Source of the DNA: Verrucomicrobiota bacterium
GTDB lineage: Bacteria; Verrucomicrobiota; Verrucomicrobiia; Verrucomicrobiales; DEV007
DNA: 64,000 nucleotides
Reading direction: 5' to 3'
NCBI GenBank assembly: GCA_020630975.1
Contig: JAHDID010000001.1
Coordinates: 17,687-81,686 of the forward strand
Position 1 is the first letter of the stretch; the number at the start of each line of letters is the position of its first letter. The position numbers were made by a program, and so were the translations under genes. Shown one piece after another: positions 1 to 64,000 of the stretch. A model generated the notes under the pieces. The model was not told where the DNA came from. It did no database searches and saw nothing but the letters and a program-made list of their open reading frames with translations.

Positions 1-88
1 GTTCGGAATGCCGTGATGATTTTGTGACAAAAAAACGATGCACCCAAACGTGGTCACGAGTCTCAGACACACGGCAAGGACCTAAGTC

Positions 89-444
89 ATGAAATGGTTT
101 TGGGTATCGCTGCAATCAGCTTATTCGCAGAGGAGGAGGGCGATAGCTCACCCGAAGTGATCGTAGGAGAAGTCAAATTTGAGACCAAAGACGGCCAATT
201 GCTCATCCATCAAAAATCAAAAGTCGCGATATACCATTTTCAAAGCTTTGATCTTGGCGACAACACAGTCCGCTTTATCAGTCCTTTCGAGGATAGCATA
301 TCCCTGATCCGAGTGGTCGGCGACAAGGCATCCCTAGTCCATAGACAAATCGAATCATCAGGCAGTGTCATCCTCGTGAATCCCAATGGCCTGATGATCG
401 GACCTGCAGGCTTGATCGACTTGCCAGCCAATAGAGCGCTATAG
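89..444 (+). pseudogene. Truncated, frameshifted TpsA-type (haemagglutination-activity/TPS domain) secreted protein remnant
   Basis: The reading frame from 94 encodes about 90 residues that match the start of the TPS secretion domain of filamentous-haemagglutinin-like exoproteins: a GEVKF strand, an IYHFQSFDLG segment, and the hallmark VNPNGLMIGP near residue 92. Intact TPS domains run about 250 residues and precede a long beta-helix; here a stop follows at 442-444, about 20 bases before a GC-rich hairpin cluster. An ATG at 89 in another frame encodes MKWFWVSL, which would make a good signal peptide if joined by a one-base shift to AISLFA in the frame from 94. Both signs suggest a decayed gene. 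A matching TpsB transporter lies at 6740-8674. A short functional protein starting at 94 is less likely. Confidence 0.6.
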
Positions 445-460
445 GTTAACAAAAGTTTCT

Positions 461-650
461 AGCACCCCGCCGGGGTGCGGCTTCACTTTGCCCTATCCGG
501 TGGCTGCTCTACGCTTGCCACCGGCTACTATCTTCGAGTCCCTCCGGGACCGATAAAGCCCCAGAGGGGCTAACAGCTGGTAGCCTGGGGTGAAACCCCA
601 GGTCGAGGTCCCCACCAGACCTACCCCACCCCGGAGGGGTGGTAGAAACG
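461..650. repeat. Cluster of REP-like GC-rich hairpins
   Basis: The gap between the TpsA remnant and the pseudouridine synthase (445-762) contains no gene. It holds at least six short palindromes in about 190 bases: GCACCCC/GGGGTGC (462-478), CCGGTGGC/GCCACCGG (about 499-527), GTCCC/GGGAC, AGCCCC/GGGGCT, CCTGGGG/CCCCAGG and CACCCC/GGGGTG. The repeated pattern of a C-run, a 3-5 base loop and a G-run resembles repetitive extragenic palindromes moved by REP-associated tyrosine transposases, abundant in PVC-group genomes. No such transposase is in this window. Some hairpins could also serve as terminators for the flanking genes, but none has a T-tract. Confidence 0.65.
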
Positions 651-762
651 CTCCAGCAACTTTACCCTCTCCCACTTTGCTGCAACGACGGAAAGCTGTC
701 CAAAATCAGCAACTTGAGCGGCGAGGCCTGGCAGGCCATATTCCCAATAGCCTCACCAAACT

Positions 763-1443
763 CTAAAAATCAGGTTCCGCGTGAAACGTCAGCCGCTCTC
801 CTGTCTGCGGGTGATCAAATGACAACTCACAAGCATGCAGCTTCAGCTTGCCTGGCACATCACCATTTCCATAGAGAGGATCGCCTACGATCGGGGTACC
901 TAGACCTTTCTCATGCGCTGCATGGACACGCAGCTGATGAGTCCTCCCTGTGATGGGGCGAAACTCGATCCTGGTGACCGCACCGACTTCCGCTAGCACC
1001 TCTGTGCCCAATCGACGCCAATGGGTGACGCCCATCTTGCCATGCACCTCGTCGTAGATCTGGTAAGGCCGATTATCAATATCCAGTCGAAACGGTAGCT
1101 CGATCTGCCCCTCACTAGGCAGCTCTGGCAGCACACCTTCGAGCAGCGCGATATAGCGCTTGGCGGTATTGCGATTTTGAAACTGAATCGACAGATGACG
1201 GTGCGCCTCTGCCGTGCGGGCCACCACCAGCAGTCCAGAGGTATCCATATCCAACCGGTGTACAGCCGGCTGCTCGATACAGCCTGAGTAAGCCATCCGG
1301 ATACGATGCGCCACACTATCGAGCTTTTCCGGACCACGCCCGGGCACGGAGAGAAAGCCACTACGCTTCACCACCACCACGAAGAGATCTTCCTCGTGGA
1401 TCACCTGCATCTGGCCATCGTCTGGTAAACTGGCTTCACTCAT
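763..1443 (-). CDS. RluA-family RNA pseudouridine synthase (catalytic half)
   Basis: A 226-residue catalytic domain that isomerises uridine to pseudouridine in RNA. Key motifs are HRLDMDTSG at residues 62-70, with the catalytic Asp65 in RLD, TGRTHQLR at 155-162 and GDPLYG near 187. The start is placed at 1443 because this ATG overlaps the stop of the upstream gene (1436-1438), typical of translational coupling; the frame is open to 1545 but the extra residues look like a shadow of the neighbour. No S4 domain is seen. In many bacteria this catalytic domain is fused to the domain encoded just upstream, so here the enzyme appears split. The RNA target cannot be told from sequence. Confidence 0.88.
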   Translation of the reverse strand: MSEASLPDDGQMQVIHEEDLFVVVVKRSGFLSVPGRGPEKLDSVAHRIRMAYSGCIEQPAVHRLDMDTSGLLVVARTAEAHRHLSIQFQNRNTAKRYIALLEGVLPELPSEGQIELPFRLDIDNRPYQIYDEVHGKMGVTHWRRLGTEVLAEVGAVTRIEFRPITGRTHQLRVHAAHEKGLGTPIVGDPLYGNGDVPGKLKLHACELSFDHPQTGERLTFHAEPDF

Positions 1444-2194
1444 GACTGTGCTGACATAGCATGTAGCCGAGGATGGGCTGACATTTTTCCTCACAGGCTG
1501 GGAAAAATTGCCCAGCCTGCTTTCGACCCGATGCATTCGAGCCACCCCAGAAAAACTCCGCTAAACTGATCGGCTGCAAACCTTGTGCCGCAGCATGATT
1601 CAGCAACTTGGGAGCACAGCAATCGCCGACTCCACCCGGTAGACCACCATCGCCCAGAAAAATCTCGTCCAAAGGACGGAGCTGCCCGGACAGGCTGCGC
1701 AGCCGATAGGCCGCATGGATCTGCGGCATGAGCTCTCGAGACATTGCTCGACGACGCGCCTCGATTCTCTGCCGCTCTGGATCGTCCACAGGCAGAGCAT
1801 TACGCTGACAAGTGAGCGCCTTGATCTCCAACTGCACCGGCAGCACCAATTCCTCGAAAGTAGTCGTGGGCAACACAGGCGGAGCCCAGCCATCAATATC
1901 TCGAACCCCGCTACCGAGCGAGGAAAAGGCCCGCAGCCATACCGTAGCCCCCTGAGCATCGCGACACTCTAGCACCCCAAACATATGCCCCCGCTGCCCC
2001 GGCAGCAGCTGTGCCGTGGTCAGTGCCGGATCCGCCGACTCATCACCAGCGAGATAGTCGAGCCGCCCGAGCGACTCCATCTCTACCATCAACTGCTGAG
2101 CTCTAACTATCGACTCGCCATAGGGCAAGCTATGCGTCTCGCCACAGTGCCGGCACCAGCCCTGCGCACTGATGGCATCGTGAGCTGGGCTCAT
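1436..2194 (-). CDS. Accessory N-terminal domain of split RluA-type pseudouridine synthase
   Basis: A 252-residue protein that lacks pseudouridine-synthase motifs but resembles, from memory, the N-terminal region found fused to RluA-type catalytic domains in other bacteria. Visible signatures are a possible zinc pair Cys14/Cys17, a helical middle (about 115-160), DCCAPKLL at 191-198 followed by LAEFFWG, and FPACEEKC at 231-238. It ends at 1436 inside the start of the catalytic gene. The start at 2194 overlaps the stop of the sulfatase gene in an ATGA junction (2191-2194), so three genes appear coupled. Function is inferred only from the fusion; it may position the RNA substrate. A frameshift (real or sequencing error) breaking one gene into two is possible. 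Confidence 0.68.
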   Translation of the reverse strand: MSPAHDAISAQGWCRHCGETHSLPYGESIVRAQQLMVEMESLGRLDYLAGDESADPALTTAQLLPGQRGHMFGVLECRDAQGATVWLRAFSSLGSGVRDIDGWAPPVLPTTTFEELVLPVQLEIKALTCQRNALPVDDPERQRIEARRRAMSRELMPQIHAAYRLRSLSGQLRPLDEIFLGDGGLPGGVGDCCAPKLLNHAAAQGLQPISLAEFFWGGSNASGRKQAGQFFPACEEKCQPILGYMLCQHSHE

Positions 2195-3675
2195 TGCGTC
2201 CTCTTCGCACCCGCCACAGGTGCTGTCACAGTTTTGTCTTTCCAGTCGCGGCGCACGTCTTTGGCACCAGCCTCCACTAGGTGCTGCTGAAGAGCACCCA
2301 CCATACGATCCACCACCGCACCTTTCTCTGCAGCGAGGTCAGTCCGCTCATAGGGATCGGCATGCAAATCATAGAGTTCATAATCGACCTCGGGAAAGTA
2401 GCTTTTCACCAGCTTCCATTTACCCTTTCGGCGAATTGAGACTGCCTTATCCCCTGTCTGAGTCGGCCGCGGCAAAGGGTGATGCCAATAAAACGGCTCG
2501 CGCTCCTGCTCGCCGCCGTCGAGAGCTGCGACTAGGCTCACCCCATCGATATGGCGCTTATTCTGTAATGGCAGTCCCGCCAGCTCCAGTAGGGTTGGAA
2601 AAATATCAGTGCCGATCGCTACCGTATCAGTAGTCGACCCCGCAGCGACTCGCGCTGGGTAGCTCACTACGAAAGGCACCCTCAAGCCCCCCTCATAGAG
2701 ATGCCCCTTTCCCGCACGGTAGGGCAGATTCGATGTCGCTAACTCACGTCGGCTATCAGGCCCTCGATTCGATAGACCACCATGATCGGAAGTGAAAAGT
2801 ATGATCGTATCATCACTGATTTTCAGTTCATCGAGCAATGCCATCAATCGACCCAGACTATCATCGGTAGTCTTCACCATCGAGGCGTAGGTGGGATGAT
2901 CGCGGCGCGACTTGCAGCTACCATCCGCCTCGATGTAGCCACCCTCGCCCTCAGCCGCTGGTAGATCACCGACCTTACCCTGAAAATAGTCGATCTCATC
3001 GGGCTTGCCCTCGATCGGCGTATGCACCGCGAAGTGCGAGACAAACGCCAAAAAAGGCCTCTCCGCATCTGCCTCTATCTGCTGGCGAATCCACGTTTCA
3101 GCCTCCAGCGTAAGGCGGTCGGTCACATTCTCCCCATCGGCCCCTTTCTCCAGACCGAGGATCGGCCCTTCTTTGCCCACTTTACCGGTCTTGGCATTGA
3201 TGTGATACGGAAAAAACTGACTGGCCACTGCCCCTGCATGGCAGCCACCGATATTGGTCTCATAGCCCCGTGCATCGGGGTACTCCTCGGCCTTTTTCCC
3301 CAAGTGCCATTTGCCGAAAAATCCCGTCGCATAACCACCATCGCGAAACGCCTCACCAATCGTCGGCAACCCCACCATCACCTCACCAGCCGCTGCGAAA
3401 TGCAGCTCGCGGTAGGGGGCGCGCCCGGTCTGGATGGAAAAGCGCGACTCCACACAGCGAGGATGAGCGCAATACCCATTGCGAAACGTCATCCCCCGCA
3501 CAGCCAACTCCTCGAGATGCGGAGTCTCATAAAAACCCTCATCCGCGCCCGGCAGCGAGGTATCCATGACTCCCATGTCATCGACCAAAAAGACGATCAC
3601 ATTGGGCTGTCGATCAGGCTCCGCAGCGAAACTGAACGAAGCGACAGCAAATAAAAGACCTATAAAAAGACGCAT
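2191..3675 (-). CDS. Secreted type I sulfatase (arylsulfatase A-like)
   Basis: A 494-residue sulfatase with a signal peptide (cleavage near FSFAA, residue 18). The metal-binding N-terminal motif FLVDDMG (29-35) and a later TSDHGG are canonical. The formylglycine site reads CVESR at 74-78, followed by FSIQTGR: Cys74 and Arg78 are in place, but position +2 is Glu instead of the usual Pro or Ala. Such enzymes hydrolyse sulfate esters, typically of algal or host polysaccharides, in the periplasm or outside the cell after Cys is converted to formylglycine. No formylglycine-generating enzyme is seen here. It is first in a run with the split pseudouridine synthase, with which it shares no obvious function. 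Substrate cannot be assigned. Confidence 0.92.
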   Translation of the reverse strand: MRLFIGLLFAVASFSFAAEPDRQPNVIVFLVDDMGVMDTSLPGADEGFYETPHLEELAVRGMTFRNGYCAHPRCVESRFSIQTGRAPYRELHFAAAGEVMVGLPTIGEAFRDGGYATGFFGKWHLGKKAEEYPDARGYETNIGGCHAGAVASQFFPYHINAKTGKVGKEGPILGLEKGADGENVTDRLTLEAETWIRQQIEADAERPFLAFVSHFAVHTPIEGKPDEIDYFQGKVGDLPAAEGEGGYIEADGSCKSRRDHPTYASMVKTTDDSLGRLMALLDELKISDDTIILFTSDHGGLSNRGPDSRRELATSNLPYRAGKGHLYEGGLRVPFVVSYPARVAAGSTTDTVAIGTDIFPTLLELAGLPLQNKRHIDGVSLVAALDGGEQEREPFYWHHPLPRPTQTGDKAVSIRRKGKWKLVKSYFPEVDYELYDLHADPYERTDLAAEKGAVVDRMVGALQQHLVEAGAKDVRRDWKDKTVTAPVAGAKRTQ

Positions 3676-3696
3676 GATGACGGTGATCTGTATGAT

Positions 3697-4638
3697 CTAG
3701 TGCTCGTGATCATGACCGTGATGGCCATGCGGGATCAGCAGAAAACTGGCTGTTTGTTTACCCGCAAAGCTCACTGTCACTTGAGATTTGAAAGACTTCC
3801 CCTGCAGCCAGGCCGCCGACTCACCACTGTCTCCGGGATAGATGAAGTAATTGGTCTGACCTTCGCGCATGGTCGCATTGCCATCTTCATCCTCATTCTT
3901 GCCCATATTGCGCACTGCCAGCGTCGCCGAGGCCTGCTTGGCATCAGAAAAGCTCACAGTTATTTTTTCGCTAGCCGAGATATCGTAAGGCTGAGTGATA
4001 CCCGCATCTTTGGCGATCCAAAGCTCCAGATCACCTTTATCATCATGTAGCTTTAGCTCGATGTAGCCCCCATCGAATGCTGCTATCATCCCCTCGTGCG
4101 GCCCGAGGTCATCTTCGACTTTGGCCATCCCCGTCGTTATCGCATCAGGGTATTGCGCCTTTAGCAGCTTCAGCACCCCTCCCAGAGTCTTCACGCTCTT
4201 TTTGATGCTTTTTTCATCCTTAGCATCAGTCGATTCATGCAATTTACCGAGAGCTCGCTTGGTATTATTGAGCATACCCGCCACCCGCTTGCGCTTCTTT
4301 TCCTCGACTGCCGTCATCTGGTGATCTAGCTCACCTATCAGCGCACCGAGATTGATCTGCTGCTTGTGCAGCAGATCGATATCGCCCGACGCAGCAGACG
4401 CCGCTACGACAGCTGAGTAGGCATTGATGTGGGCCCACAGATCAGCTGGGTCCTCAGGCACTAGGATCGTAGCATGATGCCCCGCCCCATGGCCGTGTTC
4501 GTGATCATGGTGGTGATCGTGATCATGACTGTGCGGTTTGCCAGACTCGTGGGCCACAGTAAAGCTCGCGACGCAGCACGAAAAGAGTGCCACTGCCGCG
4601 AAGCCACCAGCAGATATAGAAAATGGAGAGCTCTTCAT
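3697..4638 (-). CDS. Secreted histidine-rich, probably metal-binding protein
   Basis: Start chosen at the Met giving a clean signal peptide (MKSSPFSISAGGFAAVALF...); the frame also opens at 4686. The mature N-terminus has a dense His/Asp cluster, about twelve His within 25 residues, and the C-terminus ends in a second cluster (PHGHHGHDHEH). Between them lie a helical segment rich in Lys/Asp and a probable beta domain (about 180-300). His clusters of this kind bind Zn, Ni or Cu; a periplasmic metal buffer or delivery protein is the likeliest role, but no transporter gene is adjacent. It lies 21 bases upstream of the sulfatase on the same strand. I do not recognise a named family. Confidence 0.72.
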   Translation of the reverse strand: MKSSPFSISAGGFAAVALFSCCVASFTVAHESGKPHSHDHDHHHDHEHGHGAGHHATILVPEDPADLWAHINAYSAVVAASAASGDIDLLHKQQINLGALIGELDHQMTAVEEKKRKRVAGMLNNTKRALGKLHESTDAKDEKSIKKSVKTLGGVLKLLKAQYPDAITTGMAKVEDDLGPHEGMIAAFDGGYIELKLHDDKGDLELWIAKDAGITQPYDISASEKITVSFSDAKQASATLAVRNMGKNEDEDGNATMREGQTNYFIYPGDSGESAAWLQGKSFKSQVTVSFAGKQTASFLLIPHGHHGHDHEH

Positions 4639-4709
4639 CAACCTTAGCTGACACGCATCAGCAGGCTGAATCCAGAGAATTCCCAAAAAAATCAGGGACC
4701 GGAATCGCT

Positions 4710-5732
4710 CTAAGAACGAAACATCTCGCGAGCGGAGAACGCCACACCGAGAGCAGCAGCCGAGTCACCTCCGATCGCCCACTCAAAACGAGTAGTGATC
4801 TTATCGGGATCGATCGGGCTCTTCGAATACATCGGCCAGGCGCGCTCCTCAAATCCCTCCATGATCCAGCCGAGATAGTCATCGCGGAAACCCTCTGTCT
4901 CCGCCAAACCACCACCAAGAACGACCAAGCCGGGATCGAACACTCTCACCAGATCGGCAATGCCATAACCCAAGATCTGCCCCTGCTGACGGAAAATCTG
5001 GATAGCCAGCTCATCGCCCGCCTGAGCAAAGTCACGCAGCTTGAATGCCTTTTCCTCGATCGGGCTGTCATCATTCAGCGGATGATCGCTATTCTCTGGC
5101 TTTGCCAGCTCTAGACCGATACGACGGCGAAGCGCCACTAGCGAGCACCAAGCCTCTAGGCAGCCGTGCTTACCACATGAGCACTGCGGCAGCTCACCAT
5201 CATCCTCGCGATGCGGAGCAGAGATGTGGCCCACCTCTAAAGCCAGACCATTGGCACCCTCATAGGCACGGCCACCAGGCAACACCAAGCCACCACCCAG
5301 CCCCGTACCAGGAGCCACCAACAGCAGTCCTCCATGGTGCTTTTTGCGCACAGCGTACTCACCCAGTGCGGCAGCGTTGCCATCATTGGTCATGTAGACA
5401 GGCGTGCCTCCGATGCGCTCGGAGAACTGGTCTCGAATATTCGTACCGACCCAGTTTTCGTGCAGGTTCGCCTTTCCCCAGATCACACCATCGCAAGAGG
5501 GTGCAGGCACATCCATACCGACGCCTTTCACCTGATCCCTAGAAATACCAATCCCTGCGGTCAACTGATCTAAAGCCTGCTCCAACTGTCCGAAAGTCGC
5601 TTCGTAGCCATCTTTCACATGACTGCGGAGCTCTATCATCTCCCCGGCTAGCTCGCCGACATGATCGACCAGCACGGTCTTTACGGTGGAGCCTCCAATA
5701 TCGAGACCTGCGAAAAATTCTGATTCAGCCAT
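4710..5732 (-). CDS. ROK-family sugar kinase (glucokinase or N-acetylhexosamine kinase type)
   Basis: A 340-residue ATP-dependent sugar kinase. It shows the phosphate-1 motif DIGGSTVKT (11-19), catalytic Asp117 in TNDGNA, the APGTGLGGG loop (140-148), and the ROK zinc site EVGHI (166-170) with CSCGKHGC (184-191) followed by LEAW. No DNA-binding domain is present, so it is a kinase rather than a ROK repressor. The EVGH and zinc motifs are shared by glucokinases and N-acetylglucosamine/mannosamine kinases, so the exact sugar is open. It may start a run with the His-rich protein 71 bases downstream. The upstream gap (5733-5801) is AT-rich and could hold its promoter. Confidence 0.88.
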   Translation of the reverse strand: MAESEFFAGLDIGGSTVKTVLVDHVGELAGEMIELRSHVKDGYEATFGQLEQALDQLTAGIGISRDQVKGVGMDVPAPSCDGVIWGKANLHENWVGTNIRDQFSERIGGTPVYMTNDGNAAALGEYAVRKKHHGGLLLVAPGTGLGGGLVLPGGRAYEGANGLALEVGHISAPHREDDGELPQCSCGKHGCLEAWCSLVALRRRIGLELAKPENSDHPLNDDSPIEEKAFKLRDFAQAGDELAIQIFRQQGQILGYGIADLVRVFDPGLVVLGGGLAETEGFRDDYLGWIMEGFEERAWPMYSKSPIDPDKITTRFEWAIGGDSAAALGVAFSAREMFRS

Positions 5733-5801
5733 GATGTATTTCTAAAAGTAGTTTTCGGTGATTTACAGTTTAGCTGAGTTAAACGATTGCTCGCCGCGAA
5801 A

Positions 5802-6596
5802 TCAAGGCAATTCCAATCCCCTGAAGAATCTCATCGCATTCTCAGACGACAGCCGGGCGCACTCCTCCTCTGAGATCCCTCTAGTCTCCGCCACTTGCTT
5901 AGCTGTATGCACCACGTAGGCCGGCTCATTCGACTTCCCCCGAAAAGGTACCGGCGCCAGATACGGCGCATCCGTCTCGACCATGAAACGGTCTTCAGGG
6001 ACCATAGCAGCCACCTTGCGGACCTCTTCAGCTTTTTTATAAGTGACAACACCCGTAAAGGATAAGTAATGCCCCATCGCCAGAGCCCGCTCAGCCTGAG
6101 CGAGCGTCCCTGTGAAGCAGTGTAAAACAGCCAAAACCTCAGGATAAGCCTCTAGAATATCCAGGGTATCGTCGCCACTCTCCCGCTGGTGAATGACCAC
6201 AGGTAGCGCCACCTCACGAGCGAGATCCAGCTGGGCCCTGAAAAAGTCCGCCTGCTGCTGTCGCCAGCTATCCACCGTAAATGGCTCTGGGGGCGCGTGA
6301 TAATAATCCAATCCGATCTCACCGATAGCCACTACCTCGGGCTCTGCGGAGAGCTCGCGTAGCTCATCTATCCAGCCCTCAGGCACCGGCTCATCGACAT
6401 AACAGGGGTGGATACCCACTGCCGCACTGATCGCTCCGTGCTCTTTAGCCAGAGCCAGCGCAGCTCGACTATCAGGCAGATCACAACCGATCGAAACCAC
6501 TCTCGACACACCCGCTGAATCACAGCGATGAAGCAACTCAGGAACCTTGCCTAGAAAGCGGTCACTGGTAAGATGAGCATGTGTATCAACCAACAT
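5802..6596 (-). CDS. tatD: TatD-family metal-dependent deoxyribonuclease
   Basis: A TIM-barrel metallo-hydrolase of the TatD DNase family, about 264 residues from the chosen start, close to the family norm. The first metal site DTHAHL lies directly after the start; further ligands are in GEIGLDYY, VVIHQRES, LHCFTG and the late ETDAPYLAP with the usual PFRGKSNEP loop. The Met at 6596 (MLVDTHAHL) fits the family best; in-frame Mets at 6614 and 6632 are possible. TatD enzymes act as 3'-5' exonucleases on DNA/RNA in repair and turnover. It is divergent from the TpsB gene, and the 6597-6739 gap serves both. Confidence 0.9.
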   Translation of the reverse strand: MLVDTHAHLTSDRFLGKVPELLHRCDSAGVSRVVSIGCDLPDSRAALALAKEHGAISAAVGIHPCYVDEPVPEGWIDELRELSAEPEVVAIGEIGLDYYHAPPEPFTVDSWRQQQADFFRAQLDLAREVALPVVIHQRESGDDTLDILEAYPEVLAVLHCFTGTLAQAERALAMGHYLSFTGVVTYKKAEEVRKVAAMVPEDRFMVETDAPYLAPVPFRGKSNEPAYVVHTAKQVAETRGISEEECARLSSENAMRFFRGLELP

Positions 6597-6739
6597 AGGT
6601 CGGTAAGTGACCATCCGATCAGGCGGGCGCAACGATCTTTGAGAGAAAAAATAGGTAATTTTCTCAAAAAAGCGTTTTCACGGTCTCTTTCGTATGTTAG
6701 CAACATAGGGTTAAGGCTGGGACGCTGGCCTCACACATC

Positions 6740-8674
6740 ATGACCATGAACACCTATAGACCACTCCGAGCCCTTGCCTACACTGCATTCGCAGCAGCCA
6801 TGGGATTGGGACTCAGCTCAGGCCAAGGCACTCGCGTCGTCGACCAACACGGTACTGAGTTTCTCATGGATGTCCTGCCCCCGACCACTCAGGGCAAGGT
6901 CAACCAAGCCCGCGCCATCATGAAGTCTGGCGGTGGTACCGGCCCTCTCAAAGTCGACAAAAGAAATCGCTACCACATCTCGCAGAATCCAACTTACTCC
7001 GGCAGTGATGAGTTTGGCCCCAGCTCAGGTGGCGATGACCTACTGCTGAACCAGCTGCTCGGTGTCGTCCTCGTGCCCACTCCTGGCGATGTACGCCCTA
7101 GCGGATGGCATGGTGTCGAGGGTGTCTGGCATGACTTTAAGAATTTCCCACCAGAGGTAGGCTGGGCTCTTCAGAACTATCTGCGCAAGCCTGTCTCCCT
7201 TGTGTCTTTGGATCGAATGGTAAAAGACGTGATCGTTGCTTATCGCGAGGGCGACCGTCCAGTAGTAGACGTGCTACTCCCAGAGCAAGACATCACCTCA
7301 GGTGTCGTCCAGCTGGTCGTCATCGAGTCGAAACTCGCTAGAATCCGCGTGGAGGGTGCTGATGTTGACACTGAAGAATACATCCGAAGCCAAATGCGTG
7401 TGCGCAAGGGCGAAGTGATCCGCCAGTCGGAAGTGCTCAAGGACCTCGCATGGCTCAACCGCAGCCCTTATCGCAAAGTCGATCTGGCTTATGCACCAGG
7501 TGGCGGGTTTGCGGAAACAGATATCATTCTCAAGCCTTATAAAACCCAGACAAACTCTTGGTTTGTCGGTATCGAAGACTCAGGAACTGACTTTCTCGGT
7601 AAAGAGCGTGTCGTAGCTGGATTCAACATCGGGGAGTTTGGAAACCCGACTCAGTCACTGGCCTACCAATGGTCTTCGGATCTCGACTTTGAACATGTTC
7701 GTGCTCAGTCTCTCGTATATTCGAAAGACCTACCTTGGCGCCACAATGTGACCTTGCTCGCATCATTTGCTGATATTGAGGGACAGATTCCAATCGGTGG
7801 CGGTAACTTCCTTGACTCCAGTGGTTTCAACTGGGGGCTTAGCGGCCGCTACAACATCCCTCTTTCTGGCAAAACTGCTAAGCTTTGTCCGCCTCTTTTC
7901 GGAGACTTCGAGCGCCGTCGTGATTTAGCACTCGGATTCGACCACAAGTCTAACGAGAGCAATCTTGAGTTCATAGGTAATTTCCCAACTGGCGTCAGCG
8001 GCACAAGACTGTTTGGCAATCAGGTAGAAATCTACCAATTCACCGCAGCCTACAAAGAGGTATGGCAGCATCCTAAGGGTGTTTCCCAACTCGATTTGGC
8101 GGGCTTTTGGTCGCCAGGCGGCTGGACACCTCACAACTCAGATGCAGCTTTCGCTTCTTCACGTGCCGGGTCTACTGCAGACTACATGTATGGAACGGCT
8201 TCATTTGAGCATCAGCGCCGCCTAATTCAGGATTGGTCACTACGCATGAAGGGTATAGCCCAGTTCTCCGACAGCAATCTTCAAGCATCTGAGCAGATTG
8301 GTATCGGCGGTTACGACCGTGGTCGTGGTTTCGAGCCGCGCATTATTCGCGGTGATGAGGGTGTCTTTGGTATGATGGAGCTTTACGCTCCGGAAATGTC
8401 ACTCGCTCGCATTTTTGATTGGGAATACGCTACTGGCGCCTGCCAAGACCAGCTACGTTTCCTTGGTTTCGTAGAGGGTGGTTCTACCAGCAATAAAGAC
8501 CTTCTGCCAAACGAAGTTGAGAGCCAGTCCGTCGCCTCTGTTGGTCTGGGTATGCGCTGGACTTACAACGACTTCTTCCGCCTACGTGTTGACTACGGTA
8601 AGCCAGTCATGACAGATAATGTTCAGACTGATGAGTCTGGCCGCTTCCACATCGGCGCGACAGCTACATTCTAG
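6740..8674 (+). CDS. TpsB/ShlB-FhaC family outer-membrane transporter with POTRA domain
   Basis: A 644-residue outer-membrane protein with an N-terminal signal peptide (Met at 6740 or 6746; cleavage near LSSG). Residues about 155-265 form ShlB-type POTRA domains: LPEQDITSGVVQLVVIE is the classic first-POTRA strand and GEVIRQSEV begins the second. The rest is beta-strand rich and ends in Phe (HIGATATF), as outer-membrane barrels do. Such proteins export one large TpsA partner that carries a TPS domain. The only TPS-like sequence here is the decayed remnant at 89-444, so the live partner must be elsewhere, unless the transporter is now an orphan. A good terminator follows at 8690-8728. Confidence 0.85.
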   Translation: MTMNTYRPLRALAYTAFAAAMGLGLSSGQGTRVVDQHGTEFLMDVLPPTTQGKVNQARAIMKSGGGTGPLKVDKRNRYHISQNPTYSGSDEFGPSSGGDDLLLNQLLGVVLVPTPGDVRPSGWHGVEGVWHDFKNFPPEVGWALQNYLRKPVSLVSLDRMVKDVIVAYREGDRPVVDVLLPEQDITSGVVQLVVIESKLARIRVEGADVDTEEYIRSQMRVRKGEVIRQSEVLKDLAWLNRSPYRKVDLAYAPGGGFAETDIILKPYKTQTNSWFVGIEDSGTDFLGKERVVAGFNIGEFGNPTQSLAYQWSSDLDFEHVRAQSLVYSKDLPWRHNVTLLASFADIEGQIPIGGGNFLDSSGFNWGLSGRYNIPLSGKTAKLCPPLFGDFERRRDLALGFDHKSNESNLEFIGNFPTGVSGTRLFGNQVEIYQFTAAYKEVWQHPKGVSQLDLAGFWSPGGWTPHNSDAAFASSRAGSTADYMYGTASFEHQRRLIQDWSLRMKGIAQFSDSNLQASEQIGIGGYDRGRGFEPRIIRGDEGVFGMMELYAPEMSLARIFDWEYATGACQDQLRFLGFVEGGSTSNKDLLPNEVESQSVASVGLGMRWTYNDFFRLRVDYGKPVMTDNVQTDESGRFHIGATATF

Positions 8675-8689
8675 AACTAAGCTTTTTTT

Positions 8690-8728
8690 GAGGGCAAGTG
8701 GGCCAATCGTATGGCTCCTTGCCCTTTT
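8690..8728 (+). terminator. Rho-independent terminator after TpsB gene
   Basis: AGGGCAAG (8691-8698) pairs with CTTGCCCT (8718-8725); the inner GGCCA/TGGCT can extend the stem. A run of four T follows. It lies 16 bases after the TpsB stop and before the sugar isomerase gene, separating the two transcripts. Confidence 0.75.
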
Positions 8729-8799
8729 AGTATCTCCATCTATCTGGATCTTATTATTCCAGAACACCATCCACCAAAACCTAATACCGCACTACTATC

Positions 8800-9804
8800 A
8801 TGGGTAGACCCGTAACACTCTTCACCGGTCAGTGGGCCGATCTCGACTGCGAAACCATCATCACCAAGGCGAAGTCCTTTGGTTACGATGGTGTCGAACT
8901 CGCCTGCTGGGGAGACCACTTCGAAGTCGACAAGGCAGACGAAGCTTATTGCCAGGCCAAAAGAGACCTTCTAGCTAAGCACGATATGAAGTGCTACAGC
9001 ATCTCGACTCACCTTGTCGGTCAAGCTGTGTGCGACAACATCGATCCACGTCATGCGCAAATTCTTCCAGATTACATCTATGGCGACGGCGATCCAGAGG
9101 GTGTGCGCCAGCGTGCTGCTGAAGAGCTAAAGAAGACAGCCGTCGCAGCTAAAGCATTCGGCGTGCCTGTGGTAAACGGTTTCACAGGTTCCTCTATCTG
9201 GCACCTCTGCTACTCTTTCCCACCGAACCTACCAGGTCAGATCGATGCCGGCTTTAAGGACTTTGCAGACCGCTGGGGACCGATCATGGATGTCTTCCAA
9301 GAGAATGGCATTCGCTACGCTCTCGAAGTTCACCCGACCGAGATTGCATTCGACATCGCTTCTGCAGAGCGTGCTCTAGAGGCGATCGACTACCATCCAG
9401 CCTTCGGTTTCAACTACGACCCAAGCCACTTTGGCTACCAAGGCGTAGACTACGTGGAGTTCATCTACAAATTCGCAGACCGCATCAACCACGTCCACAT
9501 GAAGGACGTGAGCTGGTCGGACAAGCCTACCGAGGCTGGTGTCTTCGGCGGTCACGTCGACTTCCACAAGCGCAATCGCTACTGGGATTTCAAGTCAATC
9601 GGACGCGGTAACATCAACTTCGAAAAGATCATCCGCGCGCTGAACGACATCGAGTACAAAGGCCCTCTCTCCGTGGAGTGGGAAGATGGTGCTATGGACC
9701 GCGAGGCAGGAGCCACCGAGTCTTGCGAGTACGTCAAGAAAGTTGACTTCCCCGCTTCGAACATCGTCTTCGACGCCCAGTTCGATAAGGAAAACCAGTC
9801 ATAG
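8800..9804 (+). CDS. Sugar phosphate isomerase/epimerase (xylose-isomerase-like TIM barrel)
   Basis: A 334-residue soluble TIM barrel of the AP-endonuclease-2/xylose-isomerase-like superfamily. Typical marks are the opening strand with [27 protein letters not shown] with a metal-ligand Glu, [18 protein letters not shown] and a closing LSVEWEDG. These residues bind a divalent metal for keto-aldose isomerisation or epimerisation of sugars or inositols. It stands alone between two terminators, so no pathway partner is visible; the exact substrate is unknown. Its sequence is strongly biased to GC-ending codons, suggesting high expression. Confidence 0.85.
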
Positions 9805-9838
9805 GCAAAGTCTAGCTTACTGACTTTCTAAACCTTTT

Positions 9839-9880
9839 GCTATAGGTCCTATACGGCGTATATGACCTATAGCTTTTTTC
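9839..9880 (+). terminator. Strong terminator hairpin abutting the pyrF start codon
   Basis: GCTATAGGTC (9839-9848) pairs perfectly with GACCTATAGC (9864-9873); inside, ATAC/GTAT extends the stem. TTTTTTCTTTT follows and the pyrF ATG is at 9885. It probably ends the isomerase transcript, but its position leaves no room for a normal ribosome-binding site for pyrF, so it could also be an attenuator for pyrF-pyrE. Confidence 0.8.
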
Positions 9881-9884
9881 TTTT

Positions 9885-10661
9885 ATGAGCTACTCTGAAA
9901 AGCTCCAAGCCGCTATTGAGCGTTCCGGCAGCCATCTGTGCGTGGGTATCGACCCTCGGCCTAGTTTGCACGCGTCCACCGCCGAAATCGGCAACTTTTG
10001 CAGCCAAGTCATCACTGAGACCGCAGCTCATGCTGCTGTCTTCAAACCCAATATCGCTTACTTTGAAGCTCTCGGCGTCGAGGGCTACTCGATGCTCGAG
10101 GGCCTAATTGGAGAGATGAAGGCCACAGGAGTACCGATCGTACTCGATGCCAAGCGTGGCGATATCGGCACCACTCAGGAGCACTATGCGATCGCTTACT
10201 TCGAGAAATGGGATGTCGATGCCGTCACTCTCAGCCCATACATGGGCTACGACTCAGTTGAGCCATTTCTGAAATATCCTGACAAAGCAGTCTATCTGCT
10301 AGGGGTCACCTCCAATGCAGGCGCTGCCGATCTGGAAACGCGTGATCTAGCCGACGGCCGACAGGTGTTTCAGCTAGTAGGCGATATGGCCGAGCGAGCT
10401 CCCGAGCAGATCGGTCTCGTCCTCGGACTAACCAATGCCTCAGACGATGTCCTCGCTCGACTCCCCGACGTGCCTCTGCTCATTCCTGGCCTCGGCGCTC
10501 AGGGTGGAGAGCTGGACAGCCTAGCAGGGCAGAGTCGCCAGGCACCATCCGTCATCAATGTCTCTCGCGGCATCCTCTATAACGAGCCCGAGAAATCACT
10601 CGCTGAAAAAGCAGAACACTATGCGCACCAAATTACCCAAGTCCTCGGAGGAAACCATTGA
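9885..10661 (+). CDS. pyrF: Orotidine 5'-phosphate decarboxylase (type 2)
   Basis: A 258-residue enzyme that decarboxylates OMP to UMP in the last step of pyrimidine synthesis. It has GIDPRP (21-26), VFKPNIAYFE (52-61) with a substrate-contacting Lys54, and the catalytic DAKRGDIG (88-95; Asp88, Lys90, Asp93). The FKPNIAYFE plus DAKRGDIGTT pattern is that of the longer type 2 subfamily. The ATG at 9885 is the only start that keeps the whole N-terminus, yet it lies directly behind a terminator hairpin and T-tract with no Shine-Dalgarno. Its 3' end overlaps pyrE by 41 bases. Confidence 0.93.
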   Translation: MSYSEKLQAAIERSGSHLCVGIDPRPSLHASTAEIGNFCSQVITETAAHAAVFKPNIAYFEALGVEGYSMLEGLIGEMKATGVPIVLDAKRGDIGTTQEHYAIAYFEKWDVDAVTLSPYMGYDSVEPFLKYPDKAVYLLGVTSNAGAADLETRDLADGRQVFQLVGDMAERAPEQIGLVLGLTNASDDVLARLPDVPLLIPGLGAQGGELDSLAGQSRQAPSVINVSRGILYNEPEKSLAEKAEHYAHQITQVLGGNH

Positions 10662-11220
10662 GCTACTCAAAGACTACGGAGCGATCGAAGAAGGTCACTT
10701 CGTGCTAGCTAGCGGCAACCACTCTGCCTACTACGTGAAGAAAGGCAAACTCGTGCAGCACCCTTGGGAGCTGCAGCAGATGATCGAACAAGTCGTGCCC
10801 GACATCGAGAAGCTAGGTCAGATCGACGTGGTGCTATCTCCTGCCATGGGCGGAGTACCAGTGGGCCAGCAAGTCGGCCTAGCGACTCACTCGCGGACCA
10901 TCTATGCCGAGCGCAATCCCGAGACCAATGAGCTAGAGCTCAAGCGTGGCTTCGAGATCAAACCCGGCGAGAGATTACTACTCGTAGAGGATGTCATCAC
11001 CACTGGCGGCACTCTCCTTGAGTTAACCGACTTCATCGCCGAACAAGGCGGAGAGGTAGCCGGTATCTTCGTGGTCGTGAACCGCTCTGGCAAAGACACA
11101 GTTGGCGACATCCCCGTCGTCTCCTGTATGGAGGTAGTCTTCCCAGTCTACTCGCCAGACGAAGTCCCCGAAGAGCTCCAAGCCGTCCCAGCCGTCCGCC
11201 CTGGCACCAAGAAGGTATAG
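10621..11220 (+). CDS. pyrE: Orotate phosphoribosyltransferase
   Basis: A 199-residue transferase that joins orotate and PRPP to give OMP, the substrate of PyrF encoded just upstream. The PRPP-binding loop LLVEDVITTGGT spans about residues 120-131, and SGNHSAYYVKKGKL matches the N-terminal orotate/PRPP region. The start at 10621 lies inside the last 41 bases of pyrF in another frame and gives the normal family length; the frame opens further upstream at 10558 but that adds a non-conserved tail. The overlap implies coupled translation of two consecutive pyrimidine enzymes. Confidence 0.93.
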   Translation: MRTKLPKSSEETIELLKDYGAIEEGHFVLASGNHSAYYVKKGKLVQHPWELQQMIEQVVPDIEKLGQIDVVLSPAMGGVPVGQQVGLATHSRTIYAERNPETNELELKRGFEIKPGERLLLVEDVITTGGTLLELTDFIAEQGGEVAGIFVVVNRSGKDTVGDIPVVSCMEVVFPVYSPDEVPEELQAVPAVRPGTKKV

Positions 11221-11278
11221 CGCACTGAAAAGCAATAAGAAGGGTCCAGTTTGGGACCAGAAGCCTCTCAGTGTTGAC

Positions 11279-12754
11279 TTAAACCCACTCTTCTGTCAGC
11301 TCTCTCAGTGCCGGTCCTATCTGGCTCGCGACCTTGCTAGCCAGTTTAGCATCGGGAGATACCTCTGCCGCTCTGCCAAGAGCCCAAGTGCCAATACCAG
11401 TTGCATCGTGAAGTGTCTGCCCTTGGCCGACCAACGCTGCAATCACCCCAGTGAGAACATCGCCCATCCCACCACTGGCCATCGCCGGAGTCCCAGTGGT
11501 GTTCACCCACACTGGCTGCCCCGCCGTCGCCACTACCGAGCGAGCGCCTTTGTGCAGGAGAGTCACACCCCACTTATCCGCGATAGCCCGTGCCTGATCG
11601 ATGCGACCACTATCAATATCAAAAGACTCCTGACTTATCAGCCGCCTCAACTCCCCAGGGTGAGGAGTCAACACTCGGGGATACTTGCCCAACTCTACTA
11701 GCCTCTTCGGATCAGAGGCCAACCAATTCAGCGCATCGGCATCGACCACCACAGGCCCCTCGTGAGTGGTCAGCCAATCGAGTAGCTCCACATTGGCGTC
11801 TTCTCCCAATCCCGGACCAACCGCATAAACATCTGCCGGTACAGTCATCACTTCGGAAAAGCTCGAATAGCTGCGAACCATCACTTCCGGAGGAGCCTGC
11901 ACCACCACTAGTGGATACACAGCCTCGGGGACCCAGAGCGTGGTCAACCCCGCTCCAGCGTGGATAGCGCCCATAGCAGACAGCACCGCAGCCCCTAGTA
12001 GCCCCTCGGAACCTGCCACCAGACTCACTCTGCCGGCCTGCCCTTTGTGCGTGTCGAAAACTCGTCGCTGCAGCAGCGGCCGCAGACTCTCGGGATGGAG
12101 CAGCACCACCTCCCTATCAGCATCATGGACTGGGATCTCGTCCAAAGGGATATGATGGATACGACCGACATGATCGATCGCCTGATCGGCCAGGATCCCT
12201 CGTTTGGGCACACAGATCGACAGAGTATGATCGGCCACCACTGCTCCCGCATAGGGTTCGCCAGTATCACCATCGATACCCGACGGCAGGTCCAGAGCTA
12301 CCGTAGTCGCCCAGCGCTCGACACGCTGCCGATTCAGCCGAGCTGCGGCCACCCCTATCTCACCTCGTAGCGGTCCACGAGCCCCAATGCCGAGCAGCCC
12401 ATCGATGAGCAGTAGCGGGCCGCCCGATACCTCGGACTGAGGAGTCGCCTCAAACTCGGCCAACTTTTTCTGTGCCAGCGGCCCCATCTCGCCGCGCCCT
12501 ACTGAAAAGTGCGCCTCTACCGACCAGCCCCAGCACCGCAGCCAGCGCCCGACCACCAGGGCATCGCCAGCGTTATTACCCTTGCCCAGATAGAGCTCTG
12601 CTCGACCGCCCCCAGCGGCTGCAACCTCGGGTATCCAGCGCCGAATCGCTCTGGCACAGCGCAGACCTGCTGCCTTCATGAGAGGCTCGGCCTGCACACC
12701 TGTCGCGAAGAGCTCCGCCTCAGCGGCCTGCATCTGCCCGCAGGTCACTACCAT
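11279..12754 (-). CDS. nnr: Bifunctional NAD(P)HX epimerase/ADP-dependent dehydratase (YjeF)
   Basis: A 491-residue fusion that repairs damaged NADH and NADPH hydrates. The N-terminal YjeF_N epimerase half has GKGNNAGDALVVGRWL (57-72; usual GxGNNGGDG with one change) and LDLPSGIDGDTG. The C-terminal carbohydrate-kinase-like dehydratase half has AVGPGLGED, VVDADALNW, LTPHPGEL and GGMGDVLTG near residue 440. Length and domain order equal the E. coli enzyme. The start at 12754 lies six bases after the stop of the amidase gene, so the two are probably co-transcribed. Confidence 0.92.
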   Translation of the reverse strand: MVVTCGQMQAAEAELFATGVQAEPLMKAAGLRCARAIRRWIPEVAAAGGGRAELYLGKGNNAGDALVVGRWLRCWGWSVEAHFSVGRGEMGPLAQKKLAEFEATPQSEVSGGPLLLIDGLLGIGARGPLRGEIGVAAARLNRQRVERWATTVALDLPSGIDGDTGEPYAGAVVADHTLSICVPKRGILADQAIDHVGRIHHIPLDEIPVHDADREVVLLHPESLRPLLQRRVFDTHKGQAGRVSLVAGSEGLLGAAVLSAMGAIHAGAGLTTLWVPEAVYPLVVVQAPPEVMVRSYSSFSEVMTVPADVYAVGPGLGEDANVELLDWLTTHEGPVVVDADALNWLASDPKRLVELGKYPRVLTPHPGELRRLISQESFDIDSGRIDQARAIADKWGVTLLHKGARSVVATAGQPVWVNTTGTPAMASGGMGDVLTGVIAALVGQGQTLHDATGIGTWALGRAAEVSPDAKLASKVASQIGPALRELTEEWV

Positions 12755-12760
12755 GGCAGA

Positions 12761-13369
12761 CTAGCGGTTCTTGTAGTTGATGATACCCCGAGCGATGGCG
12801 TCGGCTATCTTCTGGCGGCGAGCCCCTTCGCGCATCTGGTCGCGCTCGCCTTCATTACTGACGAAACCGCCCTCCACGAGACACGCAGGAGCTCGGGTGC
12901 GACGGATCACAGCGAAGCTAGCTCGCTTCACCCCGCGATCGTAGGCATCGACACCCTTGATCAGATCTTTCTGCACGTAGTCGGCCAGTTTGGCGCCTTC
13001 CGAGCCGTAGTAAAACGTCTCGATCCCAGTGATGGTATTCTTCCAGCTGTGGTTGAAGTGGATGCTGACAAACACGGAGTCCCAGTACTTGTTGGCGATA
13101 TTCGACCGCTCGGATAGAGGCACAAAGTTGTCCTTGGAACGAACCATCACCACTTTGAAACCATTTTCCCGAAGCGTGCGCTCCAAGCGGCGAGCCACAT
13201 CGAGGTTGATGTGTTTTTCAAAAACTTTTGATTCCGCAGCCCCCCAGTCTTTCCCACCGTGCCCTGCATCGATCACTACCGTAGAAAAGGCATGAGCAAC
13301 GGAACTTAAAGCGAACCACGAGCTAAGCCCCAAGGCAAAAAGCAAAAATCTAAAGGAGTTAGCATTCAT
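12761..13369 (-). CDS. Secreted N-acetylmuramoyl-L-alanine amidase (Amidase_3)
   Basis: A 202-residue zinc amidase that cleaves the lactyl-Ala bond of peptidoglycan. A signal peptide (residues 1-27, ending AHA) is followed directly by the catalytic domain: VVIDAGHGG with His37, a second ligand Glu51, HFNHSW with His104, and CLVEGGFVSN with catalytic Glu166. There is no AMIN, LysM or SPOR targeting domain, so it is a minimal enzyme of about the domain's size. The upstream 236 bases to the divergent RlpA-like gene are AT-rich near its start and probably hold its promoter. Confidence 0.9.
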   Translation of the reverse strand: MNANSFRFLLFALGLSSWFALSSVAHAFSTVVIDAGHGGKDWGAAESKVFEKHINLDVARRLERTLRENGFKVVMVRSKDNFVPLSERSNIANKYWDSVFVSIHFNHSWKNTITGIETFYYGSEGAKLADYVQKDLIKGVDAYDRGVKRASFAVIRRTRAPACLVEGGFVSNEGERDQMREGARRQKIADAIARGIINYKNR

Positions 13370-13605
13370 AAATATTTTTAAAATTTAGATAATAAAGGTG
13401 GCTAAATCAACCAATTCTGTTAAAATTTCCCTCCAACAAAATGGAATGTGGTGCGTATTCAGTGTGACGAATCAACACGCGACATAAGCAACACATTCAA
13501 AGTAAAAGACGCTTGGGGCACATGTCCCCTTAGGACTCCTCCAAGATTTCGGCGTCATTTCCCCCTTCACCCCTAAAAAATATAGTTAAACACCCCTAAC
13601 CCCTC

Positions 13606-14274
13606 ATGAGAGCCCTTATCTACGGCGTCGTAGCCGTTTCCCTGTTCTTTGCGATCGCCCTGATCTCCCCTGCATCGCCATTAGCCGACGCTCGTGCTCT
13701 GGTTTACTCTGAGCAACACTCCGGATTCCGAGTCGACAGTGGAGAAGTGATCCGGCACGATCGATTGACCGCAGGCCACGCGACTCTGCCGATAGGCTCG
13801 ATCGTCCGCGTGACGAACCTCAGCACCCGAGAGCAGATAGACGTGCTGATCAATCACCGCTGGACGGACAGCCCCTCCGCGATCATCCTGACCCGAGCAG
13901 CAGCGACTCTCATCTCCGTCCGGCCCGACTCACAGAGCGCCGTACACCTCTCGCCGATCGGCTACCCCATCCCCAAGGCCCAGGTGCCTGCGCCTCCCCG
14001 GCCCAACACACCTGCTGCTGCCCCTGCGCCCGCCGCAGCCTCCAAACCTGCCCTCTACTTTCTTGAGTTTGCCACTTTCGACCGCAGCTTCAAAGCCAAA
14101 CGCTTCGCCAAAGAGATCACCACTAAAGGCGCCCCTGCCCGAGTCGTAAAGGACGAGCAAAATATGAGCCGAGTGATTTCAGACGGCTACTTCACCAGTA
14201 TCCAGGACGCTTCTAAGGCCTACTACTTGGTAGTCGACAACGTCGGCTACGTCCCCACCATCAAGAAACTGTAA
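13606..14274 (+). CDS. RlpA-like double-psi beta-barrel protein with C-terminal SPOR-like domain
   Basis: A 222-residue exported protein. The N-terminal segment (about 1-28) is a signal peptide or anchor without a lipobox Cys. Residues about 45-110 form an RlpA-like barrel: HDRLTAGHATLPIGSIVRV followed by REQIDVLINHR, although the catalytic-type Asp of RlpA (in VxVNDRGP) reads Asn-His here. A Pro/Ala linker (about 128-147) leads to a SPOR-like C-terminal domain (FLEFATFDRSFKAKRFAKEI). RlpA proteins act on denuded peptidoglycan at division sites, so this and the divergent amidase form a cell-wall pair. The His for Arg change may mean altered activity. Confidence 0.75.
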   Translation: MRALIYGVVAVSLFFAIALISPASPLADARALVYSEQHSGFRVDSGEVIRHDRLTAGHATLPIGSIVRVTNLSTREQIDVLINHRWTDSPSAIILTRAAATLISVRPDSQSAVHLSPIGYPIPKAQVPAPPRPNTPAAAPAPAAASKPALYFLEFATFDRSFKAKRFAKEITTKGAPARVVKDEQNMSRVISDGYFTSIQDASKAYYLVVDNVGYVPTIKKL

Positions 14275-14293
14275 AAAAGGAAGGTGCCCCACT

Positions 14294-15817
14294 CTACGCC
14301 GTCTGCGCCAACAGCGGCGTAGCGAAATCAACATTCGAGTAGGCCACGTCGTAACGATCGCAAATCAGATTGGTGCTGATCCTGGCAGACTCATAGATGG
14401 TGGGCAAACCCGATCCTGGATGAGTGCCGCCACCCACGAGGTAGCAATTATCAAAACCCTGATAGCGATTGTGCGGACGCATGTAGAGCATCTGCCCGAG
14501 ATGGTGGGACAAATTGAAAGTCGCTCCGAGGAAGACGCCACTATTCTGCCAATCCTGCGGTGTGTAGATCGCCTCTTCGACGATGTGATCACTGAGATCA
14601 GTCATCGTCGTGTGCTTTTCGATGCGACGGATCACCTGATCTCGGTAATGCCGCTTGGTCGTCTCCCAGTCCTGATCATGGCGATTATTGATCGTCGGTA
14701 CCAAGATGTACAGTGCCGAGTGCCCAGCGGGTGCGACTCGCGGGTCATTGATCGAGGAATTGCGGATATACACCGACATATCGTCGGACACAGTCGTCTC
14801 GCTCTGAATCTCGCGCACATTGCGCTCGTAGTCATCGGCGAACAAAATGTGGTGATGCGGCTCCTGCTCATAGAGCTTGTCCACACCTAGGTAGAGCATG
14901 AACGTCGAGCATGAGAAGCGCTTCTTGCGCATCTTCTGCTGCGGGATACTGCCCCCGTTCAGCAGCTTAGTCATGGCGTGGCCGAAGTCGGCATTCACCA
15001 CCACATCATCCGCATGGATAGTCTCACCAGTAGTCAGCTTCACGCCATTCATGCGCTTGCCCGAGTAGAGGATCTCAGCCACCTCTGAACCGAGCTGGAT
15101 TTCACCACCTTCTTCCTCGATGACTTTGGCCATCGCTTCGGAGATCTTGCAGAGCCCTCCCTGAGTGTGATAGATGCCGTACTTGTACTCCGTGTAAGCC
15201 ACGATGCTGAAAAGAGCCGGACAATCCCACGGCGACATCCCTAGGTATTTGGCCTGAAAGGTGAAAGCGAGACGCAAGCGATCATCTTTGAAATACTTCT
15301 CCAAAACATCAAACACCGAATCGCGAGTCGCCACATAAGGCAGCGCCTTCATCACATCCTGATTCAGATAGGCAGTCAGACTGTCGTACGGACGCTGCAG
15401 CACGGGATAGAGTGTGCGGAGCTTCTTCGAATGATCGCGCATAAAGCGCTCATAGCCCTCTCGATCGCCGGGGAAGACTCGATCGATCTCCTCGCCCATC
15501 TTCTGCTGATCCGCATAGGTGTGCAGCGATTTGTCGGCCCAGCTCAGCCGAGTCATCGGATCCAGCTTCACAAAGTCGAGATAATCCTCCGCCTTTCGCC
15601 CCGTCTCGGCGAACATCTCGTCGAGCACGAACTTCTGGTGCAGAAAGGTCGGCCCCATGTCGAACGAGTAGTCTCCCAGTCGCAACTCTCGGCTACGACC
15701 TCCGACTACCTGCTCCTTCTCGATGACCGTTACTTTGAAGCCACGGTTGGCCAGTAGCATAGCTGTAGTGAGACCACCAGGACCGGCTCCGATCACGACG
15801 ACGTGTTTCTGTTTCAT
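14294..15817 (-). CDS. CrtI/CrtN-type carotenoid (phytoene or diapophytoene) desaturase
   Basis: A 507-residue FAD-dependent desaturase. It starts with the Rossmann motif VVVIGAGPGGLTTA (6-19), followed by EKEQVVGGRSRE and FDMGPTFLH; the C-terminus has the CrtI signature GGGTHPGSGLP and YESARIS. It introduces double bases into a colourless polyene to give a pigment. C30 (diapophytoene, CrtN) and C40 (phytoene, CrtI) enzymes are hard to separate by eye; a squalene/phytoene synthase lies 5 kb away at 20698. It is 38 bases downstream of an ECF sigma factor on the same strand and may be co-transcribed with it. Start at 15817 gives the normal N-terminus. Confidence 0.88.
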   Translation of the reverse strand: MKQKHVVVIGAGPGGLTTAMLLANRGFKVTVIEKEQVVGGRSRELRLGDYSFDMGPTFLHQKFVLDEMFAETGRKAEDYLDFVKLDPMTRLSWADKSLHTYADQQKMGEEIDRVFPGDREGYERFMRDHSKKLRTLYPVLQRPYDSLTAYLNQDVMKALPYVATRDSVFDVLEKYFKDDRLRLAFTFQAKYLGMSPWDCPALFSIVAYTEYKYGIYHTQGGLCKISEAMAKVIEEEGGEIQLGSEVAEILYSGKRMNGVKLTTGETIHADDVVVNADFGHAMTKLLNGGSIPQQKMRKKRFSCSTFMLYLGVDKLYEQEPHHHILFADDYERNVREIQSETTVSDDMSVYIRNSSINDPRVAPAGHSALYILVPTINNRHDQDWETTKRHYRDQVIRRIEKHTTMTDLSDHIVEEAIYTPQDWQNSGVFLGATFNLSHHLGQMLYMRPHNRYQGFDNCYLVGGGTHPGSGLPTIYESARISTNLICDRYDVAYSNVDFATPLLAQTA

Positions 15818-15855
15818 GGTGAGGATTCTTGGAAAAAAGAACCGAGTTATGTCGG

Positions 15856-16479
15856 CTAAGACAGGCTGGATAGCAACATCTTTGCCTCGCCATCGAAATT
15901 ATCATCAAACGCAGAACGCAACTTCTCCACGCCTCGGCGTATCCTTGCTTTCACTGTCCCCAGTGGACTATCGATTCGCTCAGCGATCTGCCGCTGAGTC
16001 AGCCCCTGAAAGTAGGCTAGCTCGATCACCTCGCGCTGCTCAGGCGATAAACTCACCACCGCATTCTGCAGAATCCGCCTAGCATCCGACCGGTAGAGGT
16101 CCTCACGACCACAGGTCCGACGCTCAGGCAGCTCAGACTCCAGCTTCACCTCGTAGCGATCATAGAGAGCGGAGCGCCGCTGGATGCTGCGAATCCGGTC
16201 GATCGCACGATTCCGCGAAGTGGTACAGATCCATGTGACTAGGCTGCCTTTATTGGGATGGTAGTTCTCGGCCTTCTTCCACATGGTCGTCAGAACCTCA
16301 TTGGTCACATCCTGAGAGTCCTCGTGATGGTTCAGCACTTTATAGATCGTCGTAAAGATCAGTGTGTAGTACTGCTGATTAAATTCTTCAAACGCTCGGT
16401 GATCACCGCCAGAAATCCGCTGCATCAAATGATACTCAGCTTGGCGGTCCGGTCTAATTTCTGTCAAAGGCTTTCCCAT
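15856..16479 (-). CDS. ECF-type RNA polymerase sigma factor
   Basis: A 207-residue sigma-70 family protein with region 2 (about 25-95: FEEFNQQYYTLIF, then WKKAENYHPNKGSLVTWI and NRAIDRIRS) and region 4 (about 140-195: LSPEQREVIELAYFQGLTQ, then IAERIDSPLGTVKARIRRG). Regions 1 and 3 are missing, as in the ECF group; the sequence recalls the SigK-like type. No anti-sigma gene is next to it, which is unusual. It precedes the carotenoid desaturase and is divergent from a MerR regulator, suggesting control of pigment by light, oxygen radicals or starvation. Its promoter region has paired inverted boxes (16483-16560). Confidence 0.92.
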   Translation of the reverse strand: MGKPLTEIRPDRQAEYHLMQRISGGDHRAFEEFNQQYYTLIFTTIYKVLNHHEDSQDVTNEVLTTMWKKAENYHPNKGSLVTWICTTSRNRAIDRIRSIQRRSALYDRYEVKLESELPERRTCGREDLYRSDARRILQNAVVSLSPEQREVIELAYFQGLTQRQIAERIDSPLGTVKARIRRGVEKLRSAFDDNFDGEAKMLLSSLS

Positions 16480-16595
16480 GGCTGTCTAATTCTTGTCTAC
16501 CTTTAAAGATTCTACCATAAACAAAAGCTAGACAAGAACTTTTTTATTTAAACTTGTCCAACTATTGTAGCATTGTCGTAAACTGATCACGACTA
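16480..16595. promoter_or_regulatory. Divergent promoter region with TTCTTGTCTA inverted repeat
   Basis: TTCTTGTCTA (16490-16499) and its exact reverse complement TAGACAAGAA (16529-16538) lie 39 bases apart centre to centre. Further half-sites are TGTCTA (16483-16488) and CTTGTCCA (16553-16560). On the minus strand TTGTCT is followed after 15 bases by TAGAAT, a passable -35/-10 for the sigma gene; on the plus strand TTGTCC (16554) is 17 bases before CGTAAA (16577). The boxes overlap both putative -35 elements, as expected for a MerR-type autoregulator. The binding protein is inferred. Confidence 0.6.
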
Positions 16596-17573
16596 ATGGG
16601 AGAAGGTGCAGAAGAAGAAATTTTCGAAATCAGCGCAGTGGCTAGGCTCACTGGGTTGTCCACTCACGTCCTCCGCGTGTGGGAAAGGCGCTACGGCGTG
16701 GTGGCTCCAGATCGCTCCCAGTCCAAGCGCCGTCTATATGGTAGGGACGATATCCATCGCCTAAGTCTATTGAAGACCCTAGTCGACCATGGTCATACCA
16801 TCAGCTCCATCGCCACCCTAGAACTCACCGCGCTAGAAGAGCGACTGGCAGGCGTGCTGGAGGCCCGCGTGGAGCAAGCACCCGAGGGCGCAGACCTGAG
16901 TGAGTGCCGCATCGGTATGGTAGCAGTGCAGGCCCGCAAAGCCGTGCGTGATGCGACAGATACTGCGGAAGAGTTGAGCCTGGCCGCAGAGTTTTCCAGC
17001 ATCAGCCAACTAGTCGATAATGTGAAGCCAGGAGTCCTAGACTTACTCGTCATCGAGGTTGGCAGCCTATTCCCCGACACCATCATCGAGATCCAGAAAG
17101 CCCTCGACGCCACTGCGGCGAGACGAGCGATCGTCGTCTTTCAGTTCGCCAGCGACGAAGTGGTCGAGCCGGGTAATATCGAACGGATCACAGCACTGCG
17201 TGCCCCCGTCCGCGCTGCCGAGATCCTCCTAGCCTGTGCCTCTGATATCCAGTTTTCCCGTGGGGTGAAGGCCAAGAAGGGCACCAAAATCCGCAAACCT
17301 GATGGCCAGCCCATCCCCGAGCGGATGTTCAGCCCAGAGCAATTGGTGACCATTTCTAAGCGCGCTTCAGCCGTAAAGTGCGAGTGCCCGCAGCATCTTG
17401 CCCAACTTTTGTCTAGCTTAGTCGCCTTCGAGGACTACAGTGAAGAGTGCGAAAATCGTAATGAAGACGATGCCGAACTGCACGCTTACCTGCACCGCTC
17501 GACTGCCCAATGCAGGCTCCAACTGGAGCAGGCACTAGAGCATGTGATGGAAGTCGAGGGCATCACGCTGTGA
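16596..17573 (+). CDS. MerR-family transcriptional regulator (CarH/LitR-like DNA-binding domain)
   Basis: A 325-residue regulator. The N-terminal winged helix (about 9-80) has the MerR form [21 protein letters not shown], closest to CarA/CarH/LitR light-responsive regulators of carotenoid genes. The middle (about 105-215) could be a Rossmann-like fold, but the cobalamin motif DxHxxG is absent. The C-terminal part holds [12 protein letters not shown] and [19 protein letters not shown], a Cys-containing segment I recall from other MerR relatives. Thus it may sense something other than B12/light. It is divergent from the ECF sigma factor and probably binds the inverted boxes between them. A terminator is not evident before lepA. 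Confidence 0.85.
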
Positions 17574-17631
17574 TAGGCTTACCAGCCTCTTTACATTCGC
17601 GTCTTTTCCCCTAGGTTGCCGCCTTCCACAG

Positions 17632-19434
17632 ATGTCTATCGAGCGCACACGCAACTTCTCCATCATCGCACACATCGACCACGGTAAGACGACTCTGTCT
17701 GACCGGTTGCTGGAGACTACCCAAACCATCTCGCAACGCGAGGCCCAGGACCAGCTACTCGACTCGATGGATCTCGAGCGCGAGCGTGGTATCACCATCA
17801 AGTCGCACCCGGTGACGATGGAGTACAAGGCCAAAGACGGTGAGACCTATCAGCTAAACCTACTGGACACTCCAGGCCACGTGGATTTCTCCTACGAAGT
17901 GAGCCGCAGTCTAGCAGCCTGCGAGGGCGCACTGCTGCTCATCGATGCAGCCCAAGGCGTGGAGGCACAGACTGTGGCCAACGTGCAACTGGCGATGAAC
18001 GCCAATCTTACAGTGATCCCTGTGATCAATAAGATCGATCTGCCCAGCGCCGACATACCAGCGGTGAAAAAGCAGCTCGAAGACATCCTCGCCATCCCCG
18101 CTGAGGAAGCTATCGAAGCCAGCGCCAAGATGGGTATCGGTGTCGAGGATATACTCGATGCTGTCGTAGACCGAGTACCAGCGCCAAAAGAGACCGAGGG
18201 CGAGACCGCTCTGCGTGCCTCAGTATTTGATTCGGTATTCGATCAGTTCCGCGGTGTCGTCAGCTACGTGCGCGTCGTGGACGGCTCGGTAAAGCGCGGA
18301 ACCGGCATTAAGATGATGGCTACCGGCAAGACTTACGAGGTAAAGGAGGTCGGTGTCTTTACTCCAAAGCAGGAGAAACGCGATCAGCTACTACCCGGAG
18401 ATGTGGGCTACCTGATAGCCAATATGAAGAGCTCTTCTGAAGTGAAGATCGGTGATACCATCACCGAATCACGCGTGCCGGCTAAGCAGCCACTGGCAGG
18501 ATTTAAAGAGATCCAGCCCATGGTTTTCTCCGGTATCTACCCGCTCGCATCAGACGACTTTGAGCAGCTGAAACTCGCCATGGGCAAACTGCAGATCAAT
18601 GATGCCGCCTTTTCCTTTCAGGCAGAGAGCTCAGCAGCCTTAGGCTTTGGCTTCCGCTGCGGGTTCCTCGGCCTGCTACACATGGAGATCGTACAGGAAC
18701 GTCTGCGCCGCGAGTTTAATATGGATGTCATCTCCACCTATCCAGGCGTCATCTATCGAGTGGTGAAGTCCGATGGCGAGATGATCGAAGTCGATAATCC
18801 CAGCTTTCTACCCGAGACTCAGATCATTCAGGAAATCGCAGAACCGACCGTGAAAGCCTACATCATGACGCCGAACGACTACATCGGTGAGCTGATGAAG
18901 CTGGTCGCAGAAAAACGCGGTGAACTGGTCAATACCGAGACGCTCGACTCAACGCGCGTGCTGTTGACCTGTATCCTACCGCTGAACGAGATTCTCGTCG
19001 ACTTTAACGACAAGCTAAAAAGCATGACTCGTGGCTACGGTAGTATGGACTACGAGCACGGTGAGTATCGCGTAGCCAAACTGGTAAAGATGGACATGAT
19101 GATCGCCGGGGAGCCCGTCGATGCCTTTTCCACTATCGTCCATGTCGACAAAGCCCAATCCCGAGGTCGTGATCTGGCGGTAAAGCTAAAAGAAGTCATA
19201 CCACAGCAGCTTTTCACCGTGGCCATCCAAGCCATGATCGGTGGCAAGATCATCGCCCGAGAGTCCATCAGCGCTATGCGCAAGAATGTGACCGCGAAGT
19301 GCTACGGTGGTGATATCTCTCGTAAGCGCAAACTCCTCGAGAAGCAGAAAGAGGGTAAAAAGCGCATGAAATCCATCGGTAAAGTGAACATTCCACAGGA
19401 AGCCTTTATCAAAGTCCTCAAGTCTGGAGACTAA
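17632..19434 (+). CDS. lepA: Elongation factor 4 (back-translocating ribosomal GTPase LepA)
   Basis: A 600-residue translational GTPase. G1 is AHIDHGKT near residue 14, followed by [21 protein letters not shown] and NKIDLP; the C-terminal LepA-specific domain has [19 protein letters not shown] and [19 protein letters not shown]. Length equals the family norm. EF4 binds ribosomes and affects translocation and assembly under stress. It heads a close-packed run: 25 bases to lepB, as in many bacteria, then the synthase, a small unknown and a permease. Confidence 0.97.
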
Positions 19435-19459
19435 TCCTATCTATCTCATCTGAGTCGTT

Positions 19460-20695
19460 ATGTTTTCGCTCGATCCCACATCCTCATCTAGCTCAAAGGG
19501 CAAAAAGAAAAAGGCAGATCCCAGAGCCAAACTACCGCTCGACCGAAAGGGCCGAAAGCAAGCCAAACAGTTTTCCAAAGGGGTCACCAGATTCCTGCGC
19601 TACAATAAAGATCTGCTCGAGCAAGAGACCTACGAAGAGATCGCCACCCTGCAGAAGGAATTCGATTCCAAAGTACCGGACCAAGGCAAGAAGCGTAGCT
19701 TCTTTGAGGAAAAGGCGGATGGCATCTCCAAAGCCTGCAAGAAAGCGATACCCGACTTTCAGCCCTCGGTGATGAAGGAAAACATCGAGGTCCTCTTTGT
19801 AGCTGTGGTGATCGCCATGGGTATCCGCGCTTACTTTGTGCAGCAGTTCAAAATCCCGACAGGGTCGATGCAGCCGACGCTAAATGGTATCATCGCCTAC
19901 ACCGCACCCGAATCCGAAAAACCGGGCTACAAATACAAGGCACCAGCTGACTACCAACGCCCCAATCCCATCCAGCGCCTAGTCGACTCGGTCTGGTTCG
20001 GCAGATCACACATCGAGTGGCGCGCCAAAGAGGATAACGACGCGTTTCTCCTGCAAAGTGAAAAATGGTATGGAAAGAATCGCTTCATCCTGTTTCCACG
20101 TACCTACCTGATCACCGAAAAGGGCCACAAATATGTAGCAGCCGGTACCAAAAACAGAGCACGCCTACTGATCTGTGATGAGAAATGGGGCAAACCTCTC
20201 AAAAAAGGTGAACTCTTTGCCAGAGGCTACATCGAGACCGGCGACATGCTGATCGTCAATAAACTGGCCTACCACTGGCGCAAGCCCAAGCGCGGCGAGG
20301 TCTTCGTATTCAATACCCGCGACATCCCCTACATCCAAAATTCGATCAACCCTAGGTATGGCTCTCAGCACTACATCAAACGTCTCTGTGGCGTGCCTGG
20401 AGACCACATCAAAATCGAGCAACCCAACCTGATCGTAAATGGTAAACCAGCTGAAGAATTTGGCATACGTCGCGTGATGTCCCAGGAGGGCTATTACGAC
20501 GGGTATCTCGAGCCGACTAGGTCCTTCGAGAAAAAGGAATTTAAGCTTGGCCCAGAGCAATACATTGCCCTAGGTGACAATAGTGGAAACAGCGCCGACT
20601 CGCGTAGCTTTGGCACCGTGCCAGAGCGCAATATCGTGGGCAAAGCGATGTTCGTCTTCTACCCATTCGGCAACCACTTCGGGCCTATCCGGTAG
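19460..20695 (+). CDS. lepB: Signal peptidase I, long form
   Basis: A 411-residue type I signal peptidase that removes signal peptides at the outer face of the inner membrane. A basic, helical N-terminal extension of about 110 residues precedes one transmembrane segment (VLFVAVVIAMGIRAYFV). Catalytic Ser136 is in PTGSMQPTL, catalytic Lys307 in YIKRLCGVPGD, and LGDNSGNSADSR is the conserved final box. A large insert between Ser and Lys (about 150-265) makes it far longer than most bacterial enzymes; such long forms are seen in Bacteroidota and PVC bacteria. It sits directly behind lepA and two bases before the terpenoid synthase gene. Confidence 0.95.
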   Translation: MFSLDPTSSSSSKGKKKKADPRAKLPLDRKGRKQAKQFSKGVTRFLRYNKDLLEQETYEEIATLQKEFDSKVPDQGKKRSFFEEKADGISKACKKAIPDFQPSVMKENIEVLFVAVVIAMGIRAYFVQQFKIPTGSMQPTLNGIIAYTAPESEKPGYKYKAPADYQRPNPIQRLVDSVWFGRSHIEWRAKEDNDAFLLQSEKWYGKNRFILFPRTYLITEKGHKYVAAGTKNRARLLICDEKWGKPLKKGELFARGYIETGDMLIVNKLAYHWRKPKRGEVFVFNTRDIPYIQNSINPRYGSQHYIKRLCGVPGDHIKIEQPNLIVNGKPAEEFGIRRVMSQEGYYDGYLEPTRSFEKKEFKLGPEQYIALGDNSGNSADSRSFGTVPERNIVGKAMFVFYPFGNHFGPIR

Positions 20696-20697
20696 CG

Positions 20698-21537
20698 ATG
20701 CTCCAGACCACAGAGACTGCTGAAGAGATCGTCGCCCGCAGCGGCAGCAATCTCGCTTTTGCACTAGCAGTCCTCCCCCAGGAGAAACGCTATGACATGC
20801 GCGTCTTCTACGGCTTTTGCCGAGTCATCGACGACATTGCCGACGAGCACGCTATCCCTATAGACGACCGCCGGCACGGTCTCGATCACTGGCGCCGCAT
20901 CGTCGATGGCAGTACCAATCTAGCCGCCGGTATCGAGACCGAATTTCGTGATCTATGCGATCGCCGCCAGCTGAGCGGCACAGTCCTCCACGAGATCATC
21001 GACGGTGTGGCCACCGATCTCGAACCCGCTCGCTTTGAGACAGCAGAGGATCTACAAAAATACTGCTACCTAGTAGCCAGCGCTGTCGGCCTCATCAGTA
21101 TAGAAATCTTTGGCTACCAAGATGCCGAGACGCAGAAATATGCCGAGAGCCTCGGCTACGCCCTGCAGTGGACCAACATCATGCGTGATGTCGGCGAAGA
21201 TGCTGACGAAAACCGTATCTACCTACCTCTGGCGGAACTCGATGAGCACAAACTATCACCCGGCGATATCCTCAGCCGCCGTGTGCCGCACGACTCCTTT
21301 GTCGAGCTGATGTCTCGACAAGCAGAGAGAGCACACAGCTTCTATCGCGAGGCGATGGACCATCTCACCGAGCGAGATACCAAAGCCATGCGCAGCCCTG
21401 AGCTGATGCGTCGCATCTACTTTGGTATCCTGCAGAAAATGGAAGCCGACCAATTCCGAGTCTTCGACAAGCGCTATCGCCTGCCGAAGTACCAAATGTT
21501 AGCCGAATTCTTACGTAGCAAATGGAACTTAACCTAA
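20698..21537 (+). CDS. Squalene/phytoene synthase family (head-to-head prenyl transferase)
   Basis: A 279-residue all-alpha prenyl synthase. The first Asp-rich motif DDIAD is at 45-49 and the second, RDVGEDADENRIYLP, has Asp164 and Asp168. It condenses two FPP (giving presqualene diphosphate, squalene or dehydrosqualene) or two GGPP (giving phytoene). Size and the IMRDVGEDA pattern fit HpnD/CrtM/CrtB alike, so the chain length is not settled. With the desaturase at 14294 it could form the first two steps of a carotenoid pathway; a C30 route is attractive but unproven. It begins two bases after lepB and overlaps the next gene by 16 bases. Confidence 0.9.
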   Translation: MLQTTETAEEIVARSGSNLAFALAVLPQEKRYDMRVFYGFCRVIDDIADEHAIPIDDRRHGLDHWRRIVDGSTNLAAGIETEFRDLCDRRQLSGTVLHEIIDGVATDLEPARFETAEDLQKYCYLVASAVGLISIEIFGYQDAETQKYAESLGYALQWTNIMRDVGEDADENRIYLPLAELDEHKLSPGDILSRRVPHDSFVELMSRQAERAHSFYREAMDHLTERDTKAMRSPELMRRIYFGILQKMEADQFRVFDKRYRLPKYQMLAEFLRSKWNLT

Positions 21538-21950
21538 CCAGCGATAGTGATCCGAGCCGAGTCACCCTGAAGGTACAGATGAAGTACGATGACCGCCCAG
21601 GGGTGGCCAGCGAATTCGACGGCAATGACCTACTCGACGACATCGCCGCTCAGGTCCGCTCGGAGCTCTCTGCCCATGGGATAGACATCACCTACCTAGA
21701 GATGGCTCTATCCCCACTAGAGGCGGACTCGCCACGCACCTCCTACTGCCAGATCGACGATCTCGATGATCTGGCCGACGATGAGGAAGAGGCTATTCAA
21801 AGAGCTCCTGTGCCACTGACCGATGGTAAGATGGACTTTGCCATCCGCGCTCGCATCGATCCGCAAACGCTAAATGAAGCCACCGATATGGCTCTGGAGG
21901 AAATCATCGCCGTGCGCTACGGCCTGATGTTTAAAGTCGAGCCGGTATGA
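21522..21950 (+). CDS. Conserved-looking small acidic protein, unknown function
   Basis: A 142-residue soluble, acidic protein with an Asp/Glu-rich patch (IDDLDDLADDEEEA, about 82-95) and no signal peptide or membrane segment. I do not recognise the family. It overlaps the synthase gene by 16 bases at its start and the permease gene by four (ATGA, 21947-21950), so it is almost certainly translated as part of the lepA-permease run. The two overlaps are the main support that it is real. Confidence 0.65.
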   Translation: MELNLTSDSDPSRVTLKVQMKYDDRPGVASEFDGNDLLDDIAAQVRSELSAHGIDITYLEMALSPLEADSPRTSYCQIDDLDDLADDEEEAIQRAPVPLTDGKMDFAIRARIDPQTLNEATDMALEEIIAVRYGLMFKVEPV

Positions 21951-22693
21951 CCACTCAGCGACTCCCCATCGTAGGCATCAGTCTATTTGTCGTGCTAGGC
22001 TCGGCGATCTGCTACGCACTTTGGGTTGTCGTTTTTCGCCATAGCTACGATTGGCAGCCTCTCACTCCCTATTGGGGAAACTTTCTATCCGGCTGGCTGT
22101 GTACCCTGTGGATATCGATCGCGGCCCTCGTGCTCAGTATCGCTATCGGCGTGGTATTGACGATGGGCCAGCTATCCAGCTTCCCGCCCACCGCAGTGCT
22201 CAGTCGCATCTACGTCGAGTTCATGCGCGGCACGCCGCTGCTCGTCGTCATTCTGATCGGCTACTACCTAGTGGCCGATGAGATGGGCTGGGAGAGCCGC
22301 TACTCCTTTGGCATCGTCGCGCTGGCGATGTTCACCGGTGCCTACCTCTCCGAGATCTTTCGGGCAGGCGTGCAGTCTATCCCCAAGAGCCAGTGGCTAT
22401 CTGCTCGGGCCATCGGGCTGACTCAGTTTCAGACCTACCGCCACATCGTCTTTCCCCAGACGATCCGCCGAGTACTACCAGCATCGACCGGGCAATTCGC
22501 CAATCTGATCAAAGACTCGAGTCTGCTCTACCTCATCAGTGTGCCAGAGTTTTTCATGCAGGCCCGCCAGATCGGTGCCAAGACCTACGCCATCCACGAG
22601 TCCTACCTGCCGCTACTGGCCTACCTCATCCTCACTATCCCGCTGACTTTTCTCAGCCGAGCTTTGGAGAAAAAGTACGTCTTCGAACAGTAA
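21947..22693 (+). CDS. Polar amino acid-type ABC transporter permease (HisM family), orphan
   Basis: A 248-residue inner-membrane permease with about five transmembrane helices. VEFMRGTPLLVVILIGYY and the EAA loop (EIFRAGVQSIPKSQW followed by ARAIGLTQFQTYRHIVFPQ) are typical of His/Glu/Gln/Arg permeases. An N-terminal signal-anchor-like helix precedes the core. Neither the ATPase nor the binding protein is next to it; they must be encoded elsewhere. It ends the lepA-led run through an ATGA overlap with the small acidic protein. Confidence 0.88.
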   Translation: MTTQRLPIVGISLFVVLGSAICYALWVVVFRHSYDWQPLTPYWGNFLSGWLCTLWISIAALVLSIAIGVVLTMGQLSSFPPTAVLSRIYVEFMRGTPLLVVILIGYYLVADEMGWESRYSFGIVALAMFTGAYLSEIFRAGVQSIPKSQWLSARAIGLTQFQTYRHIVFPQTIRRVLPASTGQFANLIKDSSLLYLISVPEFFMQARQIGAKTYAIHESYLPLLAYLILTIPLTFLSRALEKKYVFEQ

Positions 22694-22701
22694 AAAAGAG
22701 G

Positions 22702-22740
22702 ATTGCACCCTATTGAGAAAATATTGTACCCTATTGAAAA
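22702..22740 (+). promoter_or_regulatory. Tandem 18-bp direct repeat, 21-bp period, possible operator
   Basis: ATTGCACCCTATTGAGAA (22702-22719) and ATTGTACCCTATTGAAAA (22723-22740) differ at two positions and are 21 bases apart, two helical turns. They lie just after the permease stop and 38 bases before the likely start at 22778. A repressor or activator site for the downstream gene is possible. Confidence 0.4.
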
Positions 22741-22777
22741 CGGTCTCTCTCTAGGAAGAATAAGAAGAATAGGAAGA

Positions 22778-23539
22778 ATGCGGTGCAAGCTCACAACCCT
22801 AGCGATATCTGCGAGCCTAGCTCTCCCCTGCACTTGTGGCCTCAGCAAAGATAGCAGCCATCCACCTCTACCCACATCTCTACCAGAAGATACCTTCACC
22901 TCTTTGGTCGAGAGTTCACCATTCACCAGACTACTCAATTTGTCGGACACACTGGTCCTCTCCGGCATCGCCCTGCTGGGAGAGACTCAAGTCCTGACCA
23001 TCGTCGATACAGAGGACGGCAGCTCGATCACTGTCTCGGAACAAGCCAACGAAAGAGGCTGGCACATGGTAGATATCAAAAATCCAGATAGCCTAGAGTC
23101 CGCTACTGCCAGCATCTCATTCGAAGGCGGAGAGATCATCCGTGTCCGCTACAATAAAGAAAGACTAGCACTGACCCACAAACGAATGGGCTACAAAGCA
23201 CAAGCACGTGCCCAAATCGCCAAAGCCAAAGAAAAAGCCCGCAATCACACAGGAGATGGCCCGGCTCACGGCGTATCCCAGCAGCAAGTATCCCTGCTCA
23301 ACCGCATATCCCAAATCAAACTCCCCGAAGGCTATCGCCCTGGCGATGGTAGGAATGCCGAGGAATCTCATCGCCTGCATCAAAACTTCGTCCAGCAGCG
23401 CATGGCTCAGATGTCTGCAGTCCAGAAAGGCCAAGTGGGCCAACTCTGGCAACAACAAGTCGCGGTGAACCCACAAATGCCCAACCGCGGAGCCGCCTTT
23501 GTCCGAATCCTCGAGCATGTTTCCCGATCAAAAAACTAA
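22778..23539 (+). CDS. Secreted protein of unknown function
   Basis: About 253 residues from the Met at 22778, which gives a good signal peptide (RCKLTTLAISASLALPCTCG; the two Cys near its end could allow lipid attachment). The start is preceded closely by AGGAAG, one of few Shine-Dalgarno-like sequences here; the frame also opens at 22703 but that region holds direct repeats. The mature part has a small beta domain (about 45-130; LLGETQVLTIVDTEDG, then SITVSEQ) and a basic, Gln/Ala-rich helical half. No family is recognised. It is followed by an AT-rich gap before the glycosyltransferase. Confidence 0.6.
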   Translation: MRCKLTTLAISASLALPCTCGLSKDSSHPPLPTSLPEDTFTSLVESSPFTRLLNLSDTLVLSGIALLGETQVLTIVDTEDGSSITVSEQANERGWHMVDIKNPDSLESATASISFEGGEIIRVRYNKERLALTHKRMGYKAQARAQIAKAKEKARNHTGDGPAHGVSQQQVSLLNRISQIKLPEGYRPGDGRNAEESHRLHQNFVQQRMAQMSAVQKGQVGQLWQQQVAVNPQMPNRGAAFVRILEHVSRSKN

Positions 23540-23644
23540 CCCTCCATCGATCGCCCTAGTCTTTGCAATTATTAAGTTTATTGAAATTTTAATAAATTCG
23601 TTTATTCTCGATCTTCAAACCGTCACTCAAGTCGCCCCATTTTC

Positions 23645-24499
23645 ATGCCGCCAAAGCGTCTCTCTATCGTCATACCTGCCAAGAACGAAGCAGAGTCTTT
23701 GCCCCACACGCTGAGGAATATCCAAAGCGTGATGGAGCGCCATCAAATCGAGCACGAAATCGTAGTCGTAGATGATGGCAGCAGTGATGAGACCTGGCAG
23801 GTTTTGGCAGACCTCAGCACAGAAATCCCTAGCCTCGCCGCCGTCCAGAACCGAGGCAAACATGGATTTGGCAGAGCTATCATCTGTGGCCTAGATCACT
23901 ACACGGGAGACGCAGTGATCATCATGATGGCCGATGAGTCTGACGACCCTGAGGACGCTGTGCTCTACTGGCGGCAGATCCAAAAGGGAGCCGAAGCCGT
24001 CTTTGGCAGCCGCTTCATCAAAGGCGGGAAAGTCTATGACTACCCTTCCCACAAACTGCTGGTCAATCGGGCGGCAAATCTCTTCATTCGCCTTCTGTTC
24101 AATATCCGTCTGAACGACACGACTAATGCCTTTAAAGCCTATCGCCGCGAGGTGATCGATGGCTGCAGACCTTTTTTATCAGCTCACTTCAACCTAACCG
24201 TAGAGCTGCCGCTAAAAGCGATCGTACGAGGGTACAAGTGGCAGATGATTCCCATTACTTGGCGCAACCGCAGATTCGGTGTCGCCAAACTGAAGATCCA
24301 AGAGATGGGCAGTCGTTACCTCTTCATCTGCCTCTACTGCTGGCTGGAGAAATACTTCAGCCGTGGAGACTACAAGAGACAACTAGAAGAGACACCGATA
24401 ACGACGGCTCATCACGCTGCCCCGACTAACATCCAAGAGAGTAGACATGCGGAGCAGCCAAAGAAAAGCAGCGCTGAAAAGACCTCGGCAAAGATCTGA
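23645..24499 (+). CDS. Family 2 glycosyltransferase, dolichol/polyprenyl-phosphate mannose synthase-like
   Basis: A 284-residue GT-A enzyme. It starts with LSIVIPAKNEAESLP, has EIVVVDDGSSDET (38-50) for nucleotide-sugar binding and an acidic MADESDDPEDA in the position of the DxD region, then GSRFIKGGKV and the acceptor-side DTTNAFKAYRREV. This resembles DPM1-like enzymes that load a sugar onto a polyprenyl phosphate. There is no C-terminal membrane pair; the last 50 residues are polar and Thr/Lys-rich. The gap before it (23540-23644) is very AT-rich and probably its promoter. No surface-polysaccharide cluster surrounds it. Confidence 0.87.
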   Translation: MPPKRLSIVIPAKNEAESLPHTLRNIQSVMERHQIEHEIVVVDDGSSDETWQVLADLSTEIPSLAAVQNRGKHGFGRAIICGLDHYTGDAVIIMMADESDDPEDAVLYWRQIQKGAEAVFGSRFIKGGKVYDYPSHKLLVNRAANLFIRLLFNIRLNDTTNAFKAYRREVIDGCRPFLSAHFNLTVELPLKAIVRGYKWQMIPITWRNRRFGVAKLKIQEMGSRYLFICLYCWLEKYFSRGDYKRQLEETPITTAHHAAPTNIQESRHAEQPKKSSAEKTSAKI

Positions 24500-24545
24500 T
24501 ATCAACCCACGAGTCTGGGCTACTCAGCTATCGAGGCCAAAAATC

Positions 24546-26012
24546 TTAAAAGTCCAGATACACCTCCGCACGGCGGTTCTCCGAGCGACCAGTCGGATTG
24601 TCGGTACCATCTGAGAGAAAGTTCGGCTTGCGCGGACGAGTCGAGCCATACCCCTCGGTGATGACCTGGTCTGGCAGTGCCCCTCGATCGATGATTCCCT
24701 GACGGATCGACTCCGCACGCTTTTGAGAGAGTTTAGAATTGTACTCATCCGAGCCCAAAGCATCGGCGTGACCAGTGATTCGGATTCTACGGCTCCGGTC
24801 TTGTTTCAGGATATTTGCCACGATCTTCAGCTGATTGTCAGCTCGCTTGGTCAGTCCCGAATCGTCAAAATCGAAATAAATCACCAATGACTCACCACCA
24901 GTCGGATCCTCCACGATCGGCGAATAGGGCCCTTCGGCCTCCTTGGCTAAAGCTGAGATCACTTTACCAAAGGTCAGACCATTCACACTCCACTGCTCTT
25001 TGTTCTCCAGCTCTAGGGCAAACTCAGATGTCTGCTCTGCCGCCTGCACACGAGATAAAACCCAAGAGACATTGTCCCGAGCAAACGTCACCACCAATGG
25101 TCGATCCGACCTCTGCTCAAACTTGCCGTCCTCCAGAGCGATCATCAGACCAGCGATACGCTCATCTGTCACCGCCGGGCTGCTCAGCTTGCGAGCAGAA
25201 ACGAAATCCTCGCTGAGAACTGCCTCAGAAAAGGCCTGCGCGATGGTCAGGGAATCAACTTTGACCTCTGATGGACTAGTCGCAGGGTCCTGCACCGCCT
25301 TGATCACTTCCTTCATCGTAGGCTGCACACCGACTTTAGTCACCTCATACTCGTTGTTGGCCTTCTTCTCGATGTCCATGACCACAGTCTCAGCCTTTGC
25401 CCCATTGCCCTCCTCGACAGGCACGAAGTTGAGAGTCCAGCGGACCGAGTCACGAGTCTTTGCCACCTCGAACATTGGCTTATTAGGATCCAGCTTGAGC
25501 TTAGGGTCTTCGATGATCTTTTTCACTCGCTCACGCACAGCCTCGGGGACATTTTCTTCGCCTCCTGCCGCTTTGATGAAAGCCTCATAGCTTCTCTCAT
25601 TCGCTTTATTAGCCATCCCGCCAGCTACCTTGCCCGGTGTCGAGGTACCTGTTTCGAATTTCTCGCGCTGTGCTGGCGTGCTGTCTTTCTGCGCCGCAGC
25701 CACTTCCTCGGGATCGCGCATGGCAGCTACCTTCGGTGTAGCACCACCACCCGCATTGGCAGCATCTCCAGCGGCTGTCCCACCTGCTGCCGCCTCAGCA
25801 TCCGCAGGCGTGCCTGCTGTAGACGCAGCAGAGGCCTGGGCACCTGTGCTAGGGCTACTAGGAACAGCCATGGCAGTTCCCCCATCTTCGCTCGTAGCCG
25901 GGGCCGCTAACTCGCCTGTTTTGTCTCGCTTCTCACACTTGGTGAGAGTGAATAGTGAAATGATGATACCAATCAAAATGATACCAAAAAATACAAATAG
26001 CTTCCCTTTCAT
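24546..26012 (-). CDS. Membrane-anchored OmpA-family peptidoglycan-binding protein
   Basis: A 488-residue envelope protein. A single N-terminal transmembrane segment (LFVFFGIILIGIIISLFTL) is followed by a long Ala/Gly/Thr-rich linker (about 32-100), an alpha/beta middle part with two similar blocks (about 130-240 and 240-350; TRDSVRWTLNFVPVE versus ARDNVSWVLSRVQ), and a C-terminal OmpA domain (about 370-488) with ITGHADALGSDEYN, LSQKRAESI and NRRAEVYLDF. This domain binds diaminopimelate in peptidoglycan. It has no N-terminal barrel and so is not a porin. Its neighbours give no further hint. Confidence 0.85.
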   Translation of the reverse strand: MKGKLFVFFGIILIGIIISLFTLTKCEKRDKTGELAAPATSEDGGTAMAVPSSPSTGAQASAASTAGTPADAEAAAGGTAAGDAANAGGGATPKVAAMRDPEEVAAAQKDSTPAQREKFETGTSTPGKVAGGMANKANERSYEAFIKAAGGEENVPEAVRERVKKIIEDPKLKLDPNKPMFEVAKTRDSVRWTLNFVPVEEGNGAKAETVVMDIEKKANNEYEVTKVGVQPTMKEVIKAVQDPATSPSEVKVDSLTIAQAFSEAVLSEDFVSARKLSSPAVTDERIAGLMIALEDGKFEQRSDRPLVVTFARDNVSWVLSRVQAAEQTSEFALELENKEQWSVNGLTFGKVISALAKEAEGPYSPIVEDPTGGESLVIYFDFDDSGLTKRADNQLKIVANILKQDRSRRIRITGHADALGSDEYNSKLSQKRAESIRQGIIDRGALPDQVITEGYGSTRPRKPNFLSDGTDNPTGRSENRRAEVYLDF

Positions 26013-26096
26013 TCAGTCAATCGCTACGCGCGGGCGCAACATAGCAGAGGACTGAGTTTAGAAAACAATAATTGTCGCTCTATTGAGAATCTTCGA

Positions 26097-26930
26097 TCAA
26101 AGCGCTTTTTCGATCACTGCATAAGCGTTGTGATTATGAATCGATTCGTAATTTTCCGCCTCGACCCGATACCACGAAATACCCGCCTGCTCATTGCTCG
26201 CAGCCGCCACATTTCTCACCAGATCTTCGACAAAAACTGGATTTTCATAAGCCTGCTCGGTGACAAATTTCTCATCGGGGCGCTTGAGCACACTGTATAG
26301 CTCGCTACTCGCGCAAGTCTCGACCAGACGGATCAAATCCTCTATCCAGATGGCGCCATTGGCGAATTTCACAGCAAAAGTCACCGTCCCCCGTTGATTA
26401 TGAGCGCCATACTCACTGATCGCTTTTGAGCAAGGGCACAGTGTGGTCACAGGTACCAGTACCGTCACCGTGAACTCCACACTATCCCGCGTGGCATCCA
26501 CATCGAAGATCACCTCATAGTCCAGCATCCCCTCCTTACCCGTCACTGGTGCAGGCTTGGAGAGAAAGAACGGAAAGCGGAACTCCACATGCGCTCGCTG
26601 CGCATCGAGGCGCTCGAGGAGCTCTGCTGGTATCGCCGAGATCGAGTGAACATCCAGAGTCGGGCCGTGAGAGTTCAGCACCTCGATGAAACGGCTCATG
26701 TGAGTGCCCTTGTACTCCTTGGGCAGGTCCACTGCCATAGCGATCGTAGCCACGGTACTCTGCTCGGACTGAGCTTTGTCCCGGATCACGATAGGATATT
26801 TGAGAGCCTTTACACCGACTCGGTCGATCGCGAGATTTCGTGAGTCGGGCTGATTCTGGATGTCGGTGAGATTTTGCAAAACGGAGTGCCCTATACTCGC
26901 CTGTTTAGCCGCTTTTTCGACCGGATTCAC
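26097..26930 (-). CDS. folE2: GTP cyclohydrolase I type IB
   Basis: A 277-residue enzyme that converts GTP to dihydroneopterin triphosphate for folate (and possibly queuosine) synthesis. The GCYH-IB signature LCPCSKAISEYGAHNQRG holds the metal/catalytic Cys165; KGTHMSRF (about 74-81) is the other conserved motif. Type IB enzymes use several metals and in many bacteria replace the zinc-dependent FolE when zinc is scarce. No other folate gene and no clear Zur box is visible nearby. It is divergent from the unknown gene at 26985. Confidence 0.95.
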   Translation of the reverse strand: MNPVEKAAKQASIGHSVLQNLTDIQNQPDSRNLAIDRVGVKALKYPIVIRDKAQSEQSTVATIAMAVDLPKEYKGTHMSRFIEVLNSHGPTLDVHSISAIPAELLERLDAQRAHVEFRFPFFLSKPAPVTGKEGMLDYEVIFDVDATRDSVEFTVTVLVPVTTLCPCSKAISEYGAHNQRGTVTFAVKFANGAIWIEDLIRLVETCASSELYSVLKRPDEKFVTEQAYENPVFVEDLVRNVAAASNEQAGISWYRVEAENYESIHNHNAYAVIEKAL

Positions 26931-26984
26931 AAGATTTTACAGGATTTAGCCCCGGAGGATGAGGATAACCGGCTATGATACTTC

Positions 26985-28412
26985 ATGAAGCGGGAATGGT
27001 GCATCTTCTTGGTGATTGCGGCAATAGCTCTATTAGTAGCAGTCTATCTGAAACAGTCAGCTGCAGGACCGCCACCAATCTATAGGCTAGAATTTGCGGA
27101 GGGTGAGCGAATAGAAATACAGGAGCTAGATTGGGTCAATTCTATAATGCTTAGCAACCGTAGGAGCGGTCGTCGTTTCCTCCTCGACAAGAAGGAAGGC
27201 GCCACTTGGTCAGGAGGGGCTAGCTTTAAAGAATTGGACACCCAGATCCGGAACGGTAAATGGCAGAGCGGCAATTTCTCGCTGGAGCAACCTGCCACCA
27301 TCATAGTCGCTCGCGCGCTTGATACAACTGGTGCCCCTATCGTGTCCCATGCATCGCTAGAGCACACTGAAGGAATTAAAGAGGTTCAATTTGAGGAGAA
27401 CGGTGCTTTCCATGCTCTCCTTCGGGACAATCAACCTGATCTAGATTGGGGACTAGAGTTTGATCTCGGGAATGGCGAATTTCTTCCCTTCAACGGCCCT
27501 CTCACGCCATGCAGAGACGACACTCGAGCGATATCTTGGCACTCCTATACACCTGCATCGGCTCTCCGGATCAGAGGCCGAATAGGCGATCAAGTTTCAA
27601 AAATCATTGAACTAGACACAAGTCACTTTACCAGGTCACCAGTGACAATCGAGGATGACCAAGTACCCACCGATCGCGATCTGGGGGAATGCCTGCTAGC
27701 CATCAATGGGGCAGAGGTAATCAAGTGGCAGAACGGGCAGAAAGAACCCGACCTTGATTATTCATTTATCCCCAAAACAAAAGAACAGTCCAATAAGTCA
27801 TGGGATTATTTTCCTTTCATTGTGATCGGCGATGAGCTGGGTAATCGGTCTAACAGAAGTCAATTTTTACCCTTACCAGGCACAAAAAAAATCATCTTTG
27901 AACTCCCTGTGATCCGTAGCCCGAACTACCACTGGCATCAATCTGAGGTCGCGTTCATCGCCGAAGGGCAAATACCAAGCAATGCCAATGTGAATAACAA
28001 AGCGGAATTTCCGCCTTTAGCTCTCATTCCGTTTGATGATACACCTGCTTCGTTTCAGTGGAGTACAATTCGCTTACAAGTCCATGACCGGCCTGTCAGG
28101 CATAGGGATCCTCCAGAGTGGCAGGTCCAGATATCAGGATCGGCAGACAAAGAAGCAATCGATAACCTGCGCCAGTCTGCCTATTGGACGATATTTGTCG
28201 ACGATGCTGACTACTCCACCGGAGTCCCGAGTCGAAGATCAACCGGCAGCTCCCAAACTGCATCAGGAATTACCACATTCGACTACAAACTACCCTGGCG
28301 AGGCACACTACTCCCAGGTCAGTTGATACGTGTGGCCATAGTCTACCCTCCAGCGCCCAAGCCAGTGACTTTCAGCCTGCCGAGATCTCTGTTCGATGGA
28401 TTGGATGAGTAA
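26985..28412 (+). CDS. Membrane-anchored protein of unknown function
   Basis: A 475-residue protein with an N-terminal transmembrane anchor (CIFLVIAAIALLVAVYL) and no other hydrophobic stretch; the rest is predicted outside the cytoplasm and beta-rich, with several Pro-containing turns, and ends in an acidic tail. I recognise no domain. Codon use looks less GC-rich than that of its neighbours. It is convergent with the aldo/keto reductase, with 15 bases between the stops, and divergent from folE2. It might be an accessory gene. Confidence 0.62.
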   Translation: MKREWCIFLVIAAIALLVAVYLKQSAAGPPPIYRLEFAEGERIEIQELDWVNSIMLSNRRSGRRFLLDKKEGATWSGGASFKELDTQIRNGKWQSGNFSLEQPATIIVARALDTTGAPIVSHASLEHTEGIKEVQFEENGAFHALLRDNQPDLDWGLEFDLGNGEFLPFNGPLTPCRDDTRAISWHSYTPASALRIRGRIGDQVSKIIELDTSHFTRSPVTIEDDQVPTDRDLGECLLAINGAEVIKWQNGQKEPDLDYSFIPKTKEQSNKSWDYFPFIVIGDELGNRSNRSQFLPLPGTKKIIFELPVIRSPNYHWHQSEVAFIAEGQIPSNANVNNKAEFPPLALIPFDDTPASFQWSTIRLQVHDRPVRHRDPPEWQVQISGSADKEAIDNLRQSAYWTIFVDDADYSTGVPSRRSTGSSQTASGITTFDYKLPWRGTLLPGQLIRVAIVYPPAPKPVTFSLPRSLFDGLDE

Positions 28413-28427
28413 CAATGATTGCCCTTA

Positions 28428-29546
28428 CTACCAAGCAGGATCCAGCTCCCACTTCTGAGCGATCGGCTCCAGCTCAGGGCGCATCGGCCAGTGATCTGGC
28501 TGCGGCTCGGCTCCCTCGTGGCGACTGCTAGCGCCTTTCAGCACCATGCAGCCCTGATTATTGCCGATATCGGCGATCAGTTCGATCTCCTCTGCTGTCA
28601 GTTGCACATCTGGCACCGTAGCCATATCGGTCACCTTATCCTCGATTGGGCGAGCGTCGGCCCCTGCTTCCTGGATGAAAGTCGGTGCCACGCACTTCAC
28701 TGGCGATTGACTGAGGTTCCACACACAGGAAAACTGCAGCATCGATAGATCGTATTTCTCAGCGATTGAGCGCATTTTATCGATCTTCTCGTTGCCCTGC
28801 TCGATCCAGCCCTCCATGCGGTAAGTGCGGTGATCGTGGCCAGTGAATTCGTGGCCCGGCTTCACATCGTCGTGAAACATGCCTCCGTAGTCGACCACGC
28901 GAGTGATCAGATCCACACCAAACTCCTGCGCGATCGGCAGCACCCGGCGACCCGGCCATGGCTCCAGTGGATTCAGGATGACCATCGCCCAGTCGATATG
29001 CTCATGAAAAGTCTCCATGCAGTGTGCCATATCGATGGTGAAGCCATTCGCAGGCCCAGGCGCAATGCCCGTTTTGCGAGTCAGCCCAGCCTCCTTCAGC
29101 CCAGCCATCCCCTCCCACACCGCAGTGCTAGAGTAGCCTGTGGAGTCAGGATTGTGCAGCATCACCAGATCGAAATGCTCCGCCTGACAGCGCTCCAGGC
29201 ACTTCTCCGTCGCCTTTTTCAGATAAGCCGCATAATCCTCCGGCCCACGCAGATCTGGGTGGGTGAAGCGAGCAAAGCCCCGCGAGCCCGCCCGCTTGCC
29301 ATCATAAATATCGTGCCCCACCATGCCCACCAGGCAGTAGCTATCGCGGTCCTTATCCGCCAGCGCCCTGCCCAGCAGCTCATCCGCCATCCCAGTGCCA
29401 TAAGTATCCGCCGTCAGAAAGGTCCGCACCCCTTGGTCGTAAGCCGAGCGCACCAGATCCTCCAGTCGCTGCTCCTCGATCGCCTCGCCAAAGTGCATGT
29501 ACCGCCCGCCACTCCAAGTGCCAAAAGATGTCTTAGTAGGATCCAT
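28428..29546 (-). CDS. Aldo/keto reductase-family protein with atypical active site
   Basis: A 372-residue (beta/alpha)8 protein. The usual N-terminal Tyr motif DTYGTGMADELLGRAL (46-61) and the conserved His in DLVMLHNPD are present. However, where family members have a Lys at the end of the next strand (xxxTK), this protein reads YCLVGMVGHD, so the catalytic Lys appears missing. It may therefore be inactive, use another residue, or work as a lyase/isomerase-like relative. The C-terminal half contains a Trp-rich tail (EPQPDHWPMRPELEP). It stands between the unknown gene and the MoxR cluster, 97 bases downstream of the DUF58 stop. Confidence 0.78.
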   Translation of the reverse strand: MDPTKTSFGTWSGGRYMHFGEAIEEQRLEDLVRSAYDQGVRTFLTADTYGTGMADELLGRALADKDRDSYCLVGMVGHDIYDGKRAGSRGFARFTHPDLRGPEDYAAYLKKATEKCLERCQAEHFDLVMLHNPDSTGYSSTAVWEGMAGLKEAGLTRKTGIAPGPANGFTIDMAHCMETFHEHIDWAMVILNPLEPWPGRRVLPIAQEFGVDLITRVVDYGGMFHDDVKPGHEFTGHDHRTYRMEGWIEQGNEKIDKMRSIAEKYDLSMLQFSCVWNLSQSPVKCVAPTFIQEAGADARPIEDKVTDMATVPDVQLTAEEIELIADIGNNQGCMVLKGASSRHEGAEPQPDHWPMRPELEPIAQKWELDPAW

Positions 29547-29643
29547 AGTAATGTGTGCGGGAGGTTACGCGCGAGAGCGCGAGGATTCAAGAGTTTCACA
29601 CGATGAGGCCTGACCGACGACTAAGCCTTCAGAAAAGCCTAAA

Positions 29644-30567
29644 CTACAAACTCACCTTAGAATGAACACCCTTGGAGCTGGGGGCAGTGGTAAGTTTCTG
29701 GTGATTGATTAAAATCTGACGCAGCACTGCCTCTAGTGGCGCATCGGTAGTAGTGGTCAGGTAGTCGATGCCCTTGTCGTCGCAGATCGCTTGCACCGAT
29801 GCTTCGTGCTGCTGGTAGCGCTGCTGGTAGGCATCGATTTCTTTTTTCACATGCACCGACATGACTTTTCCTGACTCGAGGTCTTGTAGCTGTGAGGAGT
29901 CGTCTAGGTCGGGCTGGATGTCGGTCGGGTCGAGGACTCGGATGATGGCTACCTCATTGCCCTGGGCGCGGAGCATCGATAGGCGCGGCTCTAGCTGCTC
30001 GATAGGGGCTAAAAGATCGGAGATGAGTAGGAAAAAACCACGGCGGCGCTGCATCTGGGCAATACGTAGTAGCGGCTCATCTAGACTGGTGCCCTCGCCT
30101 TCGGCAGGAGATTGCAGCTCGTTTAGTAGTCTCTGTAGATGAGCTGGGTGATTGCGCGGCGGCAGGTAGGTGTCGAGAGTGGTGTCGAATGTCGTCAGCC
30201 CGACTTGGTCGCCCTGCTTCATCAAGAATACCGCCAAGGTAGCCGCAAGCGTAGCCGCATAGTCCGACTTGAGCGGATGGTCACCAGAGGCAAAGGACAT
30301 TGATCGGCTTTGATCTAGGATGATTTGTAGCCGCAGATTGGTTTCCGCTTCGAAGCGTTTCAGGTAGGGGCGATCGGTACGTGCCATCACTTTCCAGTCG
30401 AGGTGCTTCAAGTCGTCGCCTGGTGTGTAGTTGCGATATTCGCTAAACTCCACGGAGAAACCATGGTCGCGACTGCGGTGCAGGCCGAGCTGCAGGCCAT
30501 CGATGAGCATGCGGGTACGCAGCTCCATCGACTGTATGGCTAGTAGGCTTTTCGGGTCGATCGGCAT
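29644..30567 (-). CDS. DUF58 (BatA/B-associated vWA-like) protein
   Basis: A 307-residue soluble protein of the DUF58 family that nearly always accompanies MoxR ATPases. YRNYTPGDDLKHLDWKV (44-60) is the family signature, and a vWA-like fold follows with DQSRSM (85-90) as a MIDAS-type DxSxS. It is thought to be an adaptor for MoxR-driven remodelling of protein complexes. It is last in the 17-kb block and starts 13 bases after the WD40 gene ends, far from its MoxR (42338), while in most bacteria the two are adjacent. Confidence 0.9.
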   Translation of the reverse strand: MPIDPKSLLAIQSMELRTRMLIDGLQLGLHRSRDHGFSVEFSEYRNYTPGDDLKHLDWKVMARTDRPYLKRFEAETNLRLQIILDQSRSMSFASGDHPLKSDYAATLAATLAVFLMKQGDQVGLTTFDTTLDTYLPPRNHPAHLQRLLNELQSPAEGEGTSLDEPLLRIAQMQRRRGFFLLISDLLAPIEQLEPRLSMLRAQGNEVAIIRVLDPTDIQPDLDDSSQLQDLESGKVMSVHVKKEIDAYQQRYQQHEASVQAICDDKGIDYLTTTTDAPLEAVLRQILINHQKLTTAPSSKGVHSKVSL

Positions 30568-30580
30568 GGCGAGAATGTAT

Positions 30581-32458
30581 CTATCGTTTCGGGAGACCTT
30601 TACCGGTCAAGGTGAATGGTAGTTTGTGGACTCTGGCTCCGCCCTCTGGTTTAGGTATGTCGATGCCGAGTTCTTCGATGACTTGGGTATCTAGTGTCTG
30701 GCTTTGGATCACCTTGCGCACCACTTCAGGAGCGTGGAAGGCTTTCATCGCCGCGTCGCGGTCATAGGTCCGAGCTAGAGAGTCTACGCCATGCTCAGAG
30801 ATCCAGTCGAGATAGCGTGCGCCATTCGCTGAGCAATCGTAAAAGCCTAGCGGGGTCCAGCATACCCATTCGCCCTGTTCATCGACATATAGATTGACCA
30901 GTAGCTTACCTGCTTTCTCATGCCAGATCTGTAGGATTCCTTCTTCACCTCCGCTTGCGATTATGGGTAGCTCGTGACTGCCGAGCACAGACCAGATGGC
31001 GCACACTGGAAAATAGGCACCGAATAGCGGATCGGCCAAAGGTGTGGTGAGATCGTCAGGTTCGAGTAGTCCCAGCTCATTCCAGCCGGAGAAGACGATT
31101 TTCCCGCTTTGGGTGAATGAGTAGCTCAGCACGGTGCCTCGGTCGCGCACCTGCCCATCGTTTAGGTGGAGCTGTTTCCAGTTTCGTAGTGAAAGGAATT
31201 TATCCTCATGCCTGGTGTAGCGAGTCGTGTAGTCGGCTAAGCGACCGAAGGGCGGCGCGACCTGCATGGAGGCAAAGTCGAAGCCGCTCATCATGCCGCC
31301 ACTGTAGTCATAGTACCCTCCGAATCCCCAGGCAAACTTGAGAGGATTCTCTTGGCTTATACCCAAGGTTCGTAGCGAGTTTTTGAATTCGTGGTAGGCG
31401 ATTGTCTGGTCGGTCTTTGAGTCGATCACATAGATAGCAGCTGGCTTGCCACCGACGAGGGCGATCAGACCATTGTCAGCACAGCGCATGTCGTAAGTCT
31501 TGTCGCAGATCTCATGCATATCCTCGCCTACAGCCGATAGCCAGTCGGCTCGACAGAGAGTTGTGTCTCGAGATATATAGAGCTTTGATCCATCGGGGGT
31601 AAATGTGGCCAACGCGGCATGGCCACGCTGTAGGTGATTGGGTAGCCGCCTTATCGCTTGGCCGGTCTCTCGGTCGAATACACATAGGTAGTTGCGGTTG
31701 CTGCGGCCAAATACTTTAGAACCATCGTTAGATAAAATCGAAAATCCCTTTATCGGATATTCTCTTATCTTGCGAATTTGCCCGGTATTAGCATCGATAC
31801 TGGCGAGACAGCTATTTCGATTTTCAGGTTTGTAGAGGAAAGAGTTACCCTCTTTGGGGAACCGAATAAAGTGTACTCGAGCTTCGCTGGTGTAGGTCGA
31901 TCGCAGCTCCATCACCTGACCACGTGGCTTATCCAAGTGGATCTGCCACACGAGTATCTTGCTATCGCCAGTGCCCGCGAGCAGCCAGCGTCCATCGGCG
32001 CTGAAGGCGATGTTATTGATATGGCTATTGCCATCCTCCTGATAGTCGAGCTGGGTGTCTTTATCCAGGTCGATGATCCGCACCATCGAGTTGGTATTAC
32101 CGACAGCTCCGGCTACGGCGATGATCCGTTTGCTCGGGTGAGCTGCTAGACAAAAGTAGCGGCCATGCAGGGTGCGCCGGGCGTCGATGATGGTATTGGT
32201 GTAGATCGTCTTTTTCAGCTCTAGAGTACGAGGCTCCCAGAGGCGTATGGTTTTATCCTCGCCAGCAGTGACGAGTGTCTCGCCGCCATCAATGAAAGCG
32301 CAGCTACGCACCGGGCCTACGTGATGGCCCAGATTCAAGCGCGGCATGGGCGGAGTCGGAGGCTGTAGGTAGGTGACCGTACGCTCGGCTAGCGCGGTGC
32401 CCGCACACATCCAGGCGCAGGCCACTAGTAGATGGCGGAGTAGCGACGACTTATTCAT
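30581..32458 (-). CDS. Secreted WD40-repeat protein, C14-associated type
   Basis: A 625-residue protein with a signal peptide (HLLVACAWMCAGTALA) followed by a beta-propeller. Clear repeats include SCAFIDGGETLVTAGEDKT then IRLWE, and NIAFSADGRWLLAGTGD then SKILVW; later blades are more diverged. The C-terminal piece EWVCWTPLGFYDCSANGARY matches the segment that follows propellers in caspase/WD40 proteins. Its start overlaps the stop of the caspase-like gene by eight bases. The pair thus resembles a caspase-WD40 protein split in two. Likely a periplasmic scaffold or sensor. Confidence 0.85.
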   Translation of the reverse strand: MNKSSLLRHLLVACAWMCAGTALAERTVTYLQPPTPPMPRLNLGHHVGPVRSCAFIDGGETLVTAGEDKTIRLWEPRTLELKKTIYTNTIIDARRTLHGRYFCLAAHPSKRIIAVAGAVGNTNSMVRIIDLDKDTQLDYQEDGNSHINNIAFSADGRWLLAGTGDSKILVWQIHLDKPRGQVMELRSTYTSEARVHFIRFPKEGNSFLYKPENRNSCLASIDANTGQIRKIREYPIKGFSILSNDGSKVFGRSNRNYLCVFDRETGQAIRRLPNHLQRGHAALATFTPDGSKLYISRDTTLCRADWLSAVGEDMHEICDKTYDMRCADNGLIALVGGKPAAIYVIDSKTDQTIAYHEFKNSLRTLGISQENPLKFAWGFGGYYDYSGGMMSGFDFASMQVAPPFGRLADYTTRYTRHEDKFLSLRNWKQLHLNDGQVRDRGTVLSYSFTQSGKIVFSGWNELGLLEPDDLTTPLADPLFGAYFPVCAIWSVLGSHELPIIASGGEEGILQIWHEKAGKLLVNLYVDEQGEWVCWTPLGFYDCSANGARYLDWISEHGVDSLARTYDRDAAMKAFHAPEVVRKVIQSQTLDTQVIEELGIDIPKPEGGARVHKLPFTLTGKGLPKR

Positions 32459-33425
32459 GATCTTCCTCCTTTGGTTGGTGATAGATTTCAGCTAGCTGCA
32501 GGGCGATTTTTTCCAGCTGGGTGTAATAACTTTGATCGCCGATCTGTGAGCGTTTCTGTCGTAGTTCCTGGATTTTTTTTTCCAGTGCGACCCGAGATTC
32601 TCTTTGCTGCGAAGTTAGATTTTTCTCATCCTCCGATCGGCTCAGTAGTAGGCTGGCTGCTTTCTGGCCATCGATACTCGCTGCGGTTTTGGGCTTTTGA
32701 ATCGCATGGATACCCTTAAAGAAATCAACCGGGGTGCCCTTGCCGTCGGCATTGTCATCGAGGATCGCGTGCTCGGTGGTCATGCGGTTTTCATTTTTGT
32801 AGTGGGCCTCGACCGATCGCGATGCGTGGAGAAATGCTTCTAGTAGCGACAGGCTACCATCGCCATCGAGATCGGCTTCTTGGGCTTGTAGGGCACTGGC
32901 TAGGTACTGCCCGAAGTAACTATAATTTTCCTCGCCAGTCGTCTGAGTCGCTGTGATGATGATTCGGTTAGGGCCCGCTAGCTTGGTGAGAAATTGAGAA
33001 CTGGAGGCCGAGGAATTGATGAACACCAACGGTCGCTTCGCTAAGGGTTTTAGCCATTCATGAAATTCCTCCAGAGTCACGTCTTTGCCTCGTAGATTGA
33101 ACGAGGTAACCTTTTCGTCGAATGTGCCATGGCCATGTAGTACGATCCACAGGGTCTCTGTGCTATGGATATCGGCGTTTTCGAGGTATTCCTTTAATGC
33201 CTCGCGGTCGGGGCGAGTGGCTGGGCGATCCCGCCCGATCAGATGAAATCGGTAGCTCGGGTCGGTGGAGAAATGGCTTCTCCAAATCTGAGCGGATGAC
33301 TCGAAGGGTGCCTCGTAAGTGGCCTCGCCCGGCTCGCCTACGACTAGTAAAAAGTCATCGCCCAGCAGTGGGCATGGTAGGCAGATGCCACACAGGAGGG
33401 CTGCTATGTATAGTAAAATCTTCAT
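32451..33425 (-). CDS. Secreted caspase-fold (C13/C14-like) protein lacking catalytic Cys, with EF-hand motif
   Basis: About 324 residues from the Met at 33425, which gives a signal peptide (LLYIAALLCGICLPCPLLG); the frame also opens at 33476. Residues about 88-180 look like a caspase/legumain fold: TLWIVLHGHG has the catalytic-type His97, but the strand that should carry D-x-C reads VFINSSASSS (134-143), so Cys is replaced by Ser. The mature protein has no cysteine at all. DLDGDGSLSLLE (185-196) is an EF-hand-like calcium loop. A C-terminal coiled coil follows (about 255-320). It is probably a binding protein or non-Cys hydrolase. It lies between a vWA gene (7 bases away) and the WD40 gene (overlap). 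Confidence 0.75.
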   Translation of the reverse strand: MKILLYIAALLCGICLPCPLLGDDFLLVVGEPGEATYEAPFESSAQIWRSHFSTDPSYRFHLIGRDRPATRPDREALKEYLENADIHSTETLWIVLHGHGTFDEKVTSFNLRGKDVTLEEFHEWLKPLAKRPLVFINSSASSSQFLTKLAGPNRIIITATQTTGEENYSYFGQYLASALQAQEADLDGDGSLSLLEAFLHASRSVEAHYKNENRMTTEHAILDDNADGKGTPVDFFKGIHAIQKPKTAASIDGQKAASLLLSRSEDEKNLTSQQRESRVALEKKIQELRQKRSQIGDQSYYTQLEKIALQLAEIYHQPKEEDHE

Positions 33426-33432
33426 GCTGTGT

Positions 33433-35694
33433 TTAGGCCAAGCTATTGTTGCGACGAATAGCCCATTCGCCGACAAAGCAAAGGATCGCTGCGATCAGCA
33501 GCCAGGGCGTGTGCCAGATAGGTGTGGTTTTTATTTCCACCTCAGGGACTTCGGTCGAGGCGATCAGGTCGACCAAGTCGTCGACCTGATCTGCATCGAT
33601 GATCTGGCCACCAGTCTGCTGGGTGATCTGCTCGCTCCAGGCGCGGTTGATGCCGAGGGTGCGATACTCCTCCGCATCTCGATTGATCGCCCAGCCGGTC
33701 TCGACAGGGTGCCAGGTGAGCTGACCATCGTTCAGTGGTTTGGCTACTGCCCGCACTGTATAGCCACCATCTTGATTGGCGAGAAACACGCCTCGATAGA
33801 GACCAGGCTCGACATCGTCTGGATTGGCGGGGAAGGTATAGATCTCGCCACTGGGGTCAGTCACTGTCAGAGTGATCTGGCCATTGTACTGTGGATCGAA
33901 CTTTTCATTCTTTAGCCATACTTTGATCTGTTTCTCCTGGCTGTCGGCTTCACCTGAGTCGACTTGTATCCTGATGCGGTCGGGTACATCTACCGTCAGA
34001 TGGCGCATGAACTGCCGCCATAGTTTGTCGCGATCGTTAGCTTGATTGGGCTCTAGAAATCCCCAGCGCCACATGTCGCCGATCATGCAGGCAGCGACCT
34101 TACCCGCGCCAAACCTTTGTACGGCGATGGCGGGTATAGTGGCACCGGTCTCTGCATTCTGCACTGTCGCATAGAGAGAGGCGCCGGGTTTGGTGGCGCG
34201 CACTTGGCTGACACTGGTGAAGCTGGCCATATTTCGCAAGCGAGCCTTTTCCTGTGCCTCTAGCTGGCGGAGCCGTAGCCAAAACTCTAGCATGCCCTCG
34301 CGTGTCAGCCCCATGCGTAGCTGGTGATCGGCAGCTACCGGTGCTGAGCCTGCGCCTAGGTAGACCGGTAGCAGATCGGTGAATAGCGAGTCATCATACC
34401 CACCATCGGCAAACGACTCGGAACCGCCGAGAAACAATACGGATCCACCCCGCTTAGCGACGAATGTCTCGAGTAGTTCTTGTTGGTCGGGAGTAAAGAA
34501 ATCCGCCTCTAGATCATCGATCACGACAGCCTTGTATGGGTAGAGGCCCTCCGCATAGGTGGGAAAGCCATTCGCCAGCTCATCATCCTGCACGACTAGC
34601 CGCACCAGTACAGGCTCGTCGTAGCCCTCTGTCTCGTCTTCGCGATCGAAGCCGCGGAACAGTGGGTTGCTTTCCTCACCCGAGCGACCGCGCCATTGAA
34701 ACTTTGGCTCCCGTTTGGCGATACGCTGCAGGGCCGAAAGCTTGAATGATTGATCTTGGTGCAAGGCGCGACGAAAAAATTTGAAGTCCCAATTGGGTCG
34801 CCCAGATAGGTAGAGGATACGGTGTGGTCCCGTGTTTTGCTCGACCGCGATGATTCGCTCGTTATTCGCCAGTGTGGCTTCTGTCTCGGGAGCGTCGGTA
34901 GCCACCTCGATACGGTAAAAGCTGACACCCAGCTGTGTCGGGCGAAAGGTAAAGCGAACCTTCTTTGATGACTCGCCCTCGAAACGCACCAATTGAGAGG
35001 CAACTGGCTCGGTGGCTTCGCCCTGCCGATACAGGCTGGCCGTTGCCTGCGGGTAACCACGAGATGTTAAGTGAACCTCGACCGTGATCGGAGAATCCTC
35101 GAATGCGCTTTCGGTAATTAAGACAGTACCAATCGCCAAATCTTTGCTAGGCATACCTCCACCGGGATGCACCACAAACACTGGGGGCAGCGAGGCGCTC
35201 GATAGGTCGATAGCGGCATCGGTGTGGTTGCCATCGGTGAGTATGACGACCGCAGACAGTGGCTGGCCATCGTAGCGATTGGCCAGATCGGATAGCCCAG
35301 AGTTGAGCCGCGATGCTGGGCCTGCCTGATCGAGCTCACCAAACGAGGCCAGAGGAGTTAGTTTGGAATCAAGTGCGAAGCGACGCACTTGGAACTGAGA
35401 CTCTATATGATCGACGAATGTGCTCGTGGAGGGGTTATCCGAATGGAGTAATTCTCGCAATTGCTCGGCACGACTATTTTCACTCGGACTCTCTTTTACG
35501 GAAAGGCTGCGACTATTATCGGCGACGATGGCGACGATGTTTTTGCCGGCCTTAGGTATCGATTGGATCCAGGTGAGTTCGAGTAGGCAAAGTGCTAGTA
35601 GAGCCAGACCTAGAAGTTTTAGACCAATAGCAGCGATACGCTTGCCTAGCGGTAATGACTTAGTTTTTACATAGGTATAGCATAGCAGCGCCAA
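33433..35694 (-). CDS. Membrane vWA/GATase-like protein
   Basis: At least 753 residues. Two hydrophobic segments open the protein (one cut by the chosen start, the other KLLGLALLALCLLELTWI), then a vWA-like domain with VADNSRSLS (MIDAS D59-S61-S63) and VVILTDGNHTD, Ig-like parts, and a class I glutamine-amidotransferase-like domain without the catalytic Cys (YKAVVIDDLEADFFT, then FVAKRGGSVLFLGG). A last transmembrane helix (TPWLLIAAILCFVGEWAI) is near the C-terminus. The first available start is TTG at 35694; the frame is open back to 35784 and encodes more of the first helix (TWLPYIVVAWCLC), so an unusual start such as ATC at 35776-35778 is possible. Confidence 0.8.
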   Translation of the reverse strand: MALLCYTYVKTKSLPLGKRIAAIGLKLLGLALLALCLLELTWIQSIPKAGKNIVAIVADNSRSLSVKESPSENSRAEQLRELLHSDNPSTSTFVDHIESQFQVRRFALDSKLTPLASFGELDQAGPASRLNSGLSDLANRYDGQPLSAVVILTDGNHTDAAIDLSSASLPPVFVVHPGGGMPSKDLAIGTVLITESAFEDSPITVEVHLTSRGYPQATASLYRQGEATEPVASQLVRFEGESSKKVRFTFRPTQLGVSFYRIEVATDAPETEATLANNERIIAVEQNTGPHRILYLSGRPNWDFKFFRRALHQDQSFKLSALQRIAKREPKFQWRGRSGEESNPLFRGFDREDETEGYDEPVLVRLVVQDDELANGFPTYAEGLYPYKAVVIDDLEADFFTPDQQELLETFVAKRGGSVLFLGGSESFADGGYDDSLFTDLLPVYLGAGSAPVAADHQLRMGLTREGMLEFWLRLRQLEAQEKARLRNMASFTSVSQVRATKPGASLYATVQNAETGATIPAIAVQRFGAGKVAACMIGDMWRWGFLEPNQANDRDKLWRQFMRHLTVDVPDRIRIQVDSGEADSQEKQIKVWLKNEKFDPQYNGQITLTVTDPSGEIYTFPANPDDVEPGLYRGVFLANQDGGYTVRAVAKPLNDGQLTWHPVETGWAINRDAEEYRTLGINRAWSEQITQQTGGQIIDADQVDDLVDLIASTEVPEVEIKTTPIWHTPWLLIAAILCFVGEWAIRRNNSLA

Positions 35695-35793
35695 GCACAG
35701 GCACCAGGCGACTACGATATAGGGTAACCAAGTGGGATTGGCTATCGATATAGATGAGACGATGGATACGGGATCGATAGTGGTTTAGGTTTA

Positions 35794-38700
35794 TTAGTTC
35801 GCCTGGGTGGAACCCAGTTTTTGGTAGTATTTTTCGACCAAGTCTTTGTAGGCCGTAGGGGCGGGATCTCGGTCGATCCTGACTTGCTGGTCGGCGTCGT
35901 CCTCCTGGCGGGCGATCTCTTCTTTTACATTCGTGCGTAGTCGGCGCAGAGGCTGCACCAGTCCTGTCTCTACGACCGACCACTCTGGCGGTCGACTGTG
36001 GCGTTTGAAATCGCTGCGATACTCTCGTGAGCGCAGACGGATGCGTGTCGCTTCTCGCTTTAGATCGGCATCGCCTAGCATGATCTCGACCTCCTTAAGC
36101 ATCTCAGCCCAGCGATTGTATTCTTCGCCGGTGATGGGGCGGTCGTCGCCATGGTCGATGGGCGTGTCCTCATCGAAAGCATCTAGGAAGGAGGCTTTTC
36201 TGCGACCGGTAGGTAGAGAAAGCTGCCGATTGGTGCCTGAGCTGTGCTGGCGGCTGCCTCCGGTAATGGTGGCGTCGGACTTTTCGGTTGTTGGTTGGTT
36301 GTCGTGCTGGTCATCTTGTTGGTTGTTGGTGAATTCCCCTTGGGCGCTGGTCGAGAGGGCCGACGAGGACGTCGGCGTTCCCGGGGAGCCTTTGGCTTTG
36401 GCCTTTCCCTCACCTTCGGCTTCGCCCTCACTTTCACCTTCACCTTTGTTTTTGCTATCGGATGAGGAGTTCGCTGCTTGAGATCCTTTCTGACCCTGCC
36501 CTTGGCCTTTGGCTCCTTTACCGCCTTTCCCCTGTCCTTTGCCCTCACCTTTGGTGCCGCCTTTTCCAGCTGCTAGCGTTCCTTCTTTTCCCTTTTCTTG
36601 GCCTTTGGCTCCTTTACTACCTTTCCCCTGTCCTTTGCCGTCACCTTTAGAGGCGGTCTTTTCGGCTAGTTCTCCGCCTTTACCTTTACCCTTGCCTTTC
36701 TCTTCACCCCTGCCTTTAGATCCAGGGTTCTGTTCGCCTTCTTTACCTTCAGCCTCGCCTTTGCCCTGAGCGTTTTCTTGGTTTGTTTCCGTGCCTTTGG
36801 ATTGGCCTTCACCTGCCTGCGCTAGTTCTTGCTCACCAGATAGGTCTTCGATCTTGCTGCTACTGCCTGGTTGGTTTGGTTTACCAGTTTGGGCACTGCG
36901 GTTTTCTTTATTTAGCTCTTCGATAAGTTGGGCTAGTTGACGGTCGGCGCGTTTCAGTGCTTCGGCCTCACTACCGATCACCGAGTCGGCTGCGGTATCG
37001 ATTTCCTTCTGTAGTTGATCGATGTTCTCAGCGGCCTTGGCTTCGGTCTCGCTGGCTTTAGCGTAGGCACCTCGGCGGACTTCTTTGGCGGCTTCGTCGA
37101 GCGACTCGGTCGTTCCCTGAGTTTCGACATTGCGGATAGCCTGATACAGTTGCCTCGATAGCAATGGCTCTTGCTCCTCTGAAGCACGAGTGATGTCGCG
37201 CATCTTTTCGAGTACATCGGTTAATTCCTTTTGCTGCTGGCGGATCGCTTTTTCGTGTTGATCCCGTTGGCTTTTCGAGGCGGCTGCCTTGCTACCTTTT
37301 TGAGCTTGGTTAGCTAGAGATTCGGTGAGTTTATTCTGTTCTTCGGCTAGCTTATTGGCGGCCTCGCGTAGCTCCTGCATGTGGGCTGCGAATTGACTAG
37401 CATTGGCTTTGCGCATTTCCTCAGTTGATTCACGCATTTGTTCTTCGGCTCGTTTGGAAGCGGTTGTCGCTTTGGCCAGATTTTTCTCAGACATGGCCTT
37501 GGAGGTCTCAGTTGCCTGCTTGCGCGCTTTCTCTAGTGCAGCCATGGTTTCGGCGAGTTGCTCCGATTTGCCCATGCGGTCCATTTTCTCGAGCATCTTG
37601 TCGATCTCGGTCAGCATCTCGCGCTGCTCCTCGCGTAGGCGTTTGAGTTTGTGCTCGATCTCCTCCTTTTCTTCCGGAGTGGTGGCTGCTTCCAGTGATG
37701 CGAGCAGCTGTTGCAATTGATCGGTGATCGCTTCTTGGCGTTTCGCCAGGTCCAGCATCCGCTTGAAGTGCATAGCTAACTCTTCGTCCATCGGTTTGAG
37801 CTCTGGACCTGCGGGGCGTTGCATCTCGTAGCGGCGATCTTTCTGGGAGAACTTCAGGTTCATCGCCTGCTTCTTTTGGCGCTTGGCTTCAGGCACTCCC
37901 TCGCCGGCTTTGACCATACGTATCTCGCGACCTAGGGCATTCATCAGCCGCTCGTAGGCGGTCTGCTCGTGATCCATAGAGGGGTCTAGCTGGTCTCGCT
38001 CGCCTGCGGCGACTTTCTCCAGAGTGGCCTGAGCTTCGACCATCGCCTGGCGGGCATCTTGGTAGATCGATTTCAGCACTTCGTCTTTTATCAGTAGTAA
38101 TTTTTCATCAATCAGCTCAATGATGTACTGCTGCATTGCGGCTAGGCTAGTACCATCTTGCTTTAGTGCCTCTATCTCTGGGGAAGTGCGCTCGACTTTC
38201 CAGGTGGCATTGATCAATTCTTTCTGTAGGTCGAGACACTTTTGAGCATTGGGCTGACCATCGGCTTTCACCTTGGCTGGGCCTTCGCGAAAGATTTCTT
38301 CGAAATGGCGCACCTCGATGAAATACATCTCACTTTCGGTTCGCCGGTTGCTAGCATCGGGGCCCTGATCCTCGGCCCAGAAGTGGTAGGTCAGCAGAGT
38401 ATTGGGCCTTGCGCCGAGCGTCTCAAAGTCGAGTGGCCATTTAAGGTCGTGCTTGCGTAGTGCCTGCTCTTCCTCTGGCTTGGGTAGCTCGAAATGAACC
38501 TCCTCGACCTTGCCATCGAATCGATAGGTCACCCCGGCGGTCTTCAGGCCCAAGTCATCGATAATAGTTGCCTCTGGTGTGATCTCTTGGATCGGTGTGA
38601 CCCGAGTATCGAGACTAGGAAATTTTAGCTTCACCACTGCGGGCCGATTCTCTTTTACTAGTATGCTCAGGTACGGCGGATTGCGATTCTCTCGTCCTTC

Positions 38701-39795
38701 GGCATCTGATAGGATTAATTCGTAGCGCTCTGATTTCGGTGGCTGGGTTTTGATAGCTATCCGGTTGGGTTTGGCGGGATCGATTATCAGCGGGATCTCC
38801 GTGCCATCTTTTGCGATTAACTTACCAGCGGTGATCGGTTTGTTACATTCCAGAGTCCACTCGACCGCATCGCCCTCGAAGACGCGGGCCAGATAGGTAT
38901 CTTCGGTTAGCTGCGGCTTGCGATCGGAGCCGCTGGGAGGAATGACCTTGGCATCGGAGCGAACCAGTTTGGGAAGTTCGAAGGTGGTTATCTGGTATTC
39001 GCTACTCTTGTGACCTTTGGCGGTCTCGATGCGATAGGTGCCATCGCCAGGTACTGACTCGATCGTCACGCCAAACTCTGGATCTTCGAGCTTCTTCTTC
39101 ATCGGCAGGCGCCGCAGAAATTTCCCGTCTAAACAATCGACGACAAGAGTCGCATGGTCTGGGATCGACTCGGGGAAAAGCGCTGTAACCACTAGGCGGG
39201 ACTCTCGCTCCACTTCCACATCGCCTGGATTGACGATGATCTGCATATCTACAGTCAACGCTTCGGCGGGCGGCTCCTCTTCATTAGCCACTGTGATAGT
39301 GGAACCCGGACGGTATTTGATACATACACCCAGCGAGACGATAAACAGCGCCAATGCGAGTAGTGCCATACGCTGTAACTTTTGTAGATAACCAGCCGAG
39401 TGATTCGCTGCGACTTTTTTATCGATCGCAGCTCTCACCGCGTCTTGAATGACCTGCCGACTCAGGTAGTCAGGAGTCGCCTCTTTCTCCGCCTGGTGGG
39501 CTGTCGCGAGTAGGTATTTCAGCTTTGGGTTTTGCTCGCCGATATCAGCGAGTACTTGTCTCTCGCTAGGTATACCTCTACCAGCTAGGCACGCAGCGAT
39601 CACGACTAAAGCTGCAGCAATAAGCAGGGCGGTGGTCCAGGTCACCTGAAAAGCAAATACCAAACAGGCAAGAAGCACTGCGCTGATCAACAGAGCCGTA
39701 GCGATCCACTGCAGTCGCTTGATACGCCGTATCTTGGCTAGCACTTGGCTTACCAGTCGACTCATGGTGGGGAGTGGCGGTGGTTGCTTGCTCAT
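35794..39795 (-). CDS. Giant membrane coiled-coil protein with Gly/Lys-rich low-complexity region (DUF4175-like)
   Basis: A 1333-residue protein. Three hydrophobic helices lie within the first 165 residues (WIATALLISAVLLACLVFAF, TALLIAAALVVIAACLA, LALALFIVSLGVCI). Beta-sandwich-like domains follow to about 490. A long coiled coil of short heptads (about 500-960) leads to a Gln/Gly/Lys/Glu-rich segment (about 985-1150) with repeated GKGQGKG and GGKGAKG units, then a helical C-terminus with RRKASFLDAFDE. The layout recalls DUF4175-type proteins beside vWA/MoxR genes. It could be the scaffold of the complex. It is followed by the vWA/GATase gene. Confidence 0.8.
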   Translation of the reverse strand: MSKQPPPLPTMSRLVSQVLAKIRRIKRLQWIATALLISAVLLACLVFAFQVTWTTALLIAAALVVIAACLAGRGIPSERQVLADIGEQNPKLKYLLATAHQAEKEATPDYLSRQVIQDAVRAAIDKKVAANHSAGYLQKLQRMALLALALFIVSLGVCIKYRPGSTITVANEEEPPAEALTVDMQIIVNPGDVEVERESRLVVTALFPESIPDHATLVVDCLDGKFLRRLPMKKKLEDPEFGVTIESVPGDGTYRIETAKGHKSSEYQITTFELPKLVRSDAKVIPPSGSDRKPQLTEDTYLARVFEGDAVEWTLECNKPITAGKLIAKDGTEIPLIIDPAKPNRIAIKTQPPKSERYELILSDAEGRENRNPPYLSILVKENRPAVVKLKFPSLDTRVTPIQEITPEATIIDDLGLKTAGVTYRFDGKVEEVHFELPKPEEEQALRKHDLKWPLDFETLGARPNTLLTYHFWAEDQGPDASNRRTESEMYFIEVRHFEEIFREGPAKVKADGQPNAQKCLDLQKELINATWKVERTSPEIEALKQDGTSLAAMQQYIIELIDEKLLLIKDEVLKSIYQDARQAMVEAQATLEKVAAGERDQLDPSMDHEQTAYERLMNALGREIRMVKAGEGVPEAKRQKKQAMNLKFSQKDRRYEMQRPAGPELKPMDEELAMHFKRMLDLAKRQEAITDQLQQLLASLEAATTPEEKEEIEHKLKRLREEQREMLTEIDKMLEKMDRMGKSEQLAETMAALEKARKQATETSKAMSEKNLAKATTASKRAEEQMRESTEEMRKANASQFAAHMQELREAANKLAEEQNKLTESLANQAQKGSKAAASKSQRDQHEKAIRQQQKELTDVLEKMRDITRASEEQEPLLSRQLYQAIRNVETQGTTESLDEAAKEVRRGAYAKASETEAKAAENIDQLQKEIDTAADSVIGSEAEALKRADRQLAQLIEELNKENRSAQTGKPNQPGSSSKIEDLSGEQELAQAGEGQSKGTETNQENAQGKGEAEGKEGEQNPGSKGRGEEKGKGKGKGGELAEKTASKGDGKGQGKGSKGAKGQEKGKEGTLAAGKGGTKGEGKGQGKGGKGAKGQGQGQKGSQAANSSSDSKNKGEGESEGEAEGEGKAKAKGSPGTPTSSSALSTSAQGEFTNNQQDDQHDNQPTTEKSDATITGGSRQHSSGTNRQLSLPTGRRKASFLDAFDEDTPIDHGDDRPITGEEYNRWAEMLKEVEIMLGDADLKREATRIRLRSREYRSDFKRHSRPPEWSVVETGLVQPLRRLRTNVKEEIARQEDDADQQVRIDRDPAPTAYKDLVEKYYQKLGSTQAN
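36501..36661 (-). repeat. In-frame 96-bp-period repeat in Gly/Lys-rich region
   Basis: Two copies of about 60 bases beginning CTTGGCCTTTGGCTCCTTTA on the plus strand start at 36501 and 36597. The 96-base offset keeps the frame and encodes KGxGKGQGKGxKGAKGQ twice. Such low-complexity DNA can expand or shrink by slippage or recombination, so strain-to-strain length differences are likely. Confidence 0.7.
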
Positions 39796-39799
39796 ATCG

Positions 39800-39850
39800 G
39801 TAGTATCAGGTGGCTTCGGGTGTGGCTGTGGCGGAGGATGAGCTGCGGCG
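39800..39850. repeat. 51-bp direct repeat, copy 1
   Basis: GTAGTATCAGGTGGCTTCGG... runs to 39850 and matches 40285-40335 with a single change (G/A at position 13). It encodes the same 14-residue C-terminal tail (RRSSSSATATPEAT minus the first residue where frames begin) in the small gene that the second copy encodes in the vWA gene. Confidence 0.9.
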
Positions 39851-40264
39851 GATTAGACCTACTGGTAATTTGGAACCAAATGTACAAACTAGGATCGCAA
39901 ATATGGTGATCACGAAATACGGTAGAGAGCATACAAACGTTCCGAACTCATACCTAGCTCCAAGATCACCACGAATCGTGTCTGATAACGTTGGTTTAAA
40001 CGGCTCAAGACTGGAAGTGTTTGAGGAGAAAATTTGACTCACAGACTCTCTGGGTGAGTAGCCAGAGGGCATCATAATGGGATACTTGTTATTATTTAAA
40101 CCGAATTTGTTATCGATTTTGTGTTTTGTAACCATCACCTGGATACTGCCTGATGATGAGTTGATAATCATAAAGTTTGGAAATGACAGACTCGCAGTGA
40201 AATAATGGGACAGAACCCAAATACTTAATGTAAGTAACAGCGGGAGGTACAGAATAATCTTCAT
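39806..40264 (-). CDS. Small two-helix membrane protein in a repeat-bounded insert
   Basis: A 152-residue protein from the Met at 40264 (MKIILYLPLLL), the start that gives a normal signal or membrane segment; the frame extends upstream to 40402 but overlaps the vWA gene. A second transmembrane helix (CSLPYFVITIFAILVCTFG) lies near residues 112-130, so most of the protein would face the periplasm. The last residues, RRSSSSATATPEAT, are identical to the C-terminus of the vWA protein upstream, because both are encoded by copies of a 51-bp repeat. Codons are clearly AT-richer than those of the cluster. No family is recognised. It interrupts an otherwise conserved-looking gene order. Confidence 0.6.
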   Translation of the reverse strand: MKIILYLPLLLTLSIWVLSHYFTASLSFPNFMIINSSSGSIQVMVTKHKIDNKFGLNNNKYPIMMPSGYSPRESVSQIFSSNTSSLEPFKPTLSDTIRGDLGARYEFGTFVCSLPYFVITIFAILVCTFGSKLPVGLIRRSSSSATATPEAT

Positions 40265-40284
40265 AGCATATTTTAATCCTAACA

Positions 40285-40335
40285 GTAGTATCAGGTAGCT
40301 TCGGGTGTGGCTGTGGCGGAGGATGAGCTGCGGCG
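40285..40335. repeat. 51-bp direct repeat, copy 2
   Basis: Second copy of the 51-bp repeat, covering the stop codon and last 14 codons of the BatA-like gene. Together with 39800-39850 it bounds a 434-bp segment holding most of the small membrane-protein gene. Confidence 0.9.
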
Positions 40336-42312
40336 ACGGGAGCCGATTAGGGTTTCGACCAGGATGAAAATAAATACCAAACAGGCGAGCCATCGAAACC
40401 ACTTTTGTTGATTCTCTAGCTCCACCTCGGTGAGTGTCCTACCGGGAGGTGCTAGCTGGGAATCGTCTGGATCGGGTGCCTGGACTGAGTCGATACCAAA
40501 GCGTGAAAATGTATCGAGATCCATCGGCTCTAAGAGACTCTCGCGAGGATCGAGATTGACGATGTAGGTCACTTGCTTGTCACCCTGAGCGAATGGATAG
40601 AAACCGGGGCGATCTGCTTGATACGGCTGCTGAGCGCGCTGCCCGTCGATGGTGATAGGCAGGTCGGAAGGGAAATCGCGATCCAGCGGCAAGATATCGC
40701 CTACCGTAAAGCTCGCCGACGCGCCGGGGCGAATACCGCTGTGATGAAGTAGGGAATAGAGGAAGGGAACAAACTTAGTAGATAGAGCTAGCTGACTATC
40801 TTGTTTGCTCCAGCTGGTGGTGATGCCATAGAGAGTGCCCTGACCGATCGTTTTTTCAAAAAGAGCCGGGCTACCGTCTTCGTAACTGATGAGTGTGCGG
40901 GTGTCGGGCAGGTCGACTAGTTGATAATTCCAGACACGAATATTACTAAAATCTCGGGTCTCGATGGCGGCAAATGGTCGCAAGACAGGGTGTTTGAAAT
41001 CGACCTGCTCGAAAAGCGTGTAGTCCCGACCTGTGGTGGCGGCGCGAACCTCGATCGATGAATCGGCTAGTAGAGTTCTAAGCGCAGTGCTGGCCTCTGG
41101 GCGATCGATGACGAGTAGACAGGTCTTTCCAGCCTGTAGCTCTTTGAGCAGGTGCTGGCTGTCACTATCGGTCAGCGAGCCGTCGGCGATGTAGAAGTCG
41201 ACATTCTCTGTGGCTCGACTTTCTAGGCGAGGCTCCATGCGATGGGTATTGATCATCGCTTGGTCGAGGTAGAACGCTAGGCTATCGGCATTCTCCACCA
41301 ATGAATCCGTCCACAGCGAGAGCAAAGGCTGCGCTGGCTCTGGTGGGGGGAAATACACCGTATTGTCGAACTCTATACCATCGCCAAATAGCTCTAGAGG
41401 AGAGCCAGGTGGAAAACCAGCCGGGGCCGATACGACAACACTCTGCCCAGGGGCGATGTAGTGCGTCTCGTATAGGTCTGCAGCAGTCCAGTTGAGCTTA
41501 AAGGAGCCAGAGCTGTGTTTGGGGTGATTGGTGATGCGGACTCTAGGCTGAGAGGGATCGGCGCTAGCGACTGTATTGAGCGAAGCATTCTGAGTGAAAT
41601 CGGAATCGACCCGCAGTACCGATAGCTCGATCTCCTCTGGCCACACCATGGAGGTGAGTCGCTCCCACTCGCTGCCTTGCTGTAGATCGGTGATGAGGAT
41701 GACCTCGGATCTCTCTACCGGGCCTTCGTCGAGAGTGGCCTGCTCCTGCATGGCCTCGATGGCGCGTAGCAGCGCTAGATCGATACGGCTACTACCCCAG
41801 CCTGGAGATAGTGAATTGATCTTTTGGCTGAGTAGAGATTTGCGCTGACCGCTATCCACATCCTGCCACGAGGTGTAGGAAATGAGCTCGCTGACCTGGT
41901 GATCGAAATGGTAGACTGCTACCTGATCTCGAGCTTTGATCTTTTTGATCTGGCTGAGCGCTAGGTCTTTAGCACTCTGCCAGGTGCCCTCGCGTCGCAT
42001 CGAGGCGCTAGTATCGATGACGATACTGTAGCGCGATACGGTCTGGTTGGTCAGGCTGAGCAGCGACTCATTATTTAAAAACGGCCGGGCAAAAACCAAG
42101 ACTAGAAACAGGATGGCTAAGATGCGTAGCAGTAGTAGCAGCCAGTCCTCCAGCTTAGCCATGCGCCGATTGCTAAGTGTTTCACTAGCATTCCAGAATA
42201 GCAGTGAGCTGACCGGGGTCGACTCGCGCGGCGGCTTGCGCTTGAGGTGTAGGTACAGTGGCAGGGCGATTGCCAGTGCTCCTAGTAGGTAGATGGGGTA
42301 GAGTAGAGACAT
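40291..42312 (-). CDS. BatA-like membrane vWA protein
   Basis: A 673-residue protein with the BatA-type N-terminus: two helices (LLGALAIALPLYLHL and WLLLLLRILAILFLVLVFA) flanking a conserved RRMAKLEDW loop. A vWA domain follows with a complete MIDAS, IDTSASM (Asp100, Ser102, Ser104) and ILITDLQQGSEWE. The middle contains a GATase-like part (NVDFYIADGSLTDSDSQ) and the end has a third helix (WLACLVFIFILVETLIGS) and a Ser/Thr tail. vWA proteins of this kind are partners of MoxR ATPases, whose gene ends 26 bases upstream. Confidence 0.88.
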   Translation of the reverse strand: MSLLYPIYLLGALAIALPLYLHLKRKPPRESTPVSSLLFWNASETLSNRRMAKLEDWLLLLLRILAILFLVLVFARPFLNNESLLSLTNQTVSRYSIVIDTSASMRREGTWQSAKDLALSQIKKIKARDQVAVYHFDHQVSELISYTSWQDVDSGQRKSLLSQKINSLSPGWGSSRIDLALLRAIEAMQEQATLDEGPVERSEVILITDLQQGSEWERLTSMVWPEEIELSVLRVDSDFTQNASLNTVASADPSQPRVRITNHPKHSSGSFKLNWTAADLYETHYIAPGQSVVVSAPAGFPPGSPLELFGDGIEFDNTVYFPPPEPAQPLLSLWTDSLVENADSLAFYLDQAMINTHRMEPRLESRATENVDFYIADGSLTDSDSQHLLKELQAGKTCLLVIDRPEASTALRTLLADSSIEVRAATTGRDYTLFEQVDFKHPVLRPFAAIETRDFSNIRVWNYQLVDLPDTRTLISYEDGSPALFEKTIGQGTLYGITTSWSKQDSQLALSTKFVPFLYSLLHHSGIRPGASASFTVGDILPLDRDFPSDLPITIDGQRAQQPYQADRPGFYPFAQGDKQVTYIVNLDPRESLLEPMDLDTFSRFGIDSVQAPDPDDSQLAPPGRTLTEVELENQQKWFRWLACLVFIFILVETLIGSRRRSSSSATATPEAT

Positions 42313-42337
42313 CTAGATGAGGTGGCAGCCTAGTGGC

Positions 42338-43318
42338 TCAGACCGTGTCGATCAGTTCGGTGATGATGGAGCTGACATTTCGGCCCTCGGCCTCAGCCTT
42401 GTAGTTTGGCAGGATACGGTGGCGCAGCACTGAGTGGGCCAGTGCTAGCAGGTCTTCTTTGTCCACATAGTTGCGCCCCTCGAGTAGGGCGCGAGTCTTG
42501 GCACCGAGCACTAAGTTCTGCGCACCGCGAAGTCCGGCGCCCCACTGGACGAGTTCGTCGACGAAGGAAGGCGTGCCTTCCTGACCGGGGCGCGAGGCAC
42601 TGACTAGGTCGACAGCGAATTCCACTAGCTCTTTGGCGATAGGCACCAGCTTTACGATCTGCTGGCACAGCTGCAGCTGCTCTGCGGTATAGAGAGTCTG
42701 GAGCTGGGGGGCTGCCTGGCTGGTGGTTTGCTCGACTACTCTGACTTCGTCGGCCTTGGGTAGGTAGTCGACTACGATATTTACCATGAATCGATCTAGC
42801 TGTGCCTCTGGTAGAGCGTAGGTGCCCTCCATCTCGATTGGGTTTTGAGTAGCGAGCACGAAGAATGGCTCTGGCAACTTGTGCGTCATGCCCGCAGCGG
42901 TTACCTGATGCTCCTGCATGGCCTCGAGCAGAGCGGCTTGAGTCTTTGGCGGTGTGCGGTTGATCTCGTCTGCCAGGATCAAGTTGGCAAAGATGGGACC
43001 TTTTTGAAATTCCAGTCGTCGGCCCTCTGCAGTGTCTTGGAGCACCTCGGTGCCGACGATGTCTGAGGGCATCAGGTCGGGGGTGAACTGGATGCGGCTA
43101 AACTGTAGGGTAAACAAATCGGCTAGAGAATTGACCAAAAGTGTCTTGGCCAATCCAGGCGCACCAGTGAGTAGCGCGTGGCCGCCAGACATGAGTACCA
43201 CGAGAATCTGATCGATCACCTCCTCCTGGCCGATGATCACTTTGCCTAGTTCGGCCTTTATCGTGGCACGGCTATTTTGGATGAGAGCTACGGCTTCGGC
43301 CTGTTGTTGGTCGGTCAT
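42338..43318 (-). CDS. MoxR-family AAA+ ATPase
   Basis: A 326-residue AAA+ protein. Walker A GAPGLAKT (52-59), Walker B LILADEINR (113-121), sensor 1 VLATQNPIEMEGTYALPEAQLDRF and the MoxR-typical LEAMQEHQVT are complete. MoxR ATPases act with vWA proteins as chaperones that insert cofactors or remodel complexes. Here one ATPase is linked to one DUF58 and two membrane vWA proteins. It starts 28 bases after the DUF4159 gene ends. Confidence 0.95.
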   Translation of the reverse strand: MTDQQQAEAVALIQNSRATIKAELGKVIIGQEEVIDQILVVLMSGGHALLTGAPGLAKTLLVNSLADLFTLQFSRIQFTPDLMPSDIVGTEVLQDTAEGRRLEFQKGPIFANLILADEINRTPPKTQAALLEAMQEHQVTAAGMTHKLPEPFFVLATQNPIEMEGTYALPEAQLDRFMVNIVVDYLPKADEVRVVEQTTSQAAPQLQTLYTAEQLQLCQQIVKLVPIAKELVEFAVDLVSASRPGQEGTPSFVDELVQWGAGLRGAQNLVLGAKTRALLEGRNYVDKEDLLALAHSVLRHRILPNYKAEAEGRNVSSIITELIDTV

Positions 43319-43345
43319 ATAGAAAATGATAGAGGGTGATATTGG

Positions 43346-44164
43346 TCAATGGCTCATCGCGTAGACCACGATGTTGATACCCATAGGAAAGGAAAGTTTC
43401 TCAGCGAATTCTTTGAAGTACCAGGGATCTACGCCCTCGCGCTCCCAGCCATCGCCTATATCGGTATTGTGCATCATCAGGCAGCACATGCGCCCATCGT
43501 CGTCGAAGTAGGCACGGTAGTAGGGTGTCCCGGTGCCGGGGCCCACCTGCTGCTCGTGGGTGATACCGTCTTTCTTGCCTGCGAGCGCTACACCTATGCT
43601 GGGGACCTGGGGCAGCTCCTCGATATCGAATACCGTGTGAAAGATGGGGTGGCTGACATCTAGCTCGGTGAATTGGCGGTCGGGAAAGACCTGCTCCATG
43701 ACCGAGCGAGTGTGGTGCCACTGCTCATCGCCCCAGGTATCATCCATCAGTAGGAATCCGCCATTTAGGCAGTAGTAGCGTAGATTCTCGATCTCTTGAT
43801 CGGAGAGGGCCATGAACCCGGTTTCGACCATGTAGAGAAATGGGTATTTTTTGAGAACCTCGCGATCGACTAGTGTGGTCGACTCGGGATCTGGATTGAC
43901 CTGTAGAGATGTCAATTGCTGCAGACGGTAGGAGAAGTTTTTATCGGCATCGGGAAAGTCTGTGCTCCAGCGTACCCATTGGTGATCGTTAGGTGATTGG
44001 AATTTGACTCGACAAAAGGTAAACACATCGCCGGGCATGTGAGCTGGCTTGTCCCAAATGGGATAGCCATCGGGCCCTGGTCGAAAATCGACATCGCCAC
44101 CATTGATCAGTAGCGGCCAGACGATGCCGAGGAGTATCGAAAAACGTAGTGTGGTGGATTTCAT
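43346..44164 (-). CDS. Secreted DUF4159 protein
   Basis: About 272 residues from the Met at 44164 (MKSTTLRFSILLGIVWPLLING, a signal peptide); this ATG overlaps the stop of the upstream TPR gene in ATGA form. The DUF4159 core shows FTFCRVKFQS, MVETGFMALSDQEIENLR, NGGFLLMDDTWGD, and a C-terminal RMCCLMMHNTDIGDGWE with two adjacent Cys. The fold is GATase-like and the function unknown; these proteins are typical of MoxR/vWA loci in PVC bacteria. Confidence 0.85.
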   Translation of the reverse strand: MKSTTLRFSILLGIVWPLLINGGDVDFRPGPDGYPIWDKPAHMPGDVFTFCRVKFQSPNDHQWVRWSTDFPDADKNFSYRLQQLTSLQVNPDPESTTLVDREVLKKYPFLYMVETGFMALSDQEIENLRYYCLNGGFLLMDDTWGDEQWHHTRSVMEQVFPDRQFTELDVSHPIFHTVFDIEELPQVPSIGVALAGKKDGITHEQQVGPGTGTPYYRAYFDDDGRMCCLMMHNTDIGDGWEREGVDPWYFKEFAEKLSFPMGINIVVYAMSH

Positions 44165-46731
44165 CGGTGTTGGAGGCCGCAAGAGCACTTGCCGTGTAGC
44201 TGCAGTAGGAGGTGGTGCGCTTTCTTGTATCGAGGAGCTTCAGAGATCGCATCGAGTATGTGGCGTTTGGCGGCCTCTGGTTGGGTTTGGGATTTCAGGG
44301 TACCTAGACGGTAGTGTGTATCGGCGGGGTTGATCAGATCGGTGAGGAGTAGCTTCTCATAGGCAGAGATGGCGGCGTCGCTTTGAGCTAACCCCTCATA
44401 GGCACGGCCCATGCCGCGGTGCGCTAAATGGGTCAGTGGCTGTACGCCAAATAGAGATTGGCCGCTGGCTAGTAGCTCTGGCCACCTTTCCTCTCGAGTA
44501 TTTAGCTCGACCAGTCGCTCGTAGGCATAGACGGCAGAGCCGGAGTGAGGCAGCCAGGCCTCTAGTAGCTCGCGCTCTTTAGCTGGCTGGTTTTTGAAAC
44601 GAGCGACTAGTGATAGGTAGTAGCGAGCGCAGTCGTCGGAGCCATCGGTGGGATACAGAGCGAGTAGGTGGCTAGCAGTTTGCTGTAGGGCATCCCAGGA
44701 TTTATTGCGGCCATGTACTAGGCATTGTTGTTTCAGGGCCCAGTAGTTGTTGGGATTTTGCTCGAGGTAGGCCGCTAGGGCACCGGCGTCGCGTTTTAGT
44801 AGGGCGGGGTTGCTCGGCATCTGCCAGTCTAGATCGGGGGCTAGGCTATCGGCTTCGGTTTTGGCGATCTGAGCGAAGTCGGCCTCGAAGTCGGCGATCG
44901 GCTCCATATGCAGGGCGAAGGAATCCTCTACCAGTTTGCCTTTGGCGATATCCTTTAGCACTAGACGTAGTTTTTCGTAGCCATGCTTTTCGACGATACG
45001 GTCGACCATGCGCCCAGATTGAAAGTAGGCGAGCATCATATCATCGCTGCGAAACTTTTCATTAAGCTGGCTGATGGGGATTAATTTGCCTTGGGCAAAG
45101 ATCGGATGAGTTCTCTGGTCGAGAGGGCGTCGGTGCCGCTTGTCGAAAAGGGCCTCCTCGTGTACCGAGCAGCCCTCGGTGAGCCAGCGGGGTATGCGCT
45201 GCTCGGTAGCAGCGAGAGTCACGGTGTGGGCGTACTCGTGCCAGAGTACGTGCTCCCAGTTTTGGCCTAGCATACCCACGCCGCCTGCACTTTGCATAGA
45301 GATCACATCGCCAAAGCAGGCACCCAGCACACCCAGACCACCGGGGATACCAGAGAGACGGATATTGATGTCTTGGGTATTGGTAAAGAATTCGATCAGA
45401 GTCAGCTCGCTGGGGGTATGATCGTAGCGCTGGGTCATCTCGGTGCGCGCGCGATCGAGTAGCTCCATCACTCGGTCGCCGTAAAGATCGTGATCTTTCT
45501 TTGGCAAACGCACTCGAAAGTGAGGGGTCTCGATAGTGGTCATCGCATCGATATAGGCTTTCAGCTCGGCATGATTGAAGGCGATGACGTTGTAGGGATC
45601 GGTCTGCTGCACTTCCTCGATCAGCGCCCAGCCACGCTTTTCATCGCCGCGGCGCAGGTAGGCTAGACCGAGCTGAGCTTTGGCCTCGATCAGGTCGGGA
45701 TCTATCTCGGTGGCTCGGATCAGATAGGGGATGGCTTCTTTCAGCAATAAGCGGCGCGAAAGCAGGTAGCCGATCCAGTAGTCGACATAGGGCGACTGCG
45801 GCCAGACTTGGAGTGCCTTGTCGCGAGTGTCATGCACTTGCTGCATGCGCTTGCGGCGGTGGTGCTGGGCTGTCTCCAGGGCCAGTGCCCGCTGATTCCA
45901 GGGATCGATGGCATAGACTTTTTCGAGAGCTGCTACAAAGTCGTCCTCTGTGCCGGTGGCATACTCGCGTAGGGCATTGAGCAGCAGAGTCGGGGTGTGA
46001 TTGGGGTTGATGGCTAGCGCTTTGAGAGCCTCTTCGGCAGCGCCGCGCATTTCATTGCTCTCATACAGAGTGAAGGCCAGCCAGAAGTGCAGATCGGCGT
46101 GGGGGCCATGCTTTTTCAGTCCATCGCGTAGGAATTCGGCCGCATATTTGTAGTCTTGATTGCTGTGCGATAGCTCGGCGGCGGCCAGATAGCCAGCCAG
46201 CAGCTTTGGGTCTTTCTTGAGAGCGGGTTTGTAAAATTGATTGAGGATACGCACCGGATCGGCTCTAGATTCGACAGCTATTTTACCCAAGGCGACCAAT
46301 TCGCCTGGGCTGAAGCTTCCCTTGTTTTGTTTGCGCTCGGTAGCACGGTTATTGATGCGTGTGAGCAGGTCTGCCGCCTCGTCGGGAAAGCCGGACTCGC
46401 GTAAAATGGCACGGCATCGGCCTAGGATCTCCAGATCATCTTCGGCGAACTGCGACAAGATGAGTCGCACGAGTTGCACCGCATCCTCGTAGGCCCCAGT
46501 CTGATAGAACAGCTCGGCGACCAAGAGCAGTGCCTGAGCGGCGTCCTGCTCGTAGAACCCATCGCGCTGTAGTAGTAGACGCGCACGATCCGCATCGCCA
46601 GTGCGATGGAGCTGCTGGGCGCGCTCTAGAGTCAGAGGCGCAGCTGCGCACAAACCTGCGAAGAACAGGCTCAAAATAATTACTCCCAAAGGCCCCGAAC
46701 GCCTATACCCAAACATACTAATTGGCGCCAT
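44161..46731 (-). CDS. Secreted TPR protein with gluzincin (peptidase MA-like) domain
   Basis: About 856 residues from the Met at 46731 (46764 and 46716 are also possible; all give a hydrophobic signal near VIILSLFFAGLCA). N- and C-terminal thirds are TPR-like helical repeats. The middle holds a zinc-metallopeptidase site: HEYAH (about residues 498-502, numbering from 46731) followed after about 16 residues by RWLTEGCSVHEE, as in peptidase MA gluzincins. It is first in the 17-kb block and the only gene there with an intact protease site. The promoter is probably in 46732-46924, shared with the CXXCH gene. Confidence 0.82.
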   Translation of the reverse strand: MAPISMFGYRRSGPLGVIILSLFFAGLCAAAPLTLERAQQLHRTGDADRARLLLQRDGFYEQDAAQALLLVAELFYQTGAYEDAVQLVRLILSQFAEDDLEILGRCRAILRESGFPDEAADLLTRINNRATERKQNKGSFSPGELVALGKIAVESRADPVRILNQFYKPALKKDPKLLAGYLAAAELSHSNQDYKYAAEFLRDGLKKHGPHADLHFWLAFTLYESNEMRGAAEEALKALAINPNHTPTLLLNALREYATGTEDDFVAALEKVYAIDPWNQRALALETAQHHRRKRMQQVHDTRDKALQVWPQSPYVDYWIGYLLSRRLLLKEAIPYLIRATEIDPDLIEAKAQLGLAYLRRGDEKRGWALIEEVQQTDPYNVIAFNHAELKAYIDAMTTIETPHFRVRLPKKDHDLYGDRVMELLDRARTEMTQRYDHTPSELTLIEFFTNTQDINIRLSGIPGGLGVLGACFGDVISMQSAGGVGMLGQNWEHVLWHEYAHTVTLAATEQRIPRWLTEGCSVHEEALFDKRHRRPLDQRTHPIFAQGKLIPISQLNEKFRSDDMMLAYFQSGRMVDRIVEKHGYEKLRLVLKDIAKGKLVEDSFALHMEPIADFEADFAQIAKTEADSLAPDLDWQMPSNPALLKRDAGALAAYLEQNPNNYWALKQQCLVHGRNKSWDALQQTASHLLALYPTDGSDDCARYYLSLVARFKNQPAKERELLEAWLPHSGSAVYAYERLVELNTREERWPELLASGQSLFGVQPLTHLAHRGMGRAYEGLAQSDAAISAYEKLLLTDLINPADTHYRLGTLKSQTQPEAAKRHILDAISEAPRYKKAHHLLLQLHGKCSCGLQHR

Positions 46732-46924
46732 ACTGGCAAGACGGGGACGACGAGACAAGAACAAAGCTTGGTCGAAATCGATCTTTTTATTTAATAATTT
46801 TCATAATGGCTCCTAACTTTGGATAGTCCCAGCTGAACAAAGGTGACCACTGATTCCAGCCTTTACGAAATTAAATAGTTTTGCCAAGATTCTAGGGGCT
46901 AAAAACTGTCCCCCTAATATCGCC

Positions 46925-48433
46925 ATGAAGATCGCTATCCGTTTTTGTTCTCTGTCCCTGCTCTTTATCCACACATTATCACCACTCGTAACGGCGAAAG
47001 ACCTGCTCACTCACGAGGTCAAACCAGAACAGGAATTGTTGATCACGGATCTAAAAGTCACAGATTCGCATCTGGCTGAATACCCGGGAGTTCTTTCATT
47101 CGGCTATGTGATGGATCAGATCGCTAAAAGTAACGAAATCGAAGACAAGACCCGACTCATCCTGAGCCTACTAAAGCACTGGGAAGAAGACCAGGTGGTG
47201 AATCAATTCACGGTACCCGCACGCCAATCGATTCGCGAGCTGGTCATCGATCCGTGGAAAAAGGCCGACGGCCAGGCAGGTGTAACCGATGAAGAATGGC
47301 AGGTGGACTACGCCAATGCTCCGTTTCGTCTGACCGCTGTGGTCAACCGCCTCGATTTAGCCAGTATCCCCGAGCTAGAGATGACCGCCGATGATTTTGA
47401 AGATATGGGAATCGACCCTGATGATGTGCCGGGACTCGGAGGCGCGAGCTACGCTAGCAGTAGCACTGGTGAGCTACGTTTCACCTATTGTGTCTGCGAT
47501 CAGGAGACTGGGGAGCCTTTAGCAGGAGATTTCACTCTGATCACTGAAATGGAATATCGAGCCTATGATATCAGCGATCAACCTGAACCAGCCCCAAGCA
47601 CTTATACAACCGGACGAAGTAACACCAACTGCCCCAACATGCCTGCCAACACCACCCAAACCTCATCCAGTCAAAGGCCTTTCGGCGAGAAAGATCTCCA
47701 AAGATGGGCAATGCGCTGGCATCAACTAGGTGCTTACGAAACGATAGACAACGACTATCTGGCCGCCCTCGAAAACCTAGTGCACGATAATATACAATAC
47801 CTCGCAGAAGACCGTAAAACCAATCTAGGCCAGATACGCACTAATGAAGCGGCTCTAGCTCAACCTCGCGAAATGCGAGAATTTGTCCTCGGCTCATTAG
47901 GTTTCGAACAAGTCCCGGTCGACCAAACTCCTGACTTAAGTTTCACCGAAAAGCATACCAAAGAGAACCGAGCTCTTGCCGATTACATCAATGACAACAG
48001 TAAAGTCATCAAACTATCACGCCACCTAGTCGATGAAACACTCAAGATCAGGCGAGACAAGGTCCCCTTCCTAGCTGGTAGCGCCCTCATCCCTGATGAC
48101 GATTTCCACTGGGATGCCCGCCAAGTGCACGATCGCTTAGCACGACGCGCTTTTTCCATGAACACATGCAATGGCTGCCACGCAGCCGAAACCGGTATCT
48201 CCGGAGGTATGCATATCTCCACTCGCAAAAAAGGCGAACCTGCTGTGCTTTCCTCTTTCCTCACCGTAGGCGATACTCAAAGAGTCCGCGACCCTGCCCG
48301 CCGCGCCCATCGTGATAAGATGAATGAAATGGAGAAACGCATCGCGATCTACACCTCAATCCTCAGTGACGATGCGAATAGCTCTAGAGCCCTGCGCGGT
48401 TTGAAGGCGGAGAGAAATGCTTGGGCACATTGA
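46925..48433 (+). CDS. Secreted protein with one CXXCH motif
   Basis: A 502-residue exported protein (signal peptide about 1-24, ending VTA). The first 250 residues are mixed alpha/beta, with a low-complexity Pro/Ser/Thr stretch near 220-245. The C-terminal part has FSMNTCNGCHAAETG with Cys415, Cys418 and His419, which could attach one haem c, then GGMHISTRKKGEPAVLSSFL. Similar C-terminal blocks occur, from memory, in secreted proteins of Myxococcota and others, with no known function. The absence of other cytochrome features (axial Met not evident) leaves a metal site possible. AT-richer than its neighbours. Confidence 0.72.
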   Translation: MKIAIRFCSLSLLFIHTLSPLVTAKDLLTHEVKPEQELLITDLKVTDSHLAEYPGVLSFGYVMDQIAKSNEIEDKTRLILSLLKHWEEDQVVNQFTVPARQSIRELVIDPWKKADGQAGVTDEEWQVDYANAPFRLTAVVNRLDLASIPELEMTADDFEDMGIDPDDVPGLGGASYASSSTGELRFTYCVCDQETGEPLAGDFTLITEMEYRAYDISDQPEPAPSTYTTGRSNTNCPNMPANTTQTSSSQRPFGEKDLQRWAMRWHQLGAYETIDNDYLAALENLVHDNIQYLAEDRKTNLGQIRTNEAALAQPREMREFVLGSLGFEQVPVDQTPDLSFTEKHTKENRALADYINDNSKVIKLSRHLVDETLKIRRDKVPFLAGSALIPDDDFHWDARQVHDRLARRAFSMNTCNGCHAAETGISGGMHISTRKKGEPAVLSSFLTVGDTQRVRDPARRAHRDKMNEMEKRIAIYTSILSDDANSSRALRGLKAERNAWAH

Positions 48434-48460
48434 AACCTCCCTAAAATTCATCTGGCACTC

Positions 48461-49189
48461 CTAAAGCAGCTCAAATGTAATATCTACTTTTGCACGAATC
48501 TCCAAACGCCCCACAGCTAGACCACCCCCAGATCCTGAAATATTATGTACGCTAACACCATTATCGTAATCGCCGTAACTAGAACGAGAAGAGCTTGGAT
48601 CTTCAACTATAGATAACGGCTTTCCGATCTTCATCCCAAGCGCCTCGGCCATTTTTTCTGCTTTCCCCCTCGCACTTGCGATCGCTTGTAAACGAGCCGC
48701 GTCCCTATGCTCTGTCGCATTAGAACTACTTAGGACCACAGAATCAATAGAGATACCCGAAAGTTTCGCCAAGCCCACCCACAAATCCTGATACATAGTC
48801 AAATCAGTGACCAGAAAACCTATCTGAGTCCGTGCTTCATACCCTTCATAAACATAATCATTTCCCTTTCGAACACGGTTTTCAGAAAGCTGCACGTGGT
48901 TAGTTGATATCTCTCCCCTATCGATTTTCGCACTGTCCGCCAAATAAGCGATAAGCTGCTTCACCCTTGCGTCCTGAATCTCTGCAGCCTTTACCAAATC
49001 ACTATCGATAGTCTTAATAGATACAGCCCAAAGCATTTGGTCAGGCGCGACTTTATTCATAAAAACACCTCTAACTGCAATGCTCGGAGTCGAAGTGAAG
49101 TTTACGACTTCAGCAGCTGAGTTGACGGCGGAGAGCTTCAAAAGAAGGAGAGAACAAATACCAAAAAGATGAAATCCACGCATATGCAC
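48461..49189 (-). CDS. SIMPL-domain (DUF541) periplasmic protein
   Basis: A 242-residue protein with a signal peptide (FHLFGICSLLLLKLSAVNSA) followed by one SIMPL domain: IAVRGVFMNKVAPDQMLWAV, then ARVKQLIAYLADS, GYEARTQIGFLVTDL, and the helix ARLQAIASARGKAEKMAEALG. These periplasmic proteins are linked to oxidative-stress protection and oligomerise; their biochemistry is unclear. Codons are AT-rich, as in the convergent CXXCH gene. Divergent from the U32 gene. Confidence 0.88.
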   Translation of the reverse strand: MHMRGFHLFGICSLLLLKLSAVNSAAEVVNFTSTPSIAVRGVFMNKVAPDQMLWAVSIKTIDSDLVKAAEIQDARVKQLIAYLADSAKIDRGEISTNHVQLSENRVRKGNDYVYEGYEARTQIGFLVTDLTMYQDLWVGLAKLSGISIDSVVLSSSNATEHRDAARLQAIASARGKAEKMAEALGMKIGKPLSIVEDPSSSRSSYGDYDNGVSVHNISGSGGGLAVGRLEIRAKVDITFELL

Positions 49190-49206
49190 AACCCTTGCCG
49201 AAAAAG

Positions 49207-49219
49207 TTTACATTGTAAA
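49207..49219. promoter_or_regulatory. Palindrome TTTACATTGTAAA in divergent promoter
   Basis: A perfect 13-base palindrome, TTTACA-T-TGTAAA, lies 18 bases upstream of the SIMPL start and 75 bases upstream of the U32-family start. It could be an operator or a pair of -10-like elements. No cognate regulator is evident. Confidence 0.4.
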
Positions 49220-49293
49220 TACTAAAATTGAATTTCACCGCTCACAGCCCTCCCGCTAGAAATCAAACCAGAGTCGCGCTATCCTCCAGCCAC

Positions 49294-51762
49294 ATGACCA
49301 ACCGCCCAGAGCTACTCGCACCTGCCGGAAATTGGGACTGCGCTAAGGCGGCGGTCTCGAATGGGGCCGATGCGATCTTTTTTGGCCTCTCAGCCTTCAA
49401 CGCTCGGATGAGAGCGGACAATTTCACCACTGCAGATCTGCCTGAACTGATGGCTTATCTGCACGATCATGGGGTGAAGGGCTATGTGACATTCAACACT
49501 CTGATCTTCACCGGCGAGCTAGAGTCGGCTGCCGCTCAGCTGCGAGCGATCTACGCGGGCGGTGCCGATGCCATCATCGTTCAGGATATGGGCCTAGCCC
49601 GCATGGCACGAGCGATGGTGCCAGGCCTAGGTCTACACGGCTCGACACAGATGACGATTACCTCGCCAGAGGGCCTAGCCCTAGTCGACGAAGCTTTTCA
49701 GTTGAATAAAGCGGTGATCGCTCGGGAGAATTCGCTGAAGGAAATGCAACTGTTCCGAGCGACTGAGCCCGACTCCGTCCCGATCGAGACCTTTGTCCAC
49801 GGGGCTCTGTGCGTGGCCTACTCTGGCCAGTGCCTGACCAGTGAGTCACTGGGGCAGCGCAGCGCCAATCGTGGTGAATGCGCCCAAGCCTGCCGGATGA
49901 CCTATGAGCTAGTCGTCGACGGTGTGGATCGTGATCTAGGTGACCAGCGCTACCTACTATCGCCGCAGGATCTAGCTGGCATCGACCTCGTCCCAGAGCT
50001 GATCAAGAAAGGTATCCAAAGCTTCAAAATCGAAGGCCGCCTGAAGACGCCTGAGTACGTCGCCGCAGTGACGAGTGTGTATCGCAAAGCCATCGATGCC
50101 GCCATAGGCCAGCGAGACGACAAAGTCACCTCCGAAGATCACTACCAGCTGGAGATGGCATTCTCTCGTGGCCTCTCCACGGGCTGGCTAAAGGGCATCG
50201 ATAACAAAAAGCTGGTCCATGCCCGGTTTGGCAAAAAGCGCGGTGCCTACATCGGTAGGATCACTCAGGTCGGCCGCGACTGGATAGAGGTGCGCGACCG
50301 CCATATCCGCCTGCGCAAGGGCGATGGTATAGTGGTAGATAGCGGCGGCGATACCGAGCGCGAGCAGGGCGGTCGCATCTATGAGCTAAAAGGCGACCGC
50401 ATCCTGCTGCAGCGAGGCAAAATCGACAGCCGCCAGATCTCTACCGGGGATCGCCTGTGGAAGACTGACGATCCCAGCCTGACCAAGCAACTGCAGCAAA
50501 CCTGGCAAAGCGGCAAAGCTGCGGAGCAACGCCGCCTACAGACCGGCCTACGTTGGCGAGTGGAGGGCTTTGCCGGCGTGCCCCTGACTATCTGCGACAT
50601 TGACTCTGGGCTAAAGGTGAGCTCCACCATTGATCTCGAGATCGCCGAGAAGCGCCCTCTGACTCACGAATTCCTTTTTGAAAAACTCGGCAAACTCGGT
50701 GCCACAGATTATCAACTGGAGTCACTCGACGCCGACCGCCTCTCTGGAGATGTGATCCTCCCGGTGAGCGAGATCAATCAGCTGCGCCGCAGCCTGGTGG
50801 ATAAACTCGACCAAGCCGAGCCCACCACCTCCCCCGCCCTGCGCACCGAGGCTACCGATACATGCGTAGCCGACCTGCTACCTCAGCTCGATGCCGAAGC
50901 TACCTCAGATCCAGCCGGCAGCAGCCTGCGCGTCCTCTGTCGTACCGAGGCTCAGATCGATGCCGCGCTCGACTGCGGGATCGGTCAGATCTATCTCGAC
51001 CTCGAGGATGTTCGCCGCTTTCGCCATGTGGTACCGAGCATCCGTGAGCGATCACCTGATACACGCATCTTCCTCGCCACACCTCGCATCCAAAAGGCTG
51101 GCGAGACCGGCCTCTTTCGCACCGTAGAGCGGGCCAAACCCGACGGGGTACTGGTGCGTAATCTGGGCGGAGTGAAACACTTTGGCGGAGCTAGAGAGCT
51201 AGCCATGGTTGCCGATTTCTCGCTGAATGTCGCCAACCCCATCACCGCCGATTTCTACATGGGCTATGGCTTTGAGAATCTCACCGTCTCCTACGACCTA
51301 AATATCGATCAAGCCACAGACCTACTGGAAGCCGTGCCTGATCATTGGTTCGAGCTGACCGTCCACCAGCACATGCCGATGTTTCACATGGAGCACTGTG
51401 TGTTTTGCAGCTTCATCTCAGAGGGCACCGATGTGACCAACTGCGGCAAACCCTGCGAGCACCACCAGGTGGAGCTACGCGACCGAGTCGGCCAGCATCA
51501 CTACCTGAAAGCCGATGTCGGCTGTCGCAACACCCTGTTCAATGGCCGAGCCCAGACCGGCGCGCTCTACTACGATCGCCTACGTCGCACCGGCCTGAGC
51601 CGCTACCGCATCGAGCTACTAAATGAGGACTACGATGCCGCTACCAGCCTGATCCGCACCTATCAAGATCTGCTCGCCGGCCAATCCATCGGCGAAGATG
51701 TCTGGAGCCGACTCAAAGTCACCTCCAAGCTCGGCGTAGTCCAAGGCACTCTCGAGAGCTAG
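49294..51762 (+). CDS. Peptidase U32-family protein (RlhA-like, with DUF3656-type extension)
   Basis: About 822 residues from the Met at 49294 (MTNRPELLAPAGNWDCAKAA), the usual start of the family; the frame opens upstream at 49228. The core U32 TIM-barrel has the signature ETFVHGALCVAYSGQCL and then ANRGECAQACR, placing four Cys at 173, 180, 196 and 200 for a probable iron-sulfur cluster. The C-terminal half includes a second U32-like part (about 550-800) with HCVFCSFISEGTD and CGKPCEHH. In E. coli RlhA hydroxylates 23S rRNA C2501; other members hydroxylate prephenate-derived or tRNA substrates. rRNA hydroxylation is likely but unproven here. Confidence 0.87.
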   Translation: MTNRPELLAPAGNWDCAKAAVSNGADAIFFGLSAFNARMRADNFTTADLPELMAYLHDHGVKGYVTFNTLIFTGELESAAAQLRAIYAGGADAIIVQDMGLARMARAMVPGLGLHGSTQMTITSPEGLALVDEAFQLNKAVIARENSLKEMQLFRATEPDSVPIETFVHGALCVAYSGQCLTSESLGQRSANRGECAQACRMTYELVVDGVDRDLGDQRYLLSPQDLAGIDLVPELIKKGIQSFKIEGRLKTPEYVAAVTSVYRKAIDAAIGQRDDKVTSEDHYQLEMAFSRGLSTGWLKGIDNKKLVHARFGKKRGAYIGRITQVGRDWIEVRDRHIRLRKGDGIVVDSGGDTEREQGGRIYELKGDRILLQRGKIDSRQISTGDRLWKTDDPSLTKQLQQTWQSGKAAEQRRLQTGLRWRVEGFAGVPLTICDIDSGLKVSSTIDLEIAEKRPLTHEFLFEKLGKLGATDYQLESLDADRLSGDVILPVSEINQLRRSLVDKLDQAEPTTSPALRTEATDTCVADLLPQLDAEATSDPAGSSLRVLCRTEAQIDAALDCGIGQIYLDLEDVRRFRHVVPSIRERSPDTRIFLATPRIQKAGETGLFRTVERAKPDGVLVRNLGGVKHFGGARELAMVADFSLNVANPITADFYMGYGFENLTVSYDLNIDQATDLLEAVPDHWFELTVHQHMPMFHMEHCVFCSFISEGTDVTNCGKPCEHHQVELRDRVGQHHYLKADVGCRNTLFNGRAQTGALYYDRLRRTGLSRYRIELLNEDYDAATSLIRTYQDLLAGQSIGEDVWSRLKVTSKLGVVQGTLES

Positions 51763-51768
51763 CCCCGC

Positions 51769-51808
51769 CCTCCTCTCCTCCTCTCCTCCTCTCCTCCTCT
51801 CCTCCTCT
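51769..51808 (+). repeat. Five perfect tandem copies of CCTCCTCT
   Basis: The 8-base unit repeats without error from 51769 to 51808, seven bases after the U32 stop. On the plus strand each unit contains the anti-Shine-Dalgarno core CCTCC; the reverse strand is a run of AGAGGAGG. Tandem units of this kind change copy number by slippage. Confidence 0.95.
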
Positions 51809-51899
51809 AAGTAATCAGGGTTAGTTGATTAAGTTTTTCCAGCCTAATGTTGCACCCGCTTGCCCCGTCTCTACCGTGTCCCCTAGCGATACAGGAAAC

Positions 51900-52199
51900 A
51901 TGACTTACAAAGACATCGTCGAATCCATCGCGGTAGATGCCGAGCCCCCAGCAGCTCTCTCCGCCGAACTAAAATCTCTCTGGCTGGCCAAAAAAGGCGA
52001 GTGGCATGCCTCGCACGATATCTGTCAGGATATCCCGACCAAACTCGGCTCGTGGATCCATGCCCTACTGCATACCATCGAGGGCGATCTCGGCAATGCA
52101 GGCTACTGGTATGCCCGTGCTGGAGAGCCGGCTATCGACATGGATGGCATAGACGATGAGTGGGAGCGCATCGTCAGACATGCACTTTCTGCCGCTTAA
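51900..52199 (+). CDS. Small conserved protein of unknown function
   Basis: A 99-residue soluble protein from the Met at 51900, preceded by AGGA at a good distance; an upstream in-frame ATG at 51825 lies beside the tandem repeats and is not favoured. The conserved-looking core is LWLAKKGEWHASHDICQDI and HALLHTIEGDLGNAGYWYARAG. I recall similar approximately 100-residue proteins in many bacteria, but no function. His/Trp/Tyr-rich surface could bind a ligand. It precedes the pseudokinase by 39 bases and may be co-transcribed. Confidence 0.72.
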   Translation: MTYKDIVESIAVDAEPPAALSAELKSLWLAKKGEWHASHDICQDIPTKLGSWIHALLHTIEGDLGNAGYWYARAGEPAIDMDGIDDEWERIVRHALSAA

Positions 52200-52238
52200 T
52201 CTTTAACGTTTCTCCCGCCGAATCGTTTCGGAGTGCGC

Positions 52239-55100
52239 ATGCGGCTACCAGACCTAGATGGCTACCAGATCGAGCAACTGATGGGAGAAGATCCCTTCGG
52301 GTGGAACTTTCTGGCGGGTAATGGCAGCGAGAGCAATGGCAAACGCCTCATCCGGGTGCTGAAATCTCAGTCGACCCGAGATCAACAGATCAGCAATGCC
52401 TACCAGACCATCGCCGATGCCGCACCATCTCGTGGGGTATCAGAGGTCGCTCAGTTTACCAGGCGTATGGTCGGCATGCCGTCCGCCGTCTCCGTACCAT
52501 TCCCTGGCTGGCGTGGGCAGCGTGGCAATTGGCGACTCTCGTCGCTAGATTATCTCTCCAGCCTCATGCCGCGAGAGGAGTCTCTCTCTGCTATCGAGAA
52601 TATCATCCACACCGTGGGCCAGCTACACCGGCAGCGGATCTTTCATGGCGGCATCCGCTCGGACAATGTGTTTCTCACTGGTCAGGACGAGCCACAGGTA
52701 GAGCTGATAGGCTTTGGCGAGATGGTCGCACCAGGCCTACTATTCCTTGAGTCGCAAAAGCTCCCCTTCTTTCTCGCCCCCGAGCAGCTGATCAGCCGCA
52801 ATGGTAGCCGCCCCGAGCTCGCGCGTCTCGACGTCTACTCGGTAGGTGTGGTGGCCTACGAGCTACTCACCAAGAGGCTCCCCAGACTGGACCGCCTCTA
52901 CCAGCAGTACCTCGGAGATCCGGTGAAGATGGATCGTATGGTGCTGGTCTCTCGTGGACAGCTGACCCAGAGTGCCGAGCAACTCTATCGCCTACTCCAA
53001 TCAGAGAAAAAAATCTCCTGGCCCGACCAACCCAGCTCAGATCGCGAGAAACACATCCGCGACACGATCGAGCAGTGCTTGGCCTTTGCCCCGAGCGACC
53101 GCTTTGCGAACCTCACCGAGGCGAGTCAATTCCTAAGAGCCGAGCCCAGCCATAGCACCGCTGCAGCCACCATACCGGTGCACAGCGATCCCGTTACGAC
53201 AGAATCCGACCTCTTACTCGACATGGGAGAGAGCCAGCCCCCAGCCGAAGTCGAGCAACCTGTAGTAGAAGAGCCCCCCACTTCTGAGACCAGCAAGGTG
53301 CCTACCGAACTACCACCGAGTACCCAGACAGAAGCCACTCCGACGAAGAAAAAGAAGGCCGAGAAAAACCACTTCGGCTCGGTCGGCGAGATCTTTGATG
53401 ATGTCCCAGATGATGAAAAATCTCCCTACAATGCCCTTGGAGTGTTCGAGAAGATTCCCTTTGTCCGTCGCTTCAAATCATCGGCAGTGTCCGACAAACT
53501 CGTAGCCCTACTGCTAGTAGCCGCACTTGTCGGCTTGGCCGTCCTTGCTGCCACTTACCAGCAGAAGCTGGCCAGCAGTCAGCGCAAGTCCGCCGAGACC
53601 CTGAGCTCCTACGAGGCCAACATCATCAAACAGGCAGACAGCTACCGCCTAGCGCTAGCCGAACGCGAAAAGTCGGCTAAAGCCATGGCCGACAACATGA
53701 ATGCCACTCAGGACGCCAAATCCCAACTGCAAGACGAAGCGCAAACCGCACGCAGTGTAGTCCGCAGGACTCAGGAAAATGCCGACCAATTTTTCCGCCT
53801 GATCTTGGAAAATCGCGATAGCGATGTACCGGGCTTTCGCGAATCCCGCTTGGCTGCTCTCGCCCAAGGACAAAAATTCTACCAGGAACTCGTCAATCTC
53901 TACGGTGAGTCACCCGACTTCATCGTATCGACCGCAAACGCCTACTTCTACCTCGGGCGGATTTACAAAGAGTTTGGCCAGTTCGATCAAGCTGTGGGAG
54001 CATTCGTAGAGGCCGAGCAGCGCTACGAAGCTCTGATGCGCGACCAGCGAAATGCCACTTTCACCCGCAATCTAGCTACTGCCAGCCGCGAACTAGGCGA
54101 ACTGGCTCAACGCCAAGGTCGCTATCAAGAAGCCTCACAGCTCTACGATGCCTCCTCCCAGTATTGGGAAGGGCTGAGCCAAATCGATCCTGCCAGCAAG
54201 CTGGACAGCTTCGTCTCGATCAATCACAACTCACTGAAGATCGCCGAGTGCGCCAACGCCATCGGTCAATCTGCTGCAGCGCTGAACCGCACAGCCGAAG
54301 TGGCCTCCGCGTTCCTCGATCTGCAGGAGAATGTGCCCAATGTCGACATCGTAGTCGGCGGTGTGGCAGAAAGTTTCGGTCTACTGGGCGAGCTCTACGA
54401 GAGCCAAGGACTAGGCGACAAAGCCCTATCCGCCTACCAACAGGCCAGTGATAACTACGCTGCAGCTATCCAGCTAAACTCATCTGTCGACCGCTACCAC
54501 CTCGGCCTCGGCCACTGCTTGGCGCGTACCGGACTGCTGAAAAACGATGTGACCAAACTACGCGGCGCAGCCGATGTGCTCGGCCAAGTGATCGCTAGAA
54601 ATCCCTACGAGCCCAGCTTCATCAAGACTCTGGCAGACGTCTATGGCGTGCTGGCGAAGAACCAGAGAGACGGAGGCAAAGTCACTAACGCCAAAGAACT
54701 CGAAGAAAGCGCCATCGCACTGCTCAAACCCATCATCATCAACAACCAGACAGTCCCTGCCAACGTGCAGCACGCCTATGCCGAGCGGCTGCTGCACCTC
54801 GGTGAGCTGAGGATGGACGGGAGCCAGTTCACCGACTCCCGCACCGCTCTAAAAGAGGCGATCGCTATACTCACCCAGCTCAACAGCACTGACTCTAGCG
54901 CAGGCCAATACCGCCGCTCTCTTGCTGAAGCATGCGGACTAGCAGGCTATGCCTCCGCCAAACTCGGCGACAAATCACAGGCCAAAGATTTCTACAACCA
55001 GGCCAAAAGCCACTGGAAAACCTACCTCAACGCCAATCCCAACGACACCGATGCCAGCAAACGTTCCCGCTGGACCAGTGACCAACTGAGAGTCCTGTGA
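52239..55100 (+). CDS. Membrane pseudokinase with C-terminal TPR array
   Basis: About 953 residues from the ATG at 52239 (a GTG at 52233 is also in frame). Residues about 1-300 follow a Ser/Thr kinase fold: an N-lobe with RVLKSQ, then HTVGQLHRQRIFHGGIRSDNV and LDVYSVGVVAYELLTKRLP. The catalytic loop reads HGGIRSDN (136-143) instead of HRDLKPxN and the DFG position reads GFG, so catalytic Asp residues are gone. A Pro/Glu/Thr-rich linker, one transmembrane helix (LVALLLVAALVGLAVLAA, about 424-441), a coiled coil, and TPR repeats outside follow. A signalling or scaffold receptor without kinase activity is likely. Confidence 0.83.
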   Translation: MRLPDLDGYQIEQLMGEDPFGWNFLAGNGSESNGKRLIRVLKSQSTRDQQISNAYQTIADAAPSRGVSEVAQFTRRMVGMPSAVSVPFPGWRGQRGNWRLSSLDYLSSLMPREESLSAIENIIHTVGQLHRQRIFHGGIRSDNVFLTGQDEPQVELIGFGEMVAPGLLFLESQKLPFFLAPEQLISRNGSRPELARLDVYSVGVVAYELLTKRLPRLDRLYQQYLGDPVKMDRMVLVSRGQLTQSAEQLYRLLQSEKKISWPDQPSSDREKHIRDTIEQCLAFAPSDRFANLTEASQFLRAEPSHSTAAATIPVHSDPVTTESDLLLDMGESQPPAEVEQPVVEEPPTSETSKVPTELPPSTQTEATPTKKKKAEKNHFGSVGEIFDDVPDDEKSPYNALGVFEKIPFVRRFKSSAVSDKLVALLLVAALVGLAVLAATYQQKLASSQRKSAETLSSYEANIIKQADSYRLALAEREKSAKAMADNMNATQDAKSQLQDEAQTARSVVRRTQENADQFFRLILENRDSDVPGFRESRLAALAQGQKFYQELVNLYGESPDFIVSTANAYFYLGRIYKEFGQFDQAVGAFVEAEQRYEALMRDQRNATFTRNLATASRELGELAQRQGRYQEASQLYDASSQYWEGLSQIDPASKLDSFVSINHNSLKIAECANAIGQSAAALNRTAEVASAFLDLQENVPNVDIVVGGVAESFGLLGELYESQGLGDKALSAYQQASDNYAAAIQLNSSVDRYHLGLGHCLARTGLLKNDVTKLRGAADVLGQVIARNPYEPSFIKTLADVYGVLAKNQRDGGKVTNAKELEESAIALLKPIIINNQTVPANVQHAYAERLLHLGELRMDGSQFTDSRTALKEAIAILTQLNSTDSSAGQYRRSLAEACGLAGYASAKLGDKSQAKDFYNQAKSHWKTYLNANPNDTDASKRSRWTSDQLRVL

Positions 55101-55216
55101 TTTCGAGCAGTTATCTAAGGATTGCATTTCACCGTCTATGTATTAGATTTGCGGGGTTTCGCCTGTATAAAACTGCATTTTCGAACAGCCAATTCAAGAC
55201 TACCACTGACTAATTT

Positions 55217-57988
55217 ATGAGCGTCTATCAGGACTACACCACCGAGATCGAAGAGCGAAAAGCAGAAGGCTTGAACCCCAAGCCAATCGACGGCGCAGCA
55301 CTGGTAGAGGCACTCATCGAGCAGATCAAAGATGTCGGCCATGAGCATCGCGAAGATTCTCTAAAACATCTGATTTATAATACGCTTCCAGGTACGACTA
55401 GCGCCGCCGGCGTGAAAGCAGCCTTTCTCAAAGAGGTCATCCTCGGGCAAACCACCGTGGAGGAAATCACACCCACTTTCGCCTTCGAGCTTCTGTCGCA
55501 CATGAAAGGCGGCCCATCTGTCGCCGTCCTGCTCGACCTCGCACTCGGTGACGATGCTAATATCGCTAGCCAAGCATCTGAAGTCCTAAAAACTCAAGTC
55601 TTCCTATACGAGGCCGACACCGACCGTCTCGAGGCATCATACAAGGCTGGCAATGCCATCGCCAAAGACATATTGGAGTCATACGCTGCCGCAGAATTTT
55701 TCACCAAACTGCCCGATGTCGACGAAGAGATCGAAATCGTCACTTACATCGCGGGCGAGGGAGACATCTCCACCGACCTCCTCTCTCCTGGTAATCAGGC
55801 GCACTCACGCTCCGATCGCGAACTCCACGGAAAGTGCATGATCTCCGAGGCCGCTCAGGGCGAGATCAAAGCCCTGCAGAATATCCACCCGGACAAGAGT
55901 GTCATGCTGATCGCGGAGAAGGGCACCATGGGTGTGGGCTCATCTCGTATGTCGGGTGTGAACAACGTCGCCCTCTGGACAGGCCGCCAGGCGAGCCCCT
56001 ACGTGCCCTTCGTAAATATCGCGCCGATCGTAGCCGGCACCAATGGCATCTCACCGATCTTTTTGACCACAGTCAGCGTCACAGGTGGTATCGGCATCGA
56101 CCTGAAAAACTGGGTCAAGAAAACTGATGCCGAGGGTAATACTGTCCTAGATGACAATGACGAGCCCGTGCTCGAGCAGGTCTACTCTGTCGACACCGGC
56201 ACCGTCCTGACCATCAACACCAAGGAGAAAAAACTGTACAGCAATGGCGAAGTCGTCGCCGATATCTCTTCCGCGCTCACACCACAGAAAGTCGAGTTCA
56301 TCAAAGCAGGTGGCTCCTACGCAGTTGTCTTCGGTAAGAAACTACAGAGCTTCGCTGCGGCAGCGCTCGGTATCGAGCCAAAGGCTGTCTTCGCTGCCTC
56401 TAAAGAGATTTCTCATGAAGGCCAGGGACTCACAGCTGTGGAAAAGATCTTCAACAAAAACGCCGTCGGCACCACTCCTGGTCTCACGCTACACGCTGGC
56501 TCAGATGTGCGGGTGAAGGTAAACATCGTCGGCTCTCAGGACACCACCGGTCTAATGACCTCCCAGGAACTCGAGGCCATGGCGGCGACTGTGATCTCGC
56601 CGACCGTAGACGGTGCCTACCAGTCAGGCTGTCACACCGCCTCAGTCTGGGATAAAAAGGCTCAGGCCAATATCCCGAAGCTAATGAGCTTCATGAACAA
56701 CTTTGGCCTGATCACCGCTCGCGATCCCGAGGGTGAGTACCACGCCATGACCGACGTGATCCACAAGGTGCTAAATGACCTGACAGTAGACGATTGGTCG
56801 ATCATCATCGGAGGCGACTCGCACACCCGTATGTCTAAAGGTGTCGCATTCGGCGCCGACTCCGGCACTGTCGCGCTAGCTCTAGCGACAGGCGAAGCGA
56901 CCATGCCAATCCCAGAGTCTGTCAAAGTTACTTTCCAAGGCACACTCAAAGACCACATGGATTTCCGCGATGTGGTGCACGCCACTCAGTCACAGATGCT
57001 CAAGAAGTTTGGCGACAACGTCTTCCAAGGCCGCGTGATCGAGGTGCATATCGGTACTTTGCCAGCAGACCAGGCATTCACCTTCACCGACTGGACCGCA
57101 GAGATGAAGGCCAAAGCCTCCATCTGTATCTCCGAGGACGACACGCTCATCGAGTCTCTCGAGATCGCCAAAAGCCGTATCCAGATCATGATCGAGAAGG
57201 GCATGGATAATGAGGGCCAAGTCCTACAGGGTCTGATCGACCGCGCCAACCAGCGTATCGCCGAGATCCGCTCTGGCGACAATCCTGCTCTCAGACCTGA
57301 CTCTTCTGCCAAGTACTCCGCTGAATTCGTCGTCGATCTCGACCAAATCATCGAGCCGATGATCGCTGACCCAGACGTGAACAACGAAGACGTCTCCAAG
57401 CGCTACACTCACGACACCATCCGCGCCCTCTCCTACTACAAGGGTGAGAAGAAAGTCGACCTCGGCTTCGTTGGTTCCTGCATGGTCCACAAAGGCGATC
57501 TCAAAATTGTCTCCAAGATGCTCCGCAACCTCGAGGCCCAGCAGGGCAAAGTAGAGTTTCAGGCACCTCTCGTGGTGACCGCGCCCACCTACAACATCAT
57601 CGATGAACTCAAGGAAGAGGGCGACTGGGACACACTACAAAAATACTCAGGCTTTGAGTTCGACGACAATGCTCCGAAAGGCGCAGCTCGCACCGAGTAT
57701 GAGAACATGATGTACCTCGAGCGCCCTGGCTGTAACCTCTGCATGGGTAACCAAGAGAAAGCCGAGAAAGGTGACACGGTGATGGCCACCTCGACCCGCC
57801 TTTTCCAAGGCCGCGTGGTAGAGGACTCCGACCGCAAGAAAGGCGAGTCGCTACTCTCATCGACTCCAGTCGTGGTGCTATCCTCGATCCTAGGTCGAAC
57901 TCCGAATCTCGACGAATACATCGACGCGGTAGACGGTATCGATCTCACGAAGTTCGCCCCATCCAAGGAAGACCTCGTGAAGTCCTAG
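55217..57988 (+). CDS. acnB: Bifunctional aconitate hydratase 2/2-methylisocitrate dehydratase
   Basis: A 923-residue AcnB-type aconitase that interconverts citrate and isocitrate in the TCA cycle and can dehydrate 2-methylisocitrate. The N-terminal HEAT-like domain (about 1-160, LEASYKAGNAIAKDILESYA) and swivelling domain precede the catalytic part; the iron-sulfur cluster ligands include GCNLCMGNQEKAE near the end and the Cys of SGCHTASVWD. It is slightly longer than the E. coli enzyme (865). The sequence is strongly codon-biased. A terminator follows at 58034. Confidence 0.97.
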   Translation: MSVYQDYTTEIEERKAEGLNPKPIDGAALVEALIEQIKDVGHEHREDSLKHLIYNTLPGTTSAAGVKAAFLKEVILGQTTVEEITPTFAFELLSHMKGGPSVAVLLDLALGDDANIASQASEVLKTQVFLYEADTDRLEASYKAGNAIAKDILESYAAAEFFTKLPDVDEEIEIVTYIAGEGDISTDLLSPGNQAHSRSDRELHGKCMISEAAQGEIKALQNIHPDKSVMLIAEKGTMGVGSSRMSGVNNVALWTGRQASPYVPFVNIAPIVAGTNGISPIFLTTVSVTGGIGIDLKNWVKKTDAEGNTVLDDNDEPVLEQVYSVDTGTVLTINTKEKKLYSNGEVVADISSALTPQKVEFIKAGGSYAVVFGKKLQSFAAAALGIEPKAVFAASKEISHEGQGLTAVEKIFNKNAVGTTPGLTLHAGSDVRVKVNIVGSQDTTGLMTSQELEAMAATVISPTVDGAYQSGCHTASVWDKKAQANIPKLMSFMNNFGLITARDPEGEYHAMTDVIHKVLNDLTVDDWSIIIGGDSHTRMSKGVAFGADSGTVALALATGEATMPIPESVKVTFQGTLKDHMDFRDVVHATQSQMLKKFGDNVFQGRVIEVHIGTLPADQAFTFTDWTAEMKAKASICISEDDTLIESLEIAKSRIQIMIEKGMDNEGQVLQGLIDRANQRIAEIRSGDNPALRPDSSAKYSAEFVVDLDQIIEPMIADPDVNNEDVSKRYTHDTIRALSYYKGEKKVDLGFVGSCMVHKGDLKIVSKMLRNLEAQQGKVEFQAPLVVTAPTYNIIDELKEEGDWDTLQKYSGFEFDDNAPKGAARTEYENMMYLERPGCNLCMGNQEKAEKGDTVMATSTRLFQGRVVEDSDRKKGESLLSSTPVVVLSSILGRTPNLDEYIDAVDGIDLTKFAPSKEDLVKS

Positions 57989-58029
57989 AGGTCATCCACC
58001 TACCAGACGGATTAGTAATTTTTTCAAAT

Positions 58030-58108
58030 GTAGCGGGGGCTTTCCAGCCCCCGTTTTTTGTCGGTTACCGGCTCAACCAAATGAGGCGGCTGGAAAGCCA
58101 CCTCTACA
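58030..58108. repeat. Pair of inverted TGTAG..GGCTTTCCAGCC repeats
   Basis: TGTAGCGGGGGCTTTCCAGCC (shortened) at 58030 and, in opposite orientation, the block 58083-58108 (reverse complement TGTAGAGGTGGCTTTCCAGC...) share a TGTAG head and a GGCTTTCCAGCC hairpin core. Each copy is itself a hairpin. The first also acts as the acnB terminator. Such paired opposite copies are typical of REP/BIME units. The remainder of the 323-base gap (58109-58311) shows only one further hairpin at 58259-58289. Confidence 0.65.
58034..58059 (+). terminator. Rho-independent terminator after acnB
   Basis: CGGGGGCT (58034-58041) pairs with AGCCCCCG (58046-58053) around the loop TTCC; TTTTTT follows (58054-58059). 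It lies 45 bases after the acnB stop. Confidence 0.9.
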
Positions 58109-58258
58109 TTCCCTTGTCAGCACCATATCTATGAGCTAGGTTCGATTTTCATTCATTCTACTCCCGATGCGTCGCCAACACTAACCAAGTTTTTCTGCTC
58201 GCCTCACCGGCTTCCTCGGTGCGGCAAACCTTGTGGGCTCTATTGCCTACAGACATCC

Positions 58259-58289
58259 GTAACCGGCCAAACGTTCGAGTGCTGGTTAC
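58259..58289 (+). other. Hairpin upstream of unknown gene
   Basis: GTAACCGGC (58259-58267) can pair with GCTGGTTAC (58281-58289) with one G-U pair, 22 bases before the ATG at 58312. It may affect translation of the unknown gene. No T-tract follows. Confidence 0.35.
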
Positions 58290-58311
58290 CAAGAAAAACA
58301 TGGTATTTTGA

Positions 58312-58992
58312 ATGAATTACAAAAGATGGCAGCGCGCGGCCTATTTGAAACAGCGTGAAAAACACATGCGTGCACTCGAGAGGGAGCACAAAAAACTCTA
58401 TCGTTCGACTTGTGATTTGCCCCTCACTCCTATCGAAGCCCCCTACCAACAAGGCTGGTATCGGACTTTCGAACTGAGACCCGAAATCTACCACAGGGAG
58501 GATATAGGTGATCTTGAGCGAATTCTGTCACACATCAATGTGATACAACGCTCTCGACGGCGAGATTTCAAAACTCGATCGTCAAAATGCGGCAAGGTAT
58601 GGACGGTCCAAGGAATCCGATTAAAACCGATCTCTAGATTCCACTGGTCAAAACTCAACTATCCAGAAGAGTATCGAAAGTACTTCTCGATCTCTTACTA
58701 TGAGTGCGGAGGTAACTGGTATCCCCAGTATCAATTCCGGCACTTATGGATGGTAGACCTCGTCGTCCACCCTCACATGGTGACTCACCAGAAGGTTGTT
58801 CAACCAGAGGTCGAGAGCCGGAGGGACCGACTAGATGAGCTCTTCGAGCAGAACCACCTCTTCGAGCGACTCAGCCGCCTTCACGGCAAACCGGCCTCAT
58901 GGAGAGGCTTAAACACCGATAGACAGAAACTAGCGGAGCGTATCGACCAGCGCGAGATCAGAGAGCACCTCAGAGGTCACACAAAATCATAG
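58312..58992 (+). CDS. Basic soluble protein of unknown function
   Basis: A 226-residue protein rich in Arg, His, Tyr and Glu with no signal peptide or membrane segment. The N-terminus is helical (LKQREKHMRALEREHKKLYR); a middle part has aromatic pairs (ISYYECGGNWYPQYQFRHLW), and the C-terminus is helical and charged. I recognise no family. The high Arg content and helical ends would fit nucleic-acid binding, but this is speculation. It stands alone between the acnB repeats and the convergent gatB, followed by a long hairpin. Confidence 0.6.
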   Translation: MNYKRWQRAAYLKQREKHMRALEREHKKLYRSTCDLPLTPIEAPYQQGWYRTFELRPEIYHREDIGDLERILSHINVIQRSRRRDFKTRSSKCGKVWTVQGIRLKPISRFHWSKLNYPEEYRKYFSISYYECGGNWYPQYQFRHLWMVDLVVHPHMVTHQKVVQPEVESRRDRLDELFEQNHLFERLSRLHGKPASWRGLNTDRQKLAERIDQREIREHLRGHTKS

Positions 58993-58997
58993 TGGCT

Positions 58998-59028
58998 ATA
59001 CTTGGGGCAGCAATACTGCCCCAAGTAT
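58998..59028. terminator. Long perfect hairpin between convergent genes
   Basis: ATACTTGGGGCAG (58998-59010) pairs perfectly with CTGCCCCAAGTAT (59016-59028), a 13-bp stem with a five-base loop. No T-tract flanks it on either strand. Its place, 6 bases after one stop and 41 bases from the end of gatB, suggests a bidirectional terminator or RNA-stabilising end. Confidence 0.6.
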
Positions 59029-59069
59029 GCATTGATAAACCCAGCGGCAGGCATACTTAGCTCGCCCTT

Positions 59070-60533
59070 CTAGCTCAGCTTCCCAAGAATCGCTTCTGTC
59101 ACCATTTTCGGATTGGCTTTGCCTTTGGATAGCTTCATCACCTGACCGGTCAAGAAGTTGGCAGCCTTAGTATTGCCCTCAGCCACTTCTCCGGCAGGCC
59201 CTGGGTTCTCGGCTATGACTTGATCGATGAACACTTCGATCTCGCTATTATCGGCAGGCTCAAAGCCTTTGGCTTTGGCGATCTTAGCAGGCTCTTGATC
59301 GGGATTAGCAAATAGCTCCGCAAAAACTTCTTTAGCCTGGTTGTTGGAAATGGTCCCTTCCTCGACTAATCCGACCAACTGGCCGATTTTCTCAGCCGCC
59401 ACAGGGCAATCTGTTATTTCGAGATCATGCTCTTTCAGCTCCCCAAGTAGATTGTTGATCACCCAGTTGGCGACTTTCTTCGGCGCTTTGGAGTCGCTAG
59501 CGGCAGTCTCGTAGTAGTCTGCCAGTGCGATATCGCTGGCTAGCACGGAGGCATCGTAGTGAGTGATCTGATAGTCATCTTTGAATCGCTCGACTTTCTC
59601 GTGCGGTAGCTCGGGCAGATCGCCCTGTACTTTGGCTACGATGTCAGCTGTCTGGACGGGTAGTAGATCAGGATCGGGGAAGTAGCGATAATCATCGGCA
59701 TTCTCCTTGGTCCGCATTAGCTCTGTCTGGCCGACGTCGTCATTCCAACGCCAAGTGGCCTGGATAATGGTGCCACCTTTTTCCAACTCATTGATCTGGC
59801 GATCGATCTCGTAGTGAATCGCTTTGCGCACAACTGATGCGGAGTTCAGATTTTTTAGCTCGATCTTGGTACCTAGCGGAGCGTCCTCGCCTTTGCGGAC
59901 CGAGATGTTCACGTCACAGCGCATCTGGCCTTTCTCCATATCCGCATCGGAGACACCGCTGTAGACTAGCACTTGACGCAGACTGTTGAGGTAGGCAAAG
60001 GCCTCCTCACCCGAATCGATCTCTGGCTCGGAGACAATCTCCATGAGCGGTGTGCCAGCACGATTGAAATCAATGGTGGTGTAGCCACCCTTGTGGTGGG
60101 TAGATTTTGCCACATCCTCCTCGAGGTGGATGCGTGTCAGCGTGACCGACTTGTCGGGATTCACGATGTCTTTCTGATGATCTTTAGGGTAAGCCAGCTC
60201 ATACAAAGGCACCGCACCACCTAGACACAGCGGCAGATCAAACTGCGAGATCTGGTAGTTTTTCGGCATGTCGGGGTAGAAGTAATTCTTCCGGTCCCAC
60301 TTCACCATTGGCGGCGTCTCGCAGCCGAGCATCTGGCCCGCCAGCACTGTGCGCTCGATAGCCCCTTCATTGAGGACAGGTAGTGCCCCGGGGAGCCCCA
60401 TGCAGGTCGGGCAGGTCTGAGTATTGGGCGCATTGCCAAACTCTACAGGACAACCACAAAACATCTTGGTGTTGGTCTTGAGCTGGACGTGGACTTCGAG
60501 TCCTATGCTGGCGATATAGTCGGAAGCGGCCAT
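59070..60533 (-). CDS. gatB: Asp-tRNA(Asn)/Glu-tRNA(Gln) amidotransferase subunit B
   Basis: A 487-residue subunit of the GatCAB complex that binds the mischarged tRNA and phosphorylates it. The start IGLEVHVQLKTNTKMFC is typical, with CGCPVEFG and TCPTCMGLPGALP holding zinc-type Cys; DFNRAGTPLMEIVSEP and KGQMRCDVNISVRK follow. The C-terminal YqeY-like helical tail includes LTGQVMKLSKGKANP. Family length is normal. gatA and gatC are not in the window. It needs partner subunits encoded elsewhere. Confidence 0.97.
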   Translation of the reverse strand: MAASDYIASIGLEVHVQLKTNTKMFCGCPVEFGNAPNTQTCPTCMGLPGALPVLNEGAIERTVLAGQMLGCETPPMVKWDRKNYFYPDMPKNYQISQFDLPLCLGGAVPLYELAYPKDHQKDIVNPDKSVTLTRIHLEEDVAKSTHHKGGYTTIDFNRAGTPLMEIVSEPEIDSGEEAFAYLNSLRQVLVYSGVSDADMEKGQMRCDVNISVRKGEDAPLGTKIELKNLNSASVVRKAIHYEIDRQINELEKGGTIIQATWRWNDDVGQTELMRTKENADDYRYFPDPDLLPVQTADIVAKVQGDLPELPHEKVERFKDDYQITHYDASVLASDIALADYYETAASDSKAPKKVANWVINNLLGELKEHDLEITDCPVAAEKIGQLVGLVEEGTISNNQAKEVFAELFANPDQEPAKIAKAKGFEPADNSEIEVFIDQVIAENPGPAGEVAEGNTKAANFLTGQVMKLSKGKANPKMVTEAILGKLS

Positions 60534-60608
60534 GGCGACATTATGGCTTGGTCCTATCTTTTTTCGACAGGATTTACAGGCTGAATCGGGATTTTTTGAG
60601 CTGAGGGA

Positions 60609-61460
60609 TCACAGCGTCTGGTTGGTCTGTAGAAATTGGACAAACTCACGGATATGACGCTGCAGATTGAACTTGATCAGGCGATTCTTTAGCTCGGAAT
60701 GATTCGCGATACGGATCGCTTCGAGACTCATCACCATGCTGATTTTGTCCTTCAGATTGAGGTACCCAGCCATTTCTTCGCTGGTGATCCATTCATCCAC
60801 CTTCCGATTACTCAAAATCGCAGCCATCTGCTCGCTATCCTCGGAGAAATCCATGGAAATCTGCGTCGCCGCAAAAAGCGAGACAATGCCCAGATTTCGA
60901 TTTTGCCTACGGCTGAATGGATCACAAAAATCCAACCACTCGGCTAGATATGGCAACTGCTCGATCTGATCTCGCCACTGAGTCGCTACCGCAGGCTCAG
61001 GGAGCTTGGAGTAATCCATATTGACGATCTCTGGCTGTGCGATCGTTGCCGCATAGTCGAGCTCGTAGATAGTCCCTGCGATTCGGATGCCGGTAAAAAT
61101 GAAGAAAACTGTAACCACAGTCGCACCAATCGACAATATCCCACCTGGCACCCCATCGACTAAGAAATGCAAAAAGCTATCGGGATTGAAGAGGAACTTC
61201 AGGATACCTCGCGATATCAGCCAGACGATGAGGTAAATCACAGCCGCCAAAACACCGGCACCAACGACGAGAAACTGCCATGGAGGCAGGATGCCAAAGC
61301 TCTCATCCATGAAGGGAGGCCCCATATTGAGACCTGTGAAAAATACGCCCAAGCCAGCTGCCAATGCGATGGCACTAGACAGCAGGTTCACTATCCCCCA
61401 ACGCATAGCGTACAGAAAATAGAGAGCAAAAACCGCAACAATGATAACTATCGGGATCAT
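60609..61460 (-). CDS. CvpA-like inner-membrane protein with cytoplasmic tail
   Basis: A 283-residue protein with four hydrophobic helices in the first 125 residues (VIIVAVFALYFLYAM, LLSSAIALAAGLGVFF, FLVVGAGVLAAVIYLIVWLI, ILSIGATVVTVFFIFTGI), a layout like CvpA (colicin V production/envelope homeostasis) proteins. The remaining 150 residues are polar and helical, longer than in most CvpA proteins. Function in this family is linked to envelope stability. It lies between aroC and gatB on the same strand. Confidence 0.65.
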   Translation of the reverse strand: MIPIVIIVAVFALYFLYAMRWGIVNLLSSAIALAAGLGVFFTGLNMGPPFMDESFGILPPWQFLVVGAGVLAAVIYLIVWLISRGILKFLFNPDSFLHFLVDGVPGGILSIGATVVTVFFIFTGIRIAGTIYELDYAATIAQPEIVNMDYSKLPEPAVATQWRDQIEQLPYLAEWLDFCDPFSRRQNRNLGIVSLFAATQISMDFSEDSEQMAAILSNRKVDEWITSEEMAGYLNLKDKISMVMSLEAIRIANHSELKNRLIKFNLQRHIREFVQFLQTNQTL

Positions 61461-61526
61461 GAAAATCTAATAAGGTATTAGCTAGAAGACAGAGAAAGAA
61501 GAACAAGCGATCCTGATGGGTCTATC

Positions 61527-62612
61527 TTAACCATTTTGAGCCTTGTGACGCAAGAGATGATCACACAAGACTAGCGAAGCCATCGCCTCGACCATAGGCA
61601 CAGCTCTAGGCAGCACACATGGGTCATGACGGCCACGGCCTTTCAGCTCGGTATCCTCGTAGTCTGTCGTGACTGTCTCTTGCGAGGTCATGATTGTCGC
61701 AGTCGGCTTGAAGGCGACACGGAAAATGATGTTCTCGCCATTGCTGATGCCCCCTTGGACACCGCCTGAGCGATTCGAAGTGGTGCGCACTCGGCCATCC
61801 TCCATGCGAAAAGGATCGTTGTGCTCTCGACCTGAGAGCAAGGTGCCAGCGAAGCCTGAACCTATCTCAAAACCCTTGGTAGCAGGTAGACTGAGCATGC
61901 CCTTAGCCAGATCTGCTTCCAGTCGATCGAATACCGGCGCACCTAAACCCGCAGGGCAATTGCGGATAACGCACTCGACCACACCGCCCACGGAGTTGCC
62001 CTCGCCTCGCATGGCTTTGATCAGATCGACCATAGGCTCGACAGCCGCAGGATCTCCGGTACGCACGATATTCCCCTCCACGGTATCGAAGTCTACGGTA
62101 TTAGGATCGACATCGGCCTCGATATCGCGGATCGACTTCACATAGGCGATCATCTCCAGATCTGGAGCAAACTGAGTTTTAATGATCTTTTTAGCAATCG
62201 CTGCAGCCGCCACACGGCCGATCGTCTCGCGTGCGCTGGAGCGCCCCCCACCCTGCCAGTTGCGTATGCCGTACTTGGCCACATAGGTATAGTCTGCGTG
62301 GGATGGGCGAAACTTTTCAGCCATCTCAGAGTAAGCCTCTGGGCGAGCATCTTTATTGCGCACCAAAATAGCTATGGGCGAACCTAAAGTGAGGCCCTCG
62401 AAAGTGCCCGAAAGGATCTCTGCCTTGTCCTCCTCCTTGCGTGGAGTGGTGATCTCGCTCTGCCCTGGTCGACGACGGTCTAGGTCTTTCTGAATATCAT
62501 CCTCAGTCAACTCGATGCGCGGCGGACAGCCATCGATGACCACACCGACTCCGCCACCATGTGACTCTCCCCATGTCGAAAGACGAAAAAGTTCTCCAAA
62601 AACTGATCCCAT
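61527..62612 (-). CDS. aroC: Chorismate synthase
   Basis: About 361 residues from the Met at 62612 ([18 protein letters not shown]), the standard start; an upstream Met at 62630 is not conserved. It converts EPSP to chorismate, the end of the shikimate pathway, using reduced FMN. Signatures are [32 protein letters not shown] and [13 protein letters not shown], with a late [12 protein letters not shown]-like end reading [13 protein letters not shown]. Length is normal. No other aromatic amino acid gene is adjacent. Confidence 0.97.
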
Positions 62613-62699
62613 AATACTACTCAGATGCACCCCTACTCGGGAAGGCTACAGAGTCAACCGCATACCTCACTCAGATGGGACTTATCGGCCGTTTCTCAG

Positions 62700-63317
62700 T
62701 TAGGATTTCTTTACCTTTCCATATTTCACTGATACATGCGGACAGTCCCGCTCCAAAAACCGCCACGGCAGCTCCTGAGCAGCGGATATACCGACACGGA
62801 TATCGTCTAACACATCTATAGCAGGCAAGCCGGTCTCGAGTGGCCGGAAAAATCCATGCTGGGCCGAAGCCACAAGGCTGCGCCCATGATCCTCTCGGCC
62901 GATCCCTAGCGCCATGCTCAACTTACCAGGTCCGGAGCAGAGCTCTGTGAGCTTTTCGCGGCTGCGACGCTCTTGCATCTTAGCAATGCCCTCTGTCGGC
63001 TCCAGAGCCCGGAGTAGGACGAAGCCGTTTTTATCCGACTTAGGACACTTGCAGAGCACATTCATCAGCCAGTACATGCCGTAATTCAGATAGACATAAG
63101 CCGTACCAGCCGGCTCTCCAGCGACAAACTCGCGCGCTGTGGGCCGATGATAGGTGTGGCAAGCCTCATCGCCATGCTCAGCATAAGCCTCGGTCTCGAC
63201 GACACGCCCAGCACAGGCCCCCCAGCGAAAAGACGCCCCCACTAGCTCTCTCGCACAGACCAAAGGATCGCGGCTAAAGAATCCCTCATCGAGCTGCTGC
63301 ATGGGCCGCTGTCTCAT
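62700..63317 (-). CDS. 3-methyladenine DNA glycosylase (AAG/MPG family)
   Basis: A 205-residue base-excision repair glycosylase of the mammalian MPG type. RVVETEAYAEHGDEACH has the catalytic Glu, YVYLNYGMYWLMNV the intercalating Tyr region, and LCSGPGKLSMALGI the end motif. It removes alkylated or deaminated purines from DNA. Its start overlaps the stop of the aldo/keto reductase gene by four bases (63314-63317), so the two are coupled. Confidence 0.93.
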   Translation of the reverse strand: MRQRPMQQLDEGFFSRDPLVCARELVGASFRWGACAGRVVETEAYAEHGDEACHTYHRPTAREFVAGEPAGTAYVYLNYGMYWLMNVLCKCPKSDKNGFVLLRALEPTEGIAKMQERRSREKLTELCSGPGKLSMALGIGREDHGRSLVASAQHGFFRPLETGLPAIDVLDDIRVGISAAQELPWRFLERDCPHVSVKYGKVKKS

Positions 63318-64000
63318 GCCATCGCCACCCGCCTAGCCGCCGCCGCATTCTGCCGCAGGTGCTTGGGATTGATCGTGCCTGTGATGACCGCAGTCGATGC
63401 GGAATGCTGAAAGATATGATCGAAAGCCTGCTGTACGGGGTCACCAGGCTCCACACCGCCATCCTGACCAAACCAACCACTGCCAAACGCTTTTTTGATG
63501 AAGACAGAGCAGTCTCCGGATACAGCAGCAGCATCGAGCACCGGCTCTTCCTCGGTGTGCCATGGATTGTAGGTGACCATGACAGTATCCAGCCCCATCT
63601 CTACGGCCAGGCAGCCGCCTGCCACAGTCTTGGTCGAGATCCCGATCGATAGCACCTTGCCAGCAGCCTTTAGCTCCGAGAGAGCTTCCACAGCCCCACT
63701 ATTTTTCAGGATATCCACATCGCGCCCGTCTGAGTGCAACAACACTGCCTCTATCCTATCTGTGCGCAGGCGTGTGAGCGTGCGCTCCACGCTGCGAGTG
63801 ATGGCAGCGTGAGAAAAATCAAAGACCGACTCACCACCGATAAACTCCTCGCCCGCCTTGGTCACGATCGCCCAATCATCGCGTCTACTACCTAGTATCT
63901 GGCCTAAGCGCTCCTCACTAGTCCCGTAAGCAGGAGCCGTATCCAGCAGATTGATACCCTCGCTCTGAGCGAGATCGAGGAGCTCGAGCACAGCACTATC
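63314..64000 (-). CDS. Aldo/keto reductase, 5' end outside window
   Basis: About 228 codons up to the window edge; the true start lies beyond 64000 because the frame remains open there. The active-site pattern is complete: NLLDTAPAYGTSEERLG (catalytic Asp and Tyr), AIVTKAGEEF (Lys) and AVLLHSDG (His). The C-terminal part is shorter than in full AKRs but has STAVITGTINPKHLRQN as the cofactor-binding end. It reduces aldehydes or ketones with NADPH; substrate unknown. It overlaps the glycosylase gene by four bases. Confidence 0.87.
   Translation of the reverse strand, partial: DSAVLELLDLAQSEGINLLDTAPAYGTSEERLGQILGSRRDDWAIVTKAGEEFIGGESVFDFSHAAITRSVERTLTRLRTDRIEAVLLHSDGRDVDILKNSGAVEALSELKAAGKVLSIGISTKTVAGGCLAVEMGLDTVMVTYNPWHTEEEPVLDAAAVSGDCSVFIKKAFGSGWFGQDGGVEPGDPVQQAFDHIFQHSASTAVITGTINPKHLRQNAAAARRVAMA

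Follow-up and report, generated by a model that had tools for sequence, protein, structure and literature searches.

A predicted legumain-like protein lacking the catalytic Cys, encoded in MoxR–DUF58–BatA/vWA operons of Verrucomicrobiota and Planctomycetota

Introduction

Loss of the catalytic nucleophile in clan CD is already known from two settings. In the pseudo-orthocaspases (C14B), the His–Cys dyad of the C14 p20 domain is replaced by Tyr–Ser (PMC6426788), and inactive caspase effectors occur in fused form in the MoxR–vWA-centred ternary systems, which are conflict systems (Kaur et al., 2020; PMC7159879). The text of the latter paper makes no mention of DUF58, BatA or C13. A core of MoxR, DUF58 and BatA/vWA genes characterizes the Bat (Bacteroides aerotolerance) operons, and peptidase family C13 contains legumain, also called asparaginyl endopeptidase, and the GPI8 subunit of GPI transamidase.

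Here we describe a protein encoded in a 64,000-nt stretch of DNA from a Verrucomicrobiota bacterium (the window, meaning the whole stretch that was analysed). A preliminary description of this DNA had singled it out as a caspase-fold protein in which the catalytic Cys had become Ser. What appeared there as a single oddity is a family of two phyla found in a fixed operon.

Results

A probably exported protein encoded within an operon

The gene lies on the minus strand and runs from an ATG at 33425 to a stop at 32451 (32451..33425), encoding a protein of 324 residues. It starts 7 nt past the stop of the upstream vWA/GATase1-like gene (33433) and its 3′ end shares 8 nt with the start of a WD40 gene, which places it inside an operon. 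This is a real, conserved gene: the open reading frame is more than a chance one because a 38%-identical paralogue is present in the same genome and relatives are found in 62 of 96 related genomes. Homologues were also found in 30 of 387 genomes drawn from the phylum, some of them distant ones that match over a shorter length. A species collection gave at least 569 stretches with a homologue, the best 80 of which all belong to Verrucomicrobiota and Planctomycetota. When collections of viral contigs and genome contigs were searched, a single-protein query gave no match, whereas an alignment query did.

Residues 1–22 (33360..33425, minus strand) form a probable Sec signal peptide, as judged from the sequence and from a hydrophobic helix at residues 2–13 of the structural model; the cleavage site is a predicted one. 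Export by this signal peptide is likely. Cys residues are found only at positions 12, 15 and 18, all within the signal peptide, so that the mature chain has none, as the preliminary description had stated. By inspection, there is no lipobox at any of these three residues.

The predicted fold is of clan CD and closest to legumain

We built an AlphaFold2 model from an alignment of 31 sequences (pLDDT 89.9, pTM 0.87). Foldseek matched the model to caspases, metacaspases, legumains and a subunit of GPI transamidase. After DALI-like re-alignment, legumain (4nol) was the top match, with a Z score of 17.7 and an rmsd of 2.8 Å over 196 residues at 11% identity, followed by metacaspase 4 (Z 15.9), the GPI transamidase subunit (Z 14.8) and caspases (Z 13–14). 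The predicted structure has the caspase/legumain α/β fold. According to the model, then, the protein is of the clan CD fold and nearest to legumain/C13, not to caspases specifically. The caspase fold named in the preliminary description therefore holds in the wider sense of the clan but not in the narrow one, and structure prediction, proposed there as a check, returned no fold foreign to caspases.

Sequence alone gives a weak link to this family. The protein falls below the curated cut-off of the Pfam Peptidase_C13 model (PF01650; 12.6 against 22.8 bits), which has no match in the window genome at E 0.01 and is matched at E up to 0.1 by 17 of the 31 family members. NCBIfam and PADLOC models gave no match to the protein, and neither Pfam nor NCBIfam holds a model for the family described here. 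Profile–profile comparison linked the family to genuine Cys-bearing C13/C14 proteins of the same phylum with a probability of 98–99%. Legumain itself was not found by PDB sequence searches with single-protein or profile queries and emerged from fold comparison alone. Near the C-terminus the chain forms a helical hairpin (residues 272–316; 32478..32612, minus strand), in which Y300, Y301, E305 and Y315 are invariant in the 31-row alignment.

The active-site His is retained and Ala occupies the Cys position

Residue usage was counted in 130 distinct full-length relatives from Verrucomicrobiota and Planctomycetota. His99 (33129..33131, minus strand) is His in all of them and aligns with the His of the H-G motif in genuine C13/C14 proteins; it precedes Gly100, as the catalytic His of active C13 peptidases precedes a Gly. 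The LHGHG strand on which the preliminary description had relied is present, but the His97 chosen there is not the catalytic equivalent, since 129 of the 130 relatives, all but the window protein, have Ile, Val, Leu or Phe at residue 97.

The former nucleophile loop reads N137-S-S-A140-S-S142-S143 (32997..33017, minus strand) and includes the N-S-S that had been pointed out. In two profile–profile alignments, Ala140 falls in the Cys column of genuine C13/C14 proteins, the register being ambiguous between 139 and 140 when one of them was run with second settings. In an AlphaFold2 model of a genuine C13 protein from a related genome (L189, VADAC126QGG), for which the pLDDT was only 74, Cys126 lies three residues past the end of the strand and four before the helix. 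The window model has its strand at 133–137 and its helix from 144, and these offsets, applied from either side, give 140. Taken together, the profile alignments and the loop geometry assign the Cys position to Ala140, not Ser139, and a reading of the loop as D-x-C at 137–139 was dropped on the same grounds. Thus the catalytic Cys is indeed lost, but the proposed Ser139 misses its place by one residue. Crystallographers exchange this Cys for Ala when they want to kill such enzymes, for example in the C139A structure of metacaspase 4.

The counts in relatives also bear on this loop. Residue 140, which stands where active C13 peptidases have their catalytic Cys after the next strand, is Ser in 115, Ala in 13, Gly in one and Glu in one, and residue 139 is Ala in 74, Thr in 24, Ser in 18, Gly in 11 and Phe in three. 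Neither position is ever Cys, so that the alignment of orthologues suggested in the preliminary description produced no Cys139 in 130 sequences. Cys is present at 138 in 40 relatives, mostly Planctomycetota, where it is clustered rather than conserved, and at 141 in four. On a tree from which the motif columns had been left out, the non-Ser state at 140 takes 13 changes, at least seven of them forced by well-supported branches. Further conserved sites are Gly98, Asp115, Ser142 (128/130), Glu165 (Glu or Gln in all), Glu218, Asp224 and Asp227. In one relative (L080, 8902–10911) the loop is HTGECGGPF, which puts Glu in the Cys position and a Cys immediately after it.

Two putative calcium-type loops

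The first EF-hand-type loop, DLDGDGSLSLLE (residues 185–196; 32838..32873, minus strand), follows the 12-residue pattern D-x-D-x-D-G-x-hydrophobic-x-x-x-E and is near-invariant, with D185 and E196 present in all 130 relatives, D187 in 124 (Asn in six) and D189 in 128 (Asn in two). A second loop, DDNADGKGTPVD (residues 223–234; 32724..32759, minus strand), repeats this spacing, with D/E, N, D and G, then D/E at position 12; residue 223 is D/E, N225 is kept in 124 relatives and D227 in all, and 234 is D/E in 121. Short strands at 192–193 and 231–232 of the model lie in the two loops. The Pfam EF-hand model scored on the protein below cut-off only.

Judging by their residues, the two loops may bind Ca2+. 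The first is found at the same place in Cys-bearing C13/C14 proteins (L182, DLNDDGLITASE; L189, DGNRDGFVTLGE), indicating that it was inherited with the fold. Its presence alone therefore does not point to a new calcium response, and it is more likely an old structural element. The preliminary description was right about an EF-hand-like loop, which lies at 185–196, but the calcium responsiveness that it attached to the loop is weakened by this sharing. L182, which combines the loop with FDCCYSG, is the only canonical caspase-like (C14) protein found in the window genome.

The gene belongs to a Bat-type operon

MoxR, DUF58 and BatA/vWA genes stand together at the window locus, as in Bat operons. 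In order of transcription, all on the minus strand, the operon comprises genes for a TPR/Peptidase_MA_2 protein (44161..46764), a DUF4159 protein (43346..44188), a MoxR AAA+ ATPase (42338..43318; AAA_3, E 2e-63) and a protein with a BatA N-terminal region and a vWA domain (40291..42312; PF07584 and VWA, both above cut-off). After a small insert come a large TM/coiled-coil protein, DUF4175-like by our reading (35794..39795; no Pfam match above cut-off), and, directly upstream of the C13-like gene, a membrane vWA/GATase1-like protein (33433..35694; GATase1_like at 20.4 bits, below cut-off, the vWA domain being our own reading). The C13-like gene is followed by a WD40 β-propeller gene (30581..32458), which had no match in other loci, and by DUF58 (29644..30567; E 1e-46). 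Elsewhere in Verrucomicrobiota and Planctomycetota the usual order is MoxR–DUF58–BatA/vWA–DUF4175–vWA/GATase–C13-like, with DUF58 between MoxR and BatA and the C13-like gene usually last.

The association with the vWA/GATase1-like gene is close. That gene stands immediately upstream of the C13-like gene in 94 of the 97 loci with enough upstream sequence. By hand count over 96 relatives, a strong vWA/GATase match (E below 1e-50) is found in 59 of the 60 genomes with a full-length C13-like protein and in 2 of the 36 others; in the one exception among the 60 (G001), the C13-like gene lies 112 nt from the contig start. An apparent fusion of the C13-like protein to the upstream gene in three loci (L080, L146 and L135) was ruled out, since the additional stretch is a read-through of the open frame and has no vWA/GATase match. 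By eye, the GATase1-like part of 33433–35694 reads FLGGSESFADGGY at the site of the nucleophile Cys of class I amidotransferases, so that the operon may encode, in this neighbour, another Cys-less pseudo-enzyme.

The segment between the BatA/vWA and DUF4175-like genes (39792–40335) is flanked by 59-nt direct repeats that are 93% identical and 485 nt apart from start to start. It contains a small membrane-type open reading frame that ends with the tail RRSSSSATATPEAT, as the BatA protein does, and has no second copy in the genome. One other locus (L089, genome G441) has the C13-like gene together with TPR/Peptidase_MA, DUF4159 and MoxR genes, a combination reminiscent of the window operon with its unusual set of genes.

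Two copies in one genome, and distant relatives

The window genome has two copies, the window protein and the paralogue on contig C81, which likewise has Ala at 140. On the tree, the C81 copy falls among the single copies found in its family and the window copy forms a long branch of uncertain place. Because it is an extra, long-branch paralogue, the window copy may have another role than the vertical copy. Distant relatives stand in front of MoxR–DUF58–BatA (L091–L095), and in four cases (L092, L093, L095 and L098) they are the N-terminal parts of open frames of 800–900 residues, followed in the first three by MoxR–DUF58–BatA and in L098 by a DUF4159-type gene.

Discussion

We think it fairly probable that the protein is a pseudo-legumain (C13, clan CD), that is, a periplasmic pseudo-protease that binds through a remodelled groove and is the partner of the vWA/GATase1-like protein in a MoxR-driven envelope complex. 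The chain would be exported by its Sec signal peptide and would fold, as modelled, into a legumain-like catalytic domain with two putative Ca2+-type loops and a C-terminal helical hairpin. Because the Cys position is taken by Ala in this protein, and by Ser or Ala in almost every relative, cutting by a Cys–His mechanism would be impossible, and the sequence suggests that protease activity is absent. The groove, remodelled around the invariant His99, would together with the hairpin bind a protein or peptide. Since the operon is conserved, we infer both partner and process from it: the pseudo-legumain would be dedicated to the membrane-anchored protein encoded just upstream, in a MoxR–DUF58–BatA/vWA envelope complex powered by MoxR. 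The pseudo-protease offered as one of two options in the preliminary description thus finds support in the clan CD fold, the loss of the catalytic Cys and the retention of His99.

As a counterpoint, an enzyme activity that is residual or altered would be compatible, too, with the invariance of His99 and the near-invariance of Ser142. A hydrolase or transferase with Ser as nucleophile in place of Cys and His99 as base could draw on Ser140 in 115 and Ser142 in 128 of the 130 relatives, but Ala140 is found in the window protein and also in its paralogue from the same genome, and the counterpart of Ser142 in real proteases is the Ser of C-x-S-G, which is not their nucleophile. As a nucleophile would not be lost as often as Ser140 has been (at least seven times on the tree built without motif columns), such a Ser-dependent enzyme, offered as an option in the preliminary description, is highly unlikely and was not borne out. 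It is also very unlikely that the Cys138 members (N/D-C-A-S-A-S) are still Cys proteases and that the window copy decayed from them only recently: although 40 of 130 relatives, mostly Planctomycetota, have this Cys and the window copy lies near such sequences on the tree (its branch being long and the placement of low reliability), Cys138 stands two residues ahead of the catalytic place by profile alignment and loop geometry, is absent from the other 90 and takes about ten label changes on the tree, at least three of them forced. Relatives with Cys138 or Cys141 might react through the shifted Cys, which would concern part of the family only.

Metacaspases are known to need Ca2+, and paired EF-type loops that alter the groove on Ca2+ binding could in principle be the main function here. 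The near-invariant ligands and the 12-residue spacing of both loops are in keeping with such a switch, but the first loop, shared at the same place with the Cys-bearing L182 and L189, may be structural, and we consider the switch unlikely as the main function. Quite unlikely, too, is that this clan CD family, having retained the His and dropped the Cys, carries out other chemistry, such as one based on Ser/Thr or assisted by a metal, or else that it is a subunit without enzyme activity that grips substrates for a MoxR-driven envelope chaperone conserved in both phyla. A role in anti-phage defence was raised since inactive caspases occur in MoxR–vWA conflict systems; it was set aside in view of the lack of a PADLOC model and the fixed Bat-type operon, which is not conclusive.

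If the pseudo-legumain reading is right, the family is well suited to the question of what a protease site does once it is dead, being a lineage in which the nucleophile is lost, the rest of the site is strongly constrained and the membrane vWA partner is nearly constant. It would also add a testable periplasmic component to the MoxR/Bat envelope systems of Verrucomicrobia and Planctomycetes, which are poorly understood.

Comparison with known systems

We found no description of the C13-like family or its operon in the open literature, where absence is no proof; to judge from the sources searched, a C13-type, His-retaining, operon-bound family of two phyla is new. With peptidase family C13 the protein shares the fold, the H-G motif, a region of A-T-x(4)-E-x-x-Y type and the helix past the nucleophile loop, but it lacks the catalytic Cys, is about 10–12% identical, has no Pfam match above cut-off and carries the extra C-terminal hairpin. 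Pseudo-orthocaspases resemble it as prokaryotic clan CD domains without the catalytic Cys; unlike them, the present family shows no Tyr–Ser exchange, always retains its His (with Ala at the Cys position here), has a fold nearer to C13, and is exported, as predicted, and operon-bound. The MoxR–vWA ternary systems likewise combine inactive caspase-superfamily domains with MoxR and vWA proteins, also in Planctomycetes, whereas here we find a separate, probably exported protein of a Bat-type operon and not a fused effector. Finally, Bat operons share the core of MoxR, DUF58 and BatA/vWA genes, to which operons of the window type add the DUF4175-like, vWA/GATase1-like and C13-like genes.

Follow-up and report, generated by a model that had tools for sequence, protein, structure and literature searches.

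A small accessory gene appears to have been inserted into a MoxR/BatA operon of this genome together with a long target duplication of the BatA 3' end, a reading to which we assign a probability of roughly two in three. The window (the whole stretch of 64,000 nucleotides that was analyzed) carries the genes concerned on the minus strand, in the order MoxR AAA+ ATPase (42338-43318; PF07726), BatA-like vWA protein of 673 aa (40291-42312; PF07584 and PF13519), small gene of 152 aa (39806-40264), membrane protein of 1333 aa (35794-39795), whose gene starts 10 bp beyond the stop of the small one, and finally another large membrane protein (33433-35694) with a weak GATase1_like match, which is the last of the cluster. 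The three named Pfam domains all score above cut-off, and the order MoxR, BatA-like protein, large membrane proteins is shared with other MoxR-BatA/vWA (Bat) operons, from which the cluster differs in being a long-branch extra copy and in containing the putatively inserted small gene.

A small gene between two copies of the BatA 3' end

The small gene is bounded by two direct copies of a 51-bp sequence, located at 39800-39850 and 40285-40335, which match at 50 of 51 positions and enclose 434 bp of unique sequence (39851-40284). A match of this quality at such spacing is not chance. The copies differ solely at 39812 (G) versus 40297 (A), which is a synonymous difference, and the edges of the repeat are sharp: beyond the 51 bp the alignment drops to noise. 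Read on the minus strand, the proximal copy (40285-40335) represents the native 3' end of the BatA/vWA gene, i.e. the sequence encoding RRSSSSATATPEAT followed by the stop codon and 6 bp, while the distal copy (39800-39850) provides the last 14 codons of the small gene, its stop codon and likewise 6 bp, ending 4 bp before the downstream ATG. Both ORFs thus terminate in RRSSSSATATPEAT-stop, each encoded by one copy. The repeat is accordingly a host target sequence, the BatA 3' end, rather than the ends of an element, and its length far exceeds that of ordinary transposon target duplications. The 434-bp insert contains the ribosome-binding-site-like sequence AGGA, the ATG and the entire small ORF except for the last 14 codons. 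Neither the 51-bp sequence nor the 434-bp segment has a further copy in the 7.14-Mb assembly, and no donor locus for the 434 bp was found.

The GC content of the insert is 0.389 as compared to a mean of 0.544 (sd 0.036) for 434-bp windows, which is essentially the minimum of the window. When the small ORF is considered without its tail, its total GC content falls on the 1.0 percentile of 690 ORFs, but its GC3 of 0.435 only on the 5.2 percentile, so that the AT-richness noted by the first-pass annotation points only partly to foreign DNA. The sole other region of the window in which 434-bp GC falls below 42% includes an ORF at 48464-49189 with low GC3 (0.40). The sequence features reported by that annotation were reproduced, namely the exact coordinates of the repeats with their single mismatch, the common tail of both proteins, the low GC content of the segment between them and the absence of a transposase. 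Indeed, no transposase or integrase is encoded in the insert, whose only ORF of at least 80 aa is the small membrane protein, and the outer 40 bp of the two insert ends share no 8-mer that could indicate terminal inverted repeats. Being single-copy, devoid of a transposase and without inverted ends, the insert does not qualify as insertion sequence or MITE, and with 434 bp and one small ORF it does not correspond to an integrase-borne element residing at a gene 3' end either. RNA folding across the start of the small gene is unremarkable (z 1.06), and no terminator-like site was found in 39600-40500. A second, weaker direct match (23 bp, 87%) links 39650-39672 and 40367-40389, which lie in membrane helices encoded by the two neighbouring genes.

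The small protein and its homologues

Nearly all of the 152-aa protein is encoded in the insert. Residues 1-19 and 109-127 are hydrophobic, the layout of a two-helix membrane protein. Divergent homologues, which likewise begin with MK and thereby support the assigned start, were detected in two genomes of the genus, G024 and G007. Local alignment yielded a score of 84 for the G024 homologue versus 28.7 (sd 4.8) for segment-shuffled sequences and of 74 for the G007 homologue versus 30.9 (sd 5.4), and in neither case did any of 2000 shuffles score as high. Alignment of the G024 and G007 homologues with each other reached 36 versus 28.1 (sd 4.5), a value attained by 143 of 2000 shuffles. Because of this weak score, the three sequences lend thin support to a common family. 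A profile made from them retrieved its own three members clearly from 33 genus genomes, as must be the case, and only two additional weak matches with E about 0.03. By the same threshold, both ends of the G024 ORF but only the C-terminal end of the G007 ORF are hydrophobic, and the C-termini of the two homologues differ. Both genes sit at unrelated loci; the G024 gene lacks flanking direct repeats of at least 12 bp, and the G007 gene has a single 12-bp pair. A weak match in the source genome (G000) at G000:C15 was dropped, as it contains four internal stops.

The small protein has no Pfam match above cut-off (DUF2140 at E 0.039 only) and no meaningful match in NCBIfam, PHROGs or PDB sequences, and nothing identified it as a restriction-modification protein. 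No homologue or carrier was found in the viral contigs, plasmids or phages searched. A single-sequence AlphaFold2 model had a mean pLDDT of 52 and was set aside. Most likely, we guess, the small protein serves an accessory function in the membrane and its gene is transcribed together with the MoxR/BatA operon.

BatA junctions and similar duplications

The source genome has two MoxR/BatA clusters, one in the window (33433-43318) and one at G000:C88:20698-22725. The BatA copy of the C88 cluster falls among those of relatives, with G024 as its sister (56%), while the BatA-like protein of the window is an extra copy on a long branch and shares 31-37% identity with the aligned relatives. No orthologue of the window cluster was found: BatA identity did not exceed 38% in 384 genomes of the class and reached a maximum of 38-39% across all comparators. 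A MoxR scan of the genome contigs retained 80 loci, the best at 66%.

We compared 41 junctions, each extending from a BatA homologue to a homologue of the 1333-aa gene and taken from the relatives' set (26), the C88 cluster, the class search (5) and named genomes (9). This count excludes eight loci in which the contig ended within BatA or a downstream homologue was not detected; it likewise excludes those MoxR-scan loci, 70 of 80, that had no BatA match of 120 bits. None of the 41 junctions contained a gene comparable to the small gene, with comparators that are paralogous or divergent (BatA identity at most 38-39%) rather than orthologous. In 39 of them the following gene has a possible start no more than 150 bp from the BatA stop codon and often overlaps it; the exceptions are L146, with 158 bp, and L031, where 336 bp hold just a 42-aa ORF on the same strand. 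When the insert and one 51-bp copy were deleted in silico, a stop-to-ATG gap of 10 bp resulted, which is typical of the operon. The restored gap and the absence of the gene at all 41 junctions make the small gene most simply a lineage-specific addition.

These data favour the proposal of the first-pass annotation that an insertion provided the newcomer with the 3' end of its host gene, although an orthologous empty allele with one repeat copy was not among the comparators. The observation that would have spoken for an old gene, its presence in relatives with diverged flanks, was not made at any of the junctions, albeit in divergent or paralogous clusters. A search for the segment elsewhere in the genome, as suggested there, ended with the single copy described above. 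The event was also called recent, which agrees with the near-identity of the repeats; this is the sole basis for dating as no orthologous cluster was found, and gene conversion could maintain such identity as well.

Similar duplications were surveyed in the window and 110 further stretches, covering 2.10 of 7.14 Mb with an overlap of about 100 bp between neighbouring stretches. Only a minority of the isolated repeat pairs in this sequence are as long and as similar as the 51-bp pair. Of 114 isolated pairs listed, nine have the stop codon of an ORF of at least 100 aa in or beside a copy. By a sorting made after the rows had been seen, seven of the nine were set aside: L107 and L260 are whole-gene or large duplications, L085, L254, L123 and L074 have identities of 82-84%, and the repeat of L095 is a dispersed palindrome. 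Left with the window was L277 (G000:C17), where a 43-bp repeat with one mismatch (13072-13114 and 13456-13498) comprises the final codons of a 347-aa gene. Its AT-richer insert of 341 bp (GC 0.43) is non-coding, with a longest stop-free run of 48 aa, and contains a dispersed inverted-repeat element that matches many sites throughout the genome; lacking a long ORF and carrying such an element, it may have arisen differently. The two cases establish no mechanism but leave a recurrent capture process as a possibility.

Several further features were noted. At 4480-4520 and 4852-4892 of L095 (G000:C39), direct copies of the palindromic element, which has dozens of matches across the source genome, enclose a 107-aa hydrophobic ORF. 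A small ORF at 9993-10250 of L099 resembles a REP-associated Y1 transposase. Tandem repeats of the 8-bp unit CCTCCTCT occur at 51769-51808 of the window and at 15661-15693 of L074; as the unit length is not divisible by three, they could act as a reading-frame switch.

Proposed origin of the small gene

The joining reaction is our inference. In the simplest case, the target would have been broken twice, or replication would have restarted, at points some 51 bp apart; both ends would have been copied and a stray fragment joined between them; in-frame fusion to the BatA tail would then have given the newcomer its stop codon. Since the target was copied, neither BatA nor the downstream gene was damaged, which is how an event of this type could have persisted. 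Ku-dependent capture by end-joining was rejected, because Ku (PF02735) is absent from the assembly, whereas the positive control was found in one genome of 14. Simpler assumptions are therefore breaks at offset positions that were filled in, or a template switch during replication.

An arrangement of exactly this kind, repeat-insert-repeat, would also result from Campbell-type integration, in which a small circle carrying the 51-bp sequence beside the small gene, excised for instance from another strain, recombines homologously within the repeat. A similar route is proposed in PMC2869330 for transposed Arabidopsis genes with genic direct repeats, and RecA-independent recombination between short repeats has been shown in E. 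coli (PMC5426353). However, this route requires that the BatA tail was already joined to the small gene, and hence explains spread rather than origin. Moreover, the genome has no further copy of the repeat or the small gene, and homologues are missing from the viral, plasmid and phage sequences searched. We regard it as unlikely.

The distal 51 bp might alternatively be the remnant of a larger copy, left when a tandem duplication of the BatA end was followed by deletion and replacement. The hexamer CTAATC, which directly precedes the distal repeat and recurs 9 bp before the proximal one, looks as if the copy had once been longer, and a whole-gene tandem pair does exist in the source genome (L260). 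Yet at least two extra events would be needed, and their outcome would have to be an undamaged in-frame ORF that also has homologues elsewhere. A six-base match close to a junction may arise by chance; CTAATC is a possible remnant of microhomology or of an initial duplication that was longer, but may also be fortuitous. On balance this course of events seems rather improbable.

A more far-reaching version of the insertion model, which is decidedly speculative, would have the lineage repeatedly capture DNA at gene 3' ends while duplicating some 40-50 bp of the target, possibly through target-primed reverse transcription. Single small genes would thereby be transferred from operon to operon as self-repairing cassettes. 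The insert resembles the body of a transcript without a promoter or stop codon of its own. Six matches to reverse transcriptase (PF00078) are present in the source genome (contigs C31, C138, C49, C126, C13 and C142), a count that serves as a feasibility check of this route only.

An artefact of assembly or scaffolding was considered as well, given that the assembly is a draft and that at six places in the 2.10 Mb surveyed a stretch of exactly 100 N stands between perfect copies of a 55-bp repeat (L097 1718, L102 15826, L248 10135, L258 10078, L270 1338, L280 769). The latter are unmerged contig overlaps, which implies that repeats of at least 55 bp may be lost from the assembly. The window is free of N and the known scaffold artefacts have another form; a mismatched 51-bp repeat, being shorter than the apparent 55-bp word, should be unambiguous to such an assembler, and the insert is an intact ORF with homologues in the same genus. 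An artefact is thus very improbable. Least credible is a functional tail, i.e. a common tag or interaction end kept by selection or gene conversion: both tails do follow a C-terminal hydrophobic helix and the single repeat difference is synonymous, but the BatA tails of the relatives examined are unconserved, differing low-complexity sequences and the two small-protein homologues end differently. Judged from the unconserved and low-complexity nature of those BatA tails, the shared tail probably came along as a passenger and provides the stop codon.

Insertion with a long target duplication has precedents. In Helicobacter pylori, inserted genes flanked on both sides by long direct repeats of the host target have been described (Nobusato et al. 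2000, Gene 259:99-108, as cited in PMC1643837, PMC4978471, PMC3031569 and PMC2869330), as at the present locus. According to such citations, the inserts are frequently, though not by definition, restriction-modification genes, in contrast to the small membrane protein described here, and the event was recognized against another strain, whereas our comparators are non-orthologous clusters. The transposed Arabidopsis genes share with the locus that direct repeats of host genic sequence flank a moved single gene, and PMC2869330 describes these repeats as homologous to the target site in the sister species; they differ in belonging to a plant genome, and the explanation preferred by the authors is that a circular product of recombination was inserted. 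The E. coli H47 genomic island likewise is a mobile segment between direct repeats without a recombinase of its own, but spans 12.6 kb between imperfect repeats of 144-148 bp (PMC5426353).

Taken together, the locus is a good fresh example of an already known kind of event. If the insertion model holds, it would be a clean case of a single small gene entering an operon without a mobile element, leaving its neighbours intact and being supplied with a stop codon, and would extend a pattern best known from the restriction-modification genes of H. pylori to an unrelated lineage and a gene of unrelated type.
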